Shown here one piece after another: positions 1 to 64,000 of a stretch of DNA of 64,000 nt. Each line of letters opens with the position of its first letter. Position 1 is the stretch's first letter. The stretch is taken from assembly GCA_030062745.1 (NCBI GenBank), contig CP099848.1, forward strand, positions 21,005,081-21,069,080, given 5' to 3'. The position numbers and the translations under genes are program-made. The notes beneath the pieces are model-generated. The model did no database searches. It saw only the letters and a list, made by a program, of their open reading frames with translations, and was not told where the DNA came from. The stretch is from Capitulum mitella. Its lineage: Eukaryota; Arthropoda; Thecostraca; Pollicipedomorpha; Pollicipedidae.

Positions 1-1392
1 TCACGGACTTGTGTGAAAAACTGAAGGCTCCTGATCCAGTCAGAGGGCCTCCGGGAGGGTTACTCAGGTGCTTAGACGCCAAGATGACCCCTAAGATGGA
101 TAGGTAGATAGATGGATAGACCCCTAAAATCCCGCACTTTTGAAGGGAACAAATGCATGCTTTTTTAAATGGGGTGACGCGCTTGAATTTCTTCGGTAAC
201 TTTATATGGCAAAAAAACGCGAAATCACATGACATTTCAGCCTAGGCCCGAGCAGACCAAAGTTTTTGTCATATCTGAAGCGCAAAAATAGGGACCTCGG
301 CCGGGAGGGCGGTCCCGCGCCGACCATTCGCCCTCCTCCCCCCCCCCCCCTCTCCGGCAAAATCCTGTATCCGTTCCTGGCACCCAGCATGATAAAACTG
401 CGTCAACAGCGTATATCATACATTTAATTATCATTACATACTAATTTATTTATTTATTACATACTAATACATACCAGTTTATTCCACACCACATGAAATA
501 TAATGTGTGTAAAGACACAAAATGGAAGGATGGTTCTTGATATCTAATCATAGTCTATCGTTCCAAACATAGGTGCACCCAACGGCGCATTTCCTCCCCT
601 TAACAGCAAATGTTTTGCATTTTCACCATGTAAAACAGGGGACATTTCGACACTGCACTAGATCAAACGAGAATTCTCGTGTCCGGGATCTCCGCCCTTG
701 GTGAGCCGCTTCGCATGATCTAAATTACTGGAGCTTGGACTGTGAGACTTGTATGCTCCCTCGGCGTCGAGTCTGGAATACAAACAATTTAGTCTAAGCC
801 GTGGCTTTACCTGACCACGATTTCCCAGCACCAACACACGCGTTCTTTGACGTCGATGTTCGACACTCTGCACGGTTCAAATGGAGACGCGCTGATAGTT
901 GACCGAAGTAACCGCCTCGGTAACTTCTGCTTAGTAATAACCTGTCCGCGCATGCGCATATTTATGATCCCAAAGGAGTCTTGTTGGTTGTCGCCAAAAT
1001 GTATGATTTATCATCTAGGCGTAAGTTATCTGAGCAGATGGATCGTAGCAGAATAAAACACAGATTATCAGCGGGATGAACTGTCTTCAAAAAGAGAAAG
1101 AAGTAATCCGAATAGGGATTTTTGGGAGACAGCTCAATGTGGATAACAAATGGAGCTTTTGAATGATACATTTCTTGAAAGATAATATTGAAAATGCGTT
1201 CTTGTTTTAGCAGTTTGTGATCTTCCTGTTAGCCACTAAGGCTTCATTTTGTTCCCGTTTTCTCTATCAGAAATCTCCGTTTATTAATTTTATGAATATT
1301 AGTGAAGGACTGATCCAGCCGAAATCCACACCTTGACATCGAACCAAGACTTTTTTCTTCGAGTGTAGTCGTTTACGTACCAATGCTAGGGC

Positions 1393-1725
1393 AAAAAAAA
1401 AGTTAGTTCTGTGAATATACGTTTACGTATTCTTGCGCACATGTCTTTGTGTTTACGTGCTGAACACATCCGCACTTTTGCGCATAGGTACATTTGCGAT
1501 ACGTGCGTTTGCGTTATGTGTTTTTCCGCATACGTACATTTGCCATGCGAATATTTGCACTTACGTTCATGTGTACGTACAGTCATCTGACATACGCTCA
1601 TTTGCGGTTACGTACATTTGCACTTACATTTGCTATGCACGCATCTCTGGTAAGTATATTTGCGCTTAGTACACTTGCATTTAAGTGCATTTGCGTACGT
1701 ACATTTGTCCGGTTCCCAGCAAGAA
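1393..1725. repeat. Degenerate TACGTACATTTGCG minisatellite, copy A
   Basis: About twenty degenerate 15-17 bp units built on TACGTACATTTGCG, with many TACGTA palindromes. The array lies about 0.9-1.2 kb upstream of the cuticle gene. Reading frames through it, on either strand, are only the translated repeat. The array is duplicated at 13913-14236. Confidence 0.8.
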
Positions 1726-2427
1726 TGCAACTGTAAATCACACCAAGGGAAGGTAAGCAGTCTGTACATCATGCTGATGCGTTTCCGGACGTTGTAGTAA
1801 TCATTGGAAATATGCGATGTTCTATCAAGCAGAGTTGCGTGTCTTTCACTCACCACTAATGCTAAACGTTAGGTGACGCTCAGTTCCTCTGCAGTGTAGT
1901 ATCCCCGACTGAATTTATGCGAACCACACTTATCTAAGGCGTACGTGTACCAAAAATAAAACGATGTAAATATTGCGCGCGTGTAGCACGTGCTTGCACA
2001 TACAGAAAGCGTTGTTTTGCGCTTACGTAACCAACACCTCATCGTATCGAACAGGGATAATTTGTTTGGTATAACCTAGAGTATTTCTGATAGACTCCCA
2101 CACCCAAACCAGCAACCGTCTCCAGCGACCGGGGAGTTCAGTCACATAGTCTGCCGAGGGAGAGAATCCCAGACTTTAATTCCTATCCAAGCCAAATGTT
2201 TATGACCATTAACCAAGCCTTTATGGGCACAGATCCATGTCTCTTGCCAGCTGCTTGCAAGGAAATGTTTTAAACACCCATCTACTAAGGAGGCGGTGGC
2301 AAAACTGCAGTACATCCGGTTCGGAGAGAGAATGCAGCGGCCCCATTCATAACAGAGAGACGAGTTCTGAACCGTTCTGGCCGCATACAGCACACAAATC
2401 ACGACCGCCCCGTCGTGTCCTCTCCAA

Positions 2428-2616
2428 CCGCCAGTTGTGCAACCGCCACCCGGTGGCATTGACTCGATGAACTGGATCATCTGCCCGGCCCGGGCGTCCC
2501 TGTGGAACGGGCCCTCTGGCGGGGTAACCTGGCCAGTCCAGCGGTATAAAACGTGCCAGTCTCACAGCAGAGGCATCAGCTCATCTTTCGCCGAGCCAGC
2601 GTCTACACATCTCACC
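2428..2616 (+). promoter_or_regulatory. Core promoter of cuticle gene 1 (TATA box 2545-2551)
   Basis: A canonical TATAAAA stands at 2545-2551. A TCAG initiator-like sequence follows with its A at 2578, about 33 bases downstream, and the start codon is 39 bases further on. The roughly 110 bp from 2450 to 2560 are shared almost unchanged with both other cuticle genes, including the third, whose more distant upstream sequence is unrelated. The conserved part includes ACTGGATCATCTGCCCGG and CTGGCCAGTCCAGCGG just upstream of TATA. Confidence 0.8.
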
Positions 2617-3242
2617 ATGAGGCTGGTAAGTGTAAACGGTCTGATTTGTCCTTGGATCACTGACTAAAATCCTCTCTTTTCGATGTTGTGGTCAGTAGGA
2701 CTACTGATAGATACCTGGATCATGACCCATCCTTTCATTACCTTTTTCTACTGCGCACAGTACTGGAATGGATCCAACACGGAATCTTTTTCTTACAGTA
2801 TGTCTTTGCCGCCGCTGTGGCCGTCTGCGCCGCGGCTCCCTCGCAGTCCTACGAGGCACCGCAGGTCCGTGCTGCCCTCAAGCCTGTGGCCAGGATCCTG
2901 GAGGAGGTCAACGAAAACAACGGCGCGCAGGGCTTTAGCTTCCGCTTCGTCTCCGACGACGGCATCGAGCGGCAGGAGCAAGGATCGAACGACGCCGTCA
3001 CCGGCTCCTACAGCTACACGTCTCCGGAGGGCGTCGAGATCACGGTGCGCTACGTGGCCGACGAGCTGGGCTTCCGTGCCGAGGGTGCCGCCCTGCCGAC
3101 GGTCGTGCCGACCGAGTACCCGACGCCGGAGGTGCCCTCGACCGAGGCGGCTCCCGAGGTGCGCACCGTGCAGGGCTACGGGGCACCGGTGGCCGAGGTG
3201 CGGGTCGTCCCCGCCCCTCGGGTCAGCTACGGCTACCAGTAA
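2617..3242 (+). CDS. RR-1 cuticle protein, copy 1 (two exons)
   Basis: The product is a predicted 150-aa secreted structural protein that binds chitin fibres in the exoskeleton. Exon 1 (2617-2625) encodes only Met-Arg-Leu. A 173-bp phase-0 GT-AG intron (2626-2798, gtaagt to ttacag) follows, then exon 2 (2799-3242). A signal peptide covers residues 1-16, ending in an Ala run before Pro17. The chitin_bind_4 (Rebers-Riddiford, RR-1) domain spans about 40-103, with the hallmark core GSYSYTSPEG followed by RYVADELGFRAEG and Leu-Pro. The tail of about 47 residues is rich in Pro, Val and Glu and ends in YGYQ. A three-codon first exon interrupting the signal peptide is the usual arrangement for arthropod cuticle genes. 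A TATA promoter precedes it and a poly(A) signal follows. Fold and role are assigned confidently; the exact cuticle type is not known. Confidence 0.95.
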
Positions 3243-3502
3243 TCTGACCATGACAGTACCGTCTCCCTTATCATCAAGTCATCAGTACCGTGCCATTCTC
3301 GACAATCACCAACCGCGCTCTTCCGACGTGACCCAGATCAGTGTAGTTTGTATGTGAGGACTGAAGCATAGCTGTTTGAACTTAAATTATGTCCCTTGTT
3401 CGAACCTCTTCGTGTGCAAATGTGATGCTGCTTTGTGCCTGTATTTAAATGTATGCGTAACCTGTATGCGGTGTATGTGTATAGGCAGGAGAAATGAGTC
3501 AT

Positions 3503-3508
3503 AATAAA
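3503..3508 (+). terminator. Poly(A) signal of cuticle gene 1
   Basis: AATAAA lies about 260 bases after the stop codon on the coding strand, with a TG/T-rich stretch following within 30 bases. It is the only canonical hexamer in this 3' flank. Confidence 0.6.
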
Positions 3509-5698
3509 TGTTTTTGCATTAAATCTCTGTCATTGTCAGTCAAACCTCCAACTCAATGCAAGAACTAAATGGAAAACAGCTCATTGTAAACTGCAAGGCT
3601 GGAATTTTAAACAGCATTTGTAACAGTAACACCAGGCTCTGCGTGGCATTGCTCCAAACGCTGGGTCGTGTCCTAAATAATAACCGAGACGCATTTATAC
3701 AATAACAATGAAGTTCGCACGTTGCGTGCAAGCATAAAACACGATGTTTTGTCCGCAAGGCTCCTATATATGCGCAGAAAGTGGTTTATATCGAAAAATC
3801 GCCATACAACACAAACCGCATTTTCCAAATTTCCTACCTTTTTTGTCTGGAAAAGCAGTGGTGCTTACCACGAGTAATAGTGCTTACCATGAGTGCCCAT
3901 GGATGACGCAAAGCTCAGAGAGCAAGGAATATCACGTACAACATAGTGGGTGCACTCAAACAAATGCGCGCATTTTGTCACATCTGATGACATTTGGGCT
4001 GCTTTTCGTGTCTCAACGATCACTGAAAATAGGTAAAATGATTTGGGTCGGATATGATTTGCAGTTTTGGGTGGAGCTTCTATTCTCAATTCCAATCACG
4101 CACAATCAAGCTGGTGAGACACCACAAGGAGGACGTGTTCTACAGTCGAGCGATGCCGGTTTTCGAGCCCACACCTCGGCAGAGGCCGGCTCCGATCGGT
4201 TATGACAAGTCGTTGGGGAGTAACAACAGCCACCGCCACCACCGCCGGCTCCGACTGGTTCAGCGCCGTCCGCCCGTGTTCCGGACCGCGGACTGTCGCG
4301 CCGTAATCGCCAACAACGGGCGGCGGATCGGTGCCCGGTGACTGCGCACGCTCGGCAGCCACGGAGGATGTGCCGGCGTCCGTGCCTGGCCACACGACCC
4401 CGCCCCTCTCTGCGGCCTCCGTGCGTCGCAGGCTGGGCTGGAGCTTTATTAGCGCGTGGGTTTGCGCTCCCTGCACGACCATTAGTTTGAGGTTCCAGTT
4501 TAGTACGCACACCGATAAAGGTGGGTCCTCCGGTTTCCTGTGAGAATACGGCACGACGTAATGGTTAATTTTTTGTTCTGTTGCATGGCACAACTGTATA
4601 TTCATGGCATCGCACCAAGCTGTCTGCTCTCGAGAGAACACAATGGTCGGACGTGAATCCGGCTACTTGGGTGACATGCACAACCTAGCAATCCTTGCAA
4701 TCTGGCGGATGCACTAGTTCGTTCTCTTCTGGTGCTGTGAAAAAGAGGAGAGGCAAACGGCTTTGGACGTATGCATTGGCCATCCTTTCGCTGCGGATGT
4801 GCAAGGGATTGTAGCTGGACATAGATAATTTCGGCATCGGATCCCCGTTGATGTGGTCGCCGACAGACGGTGTGGAAGTAGCCTGTGGAAAGCCTGCCGT
4901 CAACCAGTTTCTCGGATGGCATGCAGTTTGTTGCAAACGCAAACCAGTTATCCAACGGATCTTTGCGAAATGGGAGTACACCACAGACAGATAGCAGTGC
5001 CTCATGACCGGTGTAGGAGTACAATCGCATTCTTCGGGGGACGTGGTGCGTGACGCTCACGGCGTAGGACGCTCTGGACCATCAGGCTCCTGTCTCGTCA
5101 GAACTGCTCAGTTGCCGACAGACGGAATGTCCCTTCTCACGACGAATGGTCTCCCCGTCTCGCGTTGCGCTGAAAATGCGCTGAAAATCAGAACACACTG
5201 GTTTTGTTGGCACGCTGCTGTTTGTCACTTCGCCAACCTCTGGTGCCTTCATGAAACGGCGAATAACGAGTTAACAGAGAGTTAACGTTCTCTGGTCTCT
5301 GTGCGACTCTGATACCGTTTATTTTTCTTGGCGCTGTGCGGACGCCGTCTTGTCTACCAAATACTCATGTCTGTATGCAAAGGTTTTATATTTTTCATAT
5401 CGTCGCTTCTGGCTTTCGACGTCAACCTCAGACACCGGCTCCTAAGGAATGTTCAGCTTAGCGAGCAACAAAACTGCACAGAAAAGCCTTATTGCCCTCG
5501 TTACGCGCCCGCTACCGACGCCCCAGACCGTACCGCGAACTCTTCACGTCGGATTCTCACCCCAGCTGAACGACCAAGGTCAGCCGATAGCTTGACCTAC
5601 GGTCTTCTCCTAGACGGCCGGCCAGCCGCCCAGCCGGACAACCACTTGGCCCAACCAGTGTCGCCATGTAAACAGCGTACGCTACATATTACGAAGCT
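3509..5698. other. Intergenic; GC-rich patch at 4110-4440 of unknown nature
   Basis: No supported gene. The patch at 4110-4440 is markedly GC-rich and open in several frames on both strands (for example 4096-4641 minus), but no frame shows a recognisable domain, and open frames are expected where stop codons are rare. The rest is AT-richer unique-looking sequence. Confidence 0.5.
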
Positions 5699-6340
5699 CT
5701 TTCAAGTAGGGATGCACCGGATCGGGATTTTTGTGATCCGGCCGGATACCGGATATGCCGGATCGGGGTGCCGGATATCCGGCCGGATATCCGGCCGGAT
5801 ACCGGATATTATGTTTACATGTTTTTATTTACTATTTTTATTGAAATAATGAAACCGAAAAGACTGAATAGAAAAGAAAAATATGGGAAACTGGAAAAAT
5901 TAGTAAAAAATGCCCACAGCTTGTGAGCCGATATCTTCAAGGCCAAATGGGGTGGAAAAGGTCAACTTTGGACACTTTATCGGCCTGTACATGCCATTCC
6001 GTACAACTTTTCGAACGAAACGGGGTGTTTGTTGGGCCGTTAGAACGTGGAATACGATAACTTCCATTCATTTGGCTTCTTGACTGGGGATTTTGGGTCG
6101 AGGTCATGCCAGGTCAATGACCTGTGACGTCATTTTTTCATCTTTTACAAATCAGATTTTGAACAACACGGGACAGTTTGGGAGTAAATGAGGGCGCGGC
6201 ATGTATCTTTTGGCGTATTTTCAGTCTAGGTGGCTAACATCGGTACATCTGGTCATTTCCAGCGTTTATATTTCTGTATGTATGTATAGCTATATATGTA
6301 TATACATGTCAGTATCAATATGCCAAACCTGTTTTAGAAG

Positions 6341-6790
6341 AGTCTTTGAATGCGTATTTCACACAAATCGATGCATTGCAAAACAAATCTGGACCACGTC
6401 ACAAAAACCTGTCCTTGGCCTTTGACGAACTTGACCTGAAATGACTCTGGCGTATATATATATGCGTCTGCATGTGCGCACACGTGTCTTTATTAGGGTC
6501 TTTAAATGCATATTTCATACAAATCGATATGTCGCAGAACAAATCTGAGCAAGGTTACAAGATATTTGGCCTTGGCCTTTAACGACCTTGACCTTCACTG
6601 ACCTTGGAATATGTAAGCGTATCAGTGTGCGCACACGTGTTTTTATTAAAACCTTCGAATGCATGTTTCATACAAACTGACATCTTGCAAAGCAAATCTG
6701 GATCAGGTCGCAAAGCTTGACCTTTGATGCCCTTAACCCTTATTGACCCTGGCTGTGGCCTTGGTACGTCCATCACTTATGCCCGAATGA
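6341..6790. repeat. Three-unit ~155-bp tandem repeat inside the hAT element
   Basis: Units begin near 6342, 6498 and 6652. They share TTTCATACAAA near the start, GCAAAGCAAATCTGGA-like sequence, a cluster of GACCTTGACC-type half-sites, and GTGCGCACACGTGT near the end. The last unit is incomplete. No reading frame runs through the array. Confidence 0.75.
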
Positions 6791-7139
6791 CATCGCCTGA
6801 CTGTGTTCAAACAGCAGTCTTAAGTAGAACGCCAGTTCTTTCACAAAGTTCCCACTTGTCAGCGACAACCGTCGTTTTCGTGATGTTTACCTGACTTCAA
6901 ATGCTTGAAACTTCAAAATTTCCAGCCGATTTCCAATTTTTCTACCCCATTCGATGAGTCATTCAATTGCCAAAGTAACAGCAACCAGCTCAGATGCGTT
7001 CTCCAGATATTCAAGAAGAGCAAGTGGGGGGGGGGGGCACAAAAAGACCCCATTCCAGTGCGCGTGTTACAAGACAGCTACAGCTGATTCGAGCTGTAAA
7101 AACAACGGGTGTCATAACGTGTTCCGGCTGGAAGGTTTG

Positions 7140-7890
7140 GAATCTCCAGAGCGTACGTGACAAAAAAATATTGGTGGGAAACAAGGTTCGGTACCGAAAG
7201 AGCAAGAGGTCACCCCAGGTCACCCAAAAACAAGAGGTCGCTCAAAAGACCCGCATCCGGAAACTGTCCCGCGGAACACATGAAATCGGAAAGAACGGGG
7301 CATTGCCATGGACGACGAAAGCTACTTCACCTACCACGAGAGGTGTATGTCAGGAAACCTTGGGTACTCTGTTGGAGCACGTCCAGCAGAAGTCCAGCAA
7401 AAGTACAACTGAGGCCAGAGGGCAAGTTTCCCCGTAATCTTTTCGTGTGGCCCGCCATCTCTCTCAGGGGTGTGACAAAGCCGGCTATCATGCCGGGTAT
7501 GGGTAATGTTGATGGTAACATGTACCGTGAGAAGTGCGTAGGAGATGTGCTCATCCCATATTTGGATGAGTACTGTTTCGACAGGGACATGTTGATCTGG
7601 CCAGACTTGGCCAGCGCTCATTATGCGAAGAAAATGCTCAAGTTGCTGGAAGAGGCCAGAGTGCCGTATGTAGTGCGTGACAGCAGTCCCCCTGTGTGCA
7701 CCAGGTGTGTCCTACTGAGGACATCTGGGGCATCATTAAGCAGAGGATGTATCAAGGAGACTGGTACGTAACATCCAAAGTCGCCCTAAAGCGCTGGATG
7801 AGCCAGGTGATCGCTGCTCTGGACCTAGAGATACCGCGTAAAATGCTGGTGCGCGTACCCAGGCGCGTGCGTCTTGCCGACAGATGAAAG
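7140..7890 (+). pseudogene. Broken Tc1/mariner-like transposase (DDE) inside the hAT element
   Basis: Three pieces of a Tc1-type DDE transposase lie in order but in three different frames. MDDESYFTYH at 7308 holds the first catalytic Asp. From about 7430, LFVWPAISLRGVTKPAIMPG runs to LIWPDLASAHYAKKM with the second Asp. From 7696, CPTEDIWGIIKQRMYQGDWY covers the third acidic site. The frame changes near 7412-7430 and again near 7690, so no complete protein can be made. The DNA-binding N-terminus is not recognisable and terminal inverted repeats were not found. It is either a relic nested in the hAT element or captured cargo. Confidence 0.8.
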
Positions 7891-8461
7891 GTGATGGAGA
7901 TGATCCATTGAGCAAGAACTGACCGCAACGGTTATGACTACATTTCTGCAAAGTTTAATGTTCATACAGTAATAAATGTGCTTACGGTATGACTTTAAAT
8001 ACTGTCTCATTTTCCAGTGCCCACAATTTATATTTTTCCTTGATGCATTTGTGTCAGAATTTGAGAAAAATAAGAAATATTTCGAAAAAAGGAAATCCTA
8101 ATATGGGCTGCTGACCGCTTGCTGGCTATTGTTTCACAGTTTTGAACTTGAGACCCATTCTTGCAAGATATGTCCGAACCCTCTCGGACCAATACAGAAA
8201 AGAATTGGTTCCAAGGTCTCCATACCGACTTGGAACTGCCAGTTACATCGACAATGTAACACAACAAGCCACGTTTCCCCTGAAACGGTTTTGGACGCAG
8301 ACATTAGAGCAACGTCTTGATTGTTCACCGGGAGGTTAAATATCCGGCAGTATCCGGCCGGATCACAAAAATATCCGGCCGGATACCGGATACCGGATAA
8401 ACTCTGATATCCAGCCGGATATCCGGCCGGACCGGATATCCGGTGCATCCCTACTTTCAAG

Positions 8462-9231
8462 TCCAAAACTTTCTTACGTTTTGCAGGTTTCAAATAGGAA
8501 TCCAAACACTGTACTTTGATTTTTGTTAACAATCATACGAGAAGCATTTGACAAAATACCAAACAACTCGGGTTTTGGCAGCCCCATTGATGTCTCCGGC
8601 GACTGCAGCTTTGACGTGGCAGCTTTGACGGAACAGGGTCGAGCCTCCCGCCTCCTATGCGTAACGCATTAACACAGGGCCCTCGCCTAAGCCTATTCGG
8701 CGACCTTACAAACCGTTTTTGAGTGGCGTTCATCGTCTTTGGAGCCCTAGTTGTTGAGCTCGCCGTGTGCACTATTCAGTCAGTTAGGTGTCAAGGATGT
8801 AGACTGAAATTCATGCTGTCAGACTTGTTCCTACCATGGCTCTGAATCGCCGCCGCTGGCTATTGGCCGCCTCTCCATTGACCTTCTCACCCTGCCTGCA
8901 TCCAGACCTGCCCGTCCGACTTGTATTGCCTGTGGCAGTTAGAAACAGCCCGGCAACGTCCTCTGCTCAGTGCTCATTGGCTGGTCTCAGATAAGGGGAG
9001 GAGCAATACAGCAGCCAGAAAGCCTAACAGCAGAGCTATCCAGTAGCATGAATTAATGTCTACATCCTTGACACCCAACTGGCTGGATTTAGCCACCCTG
9101 CGCCCCAGTGTTGACGGCAGTGGCGACCAGGTGTAACAGGCAGGTATAACCGGATGATTCTCACTCAGAATATTGGTTTTCGAGGGGCAATGTAAGATAA
9201 TGGCTTTTCTAAGTTCGGTGCCAAAACTGAT
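8462..9231. other. Intergenic, nothing recognised
   Basis: Unique-looking sequence without a supported gene, promoter or repeat. Short open frames on the minus strand (8533-8772) show no domain. Confidence 0.4.
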
Positions 9232-9566
9232 ATGATAATTCCGTCTGATACAAAATCAGGAATTAATCTGGCCCACTTTGGACCATTCAAAATCAAAGGC
9301 GCTGAAAGTGTGTTTTGCACTCTTTTAGCGAGTGAGATTTCATACATGGCGTTCGCTGAGAAAAGTTCATATCGACGTGTTTGTAAGTCAGGCAGTCAGT
9401 CAGTCAGTGTCCAAGCGTCCGAGAATCTAGCGCCTAAATGCGTCTGCTGACTGCGACACTAGTGGCATCATCGGGTGTGCCAACTCGGTGGACAAACTGT
9501 GGTGCACGTTTCGAAGGGATTCGTGGTGTGTGGCACGTGCCACGCGGCGCGAACCAGACCTTTACG

Positions 9567-9568
<2 letters not shown>
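9232..9568 (+). repeat. Interspersed repeat, SINE-like, copy 1 (partner 31540-31893)
   Basis: Resembles 31540-31893 over its length; shared stretches include GAGATTTCATACATGG, a CAGTCAGTCAGTCAGT run and GTGTGGCACGTGC. The right part (GGCATCATCGGG, then GTTTCGAAGGGATTC about 45 bases on) loosely resembles pol III A and B boxes. The copy ends in a long (AT)n tail. That combination suggests a tRNA-related SINE, but the boxes are imperfect and no target duplication was found. Confidence 0.55.

Positions 9569-9616
<48 letters not shown>
9569..9616. repeat. (AT)24 microsatellite
   Basis: 48 bases of uninterrupted AT directly after the SINE-like repeat. Confidence 0.98.
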
Positions 9617-9618
<2 letters not shown>

Positions 9619-9994
9619 ACGGGGAACCGCGGCGGCCGTCGAGTTCATGAACGTTGCATAAGCTTTACAGTTTACGACATGCGCGTGAAAAAAGAACAAA
9701 CTCATTGTTTTTTTTTTTGAGGAAGATCATATATTACGCATTGTGTTTTTCAGAATCGATTCATATATTTTTTGTCTGGTATGTTAACATAATGCAACAT
9801 GCTCGTGTTCTCAACGTACGACGGCACCGTGTGCTCGATCACCCAGGTTTGTGTGTATAGAAAACCTCACGTACGAAACTTCACATAAGAGAGTGTACAC
9901 AGAAAGAAATGCAACAGCAAACACAACTGCAATGTCGACTGGTGTCTTGATGCTCACCTTCAGATGCAAAATCAAACACATCGACAGACTCTCA

Positions 9995-10095
9995 AACAAC
10001 AAACAGACAGAGAGAAACAGGCATAGGCGTACAGATAGACAAAGACAGACAGACAAACAGACAAAGGCACTCAGACAGACATATATTGACATGTC
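9995..10095. repeat. Imperfect CAGA/GACA microsatellite
   Basis: Degenerate tetranucleotide run of the type AGACAGACAGACAAACAGAC. Frames through it on either strand are low-complexity translation only. Confidence 0.85.
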
Positions 10096-10194
10096 TACAA
10101 GCAAAGATGAAAAATATGAAAAAGCCCATCTCTTCGGCGATGAAGAGGTTGGGGTATCTTTGTTTGATTTTTTCACCGCCATTCTGGCCTTTAC

Positions 10195-10289
10195 GATTTC
10201 ATGTCCCCTCATCCCGAGAGTGTCGTCCATGACGCTGTCGATCTCGCTGAGGTTCTCACTCTGCTTGGGCGCACTGACGTCCTGCTCCT
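10195..10289 (-). CDS. Possible internal exon of an unassigned gene
   Basis: On the minus strand an acceptor-like CAATTTCAG ends at 10290, and 95 bases later comes a donor-like GTAAAG. The frame starting two bases in reads EQDVSAPKQSENLSEIDSVM followed by DDTLGMRGHEI, a charged, low-repeat, helix-forming sequence unlike the microsatellite beside it. No family is recognised with confidence; the ENL...I pattern is faintly like a SNARE heptad, but too short to claim. No partner exon was found nearby. It may be spurious. Confidence 0.3.
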
Positions 10290-10329
10290 CTGAAATTGTT
10301 TCACCATGGTTACGTCGAAGTAGTATAAA

Positions 10330-12158
10330 TAAGAAAAAACGTACTAAAAATCTTCGCTAGGCCAGCTACCCTGGTATTTCGTTGTTGTTACGGTCTCAAA
10401 ATACCGCACGCAAAATTTCGCACCTCGAAATCAACGCTTCATCCCCCCACCATGAGCTCCGAGGTATGCCTCGTCGAGCGCAATGGAGGATGAGCTGAGC
10501 AAAATTCAGTGACCCTGAATAGGCCACTATTGCATGGCATGACTGTATGTCGTGCTTATGCATTCACTGCAACTTTTCCAGTCTGCAAAATACTTTGCTG
10601 TGTACTTGGAAGATTTTGGGCCAGTTCTGACCTAAGCAAGTCCTGGGAACCCTAAGCGACGCGGCCCGCCGCTTCCCAATCGACTGCACCGCCAGACTTG
10701 GAGGTCATTTCTTCCTGTTCTTGAACTTAATGTGCAGCTTTGCTTCCACGGAGTCCTAGAGCAAGCAAGTATGCCAATCTATGTATTCGTATTGCAAGTA
10801 ATTTTGTTTCTTTACAATTATGCGTATGAAAAAAACTGCACTGCATACTGCACTGGGCCATTTGGAGTGCCTTTACGTCGCTCCACGTTTTACGATGCAA
10901 AAGCGCGTGTTAACGTTGCATGCCATTCTACCACACACAACGCATGATTTCTTTACATTTTTTTCACATGTAGATTAATTTAGTTTGCTCATTACAGTTC
11001 ATAATTTCTTGTCATTGATGACATCATGCATCACGATCATGGTCCGTTTTGTATTACATGTAAGCGACACCTAATTTTGAGCAACACTTTATCAGGAGAA
11101 CTTATATGCGCATATTTCAAGTCAGCAATTTGATCTGATCCGAGTCATCGATCCGAGAAAGGGATGAACTTGAGAAATGTGATCTAACCAAGATATACAC
11201 AAATGATGTACTCATAGGAGCATACGTTTGGCGTGGCTGCGGCGCGTGGTTCCGGAGCTAAGGCGCAGAGAAAAAAAACGGTGGCGTTTAACGCTCCTCC
11301 TCTCTTCCAGAAAGCCAATGGTTGAACAACCTAACAAACGTAGAGAATGTGGGGACAATAACTAATCATCGCAATACGAGTACATTCATCTGATTACGTA
11401 TGGGATAACGTTTCCAACAATGGATGCGTCTTCTGTCATGGAGCGTGACGTCACCAATGCCGGACCATAACGTGATCATTCATTGTAATACTGTCACAGC
11501 TCGCATATACGAGATGTGAACAACAAACACTTGAAGACGTAACTTGCTGTAAGCTGACATTAATGCGGTAAAGGTAAGCCCGAGATAACACGCCTGCAGA
11601 TAAGTCCATAGAGGTCCTCAAAACACATTTGTACAACGCGATCGACGTAGGCATACGGTCTGATTTCGGGCACTGTCACTAATGTCTGCAAACAGGGATT
11701 TTGACATCTTAATATTCATTGTAAACTAAGTTTGGACACGGTGCTCTGTGCCCATGCATACCAACTCATGCAATAATTATTCCTATTATTGTTCCCTAAT
11801 ACCACCCTACAATCCATATCAGGCTTTGGGGTAACACAAGTCCCAGAACATGACTTGCATTTTTGACAGCAGAAAATAAGCATGATATTGAGCGTGAATA
11901 AATCCTGAATGAAATTCTGCATCATGAGTCAAACTGTGTTCAAACTGCATTCGAATCAGAATCGAACCAAGTTTTCCGTTTCCCAATGTCAGTCGGAATC
12001 GGAATCACCTTGGGCTGTGAATGACAATCGAACTGATTCGCAATTCCGTGAGTTGCTCACCAGTCTGATCAGAACAAAATGAGACAATGAAAACAGAACC
12101 AAGGTAAAGTATAATTCTCAATTTCTGTGCGGCAACTACGGGTTTCTTCCAAGTTTTC
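10330..12158. other. Intergenic, nothing recognised
   Basis: AT-rich sequence without supported genes. A Kozak-like CACCATGAGC near 10449, followed by a donor-like GTATGC, is too short to call. Confidence 0.4.
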
Positions 12159-12520
12159 CGCAGGTACCAGGCGAGCCAAATCTGCACCCAGCAGGCGCGG
12201 ATCCAAGAGAAGGGGCGATCGCCTCCCCCCGAAGGCCTGAGAAGGTGTCCCAAAAGGGTCCGTATGAGTTTCACGGGGTCTCTGTGAAAACGTGACAGGT
12301 TCTTGATGCAGTCAGGGGGGCCTCTGGAATGGTCAGATGATCCCTGAGACATATAGAAGAACCCATGAAGCTCTCAAAGGGCCCCTGATACCACAACAGG
12401 GCCCCAACACGGCAAATTCTCCTGATACCCCCAGAAGGGCCCCTGAGATGGCCAAGATGAGAATTGAGTCCCTAGGACAGCATAGGTGTCAATAGAATGG
12501 CATGGGGCCCCGAAGGGGTT
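12159..12520. repeat. Degenerate GGGCCCCT-rich repeat
   Basis: Irregular short units such as AGGGCCCCTGATAC and AGGGCCCCTGAGATGG recur about every 30-40 bases up to the start of duplication copy B. Related low-complexity text continues for the first 60 bases of both duplication copies. It has no coding potential. Confidence 0.5.
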
Positions 12521-13912
12521 TCACGGACTTGTGTGAAAAGCTGAAGGCTCCTGATCCAGTCAGAGGGCCTCCGGGAGGGTTACTCAGGTGCTTAGACGCC
12601 AAGATGACCCCTAAGATGGATAGGTAGATAGATGGATAGACCCCTAAAATCCCGCACTTTTGAAGGGAACAAATGCATGCTTCTTTTAAATGGGGTGACG
12701 CGCTTGAATTTCTTCGGTAACTTTATATGGCAAAAAAAAACACGAAATCACATGACATATTTCAGCCTAGGCCCGAGCAGACCAAAGTTTTTGTCATATC
12801 TGAAGCGCAAAAATAGGGACCTCGGCCGGGAGGGCGGTCCCGCGCCGACCATTCGCCCTCCTCCCCCCCCTCTCCGGCAAAATCCTGTATCCGTTCCTGG
12901 CACCCAGCATGATAAAACTGCGTCAACAGCGTATATCATACATTTAATTATCATTACATACTAATTTATTTGTTTATTACATACTAATACATACCAGTTT
13001 ATTCCACACCACATGAAATATAATGTGTGTAAAGACACAAAATGGAAGGATGGTTCTTGATATCTAATCATAGTCTATCGTTCCAAACATACGTGCACCC
13101 AACGGCGCATTTCCTCCCCTTAACAGCAAATGTTTTGCATTTTCACCATGTAAAACAGGGGACATTTCGACACTGCACTAGATCAAACGAGAATTCTCGT
13201 GTCCGGGATCTCCGCCCTTGGTGAGCCGCTTCGCATGATCTAAATCACTGGAGCTTGGACTGTGAGACTTGTATGCTTCCTCGGCGTCGAGTCTGGAATA
13301 CAAACAATTTAGTCTAAGCCGTGGCTTTACCTGACCACGATTTCCCAGCACCAACACACGCGTTCTTTGACGTCGACGTTCGACACTCTGCACGGTTCAA
13401 ATGGGGACGCGCTGATAGTTGACCGAAGTAACCGCCTCGGTAACTTCTGCTTAGTAATAACCTGTCCGCGCATGCGCATATTTATGATCCCAAAGGAGTC
13501 TTGTTGGTTGTCGCCAAAATGTATGATTTATCATCTAGGCGTAAGTTATCTGAGCAGATGGATCGTAGCAGAATAAAACACTGATTATCAGCGGGATGAA
13601 CTGTCTTCAAAAAGAGAAAGAAGTAATCCGAATAGGGATTTTTGGGAGACAGCTCAATGTGGATAACAAATGGAGCTTTTGAATGATACATTTCTTGAAA
13701 GATAATATTGAAAATGCGTTCTTGTTTTAGCAGTTTGTGATCTTCCTGTTAGCCGCTAAGGCTTCATTTTGTTCCCGTTTTCTCTATCAGAAATCTCCGT
13801 TTATTAATTTTATGAATATTAGTGAAGGACTGATCCAGCCGAAATCCACACCTTGACATCGAACCAAGACTTTTTTCTTCGAGTGTAGTCATTTACGTAC
13901 CAATGCTAGGGC

Positions 13913-14236
13913 AAAATAAAAGTTAGTTCTGTGAATGTACGTTTACGTATTCTTGCGCACATGTCTTTGTGTTTACGTGCTGAACACATCCGCACTTTTG
14001 CGCATAGGTACATTTGCGATACGTGCGTTTGCGCTATGTGTTTTTTCGCATACGTACATTTGCCATGCGAATATTTGCACTTACGTTCATGTGTACGTAC
14101 AGTCATCTGACATACGCTCATTTGCGGTTACATACTTTGCGCTTGCATTTGCCATGCACACATCTGTGGTACGTACATTTGCGCTTACGTACACTGGCAT
14201 TTAGGTGCATTTGCTTATGTACATTTGCCCGGTTCC
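13913..14236. repeat. Degenerate TACGTACATTTGCG minisatellite, copy B
   Basis: Same array as at 1393-1725, slightly shorter, with several units changed or lost at its right end. It has diverged faster than the surrounding duplicated sequence, as expected for a tandem array. Confidence 0.8.
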
Positions 14237-14949
14237 CAACAAAAGTGCAACTGTAAATCACACCAAGGAAAGGTAAGCACTCTGTACATTATGCTGATGC
14301 GTTTCCGGACGTTGTAGTAATCATTGGAAATATGCGATGTTCTATCAAGCAGAGTTACGTGTCTTTCACTCACCACTAATGTTAAATGTTAGGTGACGCT
14401 CGGTTCCTCTGCAGTGTAGTATCCCCGACTGAATTTATGCGAACCACACTTATCTAAGGCGTACGTGTACCAAAAATAAAACGATGTAAATATTGCGCGC
14501 GTGTAGCACGTGTTTGCACATGCAGAAAGCGTTGTTTTGCGCTTACGTAATCAATACCTCATCGTATCGAACAGGGATAATTTGTTTGGTGTAACCTAGA
14601 GTATTTCTGATAGACTCCCACACCCAAACCAGCAACCGTCTCCAGCGACCGGGGAGTTCAGTCACATAGTCTGCTGAGGGAGAGAATCCCAGACTTTAAT
14701 TCCTATCCAAGCCAAATGTTTATGACCATTAACCAAGCCTTTATGGGCACAGACTCATGTCTCTTGCCAGCTGCTTGCAAAAAAATGTTTTAAACACCCA
14801 TCTACTAAGGAGGCGGTGGCAAAACTGCAGTACATCCGGTTCGGAGAGAGAATGCAGCGGCCCCACTCATAACAGAGAGACGAGCTCTGAACCGTTCTGA
14901 CCGCATCATTCAGCACACAAATCACGACTGCCCCGTCGTGTCCTCTCCA

Positions 14950-15139
14950 ACCGCCAGTTGTGCAACCGCCACCCGGTGGCATTGACTCGATGAACTGGAT
15001 CATCTGCCCGGCCCGGGCGTCCCTGCGGAAAGGGCCCTCTGGCGGGGTAACCTGGCCAGTCCAGCGGTATAAAACGTGCCAGTCTCACAGCAGAGGCATC
15101 AGCTCATCTCTCGCCGAGCCAGCGTCTACACATCTCACC
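14950..15139 (+). promoter_or_regulatory. Core promoter of cuticle gene 2 (TATA box 15068-15074)
   Basis: TATAAAA at 15068-15074 and the TCAG initiator-like site 33 bases on are placed exactly as in copy 1. The start codon is at 15140. Confidence 0.8.
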
Positions 15140-15765
15140 ATGAGGCTGGTAAGTGTAAACGGTCTGATTTGTCTTTGGACGACTGACTAAAATCTTCTTT
15201 TCTCGATGTTTTGGTCCGTAAGACTACTTCTAGATACCTAGACCATGACCCATCCTTTCATTATCTTTTTCCAACGCGCACAGTACTGGAATGAACCCAA
15301 CACGGAATCTTTTTCTTACAGTTTGTGTTTGCCGCCGTTGTGGCCATCTGCGCCGCGGCTCCCTCGCAGTCCTATGAAGCACCGCAGGTCCGTGCTGCCC
15401 TCAAGCCTGTGGCCAGGATCCTGGAGGAGACCAACGAAAACAACGGCGCGCAGGGCTTCAGCTTCCGCTTCGTCTCGGACGACGGCATCGAGCGGCAGGA
15501 GCAGGGATCGAACGACGCCGTCACCGGCTCCTACAGCTACACGTCTCCGGAGGGCGTCGAGATCACGGTGCGCTACGTGGCCGACGAGCTGGGCTTCCGT
15601 GCCGAGGGTGCCGCCCTGCCGACGGTCGTGCCGACCGAGTACCCGACGCCGGAGGTGCCCTCGACCGAGGCGGTTCCCGAGGTGCGCAACGTGCAGGGCT
15701 ACGGGGCCCCGGTGGCCGAGGTGCGGGTCGTCCCCGCCCCTCGGGTCAGCTACGGCTACCAGTAA
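15140..15765 (+). CDS. RR-1 cuticle protein, copy 2 (two exons)
   Basis: A predicted 150-aa secreted chitin-binding cuticle protein, near-identical to copy 1. Exon 1 (15140-15148) encodes Met-Arg-Leu. A 173-bp phase-0 intron (15149-15321) follows, and exon 2 is 15322-15765. The signal peptide continues FVFAAVVAICAAA. The RR-1 domain is identical to copy 1 through the GSYSYTSPEG and RYVADELGFRAEG core. Differences from copy 1 include Val to Thr at residue 40, a Val for Ala in the tail (EAVPEV) and Asn for Thr before VQGYG. The intron is less alike between copies than either the exon or the upstream flank. A poly(A) signal follows at 15982. Confidence 0.95.
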
Positions 15766-15981
15766 CCGGGCCATGGCACACTCGGTCACATGTGAAGACA
15801 TTTGTGCCGTGCCATTTTGAACCACGACCCTGCAAGATGCGCTGACGTAATTTGGACCAGCGTATTTTGGTACGATTTTATGTTTGAAAATCGTGTCTTC
15901 TTTTCCAACGTAGAAGAACTTGTAATATTTTGCGTCTGTATTTAAGCCTTCTTGAATGTGTGAACGTGACAACTGGCACAG

Positions 15982-15987
15982 AATAAA
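15982..15987 (+). terminator. Poly(A) signal of cuticle gene 2
   Basis: AATAAA about 217 bases after the stop codon, followed by a T/G-rich stretch. The gene faces the Mab-21-like gene tail to tail. Confidence 0.6.
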
Positions 15988-16285
15988 TTGCGCATTTAAT
16001 TCCTGGTCGTTATGTGTACGCGTCTTAGGACTAAACCAATTAGTGTAACAGCATTTTCATTGTTGGAGCTTTTGGCGATTCTCAGCAGTTTCTTTCCATG
16101 CAAAACCATATGACTAGTGTCAAAGTTGCCCAGAACTGGTAGAGTCGCCGCTACGCTGATAGGGCCGCCACCCTTCCCACGGGCTGTCACACATATGACA
16201 CTGTACCGGAGACAAGTGCCACTAATAATGCAGACGACTGTCCCGCTCTAAGATACGACGTCTGTCAGCATCACTACTAGGATTA

Positions 16286-16622
16286 AGAGCCGGGTTTCAG
16301 AGTCAGCCCAGTTTGAGACACCGCCGGGCTTCAGGGTCGGCCCAGCTTCAGACAGCGCCGGGTCTCAGAGTCAGCCCACCTTCAGACACCGCCGGGCTTC
16401 AGAGTCAGCCCAGCTTCAGACACCACAGGGCTTCAGAGTCAGCCTAGCTTCAAACACTGCCGGGCTTCAGAGTCAGCCTAGCTTCAAACACCGCCGGACT
16501 TCAGAGTCAGCCTAGCTTCAAACACCGCCAGGCCTCAGAGTCAGCCCAGCTCCAGACACCACAGGGCTTCAGAGTCAGCCCAGCTTCAAACACCGCCGGG
16601 CTTCAGAGCAGAGCGCTCGACT
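16286..16622. repeat. 34-bp minisatellite ending at the Mab-21-like gene's stop codon
   Basis: About ten imperfect units of the form GCTTCAGAGTCAGCCCAGCT then TCAGACACCGCCGG, with variants CACAGG and CTGCCGG. The array runs up to the minus-strand stop codon at 16623-16625, so it would form the proximal 3' untranslated region of that gene. The unit's CCCTGAAG-type sequence resembles the stop-codon context itself. Confidence 0.9.
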
Positions 16623-18719
16623 TCAGGGCTGTCGGCTCCAGAGGCCGGCGAACGGTCGCAGCTGCCAGGCGTCCAACACGGTAGTGCGGGCCCTGTTGTA
16701 CTCGGCCCGGACGGCTGGATCGGACCAGTGCCGCACCACGTCCTCACGCCACCGGGCGGCCAGGCGGCGCGCCGTCGGCCCGTCGGCAACCGCATGTCGC
16801 AGCAGAGCCGCGGCCAAATCCCAACGGAGGGACCGTTCGGCAGACTGCCGGGCCTGCTCGAACGGCTGCAGCTTGTCGACGCGCAGGAAGCCCAGATTCG
16901 CCTCCAGCTCCCCGTCAGCAGGCTGCACGGCCGCGAGCCAGCCTGGCACGCTCTCGGCGAGGACGCGCGCGAGCAGCAGCGTGTCGGTCACCAGCCGGGC
17001 CAGGCCGCGCGGGCTGAGCGGGTCGTCCGGCAGGGCGGCCGGCCGCCGCCGCCGCCACCAGGCCTGCACTGCCGCCGGCTGGACGAGCAGCCGCTCCAGG
17101 TCGGCGGTGGTGAGCAGCGCCATCAGCGGCGCCGCGTCCCAGCTGAAAGCGAACGCGCCGCGACGCTCGAACCGCGCCGCGCAGAACACATCGTCCGGCG
17201 CCACGAGCATCGCCCGCCACAGCATGACGTGAGGGCCGTCGACGGCCGCCATCAGGTAGCGCAGCTGCCGCAGCTCGGCGGCCGCCGACGAGCGCAGCAG
17301 CTGCGGAATCACCGAAGTGAAGTACAGCCGCCTGTGGCAGAACACCACGTTGAGGAGGGTGTTGTGCGCCCCCTCCACAACCAGCGTGCGCGCAAGGCAG
17401 ACCCGCAGCTGGCGCTCGGAAAGCGGCTCAGCCGTGTTGACCTGCAGCAGTGGCCGCACGTGGTCCGGATACAGGTCCGCGCACGAGCGCATCAGCAGCC
17501 GCGTCATCTCGCGCCGTATCCAGCCGATTGTGCGCCGCATCGTCTTCAACTCTTGCGGCGTCAGCGGCTGCAGCAGGTTGATGTCGGCCCAGAAGAAACA
17601 GGGCAGGCGGCCGGCGTCGACAGCCGCCTCCAGGTAGTCAAGAATGCAGTGAGCACCCTGTGTGATGCTTCGCCAGCGTTCAGAGGGCATCTCCTGGCAC
17701 AGCCAGAACGCCGCAGTCTTCATGTAGTACGACTTGGTGACCTTGTCGCTCGGCCCTAAGCCCTTCTTGCACGCTTTGAGTGCGATTAGCGCCCACCGCT
17801 GAATCTCGTTAAGATGCCAGGAGGCGACCACCTCGGCTCGGGAGAACGACAACCGCCACTCGGACTGCTCCGTGACGCTGCCATGGTAGCCGGTCGGCAC
17901 CAAGTGTACGCCGAACCGCCGGATGTCTTCGCGCGCGGCCAGCGGTGGCCAGTCGCACGCACGCGGCCGTGTCAGGAACTCTTCAGCGGGCCACTCTGGA
18001 AGGCGCAGGCACGGCACCATGTCGCAGGTCATCGTGCCGGCCAGGACTTTTGGGCCGGACTCGCAGAAACCCATCGCCGGCCCGCTGACATCCACCTTGA
18101 GGCCCGGCTTTAGCAGCCGAAAGAGCTCCAGCATCAGGCGGCGGACGGAGGCGGCCGAGAACGGCAGAGGCTCCCGGTGCCGGCAGCCGGGCCGCCGCGC
18201 CTGCAGTACGCGCACGAAGCCCCGGTTCTCGGTTGGTGCGATCCATAGTATAGCCGCCGCCGCCTGAGCCCCAGCCTCCGCCGCGGCCGGCCCGGTCTGT
18301 ACACCAGCCGACGCCCAGGCCACGGGCCCCAGTTCGAACATGGTGTCGTAGTCCGACAGCCGGCGAAACGACGCCCTCAAGTCGCCGAAGCCCTCCATCT
18401 GGCTGCCGGACAGCACGGCGCTCCGAAAGGCGAGCCGACCGAGCGGCGAGCAGCCGCACTCGGCCCGGCCCGTCTGCAGTGTGCGCAGCAAGGGCGCGTC
18501 GCACAACGAAGCGAGCGCTGCCTGCTGCTCCGCGTGAATCTCTCGAACGAAGCAGATGGTCGGGTGGAAATGATAAGACTTCATGAACACACAGTCGATG
18601 GCCATGTCTGCGCGCTCTCCGCACGTGCGCAGCAGCCGCTCCGTCGTCTCCGACAGCTGCGGCGACTCACGGTTGCAGATGCCGAGGCCCTGCACACTGA
18701 AGTTCATCGCGGCGCGCAT
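16623..18719 (-). CDS. Mab-21 / cGAS-like nucleotidyltransferase (cGLR candidate)
   Basis: An uninterrupted frame of 698 codons from the ATG at 18719; the frame stays open upstream to 18959, but that part is low-complexity and probably 5' untranslated. ATG 18707 is an alternative start. The Mab-21 nucleotidyltransferase domain covers about 100-420. It shows the GS loop (LSGSQMEG, Gly105-Ser106), the acidic pair LSDYDTMFEL (Asp123, Asp125) and a third Asp in TCDMVPCLRLPEWP (Asp233). The family signatures VHLVPTGYHG, SEWRLSFSRAE and KVTKSYYMKTAAFWLCQE follow. About 280 further residues carry no motif I recognise. In known cGAS-like receptors this triad binds the metals used to make cyclic dinucleotides after sensing RNA or DNA; other Mab-21 proteins are inactive. 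The gene is intronless here and much GC-richer than its surroundings. Confidence 0.88.
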   Translation of the reverse strand: MRAAMNFSVQGLGICNRESPQLSETTERLLRTCGERADMAIDCVFMKSYHFHPTICFVREIHAEQQAALASLCDAPLLRTLQTGRAECGCSPLGRLAFRSAVLSGSQMEGFGDLRASFRRLSDYDTMFELGPVAWASAGVQTGPAAAEAGAQAAAAILWIAPTENRGFVRVLQARRPGCRHREPLPFSAASVRRLMLELFRLLKPGLKVDVSGPAMGFCESGPKVLAGTMTCDMVPCLRLPEWPAEEFLTRPRACDWPPLAAREDIRRFGVHLVPTGYHGSVTEQSEWRLSFSRAEVVASWHLNEIQRWALIALKACKKGLGPSDKVTKSYYMKTAAFWLCQEMPSERWRSITQGAHCILDYLEAAVDAGRLPCFFWADINLLQPLTPQELKTMRRTIGWIRREMTRLLMRSCADLYPDHVRPLLQVNTAEPLSERQLRVCLARTLVVEGAHNTLLNVVFCHRRLYFTSVIPQLLRSSAAAELRQLRYLMAAVDGPHVMLWRAMLVAPDDVFCAARFERRGAFAFSWDAAPLMALLTTADLERLLVQPAAVQAWWRRRRPAALPDDPLSPRGLARLVTDTLLLARVLAESVPGWLAAVQPADGELEANLGFLRVDKLQPFEQARQSAERSLRWDLAAALLRHAVADGPTARRLAARWREDVVRHWSDPAVRAEYNRARTTVLDAWQLRPFAGLWSRQP

Positions 18720-18779
18720 TGCACTGGCCGGCCGGCCGCTCCAGCAGCCAGAGACGACCGGTGATGTCAGCGCTGGTCG

Positions 18780-18787
18780 TGACGTCA
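18780..18787. promoter_or_regulatory. Palindromic CRE-type site (TGACGTCA)
   Basis: A perfect TGACGTCA octamer, the classical CREB/ATF site, lies 60 bases upstream of the predicted start codon of the Mab-21-like gene. Its position fits a promoter or 5' untranslated region; function is inferred only. Confidence 0.4.
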
Positions 18788-18959
18788 CGGTTCGCCTGGC
18801 CCCGGAAGGCCGGGCTCGGTCCGACGTCGGCAGGCTTCTCCGCGGGAAACGGCCGAAGAACGACCGCAGAAAGGCCAGAGAGTCAAAAAGCGATACGTAG
18901 TCACAGAAGTAGATTCTGTGAGATCTGAAGCTAATACAGAGCAGACAGAGTGAAAACAA

Positions 18960-19483
18960 ACATTGCTACCGCGATTGGCATGTCAGACGGCCTCGGCCGT
19001 CGGTATTTCCCGGTGGGTCGGCTGGCAACTGGCCAGCGTAGTGTCCATGGTGCACCATTTGCGGGAATAGAGTCGTCCGCCGAAGACGTCTGACGGAGGC
19101 TCGGCCGTAGGTTTTTGGACCCGTTCTAGGATTTTCACATCGTCAGCTCAAAATAAGGGTCAGACACCAAACATCTGGCATTACTGCGCGATAGCCCAAA
19201 CATTTTCCCGTGCGTCAGCTATAATAGCATCCTGCTGAGTGAAAAAAATTGGTTCGCTACCTGCAGTAGCACATTAGCTTTCACGGCCCGCATTAGATTG
19301 TACCCGGCCTATTTTTTCGCGAAAGGTTATGTCCCTGTCGGAATTTCCGTCAAATATTTGAGAACTGTTCTAAATACAAAAAGAAATCTAGCCGCGGTGC
19401 ATGATTTGACATGGGTCTGTCTCTACTCCAACAACAAAATGGCCATGGTACTGCCTAAATTTAGTCTGCCATTTGCAATGAAA
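18960..19483. other. Upstream flank of the Mab-21-like gene
   Basis: No reading frame or repeat recognised. It probably contains the promoter of the minus-strand gene; no convincing TATA box was found in that orientation. Confidence 0.4.
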
Positions 19484-19491
19484 CATGGATT

Positions 19492-19765
19492 CAGGCACGT
19501 AGCCAGGATTGCCCTCAGGAGGGGGAGGGGCAAATGCCAAATTTTGCCATCTGCCCTCTGGCGTATGACAAAATTTATACGAAAAAACAGTAATTTTATG
19601 TAGCTGACCTTATATTTAGCCCTCAGGAATACATATGTTTGCTTTTGCCACACATAAATGACCACTATTCCATATTCGTGCAAAATCGCCATATATCTAG
19701 TGTAGACCACTTGGCTCAAAAGGTGCCACGATCCCCATGCCCTCCACCCCTTGGTTACGTCCCTG
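19492..19765. mobile_element. hAT-type MITE, 274 bp, copy 1
   Basis: The termini are CAGGCACGTAGCCAGG and, inverted, CAGGGACGTAACCAAGG. A perfect 8-bp target duplication CATGGATT flanks it (19484-19491 and 19766-19773). It is non-coding and AT-rich inside. A diverged second copy lies at 28709-28975. Confidence 0.9.
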
Positions 19766-19773
19766 CATGGATT

Positions 19774-21829
19774 TCACTAGTCGGGTTTCAGTTCGTCCAA
19801 TTTAACAAACATCTGTTCTATCGATGGAAGAAATTGCTCTGCTTAATGGAATCCTTTTTGGTCAGAACATCGATTTCGAAGAACTGTTTAAAATACCGAA
19901 AACACGAATTTATGGCGCCTTTGACAATGTTTTAACCTATTAACGCCCAGCGTTCTAAGACAGAACGGCCAGAAACGATTCGGGGGTAGCTTTTTCAAAG
20001 TCATTTGAAACCGGAGACGCTGCCGACACGCGATGCACGGGTAGCAGCTGTTGGCTGAACTCTGACGTCTCGGAAGTCTCGTGGAAATTTTGGACAGGAA
20101 CATTATGAAACTTGGAGATGACCGCTAAACTCGTATATCTTTAAGTGCCGTTTTTATGTCTGGACATTAATGGGTTAAATGGACTGCATTTTCGTGATGT
20201 AGTTCTGTCGGCCTCGTGCGATCATTCAAAGAAAAGCCTGCGTTGGCAGATCCATGAAACGTCTCAGATCCATAGAGCTGCTAAATTTCCATCTCAATGC
20301 TATTTACAATCACAAGCAAAAAGCTATGGCTTTCAGGGGACATCGCCTAAGCCATATCCATGGCTTGTGAACCTTGGAATAGGAAGGTTCAGATACCAAT
20401 ACTGAGAGGTGTTAAAATTAGGCCTATGTCTATGAAGCTTACTCAACTGGAAAGTAACTGTCTAAAATCCTATGTAGACCTCTCGGTAATTTGGGTAGTT
20501 TGGGAGAACATTATTAATACTGTACCCAATTTAGCTTCAAAAGGCATTTACTCCCTAAACAAATTATAAAAAGTAGCGTGGTCAGTTGAACCGAAGAAAT
20601 GTTACCGTTTTGCGTGCTGTCTTTCCGTCACCAAAGTAACTAAGACGACAATGTTAGCCCTGCGAATGCTAGACGATGCACACTGTTTACTACACTGATT
20701 ACGTGCACTTGGTGGTACGTAAAATTTTGTCCTCAGTATTAGCCGTGCGTATTGTGGTAAAGCGGTTGGAGTCTACAACAGTGATTGTTCGTGGTCTCAC
20801 AAACATCTGAGGCACAGTGCAAATGTAGCTCCAAACTCTTATATACCGCTGTCTGTCTTATATACGTTGTCTAACTATTGAGCCACAAATGATATCCGAC
20901 CCTTGTCAGACTGACGCGTATCGACGAAACGAAATGTTACATGGCGCATCACTTTCGCTCCAGGCTGCCCCTTCCGCCCCAGGAAGAAAGCTTTCTCCTG
21001 TTTCAATGGCAGAGACATGATCGTCATTTCTGGGGACGCGCAGACATTAAGTCATTTGTGCGTGGTTCCAAAACATATATCTAATATTTTAAACTAATAC
21101 GAAGTATAAGTATATCTTATTCAACAGTTGTCATACACAGTCCTTTCTTGTCCTGTGATGTTAGCTCGTGCAGTCAAAAATCCTTCGTGGGTGAGGCCAA
21201 CGTTGACGCCTTCAGAGGTCAGAAGCAGCACTACATCTTGCCTCACAAGAGATCTGGCAGCTGCGTCAGCAGTGGCCGACGTGCAGTTTCGAGGACACTC
21301 ACTAGGGGCGCTGCAGTACACGGGATTCTAACGTTTGCTGAGGCGAGTGAGATTGCTGCCTCTACGGTCTTGCACCGTTTGCTTGTGCGGGCACCTGGGT
21401 TATGGAGCGGCAAAGGGCGTCTTTGCGGATATGTTCCCTGCTATGCTGATGAATTTGGGAACAATGGAGCACATAATTCCATTCTTCAAGCATTACAGTT
21501 CCACATGTCTTTATTCAGTTTTGTAAACGGTCTTACCGTGCACACATAATGTAATAGGCATGATTTTAATTCCACCTTTTCCGACATTTTTGCCGAGAAC
21601 TGCCTCAGTTCCCTCTTATGACGACCCTGCACCGGCCTACAAGTTATGCGCAGCACGGGCTGCGATTCCAAACATTAACTAGAAACCATTTGGATCAAGC
21701 AAAAACATAACAAAAACAGCCTTCAGCGACCTCCATGTGACCAAAAACTCAAGCACATAGGAAATTTGGACAAAGGCGCTAGACTTAGAGAGGACTCAGA
21801 CTCTGCGCGGGCGAGCGTCACCATGCCCG
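19774..21829. other. Intergenic, nothing recognised
   Basis: About 2 kb without a supported gene. The open frame 21148-21549 plus has no recognisable domain, start context or splice partner. Confidence 0.4.
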
Positions 21830-22175
21830 TGACGCTCTTGCAACTCCATGGCGAAGGGTTAGGCGGCGATGCGAACAGCCGTCTTATCAGTTCTGGGAAG
21901 ACGTGTCCGTCCGGTCAGCCGTCCTCCGGACGTCCATGACCACGTTCCGACCGGCGAGGTCCCAGGCGCGACGCAGGTCCCGGGCGGCGCTGCACGTGGA
22001 GTGGCCGCGCCGGAAACGGATCGTCCACGGCGACCGGACACGGCGACCGGAGCCGTGGAGACACGCTGATGGAGGCAAGCCGCCGGCGACCATGCGGGCT
22101 TTTGCCAGCAACGAGATGTGGCCGGATGCAGAACGAGTCGGCCGTCGTCAGGAAAACTTGCCAAAACAGTCATGA
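21830..22175. other. GC-rich patch of unknown nature
   Basis: Markedly GC-rich compared with both sides and open in several frames on both strands. The minus frame ending DVRRTADRTDTSSQN and the opposite plus frame are both plausible by length alone; neither shows a domain. It could be an exon or a CpG-rich regulatory segment. Confidence 0.3.
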
Positions 22176-22914
22176 CGTGTCCTCGCTTTGTCACGGTCCG
22201 GTTCTCTGGCTCCCACCAGTGTCTGAAATGCATCGAAGTCCGCAGCCTGTTTCAATGATGTGTCTTACGCGCCACGACAGTTACCTGTTTGACTTGCGTG
22301 ACTTTCTTACATTCTGGTTACCTGTTGGGCCAAGCGGCCCTAGATCCAATTCGTCCCCTCTGGCTGCCCTCGTTGCCGTCCACTTTTCCGTCTTCCTTCC
22401 CGATCAGGCAGTCGCCCACACATCGCGCGTTGACAGTGTCTGTCGCATCATATGTCGCGTTGCCATTGTTCACACACGGTACAACATATCGGCCCATGTA
22501 GTATCTTTCCTACATCGTGAAACCCGTGCCCCACAGCATTTTTTATGTGTAACGCAGATACCGTCGTGTTGCACGTACACGGCCGCAAGGCAAAAACCTA
22601 ATATACTTGGTGGGAAGTCATTTTCGCGATAACAAAGTTTTTTATTTTGGCGACCAAAAACAGTAGGACTGCAAGGGTGTAGATGCGCGACGGAAAGTGG
22701 AAGGGGACCATTCGTCCAGGGGCGACAACCTCTCAAGGGGGTGCCGATCTTCGGTAGGGGCGCCATCTATGTAGCATGACATTGGTAGTTTACTCAAATT
22801 TATACTGATTTAAAAGCGCACATGTCAATGCATTTGTTGCTGTTTAGACTTTTAGACTTTATTTAGACTATTAGACTAATTAGAGTCTCGCACGAACGCC
22901 TGGTCTTTAGAAGG
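22176..22914. other. Intergenic, nothing recognised
   Basis: No supported gene. A short TTTAGAC-type repeat (GACTTTTAGACTTTATTTAG) occurs near 22848-22880. Confidence 0.35.
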
Positions 22915-23530
22915 GGCATCAAATATATGAGGGGCGCCTGATCGTTGGGGGGTCTGGACTGAAAGGGGCGCCTGCGTCGTAGACTTGCCTGGTCTGTAAG
23001 GCCCTTACGTCCCGTGCGCGTGCCTGGCCTGTGCAGGGGGCATTAAATATATAAGGGGTGCCTGGTGTGTACTTCGCGCCTCGCTCGCCCAGGGCGCCGA
23101 GCCCCCGAGGGGCGCCTGAACCGTAAGGGGGATGACTGGCCTGAAATGGACGTCTGCATCGTAGACGTATCTGGTCTGTAAGGTGTTCCGAACGGGCTCC
23201 TGGTCTGTAGAGGGAACGCCAAATATATGAGGGGTGCCTCATGTGTACGGGGTGCCTCGCTCGCCGAGAGCGCTGGGCCTCCGTGGGGCACCTGATGTGT
23301 GAGGGGCGCCTCGCTCGACAAAAACGCCGAGCCCCCGAGGGGGGCCTGATCTGTACGGGGGACGCCCGGCCGGTAAGGGGCGCCTGCATAGTAGACATGT
23401 TTGATCTATGAGGGAAGCCAAATTACTTCGAGGCGTCTCATTCGAACACGAAGAGGAGGTGCCTGACCTGCATGGGGCGCCGAACATCTCAGAGCTACAT
23501 GTACGAGAGCACTCATCTGTACGGAACGTC
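22915..23530. repeat. Degenerate GGGGCGCCTGATCTGTA repeat block
   Basis: Units of about 25-35 bp built on GGGGCGCCTG-ATCTGTA recur throughout. They are arranged in a longer irregular order: ATATATGAGGGGTGCCT at about 22924, 23047 and 23224; GTAGACNTGNCTGGTCTGTA at about 22976, 23160 and 23392; and TCGCTCGCC...CCCGAGGGG at about 23085, 23256 and 23308. Minus-strand Arg/Pro-rich frames here are only translated repeat. Confidence 0.75.
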
Positions 23531-24446
23531 ATGTGCATTGGTATAGTTTTTATCACTTATTACCATGCAAAGGGTATTCGCATTGGAAACAAAGGCATCT
23601 TTTCAAAAGGTCAAATCAGATCCACCTGTATCAAATGGGACTAGGACAGTCTTGGCAAAAACGTTCTTAGCATAGATTAATGCTTACGAAGCTCAAATGA
23701 CTACAGATAAACATTCCAGTACTGTAAACCGGCGAAATATGTAGGATGTCCCAAAAAATGTGACAATTAACTTTGACAAAAGATTCTTTACCTATTGAGG
23801 TAAGAACGTCATATTTTTGCGCAGCATTCGTAATGCTCTGCATGTTTAGCCAACCAGCTTTCGTAACGATAGGGCATTTTGTATTAATTTTATGACTTTT
23901 ATACAACGTGTTCTAAATGGTGGCCTCGGTGGCTCCAACACATCCGAATGCGTTTGACAGAATTGTTCACAACGTTCACGCACTAAGCGCTGGAGACGGC
24001 TCGCATCGCAGGTTTCACTGTGAATTACGATCCCAGTATACAATGTTCTTTGAACTGGCATGGCCAATGGGTGAAACGTATGCTTCATTTGTTAACTAGA
24101 GATCGTCAAGGAATTTTAGTTCCTGCTGAAGTTTGTCAGTCAACCACTGACACATCGTCATCCGTTTCTCCATATCTTGGGGTTCGAGTTTAGGGAACAC
24201 ACCTATATGGTATGGACGTAGTTTCAAGTCTTCCATCAGAATGTTAGGACAAATAGAGCTGTTGGCAGCCAGGGCTAAGTGACGCGACGGCAGCGACGTT
24301 GGCTGGAGTTTTTTTTTTAAGATCGTGGTCTTCCCAAGTGAATGGTCTCGCTCGGGGATGAAGCTTTCAGATTGAGCACTGTTCCATGCACTCTGAATTT
24401 GTGCATCCAACGGCAAATTGATTGTCTGTTGGAGGCACGGCCTCTT
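23531..24446. other. Intergenic, nothing recognised
   Basis: AT-rich sequence without a supported gene. The minus frame 24096-24416 shows no domain. Confidence 0.35.
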
Positions 24447-24450
24447 TTAA

Positions 24451-25684
24451 CCCGTGCACGACCGTCGGTCGGCCACGATCACGTTTTACTGGGGGGAGCA
24501 GTTGGCTACCCCTCTAACTCACGAACGGTTGAATACACGACAAAAATAAACACACCGTAGCAAAGCTTGTGACGAGAAGAGCTCGAATTTTTTTTTATTT
24601 TTTATTTTCAGTTTTAGAATTCATTTTTAGTTTGAGATAATATGTAAGCAATTTACGTCCTATATATGTTTTCTCATAGCCGACCGCATGAGACCAAGAA
24701 ACGGTCTGAATCTCAAGAGTTGTGACTAATAATGCACAGGTAAAGGCACCAGCGCAGAAGCAAAGGTCCGCAAATGCCGATACACATCAATGTCTCGGCT
24801 TTGTTCAATATATACGCCGAAACGTTGAGTTAAAGACACGGCAATTTTCGCCCCGGCTGTCGACGTACGCTGCAGCCGTACGCAGTAAGAAATTGACGGG
24901 AACTAATTTTAGCGTTCCTTTATTTTCGCAAAAAAGGCCTATCCACGTAAATTTTATTGATCTTAGTGGTTCTTGTAATGGTCTTGCATGCTTAAATTTT
25001 GGAAAAAATCATTAGTTACCAATCTACACAACTGGCGGAGCTTTATTCGCGAGAACCTGTTTATTTCCGAACTATGCAATTTTTCAAAACTTTTTGGGGT
25101 TCCTGGTATTACTTATGTCTGTGCAAGCCAGTTCTGCCATTTCCTGCCCATTCTGAATAATTCATCACTGATTTTGACGGTGGTACATTTTGGCTCACAA
25201 CAGTTATTCGTGGCCTGACCTCAGGTCAATGACTGGAAGTCATTGATACTTTGCCCAATGACGGCAACCAGATGTCTGCTTCCCTCCGCACTAAAAATGT
25301 TATGAAATATTCTGCCAATTTTCCAAAAAATGACGATATGTTTTAAAAATGGGCTTGACCTTAGGTCGACGACCCGGAAAGTTCCGAAAAATCTGAGATA
25401 GCAGATTTGTTGCATCTATGAAAATGACTTATCCCTGAAAGTACTATTGTGATATCTTGTTTTCCGAAAAAGTTCCAGGTCGCTAAACTTTTTTGGACAT
25501 AAGTCTGCTTGACCTGACCTCGGTCAGGCACCTGACGTGACCTGAGGCCAAAACTTTGACGCAAGGTGTAAGAATGATGAAGCAAAAGGTACAAAAAGTT
25601 TTGTGGCTCTGTGTTTGTTCGTTCTCTCGCAATCCCAGAAAAACCTCAGGGGGGCGGCCAACTGCCCCCCCAGTCAGGGGCGGG
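24451..25684 (-). mobile_element. TTAA-flanked element, family 2, copy 1 (inverted)
   Basis: Flanked by TTAA on both sides (24447-24450 and 25685-25688), with outer ends beginning CCCG. The same sequence, in opposite orientation, forms 55796-56975, and both copies end exactly at TTAA. The TTAA target and CCC ends are those of piggyBac-type transposons. No transposase is present. The interior carries TGACCTGACCT-type half-site repeats. It shares its right-hand TTAA with the neighbouring family 1 element. Confidence 0.75.
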
Positions 25685-25688
25685 TTAA

Positions 25689-26900
25689 CCCTATTCCCGG
25701 AGGGCTGGACGGTATGGTCGATTCCCGGCAGGAGGGGGGCGGATTCGGCCCCCCCCCCCCGAGATCTCGAGAACTACTTGTCCGATTTCATCGCAACAAA
25801 CGGCAATCGATTTGCCGGACGTGAACAACACTTTTATAAAAATAAAGTTTCAAAATCTTTGAAATTTGTGGATACAGGGGGGAAAAAATTCAAAATTGGG
25901 GGGTACTTTCGGACTTCTTATAACTCCGTTGTTTATGGACCGATTTCAATGAAACTGGCATGAATCGACAGATGATGGATAGGGCGTTTACCATTGGTAC
26001 ACAAACCTGAAATGTTGAGAAAATTCATGGGCGTTCACTGGGTTTCAAAAATAGGAGGAGTAGCTTTCTAACAACTGAATGAATAAAAGAGGCAAAAACA
26101 CTTTTTTTGGCTTCTGCTAGTCATGTTATGCTAAAGAAGTATAAATTGCACCACAATGTTTGTATAATGTTAGCATGGGCAGTGCCAGGGACATCAAAAA
26201 GGGGGAACTGTCATGGTCACACGTTTTTCAGATCAACTTGTGACCTTTGACCTTAAATGGCCTCCAGTGACCCTGGGATTACTTGGAATGATCTCGTGTG
26301 CATTTGATGTTATCTGTAAACGTTTTCAATCATTTGAATCCACTCTATTTCAAAAATTTCATTTTATGGCTATTGCGATATAGTGTACGCGCATTGATAT
26401 TTTAGGTCATAGTTCCGTGACCCGACCTGATATCAAGCTGAAACTTGAAACACAAATAGAGGGCACCGTTCTGCGTCATATATATTCCTGTTTTGGTATT
26501 AAAAGGAACGGCGCCAAAATTATTGAAAAAAAACAAATTCTAACTTTTGACCTTGACCTGACCTTGTAAAGTGACCTTATATAAACAAAATTGCATCTGC
26601 ACATTGCCCAACTATTTAGTTATACATCCATTTAAAGTTTTAAGTTCTATCTTAAAAACTCTGTTTTTGGCCGCCATCTTCCTTTTACCCTGAACATGGT
26701 CAAAAAGGCATGAGGTGCCTCCGAAAAACCTTGCCTGGCTCCGCCCCTGAGCAAAACGGAACTTTGAAATTTTGTCACGGCGCGTAGAAAGAATAGCTAG
26801 GAAAAGTCGCCAAGTTTCGTGAAGCTGCGTTAAACAACCTGGAAGTGGCAAGTAAAAAACCCGAGGGGGGCGGATTCAACCCCCCTTGCCGGGAATAGGG
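25689..26900 (+). mobile_element. TTAA-flanked element, family 1, copy 1
   Basis: A 1.21-kb non-coding element with 12-bp perfect inverted ends CCCTATTCCCGG / CCGGGAATAGGG, flanked by TTAA (25685-25688 and 26901-26904). These are the target site and end type of piggyBac elements, so this is a piggyBac-like non-autonomous element by inference. Other copies lie at 57284-58565, 59021-60223 (inverted) and 60228-61435. It contains a perfect DR1 half-site pair at 26241-26253. Confidence 0.85.
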
Positions 26901-26904
26901 TTAA

Positions 26905-27212
26905 GGCCGAAACAGTGCGCAGATTCCAAACGGGTCTGTTGAGAAGATTTGGTTGTTGCGTGTTTTTCGACACGAAGTGCCATTTCCTCGACTGTGAACC
27001 CAAATTGATCAAGTCATAACTCCGGCATTAATGAACGTTTCGAGGACAAAAATAAACCATGGCACGTGCCATGCATGTGAATTATTATGTGAAAAAATCA
27101 CGTGTTTATCTTTAACACTACTTCCGTTATTAAGAAAAGTAAGTGCCACATTTTTGGGAGGACACGCTGTATTTGGTTGCGAGTCTAAAAATTTAACATT
27201 AAGTGTTACATG
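26905..27212. other. Intergenic, nothing recognised
   Basis: AT-rich sequence between two mobile elements; no gene supported. Confidence 0.35.
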
Positions 27213-27412
27213 CATGGGCGTAACCACCGGGGGATTGGTGAGAACAGGTCCACTGCAATTTCGGCAAAATGGGATTTTGTTTCCTCGAATTTTGGTCAGA
27301 AAGTGGGCGTTTTTTGTAATTTTCCCGTCGCAAAATGTGATTTTGGGCCAGACTGCCCTCTCCAAGTTTTGATTTGCCTCCCCCCAGTTTCTAAGTCATG
27401 GCTACACCCATG
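27213..27412. mobile_element. Small MITE, 200 bp, CATGGGCGTAACCA ends
   Basis: The left end CATGGGCGTAACCACCGGGGG is mirrored by a right end whose complement reads CATGGGTGTAGCCATG. Short G-runs and C-runs lie just inside the ends. The flanking octamers GTTACATG and GTAACGTG match at 6 of 8 positions, so a target duplication is possible but decayed. Confidence 0.55.
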
Positions 27413-28700
27413 GTAACGTGAACCCATACCATAGGTCAAGAGGTACAATTACGTGTGCAAAGGACGGGCGAAGCACCAGGATATATTTTCAGTCTTCAAA
27501 ACCGCCGAATCAGACTTGCAATCTTAATACCAAAGGTAAAAAAGACAAAAGTTTAGCTCACCTAAGATGAATGAACTGAACATTTCCGAAAAATCCCAGA
27601 TGAAAAACTTGTTTCATTTGTCATGCTCTACCAAGATGGCAAGTTTAATGCCAGTTGATGCGTTTCATAAAATGTTACGCCACGTTATTTGTTTCAAAAT
27701 GGCTCTACTTGACCTGTTTTGGGCCAATGGCCAGGAGTGACGCTGAGCTTCAAAATTTTCAAGAGGTGTACAAATAAAAATGATGGATAAAAACGCACTA
27801 TTTTTCACTTCAAATTCATGTCCCTGATTGTTCTCGTTTTTTAGCCATCCCCGGAAAACCGAAGTAAGGAGGTCTCACGAACCGCTCCCTCGACCCGGCG
27901 AAGGTTAAAGGACACTAGTCTAAAACGACTCCGGACTTTCAAATGGGCCAGTTTTTTGTTTAAGGGTCACTAATATTTCAAAAGAGTTAATTAGACCCTA
28001 AACCGCCTCAAGCTTTCAAAAGGCTTCTGCCTGGCAACGGGTGCCTTTTGTCAAAAAACGAGCCTCTTTTTTCTTAAAGGGAGGCCGATTTTTGTTCCAA
28101 AGTAATCCTTTTTGTCCGGAAGATAATCCTTTTCGCTGTAAAATTGGGCTGTTCTCCTTTAACCCAGAGTCCTTTTAGGGTTGCTTTTTACCCTACAGGG
28201 TATCTTTTTACTTAAAGGATTGCTTTCACCCAACAGTGGATTTTTTATGTGCTTAACCTTCATGAGCAGGATTGTAGTCACACTCTTGGCCTTTTTCATT
28301 ATTTTTGGTCCAAGGGCAAAAAGAAAATCTGCATAAAACATGAGACCATGGGAGTTTCTGGCCCTGGTTCCCATTACCATATTGTGCCAGGGACCCGCGC
28401 CTCGGCAATGCAGGGTACCGGGGTAACTTCAAAATAATTTTTGAAATCTATTGGCGTGTTATCGAGTATGTGGTTTGAAAGGCATCTGTAAATTTGTAAA
28501 CCAACTACAAACGGTTTCCGCAAAAAAAAACAAAACAAAAAATACAAACAAAAACAAAACCATAAACTCCGGAGCTGCGAGCCCAAAACATTGTGCTACA
28601 TGTTGTTGAAAATCACGAAGCAAGATGTTCGTATTTGCTTCTTATTTTAGCTGACATTACATATATTATTTTTTGTCATATTTTTCATTATGCTACGTGT
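27413..28700. other. Intergenic; TTTTAGGGTN-type low-complexity ladder at 27890-28240
   Basis: No gene supported. From about 27890 to 28240, short motifs such as TCCTTTTNG, AGGGT and TCAAAAGGC recur irregularly. Similar ladders occur around 36940 and 58630-59010. Confidence 0.4.
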
Positions 28701-28708
28701 ACGTATCA

Positions 28709-28975
28709 TGGGCACTTCGCCAAGATTTTCCTCGGGGGAGGGGGCAATGTCAATCTTTGTCTTATGCTTCTGTCATATGACGACATTTTTAGGAGAAAAC
28801 AGCAATTTTACGTGATTTATCCTCATTTAACAGACAAAAACGCGTAATGTTATTCCTTTTGCACCATATTTTTGATCACTATTCTGTATTCCTGCAAAAT
28901 CGTTATATATCTAGTGTGGGCCGCTTGACTCGAGGGGAGGGCATGACCCCTATGCCCCCCTTGGCTACGTCCCTG
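28709..28975. mobile_element. hAT-type MITE, 267 bp, copy 2
   Basis: Diverged copy of 19492-19765. The right end CTTGGCTACGTCCCTG is well kept and the left end TGGGCACTTCGCCAAG is mutated. A perfect 8-bp target duplication ACGTATCA lies at 28701-28708 and 28976-28983. It is non-coding. Confidence 0.88.
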
Positions 28976-28983
28976 ACGTATCA

Positions 28984-29585
28984 TATAAAAACATAACTTC
29001 ATATTTTTGGATTCTGCTCCCACGTTTTTTCTGGACTTAACTGCGGTTTTGGACTTGATTTCATTGCGATGAAATGCTTACTCCACCTACTCATTTATCT
29101 TGTGCAGTACCACCGATCTGAAGAATATGTCTTTACCACGTGGAACACGTCGCTCGGTGCATCGGAAAGCTGTAGGAACATGCTACGTCATTTTGATTGC
29201 TTTGCGGCCATTTAAATAAAAGGCAAATGTTACCATGGGAAAAAATCCGGTTTACACGATTGGCAATGTGATCAACTGGGCACGGGTAAACATCGAGACC
29301 ATCAGCGCTTTGTTTGTGGCGGATAGCGTCCTTATAGATACTGTGGTGTGGGTATGGCCAGCTGTTTAAAAATGGACCATACTCAATGGCATCTGTCTGA
29401 CAAGCGCCTATGCCTCCAGTAATTTGCCGATGTTTCGATTACAAACATCTGCTGCATTAGCCCCGCGGAATGGAGGCGGCAGACCTGTTATACACTGCTC
29501 ACGACGGACGGGCCAGCCCTTAAACCCCGGTCGCCCCTCTCGGGAAGTGAACCAGGACTGGTCGGTGGTGTCCTCCTCGTCCGCC
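28984..29585. other. Upstream flank of cuticle gene 3
   Basis: No reading frame or repeat recognised. It is not visibly related to the flank shared by the first two cuticle genes. Confidence 0.4.
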
Positions 29586-29784
29586 AGTTGCGCAACAACC
29601 TACCTGCTGACATTGACTCGGTGAACTGGATCATCTGCCCGGCCCTGGCGTCCCTGTGAAACGGGCCCTCTGGCGGGGTAACCTGGCCAGTCCAGCGGTA
29701 TAAAACGCGCCAGCCCGACAGCGGAGGCATCAGCTCATCGCTTGGCAAGCCAGCGGGTAGTCAGCAGTCCCAGCATTCCCCATC
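29586..29784 (+). promoter_or_regulatory. Core promoter of cuticle gene 3 (TATA box 29699-29705)
   Basis: TATAAAA at 29699-29705, with the TCAG initiator-like site and start codon placed as in the other copies. From about 29604 to 29715 the sequence is nearly identical to 2450-2560, and the match fades upstream of the CCGCCAGTTG motif. This block is therefore the minimal shared promoter of the family. Confidence 0.8.
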
Positions 29785-30433
29785 ATGAAACTGGTAAAGC
29801 TGGGATGTTTTTCGGCTCTGGTCAGGCGAACCGATGTTAGAACTGTTTCGATTCATTGGAAGATTAATCGTGGTGCCATAAGACAAGCACGAATGTTTAG
29901 ATGTGGTCCTAAGGGCAATTGCATTATTTTCCATTGTTTCGTTAGCATGTTTCGTAGGCATTGTGCTGATTTCAGTTGTTTTATTGCAGTTTGTGTTTGC
30001 CGCCGTTGTGGCCGTCTGCGTCGCGGCTCCCTCGCAGTCCTACGAGGCACCGCAGGTCCGTGCTGCCCTCAAGCCTGTGGCCAGGATCCTGGAGGAGGCC
30101 AACGAAAACAACGGCGCACAGGGCTTCGTCTTCCGCTTCGTCTCCGACGACGGCATCGAGCGGCAGGAGCAGGGATCGGACGGCGCCGTCACCGGCTCCT
30201 ACAGCTACACGTCTCCGGAGGGTGACGAGATCACGGTGCGCTACGTGGCCGACGAGCTGGGCTTCCGAGCCGAGGGTGCCGCCCTGCCGACGGTCGTGCC
30301 GACCGAGTACCCGACGCCGGAGGTGCCCTCGACCGAGGCGGCTCCCGAGGTGCGCACCGTGCAGGGCTACGGGGCCCCGGTGGCCGAGGTGCGGGCCGTT
30401 CCCGCCCCTCGAGTCAGCTACGGCTACCAGTAG
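29785..30433 (+). CDS. RR-1 cuticle protein, copy 3 (two exons)
   Basis: A predicted 150-aa secreted chitin-binding cuticle protein. Exon 1 (29785-29793) encodes Met-Lys-Leu. A 196-bp phase-0 intron (29794-29989, gtaaag to ttgcag) follows, and exon 2 is 29990-30433. The signal peptide continues FVFAAVVAVCVAA. The RR-1 core is GSYSYTSPEGDEITVRYVAD and the tail ends in YGYQ. Exon 2 differs from copy 1 at only about 20 of 444 bases by eye, although the introns and 3' flanks are unrelated. No AATAAA was found downstream; AATACA at 30640 is a weak candidate. Confidence 0.95.
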
Positions 30434-31539
30434 CTTGATCAGCTGTAACCAGCCACTTGCTCTTGACGCTTTATGTCTTAGAATCTCATATTCTTAACTC
30501 CAAATATGACTGTCTGTGAATGCACTTGAGAGGACCGCAGTTTGCCTCTTGCATCGCTGATGATTTATATCAGGTCCTTGTCGTATGCATGTTTTTATGA
30601 GTGATATGAAATTTGTATCTATATGTATCAGTATGAAAGAATACACACTAGAAAATGAACGGAACTCTATTCAAATATTGAAACTTGTGTGTCTGGGTTC
30701 ATACTGTATACAGAAACGGATAGACATAGAGCATACAACATAAGGCATACAGCATACTTCCGGATTAGAAAATGCTCTGGAAAATTGCAGGAATTAGAGA
30801 CACGAATATGAAAACCGAACCTACAAACGCTCCAGAGGAAGCTCGAAAAAGATTCGCTGGCAGTTGAACATTTTCTTGACTAAACTCTGATTCCATATTT
30901 TCACCGCATCGAACTTGGATGATCTGTTCTTGCAAATGAAGTGGCCAATGGCCAAATAATCTAATAAAAGTTCTTGACTCCCCTCTCGGTGCCGAGGACT
31001 CACGTTTGCACACCGCAGTGTTATTTAGGGACCTCAGAATCATTCCGGGTCACGTACAAAACTAATGCCTCGCCGGCACCATTATTTCGACGTAACCTCA
31101 AAATTGCGAGACTACCTAATGTGTGTCTGGAGATCAATGTGGAGGATCTTACACCGAATGATTCCTACTCCGAATATGAAAAATTACAGCTGTCACCTAC
31201 ACCGACCAAAGTACGTCTACAGCTGTGGGAGTGCATAGAGCGGGCTTTGGGGCAGAGTTTCAGGTGTGTTGACAACAATGCAACGAGCAGTATGGGGACC
31301 GTGATCGGTGACCAAGTTGGGAGAACGCTGGTCTCCGAGTCTCAGCAAGATAAATTCGAGCTGTCTCGAGACATGTTATTCGGCCCGCGAGTTAGCTGGC
31401 AACTGCCCAATAGATGGTCGTGCTGACTACCATCAACCTGCGTTGTACCGTGGTCGGCGGTTTAAACGTTCGCCATGTCAACGTTGTCTGAAACTGCACG
31501 TTTTGGTGTAGCATATAAAGTCTGCAACAACTTCTGGCA
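30434..31539. other. 3' flank of cuticle gene 3
   Basis: Contains the 3' untranslated region of the cuticle gene. The open frame 30974-31426 plus shows no domain. Otherwise nothing recognised. Confidence 0.4.
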
Positions 31540-31893
31540 CGGACATGGATTCGAAACATTACGGCAAGGAATAATTCGGGTGAAATTTAAGTAATTCAAA
31601 ATCCGAGGAGATGAAAACGTGCTTTGCACGCTTTTAACGAGTGAGATTTCATACATGGTAGTCGCTCGGAAAAGTTCAGATAGAGGCGTTTGTCAGTCGG
31701 TCAGTCGGCCAATCAGTCAGTCAGTCGGTATATCCAAGCTTCCGAATGCCTAGCGCCGGAACGCGCTGGCCGATCGCGACATGGGTGGCACCATCGCGTG
31801 TGCCGACTCGGCGGACAAGTTATGATGTAGGTTTCGAAGCGATTCGTGGCGTGTGGCACGTGCTACGTGGCGCGAGCCGGACCTCTGCAGAAT
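31540..31893 (+). repeat. Interspersed repeat, SINE-like, copy 2
   Basis: Diverged copy of 9232-9568. Shared landmarks are GAGATTTCATACATGG, a CAGTCAGTCAGTCGG run, GTTTCGAAGCGATTC and GTGTGGCACGTGC. It ends without the AT microsatellite. Confidence 0.55.
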
Positions 31894-33697
31894 TCAATTA
31901 ATCACAGGAACATGTCAAACAGTGGGTGCTGTTGACTCAAGAGTTGGTGACAACATGGGTACCCCAACTGCGGGTACTCGCTTTTGTGGTCGGCACCCAT
32001 GTGCGGTCCACGTTGCGACCCACACGCACGTGTTTCGGTGTTTCGATTTGGACTGGGTACCTCCGAGTGCCGTTAACAGTGACCTAGGTGGCTGAAGTTT
32101 GGTGAGTAGATAGACCAGCAATAGGGGGCATGGTCCAACTGATGGGCATGGTCCAACGGGTCACTTGCAGCGCACGTGCGCCTCTTTCATACCCCTCTTT
32201 TTCTCATGGGGCAATTGCCGGGACGCAAGCGGCGCAGTTTGGTGCCATAATGGCATGGAAAGGGGGACTGTCAGCTAGGAGATCCATTTCGATGGATTCA
32301 GGTGGAAATGGAGGTGCAGCCTGCACGAAACGCGAGGTGCCGAAGAAAACACCGCTCCTTCATTACCACCAAAGTATTACCGTTGGGATGCTGAAAACTG
32401 GATGGCAGGAGCACGTGATACGTGGCAGTCAATGTGACTGACCGTTCTACGTGCCAATAGCTTCAGTCTAGTGTGTGCCGGACGTGCACGTGCTGAGGTT
32501 GCCTTTGCCATTCAGGTCTCTGGTTTGGGAACCGATGATGCTGGACGCGCCAAATCTTGCGGTGAGCTGCAAAGTCACAAAGTCCATCCTGGGCAAGCAA
32601 GCTGTAGGGAATCAGTGGCAAGATACCACTACCGATCAGAGCGTGCAGCTTGCTTGGACTTGGGATCCTCCGTTTGCGGAAAGGTGCACCATTCATTTTT
32701 TTCTTTCAGCATGACGAGGACCGCAGGTGTTGTTTCATAGGGATAATACTGATACTAAGCGGATGCGGATGCCTGTGTGCGATACAAGGCTTCGATTTGG
32801 ACCCAAACTGAGCCGTTTAACGCATGGATTTGCCTCTAGTTAAAAAAGCACACATTGCACAGTTCTGAAGCTTAAGCTGACCACCAGCCGTCATGGATCA
32901 CTGGCTTTCACCTACATGGGTGGACAAACAGCAATTTTGTCTTGCCTTCTTCTTGTCTGCTCTTTTGCTGCTGGTTCTGGGTTTTTTCTTTCCATCTCGA
33001 GGAAGCACTACAAGATGAGAGATATACATATTTGCTACGACAAGGTACAGATGAATTATACTCCTTAATACGCTCCTCCCCAGATGTTTTATTTTTCATC
33101 AGAGCCTGAACTGACCCCATATCCGCACAACACAAACATGGCACGAATCGATGTATAAATAATCACAGGAGATGACAGGTAATTTTAAAAGCATCTTCAA
33201 GTATATAAACGAACTATCAAAGCAGTAATGCATGGCATAAAGCAAATTCCATTTGCGGAAAAATCACATTACCGTAATTATAATATATGTGTTCATAAAG
33301 TACATAAGTACTGGGTACGTATGGGTATGTAGTACAAGACACCTGTCTATATGCAATATACGATGTACTAAGGAGAGCACAACACAAAGGAATAACACGA
33401 CCATTTGTGAGACTGCACATTTGTCGGCTGTTTCATGCTACGGAATAACGCATATTGAGTTCAAATCACCACTTGTTTTCGATCGCGGCGAACCACAGGG
33501 CACCAGACTGTCCTTGTTCGCAAAGCCTCGTTGAATGGTGCAAAAATGAGCTGATGTGCTGCTTTACTTCACAAAGGCCTCCTGCGATGGAACCTTTGCC
33601 TCAAGCTGTAGCTGATCGGCCCCAGCTGCGTTCAGTGATCAGTCCGCACGTCACGAGGCGCTGCAATCCCGAGTCTCGTGGCAGATCACAGCACGGA
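31894..33697. other. Intergenic / 3' flank of the protease gene
   Basis: No gene supported. A minus-strand AATAAA (read as TTTATT at 33088-33093) is the nearest candidate poly(A) signal for the protease gene, about 690 bases past its stop codon. Confidence 0.35.
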
Positions 33698-33790
33698 GCG
33701 TCACATCACGGCGCGCGGTACTCCCTGGACGCCTAGCGCGTCACATCACGGCACAGGAAAGGTCGAGGCGCATGACGCGTCACATCATGG
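33698..33790. repeat. Three-unit 40-bp repeat over the protease stop codon
   Basis: GCGTCACATCACGGC begins at 33698 and 33738, and as GCGTCACATCATGG at 33777. The third unit contains the protease gene's last two Met codons and its stop codon, so the tandem repeat begins within the coding end. Confidence 0.7.
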
Positions 33791-33956
33791 GGATGACCAG
33801 GTCGCTGTTGTCCCGGATCCAGCTGAGGTAGGGGCCGACGCGGGTGTAGCCGGCCGGGTCGCTGCTCTCACAGCCGGAGACGGCCACGAAGCTGCTGATG
33901 CCGACCTGGGTCCAGCGGCCCTTCTGCAGCACCATCAGCGGGCCGCCGCTGTCGCC
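33780..33956 (-). CDS. CUB-serine protease exon 7 (Ser region, stop)
   Basis: Acceptor TTCGCCAG precedes GGC-GAC-AGC. The exon encodes GDSGGPLMVLQKGRWTQVG, then SFVAVSGCE and GYTRVGPYLSWIRDN, ending VIPMM and TGA. Ser370 is the nucleophile. The final two Met codons lie in the 40-bp repeat, so the C-terminus may be variable between individuals. Confidence 0.92.
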   Translation of the reverse strand, partial: GDSGGPLMVLQKGRWTQVGISSFVAVSGCESSDPAGYTRVGPYLSWIRDNSDLVIPMM

Positions 33957-36900
33957 CTGGCGAACACACCGCGGGCACCGTCAGAACCGGTACAGCACGA
34001 ACGCGGCACGGGGCGGCGTCTTCGGACATGAGGGGTTCGGTTCGAGCCGTGCACGGGCGTCGTCATCCGCTGGAATGGGCTGAAATCATGGCCGCTGCGT
34101 GTGACCAGGATTCCAATATCATTCACTGTGCGAACCACCGCTCAGACGCCTGGCGGGAGAGTCAGGTTTTCACTGACATGGGGTGACACCTGGCGGTGGT
34201 TTGGTGAAACTTTGGTGTGGGGATCCGACCGCCATGATCTGCACAAACAGCTCAGACTTCCCATCCGCCCTCTCATCTTCGTGAACTCTAATCGTTGTTC
34301 TCAGACCCTTCTCAGATCTCGAATAAAATCCTTATACTTTCCACCACAACCAAAATGCCTCTCTAACATCTCCTTAATGACACGGTTACGAAATGATCAG
34401 AATTAGTCGAAGGAGCCCTTACGACCATTCAACCTAACAAAATTCCAGTAGGTCTAATTGGTCAAGAGCAGTCGGGGCTTTTAAGTCTGCTATTCTTCTG
34501 TTTCCACGCATACATTCGATAAGCCATCCGCAGAGACGTACGTATTCACACACTGCGACAAGCACGAGAATGATGGGTCTGGCTGGCCCGAAATGCCCTG
34601 GTACTTAAACATACAGACGCCGGATCACAGAACAAGAGCGAATCGCCTCCCTCTGGAACCGCTGATGTAGTCCTTGAAATGGTGATCTAGCGACCGCAAG
34701 AGCTCTTGCCATGGATGGAATTATAATGGGGTAGGGGACGCAAGCAAGCAACTAAATTAACATTATGCTCATGGCCGTCCATGGGAAGAACCGAATTCAG
34801 AATGGCATTTGCGTCCCGATTAATTATGGGAAGTTCCACCCTGGCTGCCCCCATGACAGACCAATACAGAGACCGCCGACCAGTGGGTCCGACAAGCTGT
34901 TGGCGGGTCGAAGCCTCACCGAACAGTGAGCCTGTTTGCCGGTGGTGGGCAGGCTGCAGATCTTGAGCGGCGTCACCTGGAGAGGCCAGCGCCCGGCGCA
35001 CTCGCAGTTGCTGATGATGCGCACCTTGCCCAGCTGCAGGATGAAGCTGCCGCCGTGCTGCAACGGTGGAGACGTCATAGATCAGCCGAACTGGTGCTGA
35101 CACGTGGCGCTGAGGTGGTGCTGATGGTCGGGTAGTGGTACACGGACACGCATGCACGGTAAAGGGTCGAAAAATGAACGGCACCTGATGTTCGGTCTGG
35201 TTCCCAGCCAGGGGGCACCCAACTCGAAAACATGCTGTTTTTTCAGTGTAGCGCACATGCAACTCAAAACAGCAGTCAATTCACGCCAGCTTGATCGGCG
35301 CGACTGTATCATTTTGATGGGTTTGCATAAGGTTCGCGAGATCTAGACTGTGCAGAATAAAATGCTGGACTGCCCTAGCTGACGCTGACTTCGATAAAAC
35401 TGAATATAGAGCATATCTGTTCCGCGAGAAATGGTAGCCCAGAATGAGAAGAGACTCACATTCCCTCATCTTTTCATGGAACTCCTTGTTACGCCCATGA
35501 TCATCCACAAACACCGTTCAGCATGATGTATATGCCATCGAGTGCTATGCGCAGCTCAGATGGACAACAAATCCGTTTGTCGATTTGTTTCCTTCTTGGC
35601 TCAACCCATGCAGTAATTTTAGTAAATGCAGCTCATGTGTGTTAACTTACAAGTTACTTACCAACAGTGCTCGTTCTAACGAAATTTTTGGGGGGGATTC
35701 GCGGAAAACTCACGAAATTTGCACATTTGCCCTGCAGACATCAACCAACGTGATGATACAACAGCATCTGACATGAAGTGTAATTCTCCATAGGTTTTCG
35801 TCTTTATCGGAGGGGAGATGCAACTAAAAATGAGGATACGCTATTCCTTGATCTTAACAATGAAAGCCAAGGACAGGATGGGCCACAGATCTCTCTACCA
35901 GGCCACTTCCCAAAATCTTCTGGTCGAGGAGTTGAGGCTTGTCAGTAGATAACGATGTCACAGACTATGACGTAGAATTGCGTCATGGATTCTTTGGCGA
36001 TTCAAATGACTGAATTTGGATAGACAGTGTGACAGTCTGCTTGGAGCAAAGCCTGAATGAAACATCTCGCATTCTCAGAAATTTGATTTCGAAACCTTCC
36101 CATATTTTCGATTGATCCCATAATTTTGAAACTCATGTCAGCCTTGCATTTCCCCAATATATAACATTGGGAGACTGTTTATTGTCATCGTTATGAAGTT
36201 CTCAGGCCATGGCTTCTCGATTTAACCCTCTTTCGGAATAATTCGCTCATGGGTTATAAAATCAGGTTTCCTCGGTATCTGCATAACGGGCGTATTTCAC
36301 GGGCAAAAACTTATTTCATTGACTCCCAGACAGGTCGCGTACTTATCTCGCCCAGCAGCTGCTCACTGGGTCAGTGTGGTAATTCCGTTACAAAGTTATA
36401 CGGGTTATAAAATCCGATTTCCCACCTATCTGCATGTAATGAGGATACTTCACGACCAAATATTTGTTACTTTGGCTTCAAGGCAGGATGCGTTCTCCTC
36501 TTACCCAGTTCACTGGACAAGTGAAGTGATTTCCTTGCAGTTTACGCACAAATCAAAGGGTTCAGTGATATTTTTGTGGTTATGTGGGGCCTTGTACCTT
36601 GAGCTTACTTCAGACGATTTCCGATCCGTAAATTTCCGTAAATGATTGAAAAGGGGCCAAGACGAGGACCCGACAACCTAACCTCCTCCAGATATGGGTT
36701 TCTCAATAGATTTGCCCACTTTATTTTGACCAACGAAAATTTATAAGCTTTTGGTACTATTTGTCACATAAAAAATGCATTTGTTGCAGTGTATATGGGT
36801 ATATATATCTGGTGAGAAGATAGAAAAATAGATGGATACATCCCTTTGGAACTTACTTTCTATTTTCCGCCTATCTGTTATCAACTGCGGCCGTTCTTTT

Positions 36901-39900
36901 TGTTATTATTACTCATTTCCCTTCAAAACCGGCAGGAAATATTGAGGGGGCCCAAACCAACATTGGGGCCCAAATCAACACTGGGTGGACCAGGGGTCTC
37001 TCAAAAGAATACATAATCGACATCCCTCGCTCACATAAATTATGCAAGCTAAGGATGATCCTGGCAAGACAGGTAAATCCAAGAAATCACCAGAAGGGAC
37101 AATCCAACATAATATTTTGGAACTGTTATTTCAGTGGAGCATTGGGCAGCCCACTAGGCCGTCACGGCTAGTGGGCGTGTGATCTAGGCCTGTCTTCACA
37201 TTTAATTTTTTTTTGACCCGGCTCTGTATCGCTCTTATGCGCAACGCCCAAGCCCTAGCCGGGACTAAAAAAAAATGGGATTTCATCCTTTTTCACGGGA
37301 CCTTCTTTTCACCTACTTTCCCATAGGCAAGCATAAATCCACTGGCAATAAAGACCCTCTCGTTACCACTAGACCAACTTCTGCTGCACAGTGCAGGGTC
37401 ATGATGTGTCATCCACCACTCATTCACTCCCATTGGAGCCATTTTGAACAAAAAGTCAATCGAAATTGACTTGAACGTATCATCCAAGGTTTTCAAGGAT
37501 AACCTTTACGAATATGTGCATGGGCCTAACTCGTTGCTATGGAATTAATTAGCCCAGCTCAACCTGTTTTGGGATGGGAATCAGCTTTTGAGCCGTTTCC
37601 CCAATTGGGAACAGGTTTTAAATTTGAGAGAAGAAATCCCACCTTTCCCCCTAGCCATTATTTGGACCTTTCAGGTTGGAAATCAAGATTCTGAGAGGGG
37701 AATATCCCCTTCCTCCTTTAAAGTGAGCACTACTTAAGAGTTACGAATTCCTCAGATACTTACATAGGGCATACAATTACTTCCAGAAAACTCGTCAACA
37801 TGATGAGTGTCCAGAATAGACAGGGTGCGTTTCAGGCATCAAAAGTTGTCCGGCGTCTCGACCTCTTTAAGCCACGTTCCTTCTCCCCGCCTGCCAGTTA
37901 TTGCCACGCTACCAGCCTACTGGAAGCACTTTTCTCCATCGAACGTTGAGGCTACCCGGGTTGTCCACGGAACATCGTCGCTTCGTGACGCAGCATACAA
38001 GGATTCGAACAGGTCTTAACCAAACTGACTGCACTTTCTTCCCCGTCCCTTGGTCCTAAAACGTAGAAACGATTCACATGCGGAAAAGACTCTCTGTTCA
38101 AACAGCAAAAAAACTGACAGTAGAAAGCAGCCATGAAGCGAAGTGGCACGCAGAACCACGGCTGGAGAAGTGCATGAAAAATGTCATTTTTGTTATCCCG
38201 ACCTTCTCTGTAACTACGTGCTGACCGACAACAGCATCAGCCCTGCGAGTCACACCCCAGTGGCTCGGCGGCATCCAACCCAACCGACCTGGCCTTGGTG
38301 CGTCTTCCCCCAGCCGGCGATGCCCGCCTCCAGGCCAGAGAGCTCCTCCTCCAGCTCCAGAACCGACGGCAGGCAGATCGGCTGGATGTAGTCAGTGAAC
38401 TGAACGTCTTCCGGGAGTCTTAAACGATCAGCAAACGGGTAATGTGACAGCTGCGCCGGGTGAGACGTTGAATCAGTCGGCAGAAGTCTGAGATGGATGC
38501 TCACGACTGTCCACAGGTTATTACCCGCTGAGAGACGCTGGCAGCGGTCTAACTTCCCTCACAATGAACTCCATGCATTAGTATCAATGGCTATAGGTCA
38601 GGCAACAGCCTTAGTAGTCGCCGTTGCTGGGACAAACAGCAGGCAACATAGGGTCCCGCCCGGAATTCGGGCCCGTTCGCGTCTCACTCGATCAGTCCGA
38701 TGTCGTGTTCGCGGTTGAGCTTGTGAATGCCCCACTGCGGGTGCTGTCGGAATTTGGTGGCGTTGACCACCAGTGCCGTGTGGCCCGGCCGACTGACGTC
38801 CAGGGTGCCCAGGCGCAGCTCCGACCAGACGGCCGACTCCAGACAGTGCGCCGCCGTCAGCAGGAACCGCTGGCTGATCAGCGTCGCCGCGCAGTACAGC
38901 TGCCGGCGGGGCCACGGCGAGGTCACGGCAGGTCACGGCGCGGCCAGGTCTCGGCCGCGGCGGGTCGCGGCGATCTCAACAGAGCCAGGCTTGGGTCACG
39001 ACTGAATCATGGCGGGCTCAGGCCCGGGTCTACGGTGGGGTCGTAGCGGGGTCACAATGGGGTTACGGAGAGATCAAACCGGATTTGCGGCAGGGTCACG
39101 GCGGGGTCACGTAGGGGTCACGGTGGGATCAGCCTGAAGCTATGCTGAGAGAAGACCGGAATCATGCCGAGCTCAGGCCAGGATTACGCCGTGTCGAGCA
39201 GAGACCAATGACAGTCGTGTGGTTCAAAAAGAGGCCACAGTGTTGCAAAAAGGGTAGAGGCTAGAAGGTCAGGATGCGTCACTTGTCTGGTCAAAACAGC
39301 CGTGAGAGGGGATAAGCTGGGCCACTCTCGTTTGCGGATAACTGCTGGTCGGCAAACCCAGTGCAGTGACGCAAGTCGCCTCAGGTCACAAGAAGTTTCT
39401 GTGGGTCACTCACTGCACTCCGATTTTTAGCGCGAGAGGTCCAGACATATCACCACCGTCCGAAAAGGTTGCCAGTTGCTTCCGACGATATAAAACAATG
39501 TGTCAGCCACTTGCGTAGGCCGCCGTGTTACGCCATTATATGATAGTTTTTTTATAATTGTTATTGTAGAAAGGACATAAAACAACAGCGTGATAAAAAA
39601 AACTAGGACATGGTGAGAATCATGTTTTATCCTGTCCTAGTTCTACATCGAACTGTGGTAATAAATCGACCAGCGCTGAGCTCATTAAGCATGCTAACCA
39701 GCCACGAGCACACAGAAGTAACAGCCGAGTAGCGTCGCCTTTAAAAGCTGCGACACCGTGGAATTGGTGTCATTTACTGACACGCCCGAGCCTGAACGCT
39801 CCTTCCTATTAACGACAGGTGTGATGGGCGGAGCATGGCACGTGGCACACAGACTAGGTCTGGTGACCCCGCTGGGGTGATTGATTATCTATGTCGGTCA

Positions 39901-42900
39901 CACTGGAGCTGGCTTTTCGACACGCCACGCCCAGGACGCGTTACTGGACTGGCCTGTTACTGGCCTGTTACTGGACTGGCCGGCGCGGCGGCGACCTGTT
40001 TATATGACAAATACTCAGCTGTACCTGTTACACGCGCTTGAAGCAACAGCCAAAACGAAAGAATCGGCAGAGTGTTGCACATGCTTGATTGCACTGCATG
40101 CTCGGGGCCTTTTCCTAAACGATGCGCCGAAGATTGCCGCAGCGGAAAAGTAGCAGTCCGGCGGACAAATTGCTTAACAAAAGGACAAAACCGGAGAGAC
40201 GCGGTTTTGTTTCAAAAATATGACACCTGTGTCTCGGTCTGAAGTGCTTTGCTGTACTGATGGCCATTTCCCTAAAAGCCGCATGGGCCTCAAGTGAATC
40301 CGAAAATCAGTACTGGGTTGGCCTGTCTTGGCATTCTGCAATATGGCCATCCCAGACACAGTTGTAGAAGACTGTTGCTGCGTGGAGGGAGGAGACAGTG
40401 CAAAAAAAGTATTTGCCATCAGAATCATTACTCGCAGTTCATGTCATAGCTCTTCTAAACTACCTGATGAGACAAAACAAATATTTCAGGCTTCACGGCT
40501 ATTTTAGTTACTGCGTGTAAAGACTAGTTCTGCGAGCACGAAGTTTCGCTCTATACCTGCAACTAATTCACTTTCCAAAATCAAGTCACCACTAGGCATG
40601 ACAAATGGTGCAGAGCATACTGGAGCACGCTGAACAAATGGCCGTGATTATTACAAGTTAATGAGCCCATTTCTCTGGACAATTATGGTGGCATATCCAT
40701 GCCCTGGAAAATACGTTTCCGCAAGCAACGAAAGTCACAAGTGTTGCATACAAACAACAATAAAAAGGAACGCTTAAAACTCCTCTACAGTTTGTATTTC
40801 GTTGCATATCGCAGAGGTTTAATGATTTAAAATGACCTCAAAGGCTTTTACAATGCGCAAAAAAAGGTTGAAATCACAAATGTTTCAAAAAACACAAAAA
40901 CACAAACGTTCCAGAGACACGAAAAAACAACGAAAGCTTCAGGAACACGAAGGCGCGCTTCTATGCGTACCAAGACAAAATAGTACGAGCATCCATTCTT
41001 TTCAAGCGTATTAAAAAAAAAACAGATTGCGTTCTTTGCTATCATCACCAAACAAACATGTGTTAAGCATATGAGCGGCGGGATCGTTTCCGTGTCGAGA
41101 TAAGGCTGTGAGGACGTTTTTGTCAGGGACGTGCCGCGTAAAGAAAACAGTTTCGAAAAACAGTTCAATGAAAAACAGTTTCAAGACGGAAAAGTTGAAT
41201 TGAAGGGCAGTCACATACAGCGCCTTATCGCTGAATGGGAGGACAAACAACGTGGCGTCCAAAAAATTTTAGCTACTGGTCGGAAATGACACGCGTAGAG
41301 AAAAACGTCCTGCTCTGAGGCATGGAGCTGGCACAGATTTTTCGCTTCAGTCGCACAAACAGGAGCCAAACTCAATGTCAAAAACAAAAACAAAACGAGA
41401 AGAAACCAATTCACGATTGTTCGTCTACAGTGGCATGCTTATCTGAACTGAAAATTCAAATTCGGATGACTCGAGCTTTCGGCAGAATAAATGGATTCGG
41501 GGAATGTTCGAATCCTGATTTCAAGCTTCGAATATTCGGCGAATGTTTAGAGGGCCAAATCCGGACATTCGCGAAATATTCCGATCCCATTGTCAATCGT
41601 TTGCCGGAATTATCGGCCTGCTTGCTTCTTAACGTCGACGTCGTTTCCTTTATTGCTTTTATTGAGACGAATATTGGGCAACATTCAGCCTCTCAATGTA
41701 CTAATTTAGCGTGCGCTTTTACTGGCCGGGTATGGGGAAGAGCAATTGAAACCGTGGCCTTTAAAAACAGTAGGTACGAGACGACGTCGAGTGCCGGACG
41801 CCTTTTAAGACCAAGGTTTTAGTTTTTCTCTCAGAGCAAGGTCAGTGAAATATTTTCTAGATAGTGCTCTACACCATGGAAGAAAATCACATTTTGATAT
41901 AATTAAGGATGTATTGGAAAATGGGGGGTGGTAAAAAATAGGAAAAGTTAATGAAATGCTCAAGAAATCAGTGGATGAAACCAAAAGCAAGGTCACTATC
42001 AGAAAGACAGAGTTTTGGGTAGCCAAGGCACAAAATGAAGATCAATCGCTAGGTTTCTCAGAAAACCTGAAAGACATCTGAAAAATTGGATGCTGTGATA
42101 TCAAGCTTAATGTTAACAATAAAAAGGGAACACGGATATTTCACCGAAACATAGAAATGTAGGTTGATGACCCGTACAGGAAAGCACACACAGAGTGCAA
42201 TACAACTACACGCACAAATTTTCCTGCATCTTCTGTTCCACCTAAATTTGTATACCGGTGTATGAGAAATGAGCTTTTGCAGCCATGCTGGAAATATTTC
42301 GCAAAAAAACATTCAGCGGAAATGCATACCGGCATCAGTTCCAAGTAACGAGGAAAGAAGCTACTCCAAGCTGGTACAGCACTTCCTTCTTGGAGCTAGA
42401 TGTAGCTATGAACTCACACAGAGCTTGACTTCAGGGAGGGCAACATGAATTTAAAGAGCAGCTTGGTTATTAAGAATGATCAATGTTATTCCACATGTAA
42501 ATGTGAGTATGTAACATGTGAAATGCGAAATGAGAAATAGATGTCGTAAGCATCTGTTTCGGGCCGATATTCGTCTTTATTCATCTGTTTCCAGCGTTTT
42601 GGTGCTATGAAATCAGAGCTCGGCTTAAAGAGCGATTCTTACATAGAGTCTGATCTTTAGAGCAGACTATGCAATTTCACATAAACGGCATGGTATTGAG
42701 CCGAAAGTTTAACGTACCGACGTGAACAGCACGGCCACGCCATAGGTAGTGTGCCTCACTAAACGTCAATCAGTGCCTTGGAAATAGCTTCCTAACCTGG
42801 TACCGAACAGTACCAATGGAATCTAATCTTTCTCCTATTATTGGCTATGGATAGATGCTCTGGCGTATAGCAAGTGGGAAGAATTCTGCTTATTTCAAAA

Positions 42901-45900
42901 ATGATGTTCTGCCTTGTTCGACTGCTTTGATTTGATTCCTTACTTTCATTCCGATCATTCCGAAAATCTGAAGCACTGCCGTCGTAAGCCCTTGATGGCT
43001 TGCACTCGGATTGCACAACGGCTTGACTGCTTATCAGAGCATCTTTTGCCGCTGACGTCATGCCCTCCCTTCCCCTGCATCGCCCGGCCGCCGTCTGCTC
43101 GGTGTTCGGCGCAGGCAGAAATTTTGAAGTTTAACAGCTTCTTCATACAATGGCAAACTGGTCTGACTTTTACATATTGCCCCGACTTTCGATCGTACCT
43201 CTAGGGATGAAATGACACTAACTTCAAAAAATTCGATCATTCCATCCGGATATTCGAGTGCACCCATCCGAATGCTCGAATCCAAAAACCTATCCGAATT
43301 CTCGGCTCTGATGTTCATACACCTGGCTGTATTGGGTGCTAATTTGTCCTGTATCCGGGAGGGAGAAGATGTGAGTGTTAGCATGAGTTGTCATCACACG
43401 TGCTGGTTCAGACAGCGGGCGGCGGTGGCGGTCTCCACACCGGTAACCGGCCCAAAGGTAGCGGCCTGTAAATTACAGCCTATAGCAATGGCTCGCGACT
43501 GCTTGTCCATGACGACAACGAAGCGAAGACGGGGAAGTGAAATCGCCTGATTTTTCGGGCTAAAAAAATCGTATGTAGGTTTATAACTCAGTGACAACTA
43601 CCAGGAACCGTCTATTTGCACGTTCTCGATCGCTGTGTGCATCATTACCGCACCATCAGTGCAATGTCCCGCCAGTATTGTCCTGACACGGGCCGCAGCC
43701 ACTGCTGACGTCTGGGACGCAGCAGACCGCCTGCGGGCTGTCAGACGGACCGCACTCCAGACAGCAAGGCTCCATTCAGGCTCCGGCAGCTCTCGGCGGC
43801 TTCGCGCGGCTCTCGGCGGACGGCTGGCCGGCTCCGTTGCGTCACGTCCGGCCCGGCTCTCGCCGGCCCTGCGCCCGTCACGGCCCAAAACCCTGCCGGG
43901 TCTCAGCGGCCCTCCCGTCACGCCCGCGTCGTCCGTGACGCCGCTTGCCGGTGACGTCACTTCCGCGCCGCTCACCTGTTTCTGCTTGGCGGTGTGCGTA
44001 ACGATGTAGACGACGAACGGCAGCTCGCCCGGCTTGGCGTCCTCGCCATCGACGATACGTCTGACGCGCGACCGGCCGCAGTCTGAAACGGCGCCGCGAC
44101 TGAGTGACGGTTCGCCGGCCGGGGCGTTACGGGGGCACGAGAAGTCGTGCCGATCACGGCCGAAACGCGCCGAGAGAGACGCGACCCGCCGGTGTTTGTT
44201 CATGTCCTCTGGCGGCGAATTGTCTCTGTGCTATTTTGTTGTCTCTACAGAGCCGAAGACATACCTTTGCGGTACGTTTGAACTTTTACCGTATGGGAGA
44301 CGACGACGAAAAGTGAAAAGAGATGCACACAGCATGAGGGAAGGAAATATTGGTTTCGCGCTAATTTGCATACGTTCGTCTCCCTGACAAGACCTCAGCA
44401 CAACCTGCCAAGTATATGTTCATAGTAAACGGAACTGAGAGGATGATTTTGCATTCAAACATTGAGTGCAGCGCCAGGGCGCCAGCACCGTTGTGCCTTA
44501 TGCAAAGCATAGCACATAAACTTCTATGCTCAGCCGACCATCAGTGATTTGTTTCTCACCAACTAACCTACGTGCTATCGCTTGTAAGATAATTTCATGT
44601 GAAGATTACCCAGCTCTGGCATCTCCAAGTCCCAGAAAAACCAGCCTCCGTTATCTGAGTTGCCAGAGACTAGTTGGCCGCTTTCTGGGTAACCAGTCTC
44701 ATCTGACCCTCATATGCCACGGCAGACTGACCTCTGGCCCGGCAGACTGGCCCCTAGCCCCATCACAGCCCGGCAGACTGACCTCCGGCCCCCCTCACAG
44801 CCCGGCAGACTGGCCTCTGGCCCCCTCACAGCCCGGCAGACTGGCCTCTGGCCCCCTCACAGCCCGGCAGACTGACCTCTGGCCCCCTCACAGCCCGGCA
44901 TACTGACCTCTGGCCCCCTCACAGCCCGGCAGACTGACCTCTGGCCCCATCACAGCCCGGCAGACACCCGGCCCCATCACAGCCCGGCAGACTGACCTCT
45001 GGCCTCCTCACAGCCCGGCAGACTGACCTCTGGCCCCCTCACAGCCCGGCATACTGACCTCTGGCCCCCTCACAGCCCGGCAGACTGACCTCTGGCCCCA
45101 TCACAGCCCGGCAGACTGACCTCTGGCCTCCTCACAGCCCGGCAGACTGACCTCTGGCCCCCTCACAGCCCGGCAGACTGACCTCTGGCCCCCTCACAGC
45201 CCGGCATACTGGCCTCTGGCCCCCTCACAGCCCGGCAGACTGGCCTCTGGCCCCCTCACAGCCCGGCATACTGACCTCTGGCCCCCTCACAGCCCGGCAG
45301 ACTGGCCTCTGGCCCCCTCACAGCCCGGCAGACTGACCTCTGGCCCCATCACAGCCCGGCATACTGACCTCTGGCCCCCTCACAGCCCGGCAGACTGGCC
45401 TCTGGCCTCCTCACAGCCCGGCAGACTGACCTCTGGCCTCCTCACAGCCCGGCAGACTGACCTCTGGCCTCCTCACAGCCCGGCAGACTGGCCTCTGGCC
45501 CCCTCACAGCCCGGCAGACTGACCTCTGGCCCCCTCACAGCCCGGCAGACTGACCTCTGGCCCCATCACAGCCCGGCATACTGACCTCTGGGCCCCTCAC
45601 AGCCCGGCATACTGACCTCTGGCCCCCTCACAGCCCGGCATACTGACCTCTGGCCCCCTCACAGCCCGGCAGACTGACCTCTGGCCCCATCACAGCCCGG
45701 CAGACTGACCTCTGGCCTCCTCACAGCCCGGCAGATTGGCCTCTGGCCTCCTCACAGCCCGGCATACTGGCCTCTGGCCCCCTCACAGCCCGGCAGACTG
45801 ACCTCCGGCCTCTTTGTAGCGCATGGCACCCAACTGTCGGTCGCTGCGGCCGGTCTCGGCGTCCAAACCGCGCACCAAACAGCTGTAGCCCCGCCGCTGC

Positions 45901-46447
45901 AGCAGGTAGTTGGCCGAGAACTCGAGCGGCACATCTTGGCCAGGCGGCGCCTCCACGCGCAGCGGTGCCGTGTCGCACTGGTACCACTCCCGGCCGTAGA
46001 CCACGCCGCGGCCGGGGAACGTCAGGAAGTCGCCCCACAGCCGCCAGTTGAGCCAGGGAACCACCAGCGAGTCCAGGTCGACGTCCGTGCAGACCAGCGA
46101 CACGGTTGTGTTGGCGTCGTCGGGCTGCAGCAGGTAGCGCTGGCAGGCGCCGCGCGGGTACGCCAGCGGGTAGTTCTCGGAGCTGACGTGCACGGCGCGG
46201 CCGCGGCCGACCCTCGTGACGCGCTGCGGGCAGCTGCCCAGCCCCGTCAGCGGGAAGATGGCCGTCGCCGGCGTCAGGCCGGCCAGCACCGCCTGTCGGC
46301 ACGCCGCAGCCTCGTCACCGATGACGTCACCGACACGGGTCAAGCGAGGAGGCGGCGACATGCATCTTCCGCCTGAACGATCGTCTGATTGTGACGGCAA
46401 TGTCTGATGTAAAGTTCGAGATAATCGAGGAAATTTAGCTGGAAATG

Positions 46448-46498
<51 letters not shown>

Positions 46499-47931
46499 AA
46501 TGATAACAAAGCTAGACGAATGAGGAAGATGAACTCTAGGCATGGTGCGATGATGCACATGTCCAAGAATCATGAAAATCGACGTTTCTCCATTTGATGA
46601 AGACATTCCGTGCATTCTGTCCTCAGGAAGACATCCGCTAGGTTGCCCTGCTCATCTTACGCAAGTGTGAGATATATAGATAACAAACAGACCTGTTTCC
46701 ACTCATGGGAAAAAAATCGTTCGCATATCGCAACAAGCAAGTAAACTGAAACAGCACAGAAAACTGCTGCGTGCCTGAAGACCCTTGAACGTTAGCTCCG
46801 GACACCGCTCGAACAGGCACGGCATTGCGCGGCTGCGATCACATCGAGCCGCAAACCGTGCAGAGCGCGCCTAACGCCGCCGGGCCCAGCCGCGGTCCCC
46901 ACGCGCCTCGCGCGTGGCCGGTCGGACGGCCTCGTCACCTCCGCCGCGGCCCGTGACGCGGTGCCGTCTCTGTAGCGTGACCGGCCGCCGCGCCGCCGAC
47001 TGGTGACGAGAGCGAGAGGGAGCGCGGATCGCCGGTCAGGCTGACACGGTCGCCGCCTGATGGCGAGGCCGGCGCCGGGCCGCAGGCGACGCGGGTCCTC
47101 CAAATGGGTCAGCCGACGATAGAAACGCCCCGGACAGAGTCAAGGACTCCGGTGGAGGATCAGTGAGAATTGGGAATGGTGCGGTGGGGCGGCGGTCGAA
47201 AGGGCTGTTTTGGAGTTGGTTCACACAGCGAGGAGACAAATTTGTGGTTGAATAACACTTGTGGTTTCCAGGCCAAATCGTTTCGGTTCAAAACAGCCGC
47301 ATACATGTATTATCCAGCATACAAAAACAGCTCAAAGAACGACAGTGACAACTTCTCGCAGGGTCATCCTGATGGAAATTATGGAGAATGCTAGAAATAA
47401 TGGAACAAGAATGAAACAAATACACAACACACACACACACACACACACACACACTCGCTGCACGTCAAAACCACGAAGGTGAAAGGGTGAGATGCGATGG
47501 GCGTGATGTGCACCAGACCAACAGAAACAGCATCGTCTGACGGGTTATGCGGTGATTGGGATGGTTAGGGAAAAGCTGTCGTGCCGTGAAGGCAACCACA
47601 TTCCCGCTTTCAGCACATGCGTCGGAGGACTGGGTCGAGGACCGCGACCCCCACATTTCTGAAAAAATAACCCTATTGGGAAAAGGTTTTGCCCTCCACA
47701 TCCCTTACATTTTCCACATGCTCCTGGGTTCCTGGCTTCCAGAAAAAGTTGCGGGAGTGTCGTGTTAACAGTTTGTCGTTTTAAACAAATGTTCACATGC
47801 ACACATACACACATGCACGCATTCGCTCACGCATACACATACACACACGCACGAACGCATGCGCACGCAAGCGCACACGCACATACATGCACACGCACGC
47901 CCGCACGCACGCACGCACGCAAGCACGCACG

Positions 47932-47989
<58 letters not shown>

Positions 47990-50900
47990 TTCATAATAGG
48001 CTCTGTTCGTACGCAATTAGCTTTTGCGACGGATATCGATCTGCAAGAGAGACGCTCTGGTTCGACGAATTCCTCCTGGCTTGGCCCCTTCTCGAATATC
48101 GTTTTCACGTAGGTTTCTTCCGCTGAAGAAACAGCGGAGCGCTCTATAATGAATGCGGCTCCGCATGCCATGCGCCCGGGTCGGCGTGCCAGCTTTCTCG
48201 CCCGTATCACCGTAACGACGACGTCAACTTGCCGTCCCAATCCGGCTTTTCGTCTCTGCCGACGAGTATCGACCGTCTTTGTTTTAAAGGTACATCGGCC
48301 GTCTTTGAGTTAAACAGTATCGCCGACGTGTCACGGAACACCGCAAGAAATTTTTATATCATTTCGATCTTGTCTACAGCGCAGTAAAATCATTGCTGGT
48401 AACGATGTGCTGATAATTGTTGTTTATCTCGTGTGAAGCCATATCCAAATACCATTACCCACATGATAACAACAGGCTTGGTACGTTTAAGAAAAGCATA
48501 CATTCGGGATACCAATCTTCAACAAAAATAAATCTCGAAATCTGGTGCAAAATTTTAAAGAAAAACGACGGAAGAAAAGACGTTAAATTTGCCTTCCGAA
48601 CTATTAGGCGCTAATGTTAGTGTCAAAACCACTGTTTATAATGTCAGATGCTGCCAAGAACAAGACAAGATTCCTCACTCAGAAAGTAAAGACAACTCTG
48701 TGAAAACGCGCCAGACAAAAAACAAACAGTTACTCTGTTCAACAGGCGTCAGTGCAAGTAACGGTATCAACGCTTACCATCGCCACCCAGCTTCGGGTCA
48801 GTAAGTCTGCTGCCTCCAAAATTCTCACACAGGAAAATGTCTCCAATAGAACTGAACGAAACAGCACCACAAGGCAAACACAAGGCAAAAACACAGGCCA
48901 AGAAAGCTGATCGCGTATTTGAACGTTCTTTAGCCACTACGCCGATGTTACAACAGACAAATGAACAAACTTCACATCTGAAAAAACACTGTGCCCGGAA
49001 ACAAAAGCTTTCGCAGTAGGCCGGACGGTGACATTTCTCGCAACATTTAGCACAAGCCGGAAGATAAGCGCCCATATCATGGTCTGTTCTCTACAAACCA
49101 CCGTGACCGTTTACGGACTTTATCACGATTGCTACATACGTATCGCAGCTACGCTCTCCGCTTTCAAAAGTACCTTATCAACGGCCATATGTTCCGGCCT
49201 GAAATTAATATCTCCCGAGAAGGAATAAACGTGCAGGCGCTCCTTCAGAACCTGAGCGTGCCTTTTTGACTACGGAAGAGGCCATTACTGACAACAGTCA
49301 ACTAATGTTTACCAAACGAACTGGGTAATTTGTAATCAAAAGCTGTGGGAAGACGTCTGAAGAGCCACCGATGATAAGTATTTGACGCTTGAATCTACCA
49401 CGTGCTGATATCCATTATTGGGATTGTACGTGGGCCGCTTCATGTTCGTAAAACAAATTTAAAGATGCCGCGAAAAACTTAGCTCGTCCAAAACCAATTC
49501 AAGCGAAAACATGATAGTTTCAGCTGTGTTTGATAAGAGGGCGATAACTAGTATGGAATGAGGTTGTGGTGGATGTTTGGCTTTCTCGTTTGTGGCTGAT
49601 ATCCTGGAAGTCATATGGAATGTAACTCCGTCAGTAGTCATGGCGGATGTCCGTTGTATGCGGCGCGGACGACTTGTATATGGCGTGAACTCCCGCTCGT
49701 AGGAAAAAAACTTGCGTAGAGTCGTAAATTCTTTAAGGCCTATGCAGCCATAGCGGATAAAATTGCACACGTTGATTATCCTCATATTTGCTATGCTCTG
49801 TTTTTCTCGCCATGACGTGAAAAGCTATGGCTTTGGCTGAACGAGCCCATGAGCTCCGTACATCACCAGGAAAACGCATAATCTCCCCCACGTAATAAGC
49901 CACCCACACTAAATGAACTAAAGCTGAACGGGCCTCGTCAGCCCTAGTCCTCGGTGTCCTCGTCCTCGGTGACGCGGAATTCCGTCGCGGCGAGACGCTC
50001 CGCTCCACCGGAAAGTAAACAGCCGCAAGGCGGCGGACGGACCCAGCGGCCGGCCATCGCCGGGATGCCGGGCCATAAGGCGGCTGACCCACATTCGCCG
50101 CGGCAAGGGGTTCAGGCGCTCTGATTACCACCGCAGATTGTCCGCAATCTCAGCCCAGCGCGTCGCTGTTGTCGGCAGAGGTGACGGATGTCGGAGATGT
50201 TCTCCCCTTTCACCATCCACACATTTAAATGAGCTCCGGTCTGGTTGTGAAGACTTGCAGACATAGCACAGCACAACCACTGGCGTAAGTGACTGTACTA
50301 GAGTGTTTCTCTTTCTTTTCTATCTGGCTAAATGATGTGGCGTGAGAACGTAATGTGTGAGAAACTTACGGGTGAATAAAATTTGTGAAACCGTGTCATA
50401 ATGATGACATACTCAGTTCCTCCACGTGAAAAGGGACTTGTTCCCAGCATTTCAAGTCAAACATGTCGAAATAGTCTTTTTTCTTGACTTACGACCCTGT
50501 ATCGGAAAATGGTGCCGTGAGTGTGGTAAAGAGCGGGTCCTCATTTTGCCCCGAGTCATATCTTACTGGAATATGGTATGGACTGTGGGTGACTACCTCT
50601 CCGTTCCTCTGTGTGAGACAGGGTGCAGGCTTAAAACTGCTGCTCCAGATTGGTTGACTTTTCAAAAATAGGCCTTGTTGGTCTAAAAATAATGGCACCG
50701 AAAGCATTGCCAGCACTCGATTTTCTGAAAACTGTCTAGAGACTTCAGAAACGGGATTCATTAAAACTATGTTCCGCGACATTCCTCTGACATCACGCCA
50801 TGAGGGTCTGCGCAGGACAACGAATGCAGCTGTGCACTGGCACTGAGCAACAGATCACCAGTGGTGCTGGGGAGAGTCAGCGTCGGTGTGGTCACTGCGG

Positions 50901-52674
50901 TGCACACCTCTGGCAGGGAGAGCGCCGTCCGACATGCTGCTGCGGAGGTCCAGCTGAAGCCTCCTCTTCCACCACCACCGACCAGCGGGGCGTCGAGCGG
51001 CGACGTACAGCGGCTCCGCCGCGGGCCGCGCCGAGCAAGCGAACCGAGCCAGACCCGGTGGGAAACAAGGCGACGTTCTGACCCAGTAACTTCCAGAATT
51101 GAGGCCAAGTCCACTGCGTCTGCAGGTGACTCACCTTTAGAGAATTTTACCGTTCGCAGGTGAGTCCGGGCTAAAATATTTGATTTTCGCCGACGTCGGC
51201 GCACTGCAGTGGTCCTAGTTTTCCGGCTAGATGTTTACTGACGCTCGTTTGCCTACACCACTGCTTCATACCGGAGCCGTGTACCGGCAGCCATCAAGGC
51301 CTCAGCCCGTGCGTAGCGGTAACTCATCAGCGTGGGAGCGTTTGTAAGGCCGTGTCCGCAGCTTTTAAACTACGTTTCGAACTTGACCACCTTTTACTTG
51401 TGATGGTTCCGTGATTGTGTTCAGGGTTCTTTTTCCTTTCAGCTTGTCATATGATTTCGATTGAATACGAAGGTGCTGGTCTGGATTGACTGCTAACAAA
51501 CTCGGCTGAACCGGACTGAGGAGCCAGGAGAACGTGGAAACCTGTTGGGGGAAGAATGGGATGCGATTTATATCTGTATATGGTGAGGATAACTGTATAG
51601 ATACGTGAGCTATATTTTTCGAATGATGCCTTGAAAAGACGAATGGCTAGGCCCGGTCTGGTCGAACCGCTCGTTGAATCAAAGAGCCTGGTAAAAAGTT
51701 TCCTCCATGTCTGGCGGGTCGTTCGCAATATCCATTGTCTTCATTGGATAATCGGCTGTCATTGTCATCACCTGTGCAATGCCATCGACGTCCGTTAACA
51801 GTTATTGAGTTTACCGACGAGTTTGTCATGCTTTCATTATGCACGAGACAGAAAGCCAATAGCCCCTGAAGGCATTGTTTTCGTAAACGAAGAAAGTTAG
51901 TCCTACTCACGACCAGGAATAATTAAACTTTTACGGGCACCGCAGGTGGCCAAAAAATGGGCATAGACTAATTTCACTGCTTTACACTTTACACAAAAGT
52001 TAAAAACAATCTGATCATGCAGCGTACGGACAAGGGAAATAACAGCGCCTATAGCGGACCCCTTACACCATGAGCTGATTTCAGTGTGACCAAAATACGG
52101 CTGAATTGGTGCTGGCGTGCTTCAGTGCGCATGCACTGGTGTTATTGCGCGCACAATTAGGAAATTCGAACTGCTCATTTTTCAGCGTCGCGAGTAACGG
52201 GATATCCGAGGTGCGTACGAAAGCAAAGTACATTGGCGTTCGGCCCGAACTAACACTACCGGTAACACTTCCTGTTCAGGGCACCACCGGAACGGCAAAT
52301 GATAGTGTTCCAGGATGGGCACACATACCTCCCAGGGTCCGCTGCGCTGTGGTAGCGCGTATTGACCATTACGTCGATATAAATCGATAGGCCTCTGATG
52401 CATTATGGTGCTGAAGTCTTCAGTATGGCTGGTTCTTCGTCTTTCCGCTCTTCCGTCGTGGTCGCAGCCTACCAGTAAACTGCTAATTCCTAAACTGTTT
52501 TACACTTTCCTTGTTACATTTCATGGCACCAATCCGCGTCACTGGATGACGTGGCTTTGCACCAAGAACAACGTTTGACGGGAACACACTAAGCGGCACA
52601 AGCTGCACCGCTGCGGCGCTCGTGTTCGCCAGCACAGGGGCTGCACTCACCGCAGCGAAGAGAGTTGGAACCAT
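33780..52674 (-). CDS. Secreted CUB-domain serine protease (S1 family), seven exons
   Basis: The gene spans 18.9 kb. Exons read 52674-52651, 46292-45803, 44082-43976, 38899-38688, 38418-38289, 35057-34920 and 33956-33780. All have GT-AG borders and matching phases, giving 425 aa. A signal peptide spans 1-19 and a CUB domain about 29-160. Cys173, then R180|IVDG, is the activation site. The S1 protease domain has His225 (LLTAAHC), Asp273 (HDIGLI) and Ser370 (GDSGGPL). It is therefore a secreted zymogen, cut at Arg180, with all catalytic residues. Ala364 stands where trypsin has Asp189, and Val replaces Gly216. Cleavage after Arg/Lys is thus unlikely, and an elastase- or chymotrypsin-like preference is more likely. 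The layout resembles crustacean CUB-serine proteases and brachyurins. No TATA box was recognised upstream. Transcript evidence is absent. Confidence 0.85.
34920..35057 (-). CDS. CUB-serine protease exon 6
   Basis: Acceptor GTTGCAG and donor TCG/GTGAGG, phase 0 on both sides. It encodes 46 residues, including LGKVRIISNCECAG and the segment KICSLPTTGKQAHCS leading to the catalytic Ser exon. Ala364 and His365 occupy the primary specificity positions. Confidence 0.88.
35058..38288 (-). other. Intron 5 of the protease gene
   Basis: 3.2 kb, donor GTCGGT and acceptor GTTGCAG. It contains a two-unit 151-bp repeat (36251-36552). Nothing else was recognised. Confidence 0.6.
36251..36552. repeat. Two-unit 151-bp tandem repeat
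   Basis: GGGTTATAAAATC begins at 36251 and 36402. The two units share the pattern of TATCTGCAT, TACTTCACG, TTGGCTTC/TTGACTCC and CTCACTGGGTCAG-like sequence, at moderate identity. Confidence 0.6.
38289..38418 (-). CDS. CUB-serine protease exon 5
   Basis: Acceptor CGTTTAAG with one base completing the split Glu codon; donor CAG/GTCGGT. It encodes LPEDVQFTDYIQPICLP, an acidic stretch LELEEELSGLE, and GIAGWGKTHQ, the conserved GWG segment of S1 proteases. Confidence 0.9.
38688..38899 (-). CDS. CUB-serine protease exon 4 (His and Asp)
   Basis: Acceptor CGCCGGCAG, phase 0; donor GA/GTGAGA, phase 2. It begins LYCAATLISQRFLLTAAHC and ends NREHDIGLI, so it holds both the catalytic His225 and Asp273 of the predicted protein. 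Confidence 0.92.
38930..39140. repeat. Degenerate GGGGTCACGGC minisatellite beside the exon 4 acceptor
   Basis: Units of about 10-20 bp (GGTCACGGC, GGGTCGCGGC, GGGGTCACGTAG) run from the acceptor of exon 4 into intron 3. The units closest to the exon are the most regular. Confidence 0.65.
39141..43975 (-). other. Intron 3 of the protease gene, main part
   Basis: About 4.8 kb. Two patches rich in CGAATATTCG-like palindromes (41460-41590 and 43205-43320) look like ends of an uncharacterised element. A GC-rich stretch (43780-43970) adjoins the exon 3 donor. No other exon is needed, since the flanking phases match. Confidence 0.55.
43976..44082 (-). CDS. CUB-serine protease exon 3 (activation site)
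   Basis: Acceptor CCGTTTCAG, two bases completing an Asp codon; donor CAG/GTGAGC, phase 0. It encodes CGRSRVRRIVDGEDAKPGEL then PFVVYIVTHTAKQKQ. Cleavage after RR would expose IVDG, the new N-terminus typical of activated S1 proteases. Confidence 0.92.
44083..44718 (-). other. Intron 2 of the protease gene, part outside the minisatellite
   Basis: About 640 bases between the 31-bp array and the exon 3 acceptor. No gene or repeat recognised. Confidence 0.5.
44719..45818. repeat. 31-bp minisatellite carrying repeated 5' splice sites
   Basis: About 36 units of CAGCCCGGCAGACTGACCTC then TGGCCCCCTCA (plus strand), 31 bp each. On the minus (coding) strand each unit reads AGAGGTCAGTCTGCCGGG, a copy of the exon 2 donor CGGAGGTCAGTCTGCCGGG at 45802. 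By eye about 25 units, counting the true donor, keep GAGGTCAGT; about ten have GAGGCCAGT instead, and one is broken. The array starts at the exon boundary and fills most of intron 2. Confidence 0.95.
45803..46292 (-). CDS. CUB-serine protease exon 2 (CUB domain)
   Basis: Acceptor GTGCCGACAG, phase 0; donor GGAG/GTCAGT, phase 1. It starts AVLAGLTPATA, completing the signal peptide, then encodes a whole CUB domain: Cys29, VSSENYPLAYP, GACQRYLL, the WGDFLTF segment and PLEFSANYLLQRRGYSCLV. CUB domains bind partners or substrates outside the cell. If the donor is skipped, the frame meets TGA within seven codons of the intron. Confidence 0.88.
46450..46495. repeat. (TA)n microsatellite
   Basis: About 46 bases of uninterrupted TA in intron 1. 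Confidence 0.98.
46800..47110. other. CpG-rich patch in intron 1
   Basis: Dense CG dinucleotides with Arg-rich open frames on the minus strand (46792-47103) that show no domain. It may be an unmethylated regulatory region or an alternative first exon; no splice pair supports coding. Confidence 0.3.
47427..47454. repeat. (AC)n microsatellite
   Basis: About 28 bases of AC in intron 1. Confidence 0.97.
47792..47987. repeat. Compound CA / CGCA / TA microsatellite
   Basis: Degenerate ACACAC and CGCACGCACG followed by a pure (TA)n run of about 38 bases. Long frames here on both strands are repeat translation. Confidence 0.97.
49930..50110 (-). other. GC-rich patch, possible unassigned exon
   Basis: One minus-strand frame ends in an acidic tail, EFRVTEDEDTED, then stop; another runs through as an Arg/Pro-rich frame. 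No family is recognised and no splice partner was found. Confidence 0.2.
50767..51204 (-). other. GC-rich patch with 145-codon open frame
   Basis: The minus frame includes TSAAACRTALSLPEVCTAVT and ends SEECRGT, then stop. An acceptor-like GGGTCAG lies at about 51080. The frame is Ser/Thr/Cys-rich but matches no domain I know. It is within intron 1 of the protease and could be an alternative exon. Confidence 0.2.
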
Positions 52675-52920
52675 GGCCGGCTGCGAGCGGCAGCGGCGCT
52701 CGGAGCGCCGGCGACGGGGCCTCCTGCCAGCCCTCGGTGAGCTCGGCAGCGGCAGCTGGGGGACCACGACTCGTCAGACATTCCTTCCTTCGCCGGACAG
52801 ACGGGAGTCAGGTAACGGCTGGGGGGACGCGGGGGGGGGGGCGCTGCCGCGGCGCCGACAGCCGCTCCTGTCGGCGGTACCGTGACTAGCCGCGATGGTG
52901 TTAAGGTCCGCCGCTCGCTG
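52600..52920. promoter_or_regulatory. CpG-rich region around protease exon 1
   Basis: CG-dense sequence with a run of about eleven G, surrounding and upstream of exon 1. It is the likely promoter region of the protease gene by position; no TATA box was recognised. Confidence 0.4.
52651..52674 (-). CDS. CUB-serine protease exon 1 (start of signal peptide)
   Basis: The ATG at 52674 in CGGCCATGG context gives MVPTLFAA, followed at once by a strong donor GCG/GTGAGT in phase 0. Joined to exon 2 it makes MVPTLFAAAVLAGLTPATA, a textbook signal peptide. That fit is the evidence for linking exons 6.4 kb apart; another first exon remains possible. Confidence 0.65.
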
Positions 52921-53535
52921 GGGGCGGCAAACGACTGTTGTGACGCCACAGCATGGCGAAACCCACCCATTCATTGGAGATGTCTCCAGTGAGCTAATGG
53001 ACGGAAGTGCGGAGCTGGCCGCTCAAATGAACACGCTGCTCTCGGAATTTTCTGCAGCCTCAACGCTTTAGTGCGTGTTTCAAATGATTTTCTCTCATGC
53101 TTATACTCGTTGACAGAAAATCTGAGCACAGTGTGTGACGAGGTGATGAAAATGATTTCCCAAGAACCATGAGGAGCGAGTCGAGCGCATATATTTCAAT
53201 TGCACTTGTGAAAAACACGAAATAAGTGAGAAAAACCAAGCAGAGAAAAATCAGCAAAGTCCAGATGACTTCATTGTGTATCCCAGAGGGAAGCTGGTGA
53301 GTGACCATATATGTGACCAAATGTATGGCCCAAAGTTTTCCCAAAGAGCGAAATCCTGAACCTCGTCAGTATTCACCATTTAGCCACTTTCCACATTAGA
53401 GGGTAGAGTTAGTACGGGCCCGCATTCATTTCCAAACCTGACGTGATACAGCAATGAAACAAAAGGTGCGTGTAGCTTGGTCATTTGGCTATACGATGAT
53501 ATCTAGTTTGACTCGTTTGACTCTAACAGTGACCT

Positions 53536-53562
53536 TGTAAGCGCCCGCAAAGGGCGCTTACA
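53536..53562. other. Perfect 11-bp hairpin
   Basis: TGTAAGCGCCC and GGGCGCTTACA form a perfect stem around a 5-base loop GCAAA. A third half, AGGCGCTTACA, follows 7 bases later (53569-53579). Confidence 0.6.
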
Positions 53563-53579
53563 CTCAAAGGCGCTTACAC

Positions 53580-54970
53580 AAAGACCTTTGACTCTGGTTT
53601 CCACGGTTATGTTCTATTGGTATATTGTATATATGTAATATATTTATATATGTGCTCGTAATATATTGCGTAGATATTACTACATTACATGTAATAATAA
53701 TATACATTATTACACGCCATAGGACAATATGCTCCTATGACGTGCAACCTATAGCGCGTTCCTGAGGGGCCCAGAACAACTTTTGACGACTGAGGTACTA
53801 AAACAGCTGCTACGGTTCAAATCAGAGCTTCCGATTACTTCACACTCAGCGGAGACCAATGAAGGGTTCGATATGACTGATTATCTAATTAAACTGATAT
53901 TAATATCTCTACGGCGTGTTCTTGATAAAGAGGTCATGGGCCACTGGCCTTGCGTGGTACCTCAAAATATCCAGGAGGACGCACAAAGGCCTGCAACTCA
54001 GCTTCACGAAATTACACAGCAATCAGAGCAGTCGCTGTGGAATCAGCCTGCGAAAAACTTTAAAAGGCTGCACTCTTCCTACTCCGCCCCCCCCCCAACC
54101 CTGTACTAGCTACGGCTACTTCGCGTTAGGCAAAAACTCCGTGTAATTGTCATTGTGTTAATGGGAATATACATCACCATCCATTTGCTTGTCTTTTTAC
54201 CATGTGGTTAGAGCACTGCATTCAGCAATACAAGAAACCCGTCCGGTAGCATTTCCCAGGCAGTCTTCCCCTATTGACTGACATTATGTCCCAGACTAAG
54301 CACACGAATTTCAAAGCAATCTTTACTTATTTTTTAGACATGCATTTGTACTGAGTGTTTCTAAAGCGATTCTTCTCTTCGGCAAACATATCTAATTATT
54401 TACGAATGCTAAATGTTCACCACTTTTCGTCAAAAACGTACCATAAGAATACCACTGGGGTGTTTTGGAGACAAGTGAAAAATCAATGAAAAAGGTTTCA
54501 TGGATTGGTAATTTTACAAAATAAAAGAATTTTGTGAAAATACGCCACACAATGTTGCTGCGAATGGCCTCGTTCAATAATACACAACTTCGCTACACTG
54601 AGTTGTTTTCATGTAAACTGCGCATGTCAGCTGGCCAGCAGATTTCGAGAGATAACTTGTAACTTAGTCCTGACAATGTGTCATTGCGAAACAAACGAAT
54701 GTATGTTCATTAGAAAGCTAAATCAAAATCCCATCAAGTGCGCTCGTCAAGAATGTCCGCGATAACACTTCCTTATACTGGGACTAGGTTTGAATGTTCA
54801 TTTCATGTGGCTCAGATCAAACACCTTGATACAAAACACCTGGCCATGACACTCTTCAAACAGGTGATCTCGGGTGCGACTACTCATTCACAAAACACGG
54901 TCTTACCACGCCGCTACCTTTCAGGTTACCTTAGAAATTACTACAAACACGACCTTACCACGAGATCGGA
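53580..54970. other. Intergenic, nothing recognised
   Basis: AT-rich, including an irregular TATATGTAATATA stretch at 53615-53710. The frame 53783-54109 plus has no domain. Confidence 0.35.
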
Positions 54971-55480
54971 ACCGGCTCCGGCGCGCTCACCTGAGGCCTG
55001 CGCCGTCCGCCGGGATGTCTGCCGTGCTGTCGAGACTCGCCGGCGGCCCGCAGACCCTCGCTAGTGGCCACCGCCCGCCTGCCGTCCCTTCTGCCCGACC
55101 GTGACTGAGAGTCGCCCGGCGGCCGCCGCTGCCGGACTACACCGGCGGACAGGGCGGCCCGCTGCCTGGTGACACCCCCGTCGCCTCCCCACTGCTGCTG
55201 CCGGCGGCCCGCTGCCTGGTGTCACCCTCGCCCCCTCCCCACTGCTGCTGCCGGCGGCCCGGGCAGCGCCGGGCGGGGCGACTTTCCCATCGGACGCACT
55301 GGGCCGCGCGCCATGGGGTGCTGCGGCCGCGTGCAGACCATGGCACGTACGACGTGGCGGCGGCACGTGCACGTGCAGACGTCGGTGTGATTTCACGACA
55401 CCCAGACAAGACGACGTGGCGCGTCGTCCACGACAGAGGAGGCGGTCAGAGGCAGTCGACAGCCACGTGCCACGTGCTGG
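54971..55480. promoter_or_regulatory. CpG-rich island, possible promoter or first exon
   Basis: Very CG-dense, including a near-repeat of CCCACTGCTGCTGCCGGCGG (at 55187 and 55237). On the minus strand CTCAG/GTGAGC near 54991 is a good donor. Frames on both strands lack domains. It may be the 5' end of a minus-strand gene, perhaps an upstream start for the protease. Confidence 0.3.
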
Positions 55481-55795
55481 GCCTGAGACGTCCAGCCACA
55501 CAGCCGCATGCAGACGCGACGAATTCATGTATGAGGGGTTTAGCATGTGCAGAAAACACTTTCTATGCAGTGTGAATGTATGTGTCCAATGCGTTTCGTG
55601 CGCAATGAGCTTTACAAGTTGCCCCATCGCGCTAACTGTTGGTGCCATAATGTATGAGTGGTCACTTTACTCGAACCTCTGGAGCTAACGCTTGCCATAG
55701 AATATATATTACCTAACTCATACTGCAAATCTATTGGATGGGCGGTTATTTTACCCACCAATGCCTGCGTTGCTGAATTTTTCTCGATTATTTAA

Positions 55796-56975
55796 CCCAC
55801 CCCGACTGCGGGGGGTGACCGCCCCCCTGAGGTTTTTCCGAGATTGCGAGAGAACGAACAAACGCAGCGCCACAAATCTTTGTGTACCGTGCACCTTTTG
55901 CCTGATGATTTTTACATCGTGTATCAAATTTTTGGCCTCAGGTCAAGTAAGGTATCTGACCTAGGTCAGGTCAAGTGCACTTATGTCCGAAAAAGTTTAG
56001 CGCCCTGCAACTTTTTCCACGAGACATGAAATCATAATTAAACTTTCAAGGTTTAGAGATTTCGATAAATACAACAAATCTACCATCTCGTGTTTTTCGG
56101 GAATGTCTGTGTCATTGACCTAGGGCCAAACCCATTTTCAACATGAATCGTAGTTTTTTCCTAAAGCTGACGGAATTTTTCTATGACAGTTTCAGTGTGG
56201 GGATACCCAGCCATCGAGTTTCCGTCAATCGGTAAATTTCAGTGGCCTCCGAACATTGACCTGAGATCAGGTCACGAATAACTGTTATGAGTCAGAATGC
56301 ACTGCTATCAAAGTCGGCGATGAATTACTCAAATCGGGTAGAAAATGGCAGGACTGACTCGCACAATTGCAAGCAATACCAAGAAGTTCAGAAAGTTTCA
56401 AAAAATTGCACATGTTGGCAATAAAAAGACTATCGTCAAAAAGCTACGCCATTTATGTAGATTGATAACAACTGCATTTTCCAGAGTTTCAGCATAAGAA
56501 ATCATCACGAGAACCACTAGGACCAAGAAATAATACTTGGAAAGACATGTTTCGCAAAAATACAACTGCGCTAAAATTAGCTCCCATTAATTTCTTAGCG
56601 CGTTCGTCTGTGGCGCCCGCCGTGCAGCGGTGCGAAAATCGCCATGTCTAAAACTCACTGTTTCCGCGTACATGTTGGACAAATCAGAAAAATGAGACTT
56701 GAACCGGCATCTGCAGACTTTTTGTTAGTCACAGCCCTTGAGATCCAAGCCGTTTCTCGGTCTCATGAAGGCGGCTATGAGAAAACATATGTAGGGCGTA
56801 AATGGCTTATGTATTGTCCAAAATTAAAAACATGAGGTCATTTTCAAGCTCTACGGGTCACGAGCTTTCCAACAGTGTGCTCATTTTTATCGTGCAACCA
56901 GCCGTTTGTGAGTTAAGAAGGGGCAATCAACCTCCAGTCAGATGTGCATGGCGCCGACCGACATTCGGGCTCGGG
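55796..56975 (+). mobile_element. TTAA-flanked element, family 2, copy 2
   Basis: Flanked by TTAA (55792-55795 and 56976-56979). It is the inverted-orientation partner of 24451-25684: both have the CCCCCCTGAGGTTTTTC motif near one end and TCTCATGNNGGCGGCTATGA near the other. It contains AGGTCAGGTCA, a spacer-less half-site repeat. No transposase is present. Confidence 0.75.
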
Positions 56976-56979
56976 TTAA

Positions 56980-57279
56980 ACAGTTACGGCCCCGTGTTGA
57001 TGAAATTTTGCGAATCGCTATTGAGGTTAAGCGTCTCAATGACGTTGGGAAATGTGTGATGGTGGACAGCCGGTGGAGAGTCTCTGCCGGCAAGCAGGGG
57101 CCTTCTTACATACCGAAAGGTGGTTCCTCCAGAGGCCAGCAGGGGCCTTTTATCGGCGGGCATGGGGCGCTCTCCAGACAAGCCGTGAACGAGCGAGCAG
57201 GAGCCCCTAAATGCTCATTCAGACCACAGGCCTCTCTTCGTAACATACAGTCGTTTTGCATATTCAGAGTACGTTCTTT
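56980..57279 (+). other. 300 bp between two TTAA elements, open frame
   Basis: A plus-strand frame reads RVKQLRPRVDEILRIAIEVK followed by a Gly/Ser/Gln-rich segment. It looks protein-like, but no family is recognised and it begins inside the upstream element. It is possibly a fragment of older mobile-element coding sequence. Confidence 0.25.
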
Positions 57280-57283
57280 TTAA

Positions 57284-58565
57284 CACTATTCCCGGAGGGC
57301 TAGACGGTATGGCCGATTCCCGACAAGTAGGCGGATTCGCCACCCCCCCCCCCCGCCCCGAGATCTTGAGAACTACACATCCAATTTCATCGCAACAAAC
57401 GGCAATCGATTTGTCATGACGTAAACTACACTTGTAAAAAAAGAAATCTCGAAAATTTTGAAAGGGGTGGATACAGGAAGCAACTATTTCAAATTGGGGA
57501 TGTTTTTCGACTTATTATGACTCCGCTGTTTGCAGACCGATTTCGATTAAATTAGTATGAATCGAGAGATGATGGATGGGACTTTTGCCATTAATGCACA
57601 CATTTGAAATTTTGGAAAAATTTATAGGCGTTCACAGGGCACGGTTTTAACAATAGGAGAATTAGTTTTTCAACAACTGAATGAACCAAAAAGATAAAAG
57701 CGCTCTTTTGGCTTCTGCTAGTCATTTTATGAAAAGAAGTACAAATCGTATTGCAATGTTTGTATAATGTTAGCATAGGCGGTGCCAGAGACATGAAAAT
57801 GGGGGAACTGTCATGGTCACATGTTCTTGAAATCAACTTGTGACCTATGACCTTAAATGGCCTCCAGCGACCCTGGAGTCATTTGGGATGGTCTCGTGTG
57901 TATTCAGTATTATCTGAACACGTTTTCAATCCTTTAAATTAACTCTATCTCAAAAATTCCATTTTACGACTATTGTGATATAGGGACGCACTGACATTTT
58001 AGGCACAGCTCCGTGACTCGACCTGATATCAAGCTCAAACTTGATACACAAGTGGAGGGCACCATTCTACGTCATATATATTCCCGGTTTAGCATATGAA
58101 AAAACGCCGAAAATATCGCTATAAAACCAAATTTAAACTTTTAACCTTGACCTGACCTTGTAAAGTGATCTCAGCTGATCAAAATTCTATTTATACGTTG
58201 CCCAACGCGTTACCTATACATCCTATAAACATATAATATTTTTATATAAATATAAAATATATATTATATATATACAAATATATATAAACATAAATATATA
58301 TATATGATCTATCTTAAAAACGCTGTTTTTGGCAGCCATTTTACTTTTACCCTCAACAGGGCCAAAAATGGCCTGAGGTGCCTCTTAAAAACGTTGCCTG
58401 GCTCCGCCCCTGAGCAAAACAGAATTACGAAATTTTGTCACAGTACGTAGAAAGAAACGCTAGGAAAAATCACTAAGTTTCGTGAACCTGCGCCAGAAAC
58501 CCTGGAATTGGCAAGCGGAAAAGCCGAGAGGGGCGGATTTAGCCTCCCCCTCACCGGGAATAGGA
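57284..58565 (+). mobile_element. TTAA-flanked element, family 1, copy 2
   Basis: 1.28 kb, flanked by TTAA (57280-57283 and 58566-58569). The ends are slightly mutated: CACTATTCCCGG and CCGGGAATAGGA. It is the most diverged copy, and longer because of an AT-rich expansion at 58222-58308. The DR1 pair TGACCTATGACCT lies at 57841-57853. Confidence 0.82.
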
Positions 58566-58569
58566 TTAA

Positions 58570-59016
58570 GTTCGTAAACCTTTCTTTATGGTAAAACCAT
58601 CCTTGTTTTGTTTTGATTATCTGTTCCACAACGTGTAAGGCATCCTGAGGCACCTCACAGGTCGAAGACCCCATTGCTTTGGGGCTCCTTGGGAACATCG
58701 GTCCTAGGGGGCCTACTCGGCCACCAGGGGAGCCCACTTTGCCTCCAGGGGCATGACCCTTTCGGCCTCACGCTACTGCCACAGGAAACCCTGGCCTCCA
58801 GTGGAGTCCTAGGGGCCACTGCAGAGGCGTACCCAGGATTTCGTCCAGGAGGGGCCAGGTCGGGTCAAGGGGGCCATTCCAGCCAACTTGGCTTCTCTTC
58901 CAAGTTTATGAGGTCCTATTTTTGGATTTGGGATCCTTTTTAGGCTCGAGGTCATATTTCGATGTCTCGGAGGCCAGTTTTTGACGTCTTGGGCGCCTTA
59001 GCGCCTTACGGGCGCC
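58570..59016. other. Degenerate GGGGCC/CTCCAGGGG ladder
   Basis: Short irregular motifs such as CCTCCAGGGGC, GGGGCC and GGCGCCTTA recur. No gene supported. Confidence 0.4.
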
Positions 59017-59020
59017 TTAA

Positions 59021-60223
59021 CCATATTCCCGGCAGGGGGCTGAATCCGCCCCCTCGGGTTTTTTGCCTGGCAATTCCAGGCTTTTTAACGCAACCTCACG
59101 AAACTTGCTGACTTTTCGTAGCTATTCTTTCTATGTGCCGTGACAAAATTTCAAAAGTCTGTTTTGCTCAGGGGCGGAGCCAGGCAACGTTTTTGGGAGG
59201 AACCTCATACCATTATTGGCCATGTTAAGGGTAAAAGGAAAATGTCTGCCAAAAACAGCGTTTTTTAAGATAGAACTTAAAACTTTATATGCATGTATAG
59301 CTAAATACTTGGGCAATGTGAAGGATATAACTTTCTTTATCTTAGGTCACTTTACAAGGCCAGGTCAAGGTCCAAAGTCAAAATTTGGTTTTATTGCAAT
59401 AATTTCGGCGCTGTTCTTTTTTAATGCCAAACCCGGAATAAACATGACGTAGAAAGATGCCCTCTACTTGTGTGTAAAGTTTTCAACTTGATATCAGGTC
59501 GAGTCACAGAACTATGACCTAAAATGTCAGTGCGCGTACCCTATATCACAATAGCCATAAAACGGAATTTTGCAAATAGTATGAATTCAAATGATTGAAA
59601 ACGTTTACAAATAATATTAAATGCACACGAGATCATTCGAAGTGACCCCAATGTCACTAGAGGTTATTTAAGGTTAAAGGTCACAAACTGGTCTGAGGAG
59701 CATATGACCATGACAGTTCCCCCTTTTTCATGTCCCTGGCACTGCCTGTGCTAACATTATGCAAACATTCTAAAACGATTTGTACTTCTTTAGAATAGCA
59801 TGACTAGCAGAAGCCAAAAAACGTTTTTGCCTTTTTTGTTCATTCAGGTGTTGAAAAACTAGTCCTGTTTTTGAAACCCTGTGGACGCCCATGAATTTTC
59901 TGAAAATTTCAGATGTGTGTACCACTGGTAAAGGTCCTATCCATAATCTCTCGATTCATGCCAGTTTCATCGAAATCGGTCGATAAACAACGGAGTTATA
60001 AGAAGTCCAAAAATACCCCTAATTTTGACATTTTCGCTCCCCTGTATCCACAGGTCTCAAAATTTTGAAAATTTCTTTTTATAAAAATGTAGTTTACGTC
60101 ATGGAAAATCGATTGCCGTTTGTTGCGATGAAATCGGATGCGTAGTTCTCGAGATCTCAGAGAGGGCCGAATCCCCCCCCCCCCCGGGAATCGGACATAC
60201 CGTCTAGCCCTCCGGGAATAGGG
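59021..60223 (-). mobile_element. TTAA-flanked element, family 1, copy 3 (inverted)
   Basis: 1.20 kb in opposite orientation to copies 1, 2 and 4, with TTAA at 59017-59020 and 60224-60227. The outer end CCATATTCCCGG has one change; the inner end CCGGGAATAGGG is perfect. Its DR1 pair at 59671-59683 carries one mismatch (AGGTTAAAGGTCA). Confidence 0.85.
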
Positions 60224-60227
60224 TTAA

Positions 60228-61435
60228 CCCTATTCCCGGAGGGCTAGACGGTATGGCCGATTCCGGCAGGGGGGCGGATTCGGCCCCCCCCTGAGATCTC
60301 GAGAACTACTCGTCCGATTTTATCGCAACAAACGGCAATCGATTTGCCGTGACGTGAACTACATTTTTATAAAAAGAAATTTTCAAAATTTTGAAATTTG
60401 TGGATACAGGGGGGCAAAAATATCAAAATTGGGGGGCACTTTTGGACTTCTTATAACTCCATTGTTTATCGACCGATTTTGATGAAACTGGCATGAATCG
60501 AGAGATTATGGATAGGGCTTTTACCATGGGTCCCCAAATCTGAAATTTTGAGAAAATTCATGGGCGTTCAAAGGGTTTCAAAAATAGGAGGATTAGTTTT
60601 CTAACAACTGGATGAACAAAAAAGGCAAACACCCTTTTTTGGCTTCTGCTAGTCGTGTTATACTAAAGAAGTACAAATCGCATTACAATGTTTGTATAAT
60701 GTTAGCATAGGCGGTGCCAGGGACATGAAAAAGGGGGAACTGTCATGGTGACACGTTTCTCAGATCAACTTGTGACCTTTGACCTTAAGTGACCTCCAGT
60801 GACCTTAGGGTCACTTGGAATGATCTCCTGTGCATTTAATATTATCTTTAAACGTTTTCAATCATTTGAATTCACTCTATTTCAAAAATTTCGTTTTATG
60901 GCTATTGCGATATAGGGTACGCGCATGGACATTTCAGGTCATAGCTCAGTGACCCGACCTGATATCAAGCTAAAACTTGTTACACAAGTAGAAGGCACCC
61001 TTCTACGTCATATATGTTCCGGGTTTGGCATTTGAAAAAACAGCCCCGAAAAAATAGCGAAAAAAAAATTTTGAATTTTGACCTTGACCTGACCTTGTAA
61101 AATGACCTCAGGTAGACAAAACTGTATCTGCACATTGCCCAACTATTTAGCTATACATCCATATAAAGTTTTAAGTTCTATCTTAAAAACTCTGTTTTTG
61201 GCAGATATTTTCCTTTTACCCTTAACATGGCCAAAAATGGCATGAGGTGCCTCCCAAAAACGTTGCCTGGCTCCGCCCCTGAGCAAAACAGAATTTTGAA
61301 ATTTTGTCACAGCACGTAGAAAGAATAGCTAGGAAAAGTCACGAAGTTTCGTGAAGCTGCGTTAGAAAGCCTATAATTGGCAAGCAAAAAACTCGAGGGG
61401 GGCGGATTTTGCCCCCCCCCTGCCGGGAAATAGGG
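60228..61435 (+). mobile_element. TTAA-flanked element, family 1, copy 4
   Basis: 1.21 kb, flanked by TTAA (60224-60227, shared with copy 3, and 61436-61439). The ends are CCCTATTCCCGG and CCGGGAAATAGGG. A perfect DR1 pair TGACCTTTGACCT lies at 60773-60785, and a triple half-site TGACCTTGACCTGACCTTG just before 61100. Confidence 0.85.
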
Positions 61436-61439
61436 TTAA

Positions 61440-62964
61440 ACTGTCAAAAAGTAGTGGGGCCTTCAGTTTCAAGGGGCCTCACCACCTCCAGGGGGGCATG
61501 CCGCCCATTGGTTACGCCACTTGGTCGTTGTTGAAGTCCAGAGATCCTCCACACATGGGCCTCTAGAGAGGGCCAGGAGCCATTGATGTATTTAGGAGCC
61601 AACTGAAAGTCAGGATCTCTGACTTCCGATGGCAGTCTTCAGAAAATCCCGCTCCCACATAGATTCCCTGAATCTGGCCAGGGGGCGCGGGCCCTTGGTG
61701 TATTCGAGGTCACATTAAAATTATGGGGTTCAGGCCCGTGCTTTGCTTGTCATTTATCGCAGAGCAGGACAGTCTATGAGCAAATTTACCTAAAAGCAAT
61801 CTGTTCCATGGAGCCTTTGCTTTGTTAGTTGCAAGCCAGTTTAACGTTGATGGTCTACAGAGACAGTGATGCCTTGCTAAGGAATGACACGAACAGATCT
61901 TCTAGAGGGGGGGACGAAACCTTCACGACGCCCTTGAAGGTCAAAAGGCATGACGTAGCTGAAAGTCCGACCTGCCCTGCAGGCAGGCCGCAACGTACGC
62001 CGGCCCTTGCGCGCTTGGCAGTCAGGCCATTTGACGTGGCAGTGATATGGCGCCTCCTCCCGTGTCCCTCACTCCCTCCCTAACTGCCCCTGCACTGAGG
62101 ACAGAACCAAAATTTTTGCAATTCGCGGCGTCCGCCCAGTCAACTTTTCGGGGCCAGCAGGGCTTTTTTGAGCATGACAGGCGAAGTGTGTGGGCGCTGG
62201 GCTCTGCAGAAGGCAAAAACAGAATTCCAATGGAAAATTGTTCTTTGCAATCATTTTTTGTCGCCATTAGGAGCGACTAGCTTCGTATTTTTATTAGGAG
62301 CGACTGGCTTCGTACTGGTTTCACTGGTTCGAAGACTGAAGCTGTAACGGTTAGCTATAACAGCTATAACAAAGACAGCAGCAGCAGGTCTGAAGGTCTC
62401 ACCGCGGTGGCTGGGAAGACGGAACGCTTAGGTAAGGATGGAATTGGAAGTCAGGCCCACGCGAAGCGAAATCCGAAACATTGTCAGCTGAGTTATCTAG
62501 CGTGTTTGTGCTGTGTGTTTCTTTATGCGGACCTGTGTGCAGGGTGCGCTTGTTGTGGGAGAGTAACATTTAGCGTGCCTTGGCACCTGTTTGGCACCTT
62601 GGCACCAGTCATTTTCCTTTCCTCCCGCCGTTGGCCCGCACTGATTCTTGGACCGAATAGCCACTTCGTATTTTATCAGTACGAGTGTCTCGCAATAGGA
62701 ATAGCGCAATAGGAATATGCATGCTAATTCAGTCAATACCAAAACAAATTTAGTAGTATTCATTTTTCATTCTGTGCAGTTCTCACCGTTGTTTATTTTG
62801 GTGTATGTATCAGCGCAATTTTCCATTGTGCAAAGCAACTGTGATGTTAGTGCATAAATTATTTTTCGTTATACCCACGTTGTAGTCCAGATGATATCGT
62901 TGATCACGTTGTAGCCCAGTGTCGGTATCGGAGACTGTGGGTCAAACATGATCTGGAGACGGGC
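61440..62964. other. Intergenic, nothing firmly recognised
   Basis: No gene supported. At 62418-62435 GCTTAG/GTAAGG resembles a plus-strand donor after a Ser/Thr-rich frame, but no start, domain or acceptor partner was found. Confidence 0.35.
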
Positions 62965-63879
62965 ATAACCTTATCCCGCGCTCGGCCGGGCCTCAAAATG
63001 CTTTTCGCATGTCGAATACGTTCCTAACGCGAATGACCCAGTTAGTCAATGAGGTCAGCTCAAGCCACGACCTAATTTCATGCACCTTTGTGGCGTTGTT
63101 ATGGTGTATCGCACTTCGATCTGCGCGGTGGTTTTGGCAACGAGTTGCTCTGCGGTGATGCCAGTAGCATATTTAAACACTTGATAAGTATTCGTCACTG
63201 CCCTGAAGGCCAGCCTGGCCAAATAAAGTCAGTCATCCTGATGACCTTCAGTGACCTTAGGTAGGCTGATTTTTGCGCTGAATTTGGTTTCATCGTCTAT
63301 TTCTACCGGACAAAAAAACAACAAAGTATTGTTTCTAGCCAGGCAGTTTTGATTTCATGGAAATCGTATGTTGCGGACGACAAATACCCATATCGGGGTC
63401 ATGACCTGAACCAAGGTCACGCGTATTCTGGCAATATTATGGTGGCATACGTTACTCACTATGCTTTTGACAATATATGAGTATGAAAATCCCGCAAAAA
63501 TTCGTTAAAATTTAAGCCAAATATCAAAAAGTACTTTGCCTGATCACAGGTCATTCACCTTCGTTTTTCCGAAAAATCCGAAATGTGCAAGTTGTCACCT
63601 TTATTACATTTTGTTAGTCGTGCAGGTTTCATATAAATCTGTTCAGCTCTAAAAAAAGTTAATAGAGTTACAATTTTTTCCGGAGGTTGACCTCTTAGAC
63701 CTAAGTTCGGTAAGTGACCTGAACTCCTTGGAACTTAAAACTTTCATGCAGGGTGTAAAATAGATAAGAGAAAAGGCGCCAAAAGTTTCGCGGCGCTGCT
63801 CGCCGTCGTTTTTTTCGCTACGCTCGGAAAAGCTTAGGGGGGAGGACTTTCGCCGCCCAACCGGCCGAGCGAGGGTTAT
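62965..63879. mobile_element. Inverted-repeat element, ~0.9 kb, ATAACC ends
   Basis: The left end ATAACCTTATCCCGCGCTCG then GCCGG is mirrored by a right end whose complement reads ATAACCCTCGCTCGGCCGG. The interior is AT-rich and carries GACCTGA/GACCTTA half-sites, like the TTAA-flanked families. The flanks ATAA/TTAT are not a direct duplication, so the superfamily is uncertain; decayed TTAA sites are possible. Confidence 0.55.
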
Positions 63880-64000
63880 TTGACTGTATGTATGCCTATA
63901 CGCTTACTTGCGTACTCCAAACAGATATGCTTAGCCCATACAGATACTGATGCAGGTACTATTTCAAATAATTTCATGTTTAAGACTTTCTTGCATACTG

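What the first reader, a model, noticed from the sequence alone, without database searches (positions are those of the whole stretch)
44719..45818. Intronic minisatellite made of copies of the adjacent 5' splice site
Seen directly: the minus-strand exon 2 donor of the CUB-protease gene (CGGAG/GTCAGTCTGCCGGG, donor GT at 45802-45801) is repeated about 36 times in tandem, 31 bp apart. About 25 units, counting the real one, keep GAGGTCAGT. The exon is thus followed by a ladder of near-identical decoy donors. Use of any decoy would retain an in-frame TGA six codons into the intron. The product would then be a secreted CUB domain without its protease, or a transcript open to nonsense-mediated decay. 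Array length could tune splicing and vary between individuals. I know of no described gene with this arrangement, but could not search.
Basis: partly seen in the sequence, partly recalled or inferred. Interest (0 to 1): 0.85.

Follow-up and report, generated by a model that had tools for sequence, protein, structure and literature searches.

The report
Splice donors seeding intronic minisatellites
The repeat array is real: it looks like repeated copying of the end of an exon with the start of the next intron, and similar arrays sit at the exon ends of many other genes in this animal genome, which suggests that working splice sites can be birthplaces of repeated DNA.

Summary
The array is real: about 35 tandem 31-bp units on the minus strand, starting at the exon 2 donor of a CUB-trypsin gene; 25 copies of GAGGTCAGT, none elsewhere in the window. 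A paralog on another contig supports gene and donor, and its homologous donor also starts a donor-derived array (28-bp unit, 8.6 copies). The claim that no such gene is described is wrong: human ABCA7 intron 18 is the same arrangement, IFI6 similar. The decoys look unconserved: the T of the donor GT is tied as the most variable base. The larger finding is genome-wide. Sampled minisatellites with a donor motif start at likely coding exons in 29 of 47 cases, against 0 of 19 for a one-base-changed motif and 1 of 20 isolated donor motifs; 14 of 47 upstream frames hit Pfam against 0 of 29 controls. In 11 of those 14 the repeats copy 12-31 nt of exon, so the exon is the likely source. Best reading: tandem duplications across 5' splice sites are tolerated because the first donor still works, then grow. 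Splicing effects are untested; low-level decoy use, as in ABCA7, is likely. The donor-biased, genome-wide extent appears new.

The parts
45803..46233 (-). exon 2 of the CUB-trypsin gene (CUB-like domain and linker), ends ...KEAG, phase 1
   Evidence: acceptor ggctgggcag|CTGCC and donor CGGAG|GTCAGT; 71% aa identity to a paralog exon; profile of 4 family members matches C1s and PCPE CUB domains, E 2e-4 to 4e-4; this member alone has no Pfam CUB match
45801..45802 (-). presumed authentic 5' splice site (GT) of exon 2, first unit of the array
   Evidence: homologous position and phase in the C1 paralog
44720..45810 (-). 31-bp minisatellite, about 35 units; each unit = last ~8 nt of exon 2 plus first ~23 nt of intron 2
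43976..44082 (-). exon 3: start of the trypsin domain (DCGRSRVRRIVDGEDAKPG...)
38688..38899 (-). exon 4: TAAHC (His) to HDIGLI (Asp)
   Evidence: end set by eye (one base shorter than)
38289..38418 (-). exon 5; donor CCAG|GTCGGT is a second +3C donor in the gene
   Evidence: start set by eye
34920..35057 (-). exon 6 (HGGSFILQLGKVRIISNCEC...)
   Evidence: boundaries set by eye (one search used others)
33780..33956 (-). exon 7: GDSGGP (Ser) to stop

Best explanation
The array is a splice-donor-seeded minisatellite. A tandem duplication spanning the exon 2/intron 2 boundary copied about 8 nt of exon and 23 nt of intron, and the copies multiplied and were homogenised inside the intron. It was tolerated because the first donor, next to the exon, can still be used, so the protein is unchanged. 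It is one of a genome-wide class at the 5' splice sites of unrelated genes. Shown: the array, the gene model by sequence and paralog, the paralogous array, copied exon tails in other genes, the enrichment at likely coding exon ends, and the lack of conservation of the decoys. Inferred: mostly first-donor use, low-level leakage to downstream copies (giving a truncated CUB-only product or NMD), and near-neutral growth.
For: Array and donor. Paralog array at the homologous donor. Counts for three spaced donor motifs against the same pattern read backwards: AGGTCAGT 918 vs 140, AGGTGAGT 151 vs 20, one-base control AGGACAGT 183 vs 114. Coding score >=0.2 just upstream of the first copy: 16 of 27, 13 of 20 and 0 of 19 in that order; isolated donor motifs 1 of 20. 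Pfam E<1e-3: 14 of 47 donor-motif arrays against 0 of 29 control frames. In 11 of the 14 Pfam-supported arrays the second copy repeats 12-31 nt of exon tail. Decoy T not conserved.
Against: No RNA evidence that the first donor is the one used. 18 of 47 donor-motif arrays show no coding score >=0.2 upstream (non-coding exons or non-donor arrays). In 3 of the 14 Pfam-supported arrays the copied tail is only 3 nt, little more than the motif. The preference for functional donors over identical motifs (odds ratio 31, p 9e-6) is more than plain tolerance predicts, so a birth or retention bias may be at work. GC context was not matched, and several control frames are short (some under 40 aa), which lowers their chance of a Pfam match. 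The isolated-motif sample is small (20, four without a frame), and its one positive was brought in by a sequence match to the window donor.
Confidence: 0.76

Rival explanations
1. Functional decoy ladder: array length tunes splicing and yields a secreted CUB-only protein or NMD, and the decoys are kept for that.
For: 24 decoys match the real donor from -3 to +6; a TGA six codons in is common to all; an array is present in two paralogs at the same donor; in ABCA7 one-unit retention occurs and exon 19 skipping rises with length, though the retention itself did not depend on length (PMC5954066, passages).
Against: The donor T is a most-variable column; the two units next to the real donor are GC; in the paralog 3 of 8 full units are GC and decoy 4 (+84) would be in frame without a stop, so the product would differ; the class covers unrelated genes.
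Confidence: 0.1
2. Functional donors are active hot spots of minisatellite birth (co-transcriptional DNA breaks, R-loops or U1-bound nascent RNA), not just tolerant sites. Not exclusive of the best explanation.
For: Likely functional donors among arrays 29 of 47 against isolated identical motifs 1 of 20; independent recurrence or long persistence in two paralogs whose fourfold sites are 41 of 61 identical.
Against: No mechanism was tested; GC content and gene density of the sites were not matched; a conserved first copy could also anchor and preserve the motif in old arrays.
Confidence: 0.3
3. The array came first and the exon end was captured from it.
For: In the window gene and its paralog the exon tail shared with the array is short (8 and 3 nt), and the linker residues there differ between the paralogs.
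Against: In SAC3/GANP, BAH, dynein and Ras genes the copied tail (31, 26, 19 and 16 nt) lies inside the Pfam-matched stretch, so there the exon is older.
Confidence: 0.08
4. Ordinary GC-rich minisatellite lying by chance beside an exon, or a length artefact of assembly.
For: The window is minisatellite-rich: 35 TRF rows in 64 kb, some overlapping.
Against: One-base control arrays reach the coding score in 0 of 19 cases; two motifs, two paralogs and many genes agree. Assembly could alter copy number, not the junction.
Confidence: 0.04

Closest known systems
ABCA7 intron 18 VNTR (human; PMC5954066, passages seen)
   Same: [quoted passage not shown] the first GT of the VNTR is the donor; many units; a one-unit retention isoform that is out of frame is reported.
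   Different: One human gene; polymorphic (about 12-427 units) and tested with RNA. Here an unnamed animal genome, no RNA, and many genes, with units that often also carry exon tail.
IFI6/G1P3 minisatellite, Turri et al. 1995 (title seen in reference lists of three papers and one sentence in PMC4526556; the paper itself is not held)
   Same: A minisatellite that supplies multiple splice donor sites; downstream repeat units are said to be used as donors.
   Different: Single gene with reported transcripts; here use is untested.
Internal tandem repeats at exon-intron boundaries in human segmental duplications (PMC2812944, passages)
   Same: Minisatellite-type repeats (on average 30-bp units) at exon-intron boundaries; 27 intron modifications reported.
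   Different: Found as copy-number differences between recent human paralogs; no general link between donors and array birth was seen in the passages shown.
Intron gain by tandem duplication (PMC4974935, listing and start of abstract)
   Same: Tandem genomic duplication linked to intron structure.
   Different: There a new intron is gained; here an existing intron is lengthened from its 5' end.

Membership tests
Donor-spanning intronic VNTR (ABCA7 type) | tandem array directly abutting the exon, first unit holding the authentic donor | tested here: met
   by sequence and paralog comparison; paralog
Donor-spanning intronic VNTR (ABCA7 type) | copy number varies between individuals | not testable with these tools
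   one assembly only
Donor-spanning intronic VNTR (ABCA7 type) | downstream units used as donors in RNA | not testable with these tools
   no transcripts in hand
Selected regulatory decoy array | decoy donor dinucleotide conserved above other columns | tested here: not met
   T of GT 22:9, tied most variable column; 15 of 49 one-base motif variants hit it in 11 other arrays, 13 of them in two arrays
Genome-wide donor-seeded minisatellite class | arrays with a donor motif start at coding exons more often than arrays with a one-base-changed motif | tested here: met
   29 of 47 vs 0 of 19, p 1e-6; Pfam 14 of 47 vs 0 of 29, p 5e-4
CUB-serine protease | trypsin domain with catalytic triad | tested here: met
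   PF00089 E 2.6e-41; TAAHC, HDIGLI and GDSGGP present
CUB-serine protease | N-terminal CUB domain | tested here: inconclusive
   no Pfam match for this member; Pfam CUB matched 2 of 4 family members, best E 0.022; profile of the four matches C1s and PCPE CUB domains, E 2e-4 to 4e-4
CUB-serine protease | signal peptide (secretion) | not tested
   exon 1 was not located

The most novel reading that the evidence does not exclude
In this genome functional 5' splice sites are hot spots where minisatellites are born or retained: by rough scaling some 160-250 arrays with three exact AGGTCAGT copies, about 60% of the sampled ones at likely coding exons, with an odds ratio near 30 over isolated identical motifs. 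Introns here would grow from their 5' ends by repeated copying of the exon-intron junction, leaving ladders of unused donors.
Probability: 0.55. Interest if true: 0.82.

Novelty: new variant of a known kind. Interest (0 to 1): 0.7.

Why it matters
Single human genes with a donor-containing VNTR are known one by one (ABCA7, IFI6). A genome with perhaps a hundred or more such arrays would turn them into a natural experiment: how the spliceosome picks one donor out of dozens of near-identical copies, whether extra donors cost fitness, how introns lengthen, and whether splicing or transcription makes exon ends prone to tandem duplication. Each is testable with long-read RNA and a few individuals of one species.

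Tried and rejected
Unit homology between the two paralogous arrays outside the donor core: not significant (shuffle p 0.11; 9% of 1,555 GC-rich genomic 22-mers score as well), so shared ancestry versus independent birth is open. Higher-order structure in the window array: none seen (lags 1-15). Phase of the array edge relative to the donor: 2-40 nt in 28 of 29 arrays, spread over the unit, so not a useful test. Single-member Pfam for CUB: negative. Frame preference of unit lengths: looked at by eye, not tested. G-quadruplex motifs: 2 in the array by a loose pattern, not pursued. Preference for GTCAGT over GTGAGT arrays: isolated-site counts (9 vs 4 in 114 kb) are too few to interpret. AGGTAAGT and acceptor-motif searches: never answered by the tool. 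In one search the ends of exons 4 and 6 and the start of exon 5 were off by one to three bases, so its joined frame breaks in exon 7; boundaries were mended by eye. In one search the paralog exon was first compared in the wrong frame; redone.

Full report
Observation. On the minus strand of the window a 31-bp unit is repeated 34.7 times at 44737-45810 with 93% matches and no indels by TRF. My own split gives 31 units of exactly 31 nt plus edge units. GAGGTCAGT occurs 25 times on the minus strand, all in this array and counting the real donor, and nowhere on the plus strand. The array takes 63% of the 1,720-bp intron.

The gene. Exons 2 to 7 can be read on the minus strand from 46233 to 33780 (some boundaries were off by one to three bases and were mended by eye). 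The joined protein matches Pfam Trypsin (E 2.6e-41), and the catalytic His, Asp and Ser motifs are present. The best match of its protease part among solved structures is Hypoderma collagenase (E 2e-34). The CUB name is a family inference: this member alone does not match Pfam CUB, but a profile of four family members matches the CUB domains of C1s and PCPE at E 2e-4 to 4e-4. The window lies in an unnamed 477-Mb, 16-contig genome; I did not identify the species. A paralog on contig C1 is 71% identical over exon 2, and tblastn finds all of exons 2 to 7 there in order, with matching residues at the exon 2/3 junction.

A second array at the same donor. The C1 paralog's exon 2 donor, CGTGGAG|GTCAGT, is also followed by a tandem array: 28-bp unit, 8.6 copies. 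Its eight full units repeat GAG|G[TC][CT]AGT, three of them with GC. Outside the donor core the two units are not significantly similar, and fourfold sites of the paralogs' exon 2 are 41 of 61 identical. Either the arrays are old and have turned over, or they arose twice at one splice site. A more distant CUB-trypsin relative on C4 reads through CUB and protease without an intron there (L012).

A genome-wide class. I searched the whole genome for three AGGTCAGT copies spaced 10-40 nt apart: 918 matches against 140 for the pattern read backwards. The canonical donor AGGTGAGT gives 151 against 20. A motif with the donor T changed, AGGACAGT, gives 183 against 114. Hits within one array overlap, so I worked with distinct arrays, grouped by hand from listings that show about the first 100 places. 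The listing holds 27 distinct arrays (C1 and most of C2); all 27 were examined. From I took 20 of the first 21 distinct arrays, leaving out one near-identical copy (C6:6633480). From I took the first 20. The window array and the C1 paralog array are not among these.

Test 1, coding signature. For each array I asked whether the open frame ending at the first copy has the third-position GC excess of coding DNA (best of three frames, threshold 0.2). The threshold was set after seeing the AGGTCAGT set, and was then applied unchanged to the other two. Result: AGGTCAGT 16 of 27, AGGTGAGT 13 of 20, control AGGACAGT 0 of 19 (one further control array had no open frame); 29 of 47 against 0 of 19 gives p 1e-6. 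Of 1,046 random AGGT sites with a frame 12% reach it. Isolated AGGT[CGA]AGT sites, not in arrays, reach it in 1 of 20, four of the 20 having no frame, and the one positive is a locus fetched because it matched the window donor. Odds ratio of arrays over isolated sites 31, p 9e-6.

Test 2, protein families. The same frames were scanned against Pfam. E below 1e-3: 9 of 27 AGGTCAGT arrays (CobW, POLO box, SAC3/GANP, kringle, Ras, adenosine deaminase, Sec63 Brl, BAH, COMP; adenosine deaminase and BAH are below Pfam's curated cut-off) and 5 of 20 AGGTGAGT arrays (dynein heavy chain, Dor1, PDZ, MITF/TFEB, VPS9), against 0 of 19 control arrays and 0 of 10 frames from the downstream side of arrays (10 of the 11 such frames were sent; one had a weak match, E 0.0098). 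14 of 47 against 0 of 29 gives p 5e-4. Several control frames are short, which favours this contrast somewhat. Names such as Rab, ROR, polo kinase and Brr2 for individual hits are my recall on top of the Pfam families.

Test 3, polarity. In 11 of the 14 Pfam-supported arrays the second copy repeats the exon tail over 12 to 31 nt, for example 22 nt in the POLO-box gene, 31 nt in SAC3/GANP and 29 nt in the kringle gene; in the other three (adenosine deaminase, COMP, Dor1) the shared tail is only 3 nt. In SAC3/GANP, BAH, dynein and Ras the copied tail (31, 26, 19 and 16 nt) lies inside the stretch that matches the Pfam profile; in the others it lies further along the same open frame, wholly or partly beyond the matched stretch. 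So at least in those four the conserved exon is the source and the array the derivative. For the window locus alone the shared tail is only about 8 nt.

Are the decoys kept? In the window array the T of the donor GT is tied as the most variable of 31 columns (22 T, 9 C). In eleven other arrays that base is the most frequently altered of the eight motif positions, 15 of 49 one-base variants, though two arrays supply 13 of those 15. There is no sign that decoys are maintained.

How it most likely works. A tandem duplication across a donor leaves the original donor beside its exon; if that one is used, everything added is intron. Such events are therefore close to silent and can grow by slippage or unequal exchange (inference). 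This explains why they persist, but not by itself why likely functional donors are so over-represented relative to identical motifs elsewhere. A birth or retention bias at working splice sites is the open and most interesting part. Consequence for this gene: probably rare use of downstream copies, giving a TGA after six codons and a CUB-only product or decay. That step is inferred from ABCA7, not shown.

Comparison with what is known. ABCA7 intron 18 carries a 25-bp VNTR whose first GT is the exon 18 donor, about 12 to 427 units in people, with a one-unit-retention isoform; that isoform did not depend on array length, whereas exon 19 skipping did (PMC5954066, passages). IFI6 has a minisatellite reported to supply several donors (title and one sentence seen in citing papers; original not held). 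Human segmental duplications show tandem repeats at exon-intron boundaries (PMC2812944, passages). So the locus is a new member of a known kind. A genome-wide, donor-biased class did not turn up in seven library searches on the subject (open-licence papers only; two searches were about the protease and barnacle genomes), which is weak evidence of absence.

Scale. 27 arrays over about 80 Mb scale to roughly 160 in the genome by length, or about 250 by hit count (100 of 918 hits listed), for exact AGGTCAGT triplets alone. These are rough, and the C1 paralog array does not appear in the listing because too few of its copies are exact.

Limits. No transcripts, no second individual, no annotated genome and no outgroup. 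GC context was not matched. The AGGTAAGT and acceptor-motif searches did not complete by the tool.

Noticed in passing
L001 (C6:8114179-8117195), match 1501-1517: The only exact copy of GAGGTCAGTCTGCCGGG outside the window array in this genome (1 of 18 places) is at what looks like an exon end of an integrin-beta-like gene (my reading of the sequence); I saw no array there.
   Followed up: partly
window 38904-39131 (minus strand): The intron before exon 4 carries degenerate 11-bp repeats (three TRF rows, with gaps) that run close up to the acceptor.
   Followed up: no
C1:31136847-31137004: In the paralog a 48-bp x 3.2 repeat ends about 29 nt before the exon 7 acceptor, so acceptor-side arrays may exist too.
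   Followed up: no
L010 (C1 paralog array): Decoy 4 (GAG|GTTAGT, +84) would insert 28 codons in frame before the first TAG; TRF also sees an 84-bp (3 x 28) period.
   Followed up: partly
window 44782: A unit near the far end of the array shares CCGGAGGTCAGT with the exon-adjacent unit, the only other such copy, as if the edges escaped homogenisation.
   Followed up: no
window 16289-16608: A 34-bp x 9.4 minisatellite without AGGT in its consensus on either strand; its relation to any gene is unknown.
   Followed up: no
window 6344-6676; C1:31154280-31154699; C1:31172951-31173395: Repeats with a 153-bp period occur in the window and near the paralog; whether they are related was not tested.
   Followed up: no
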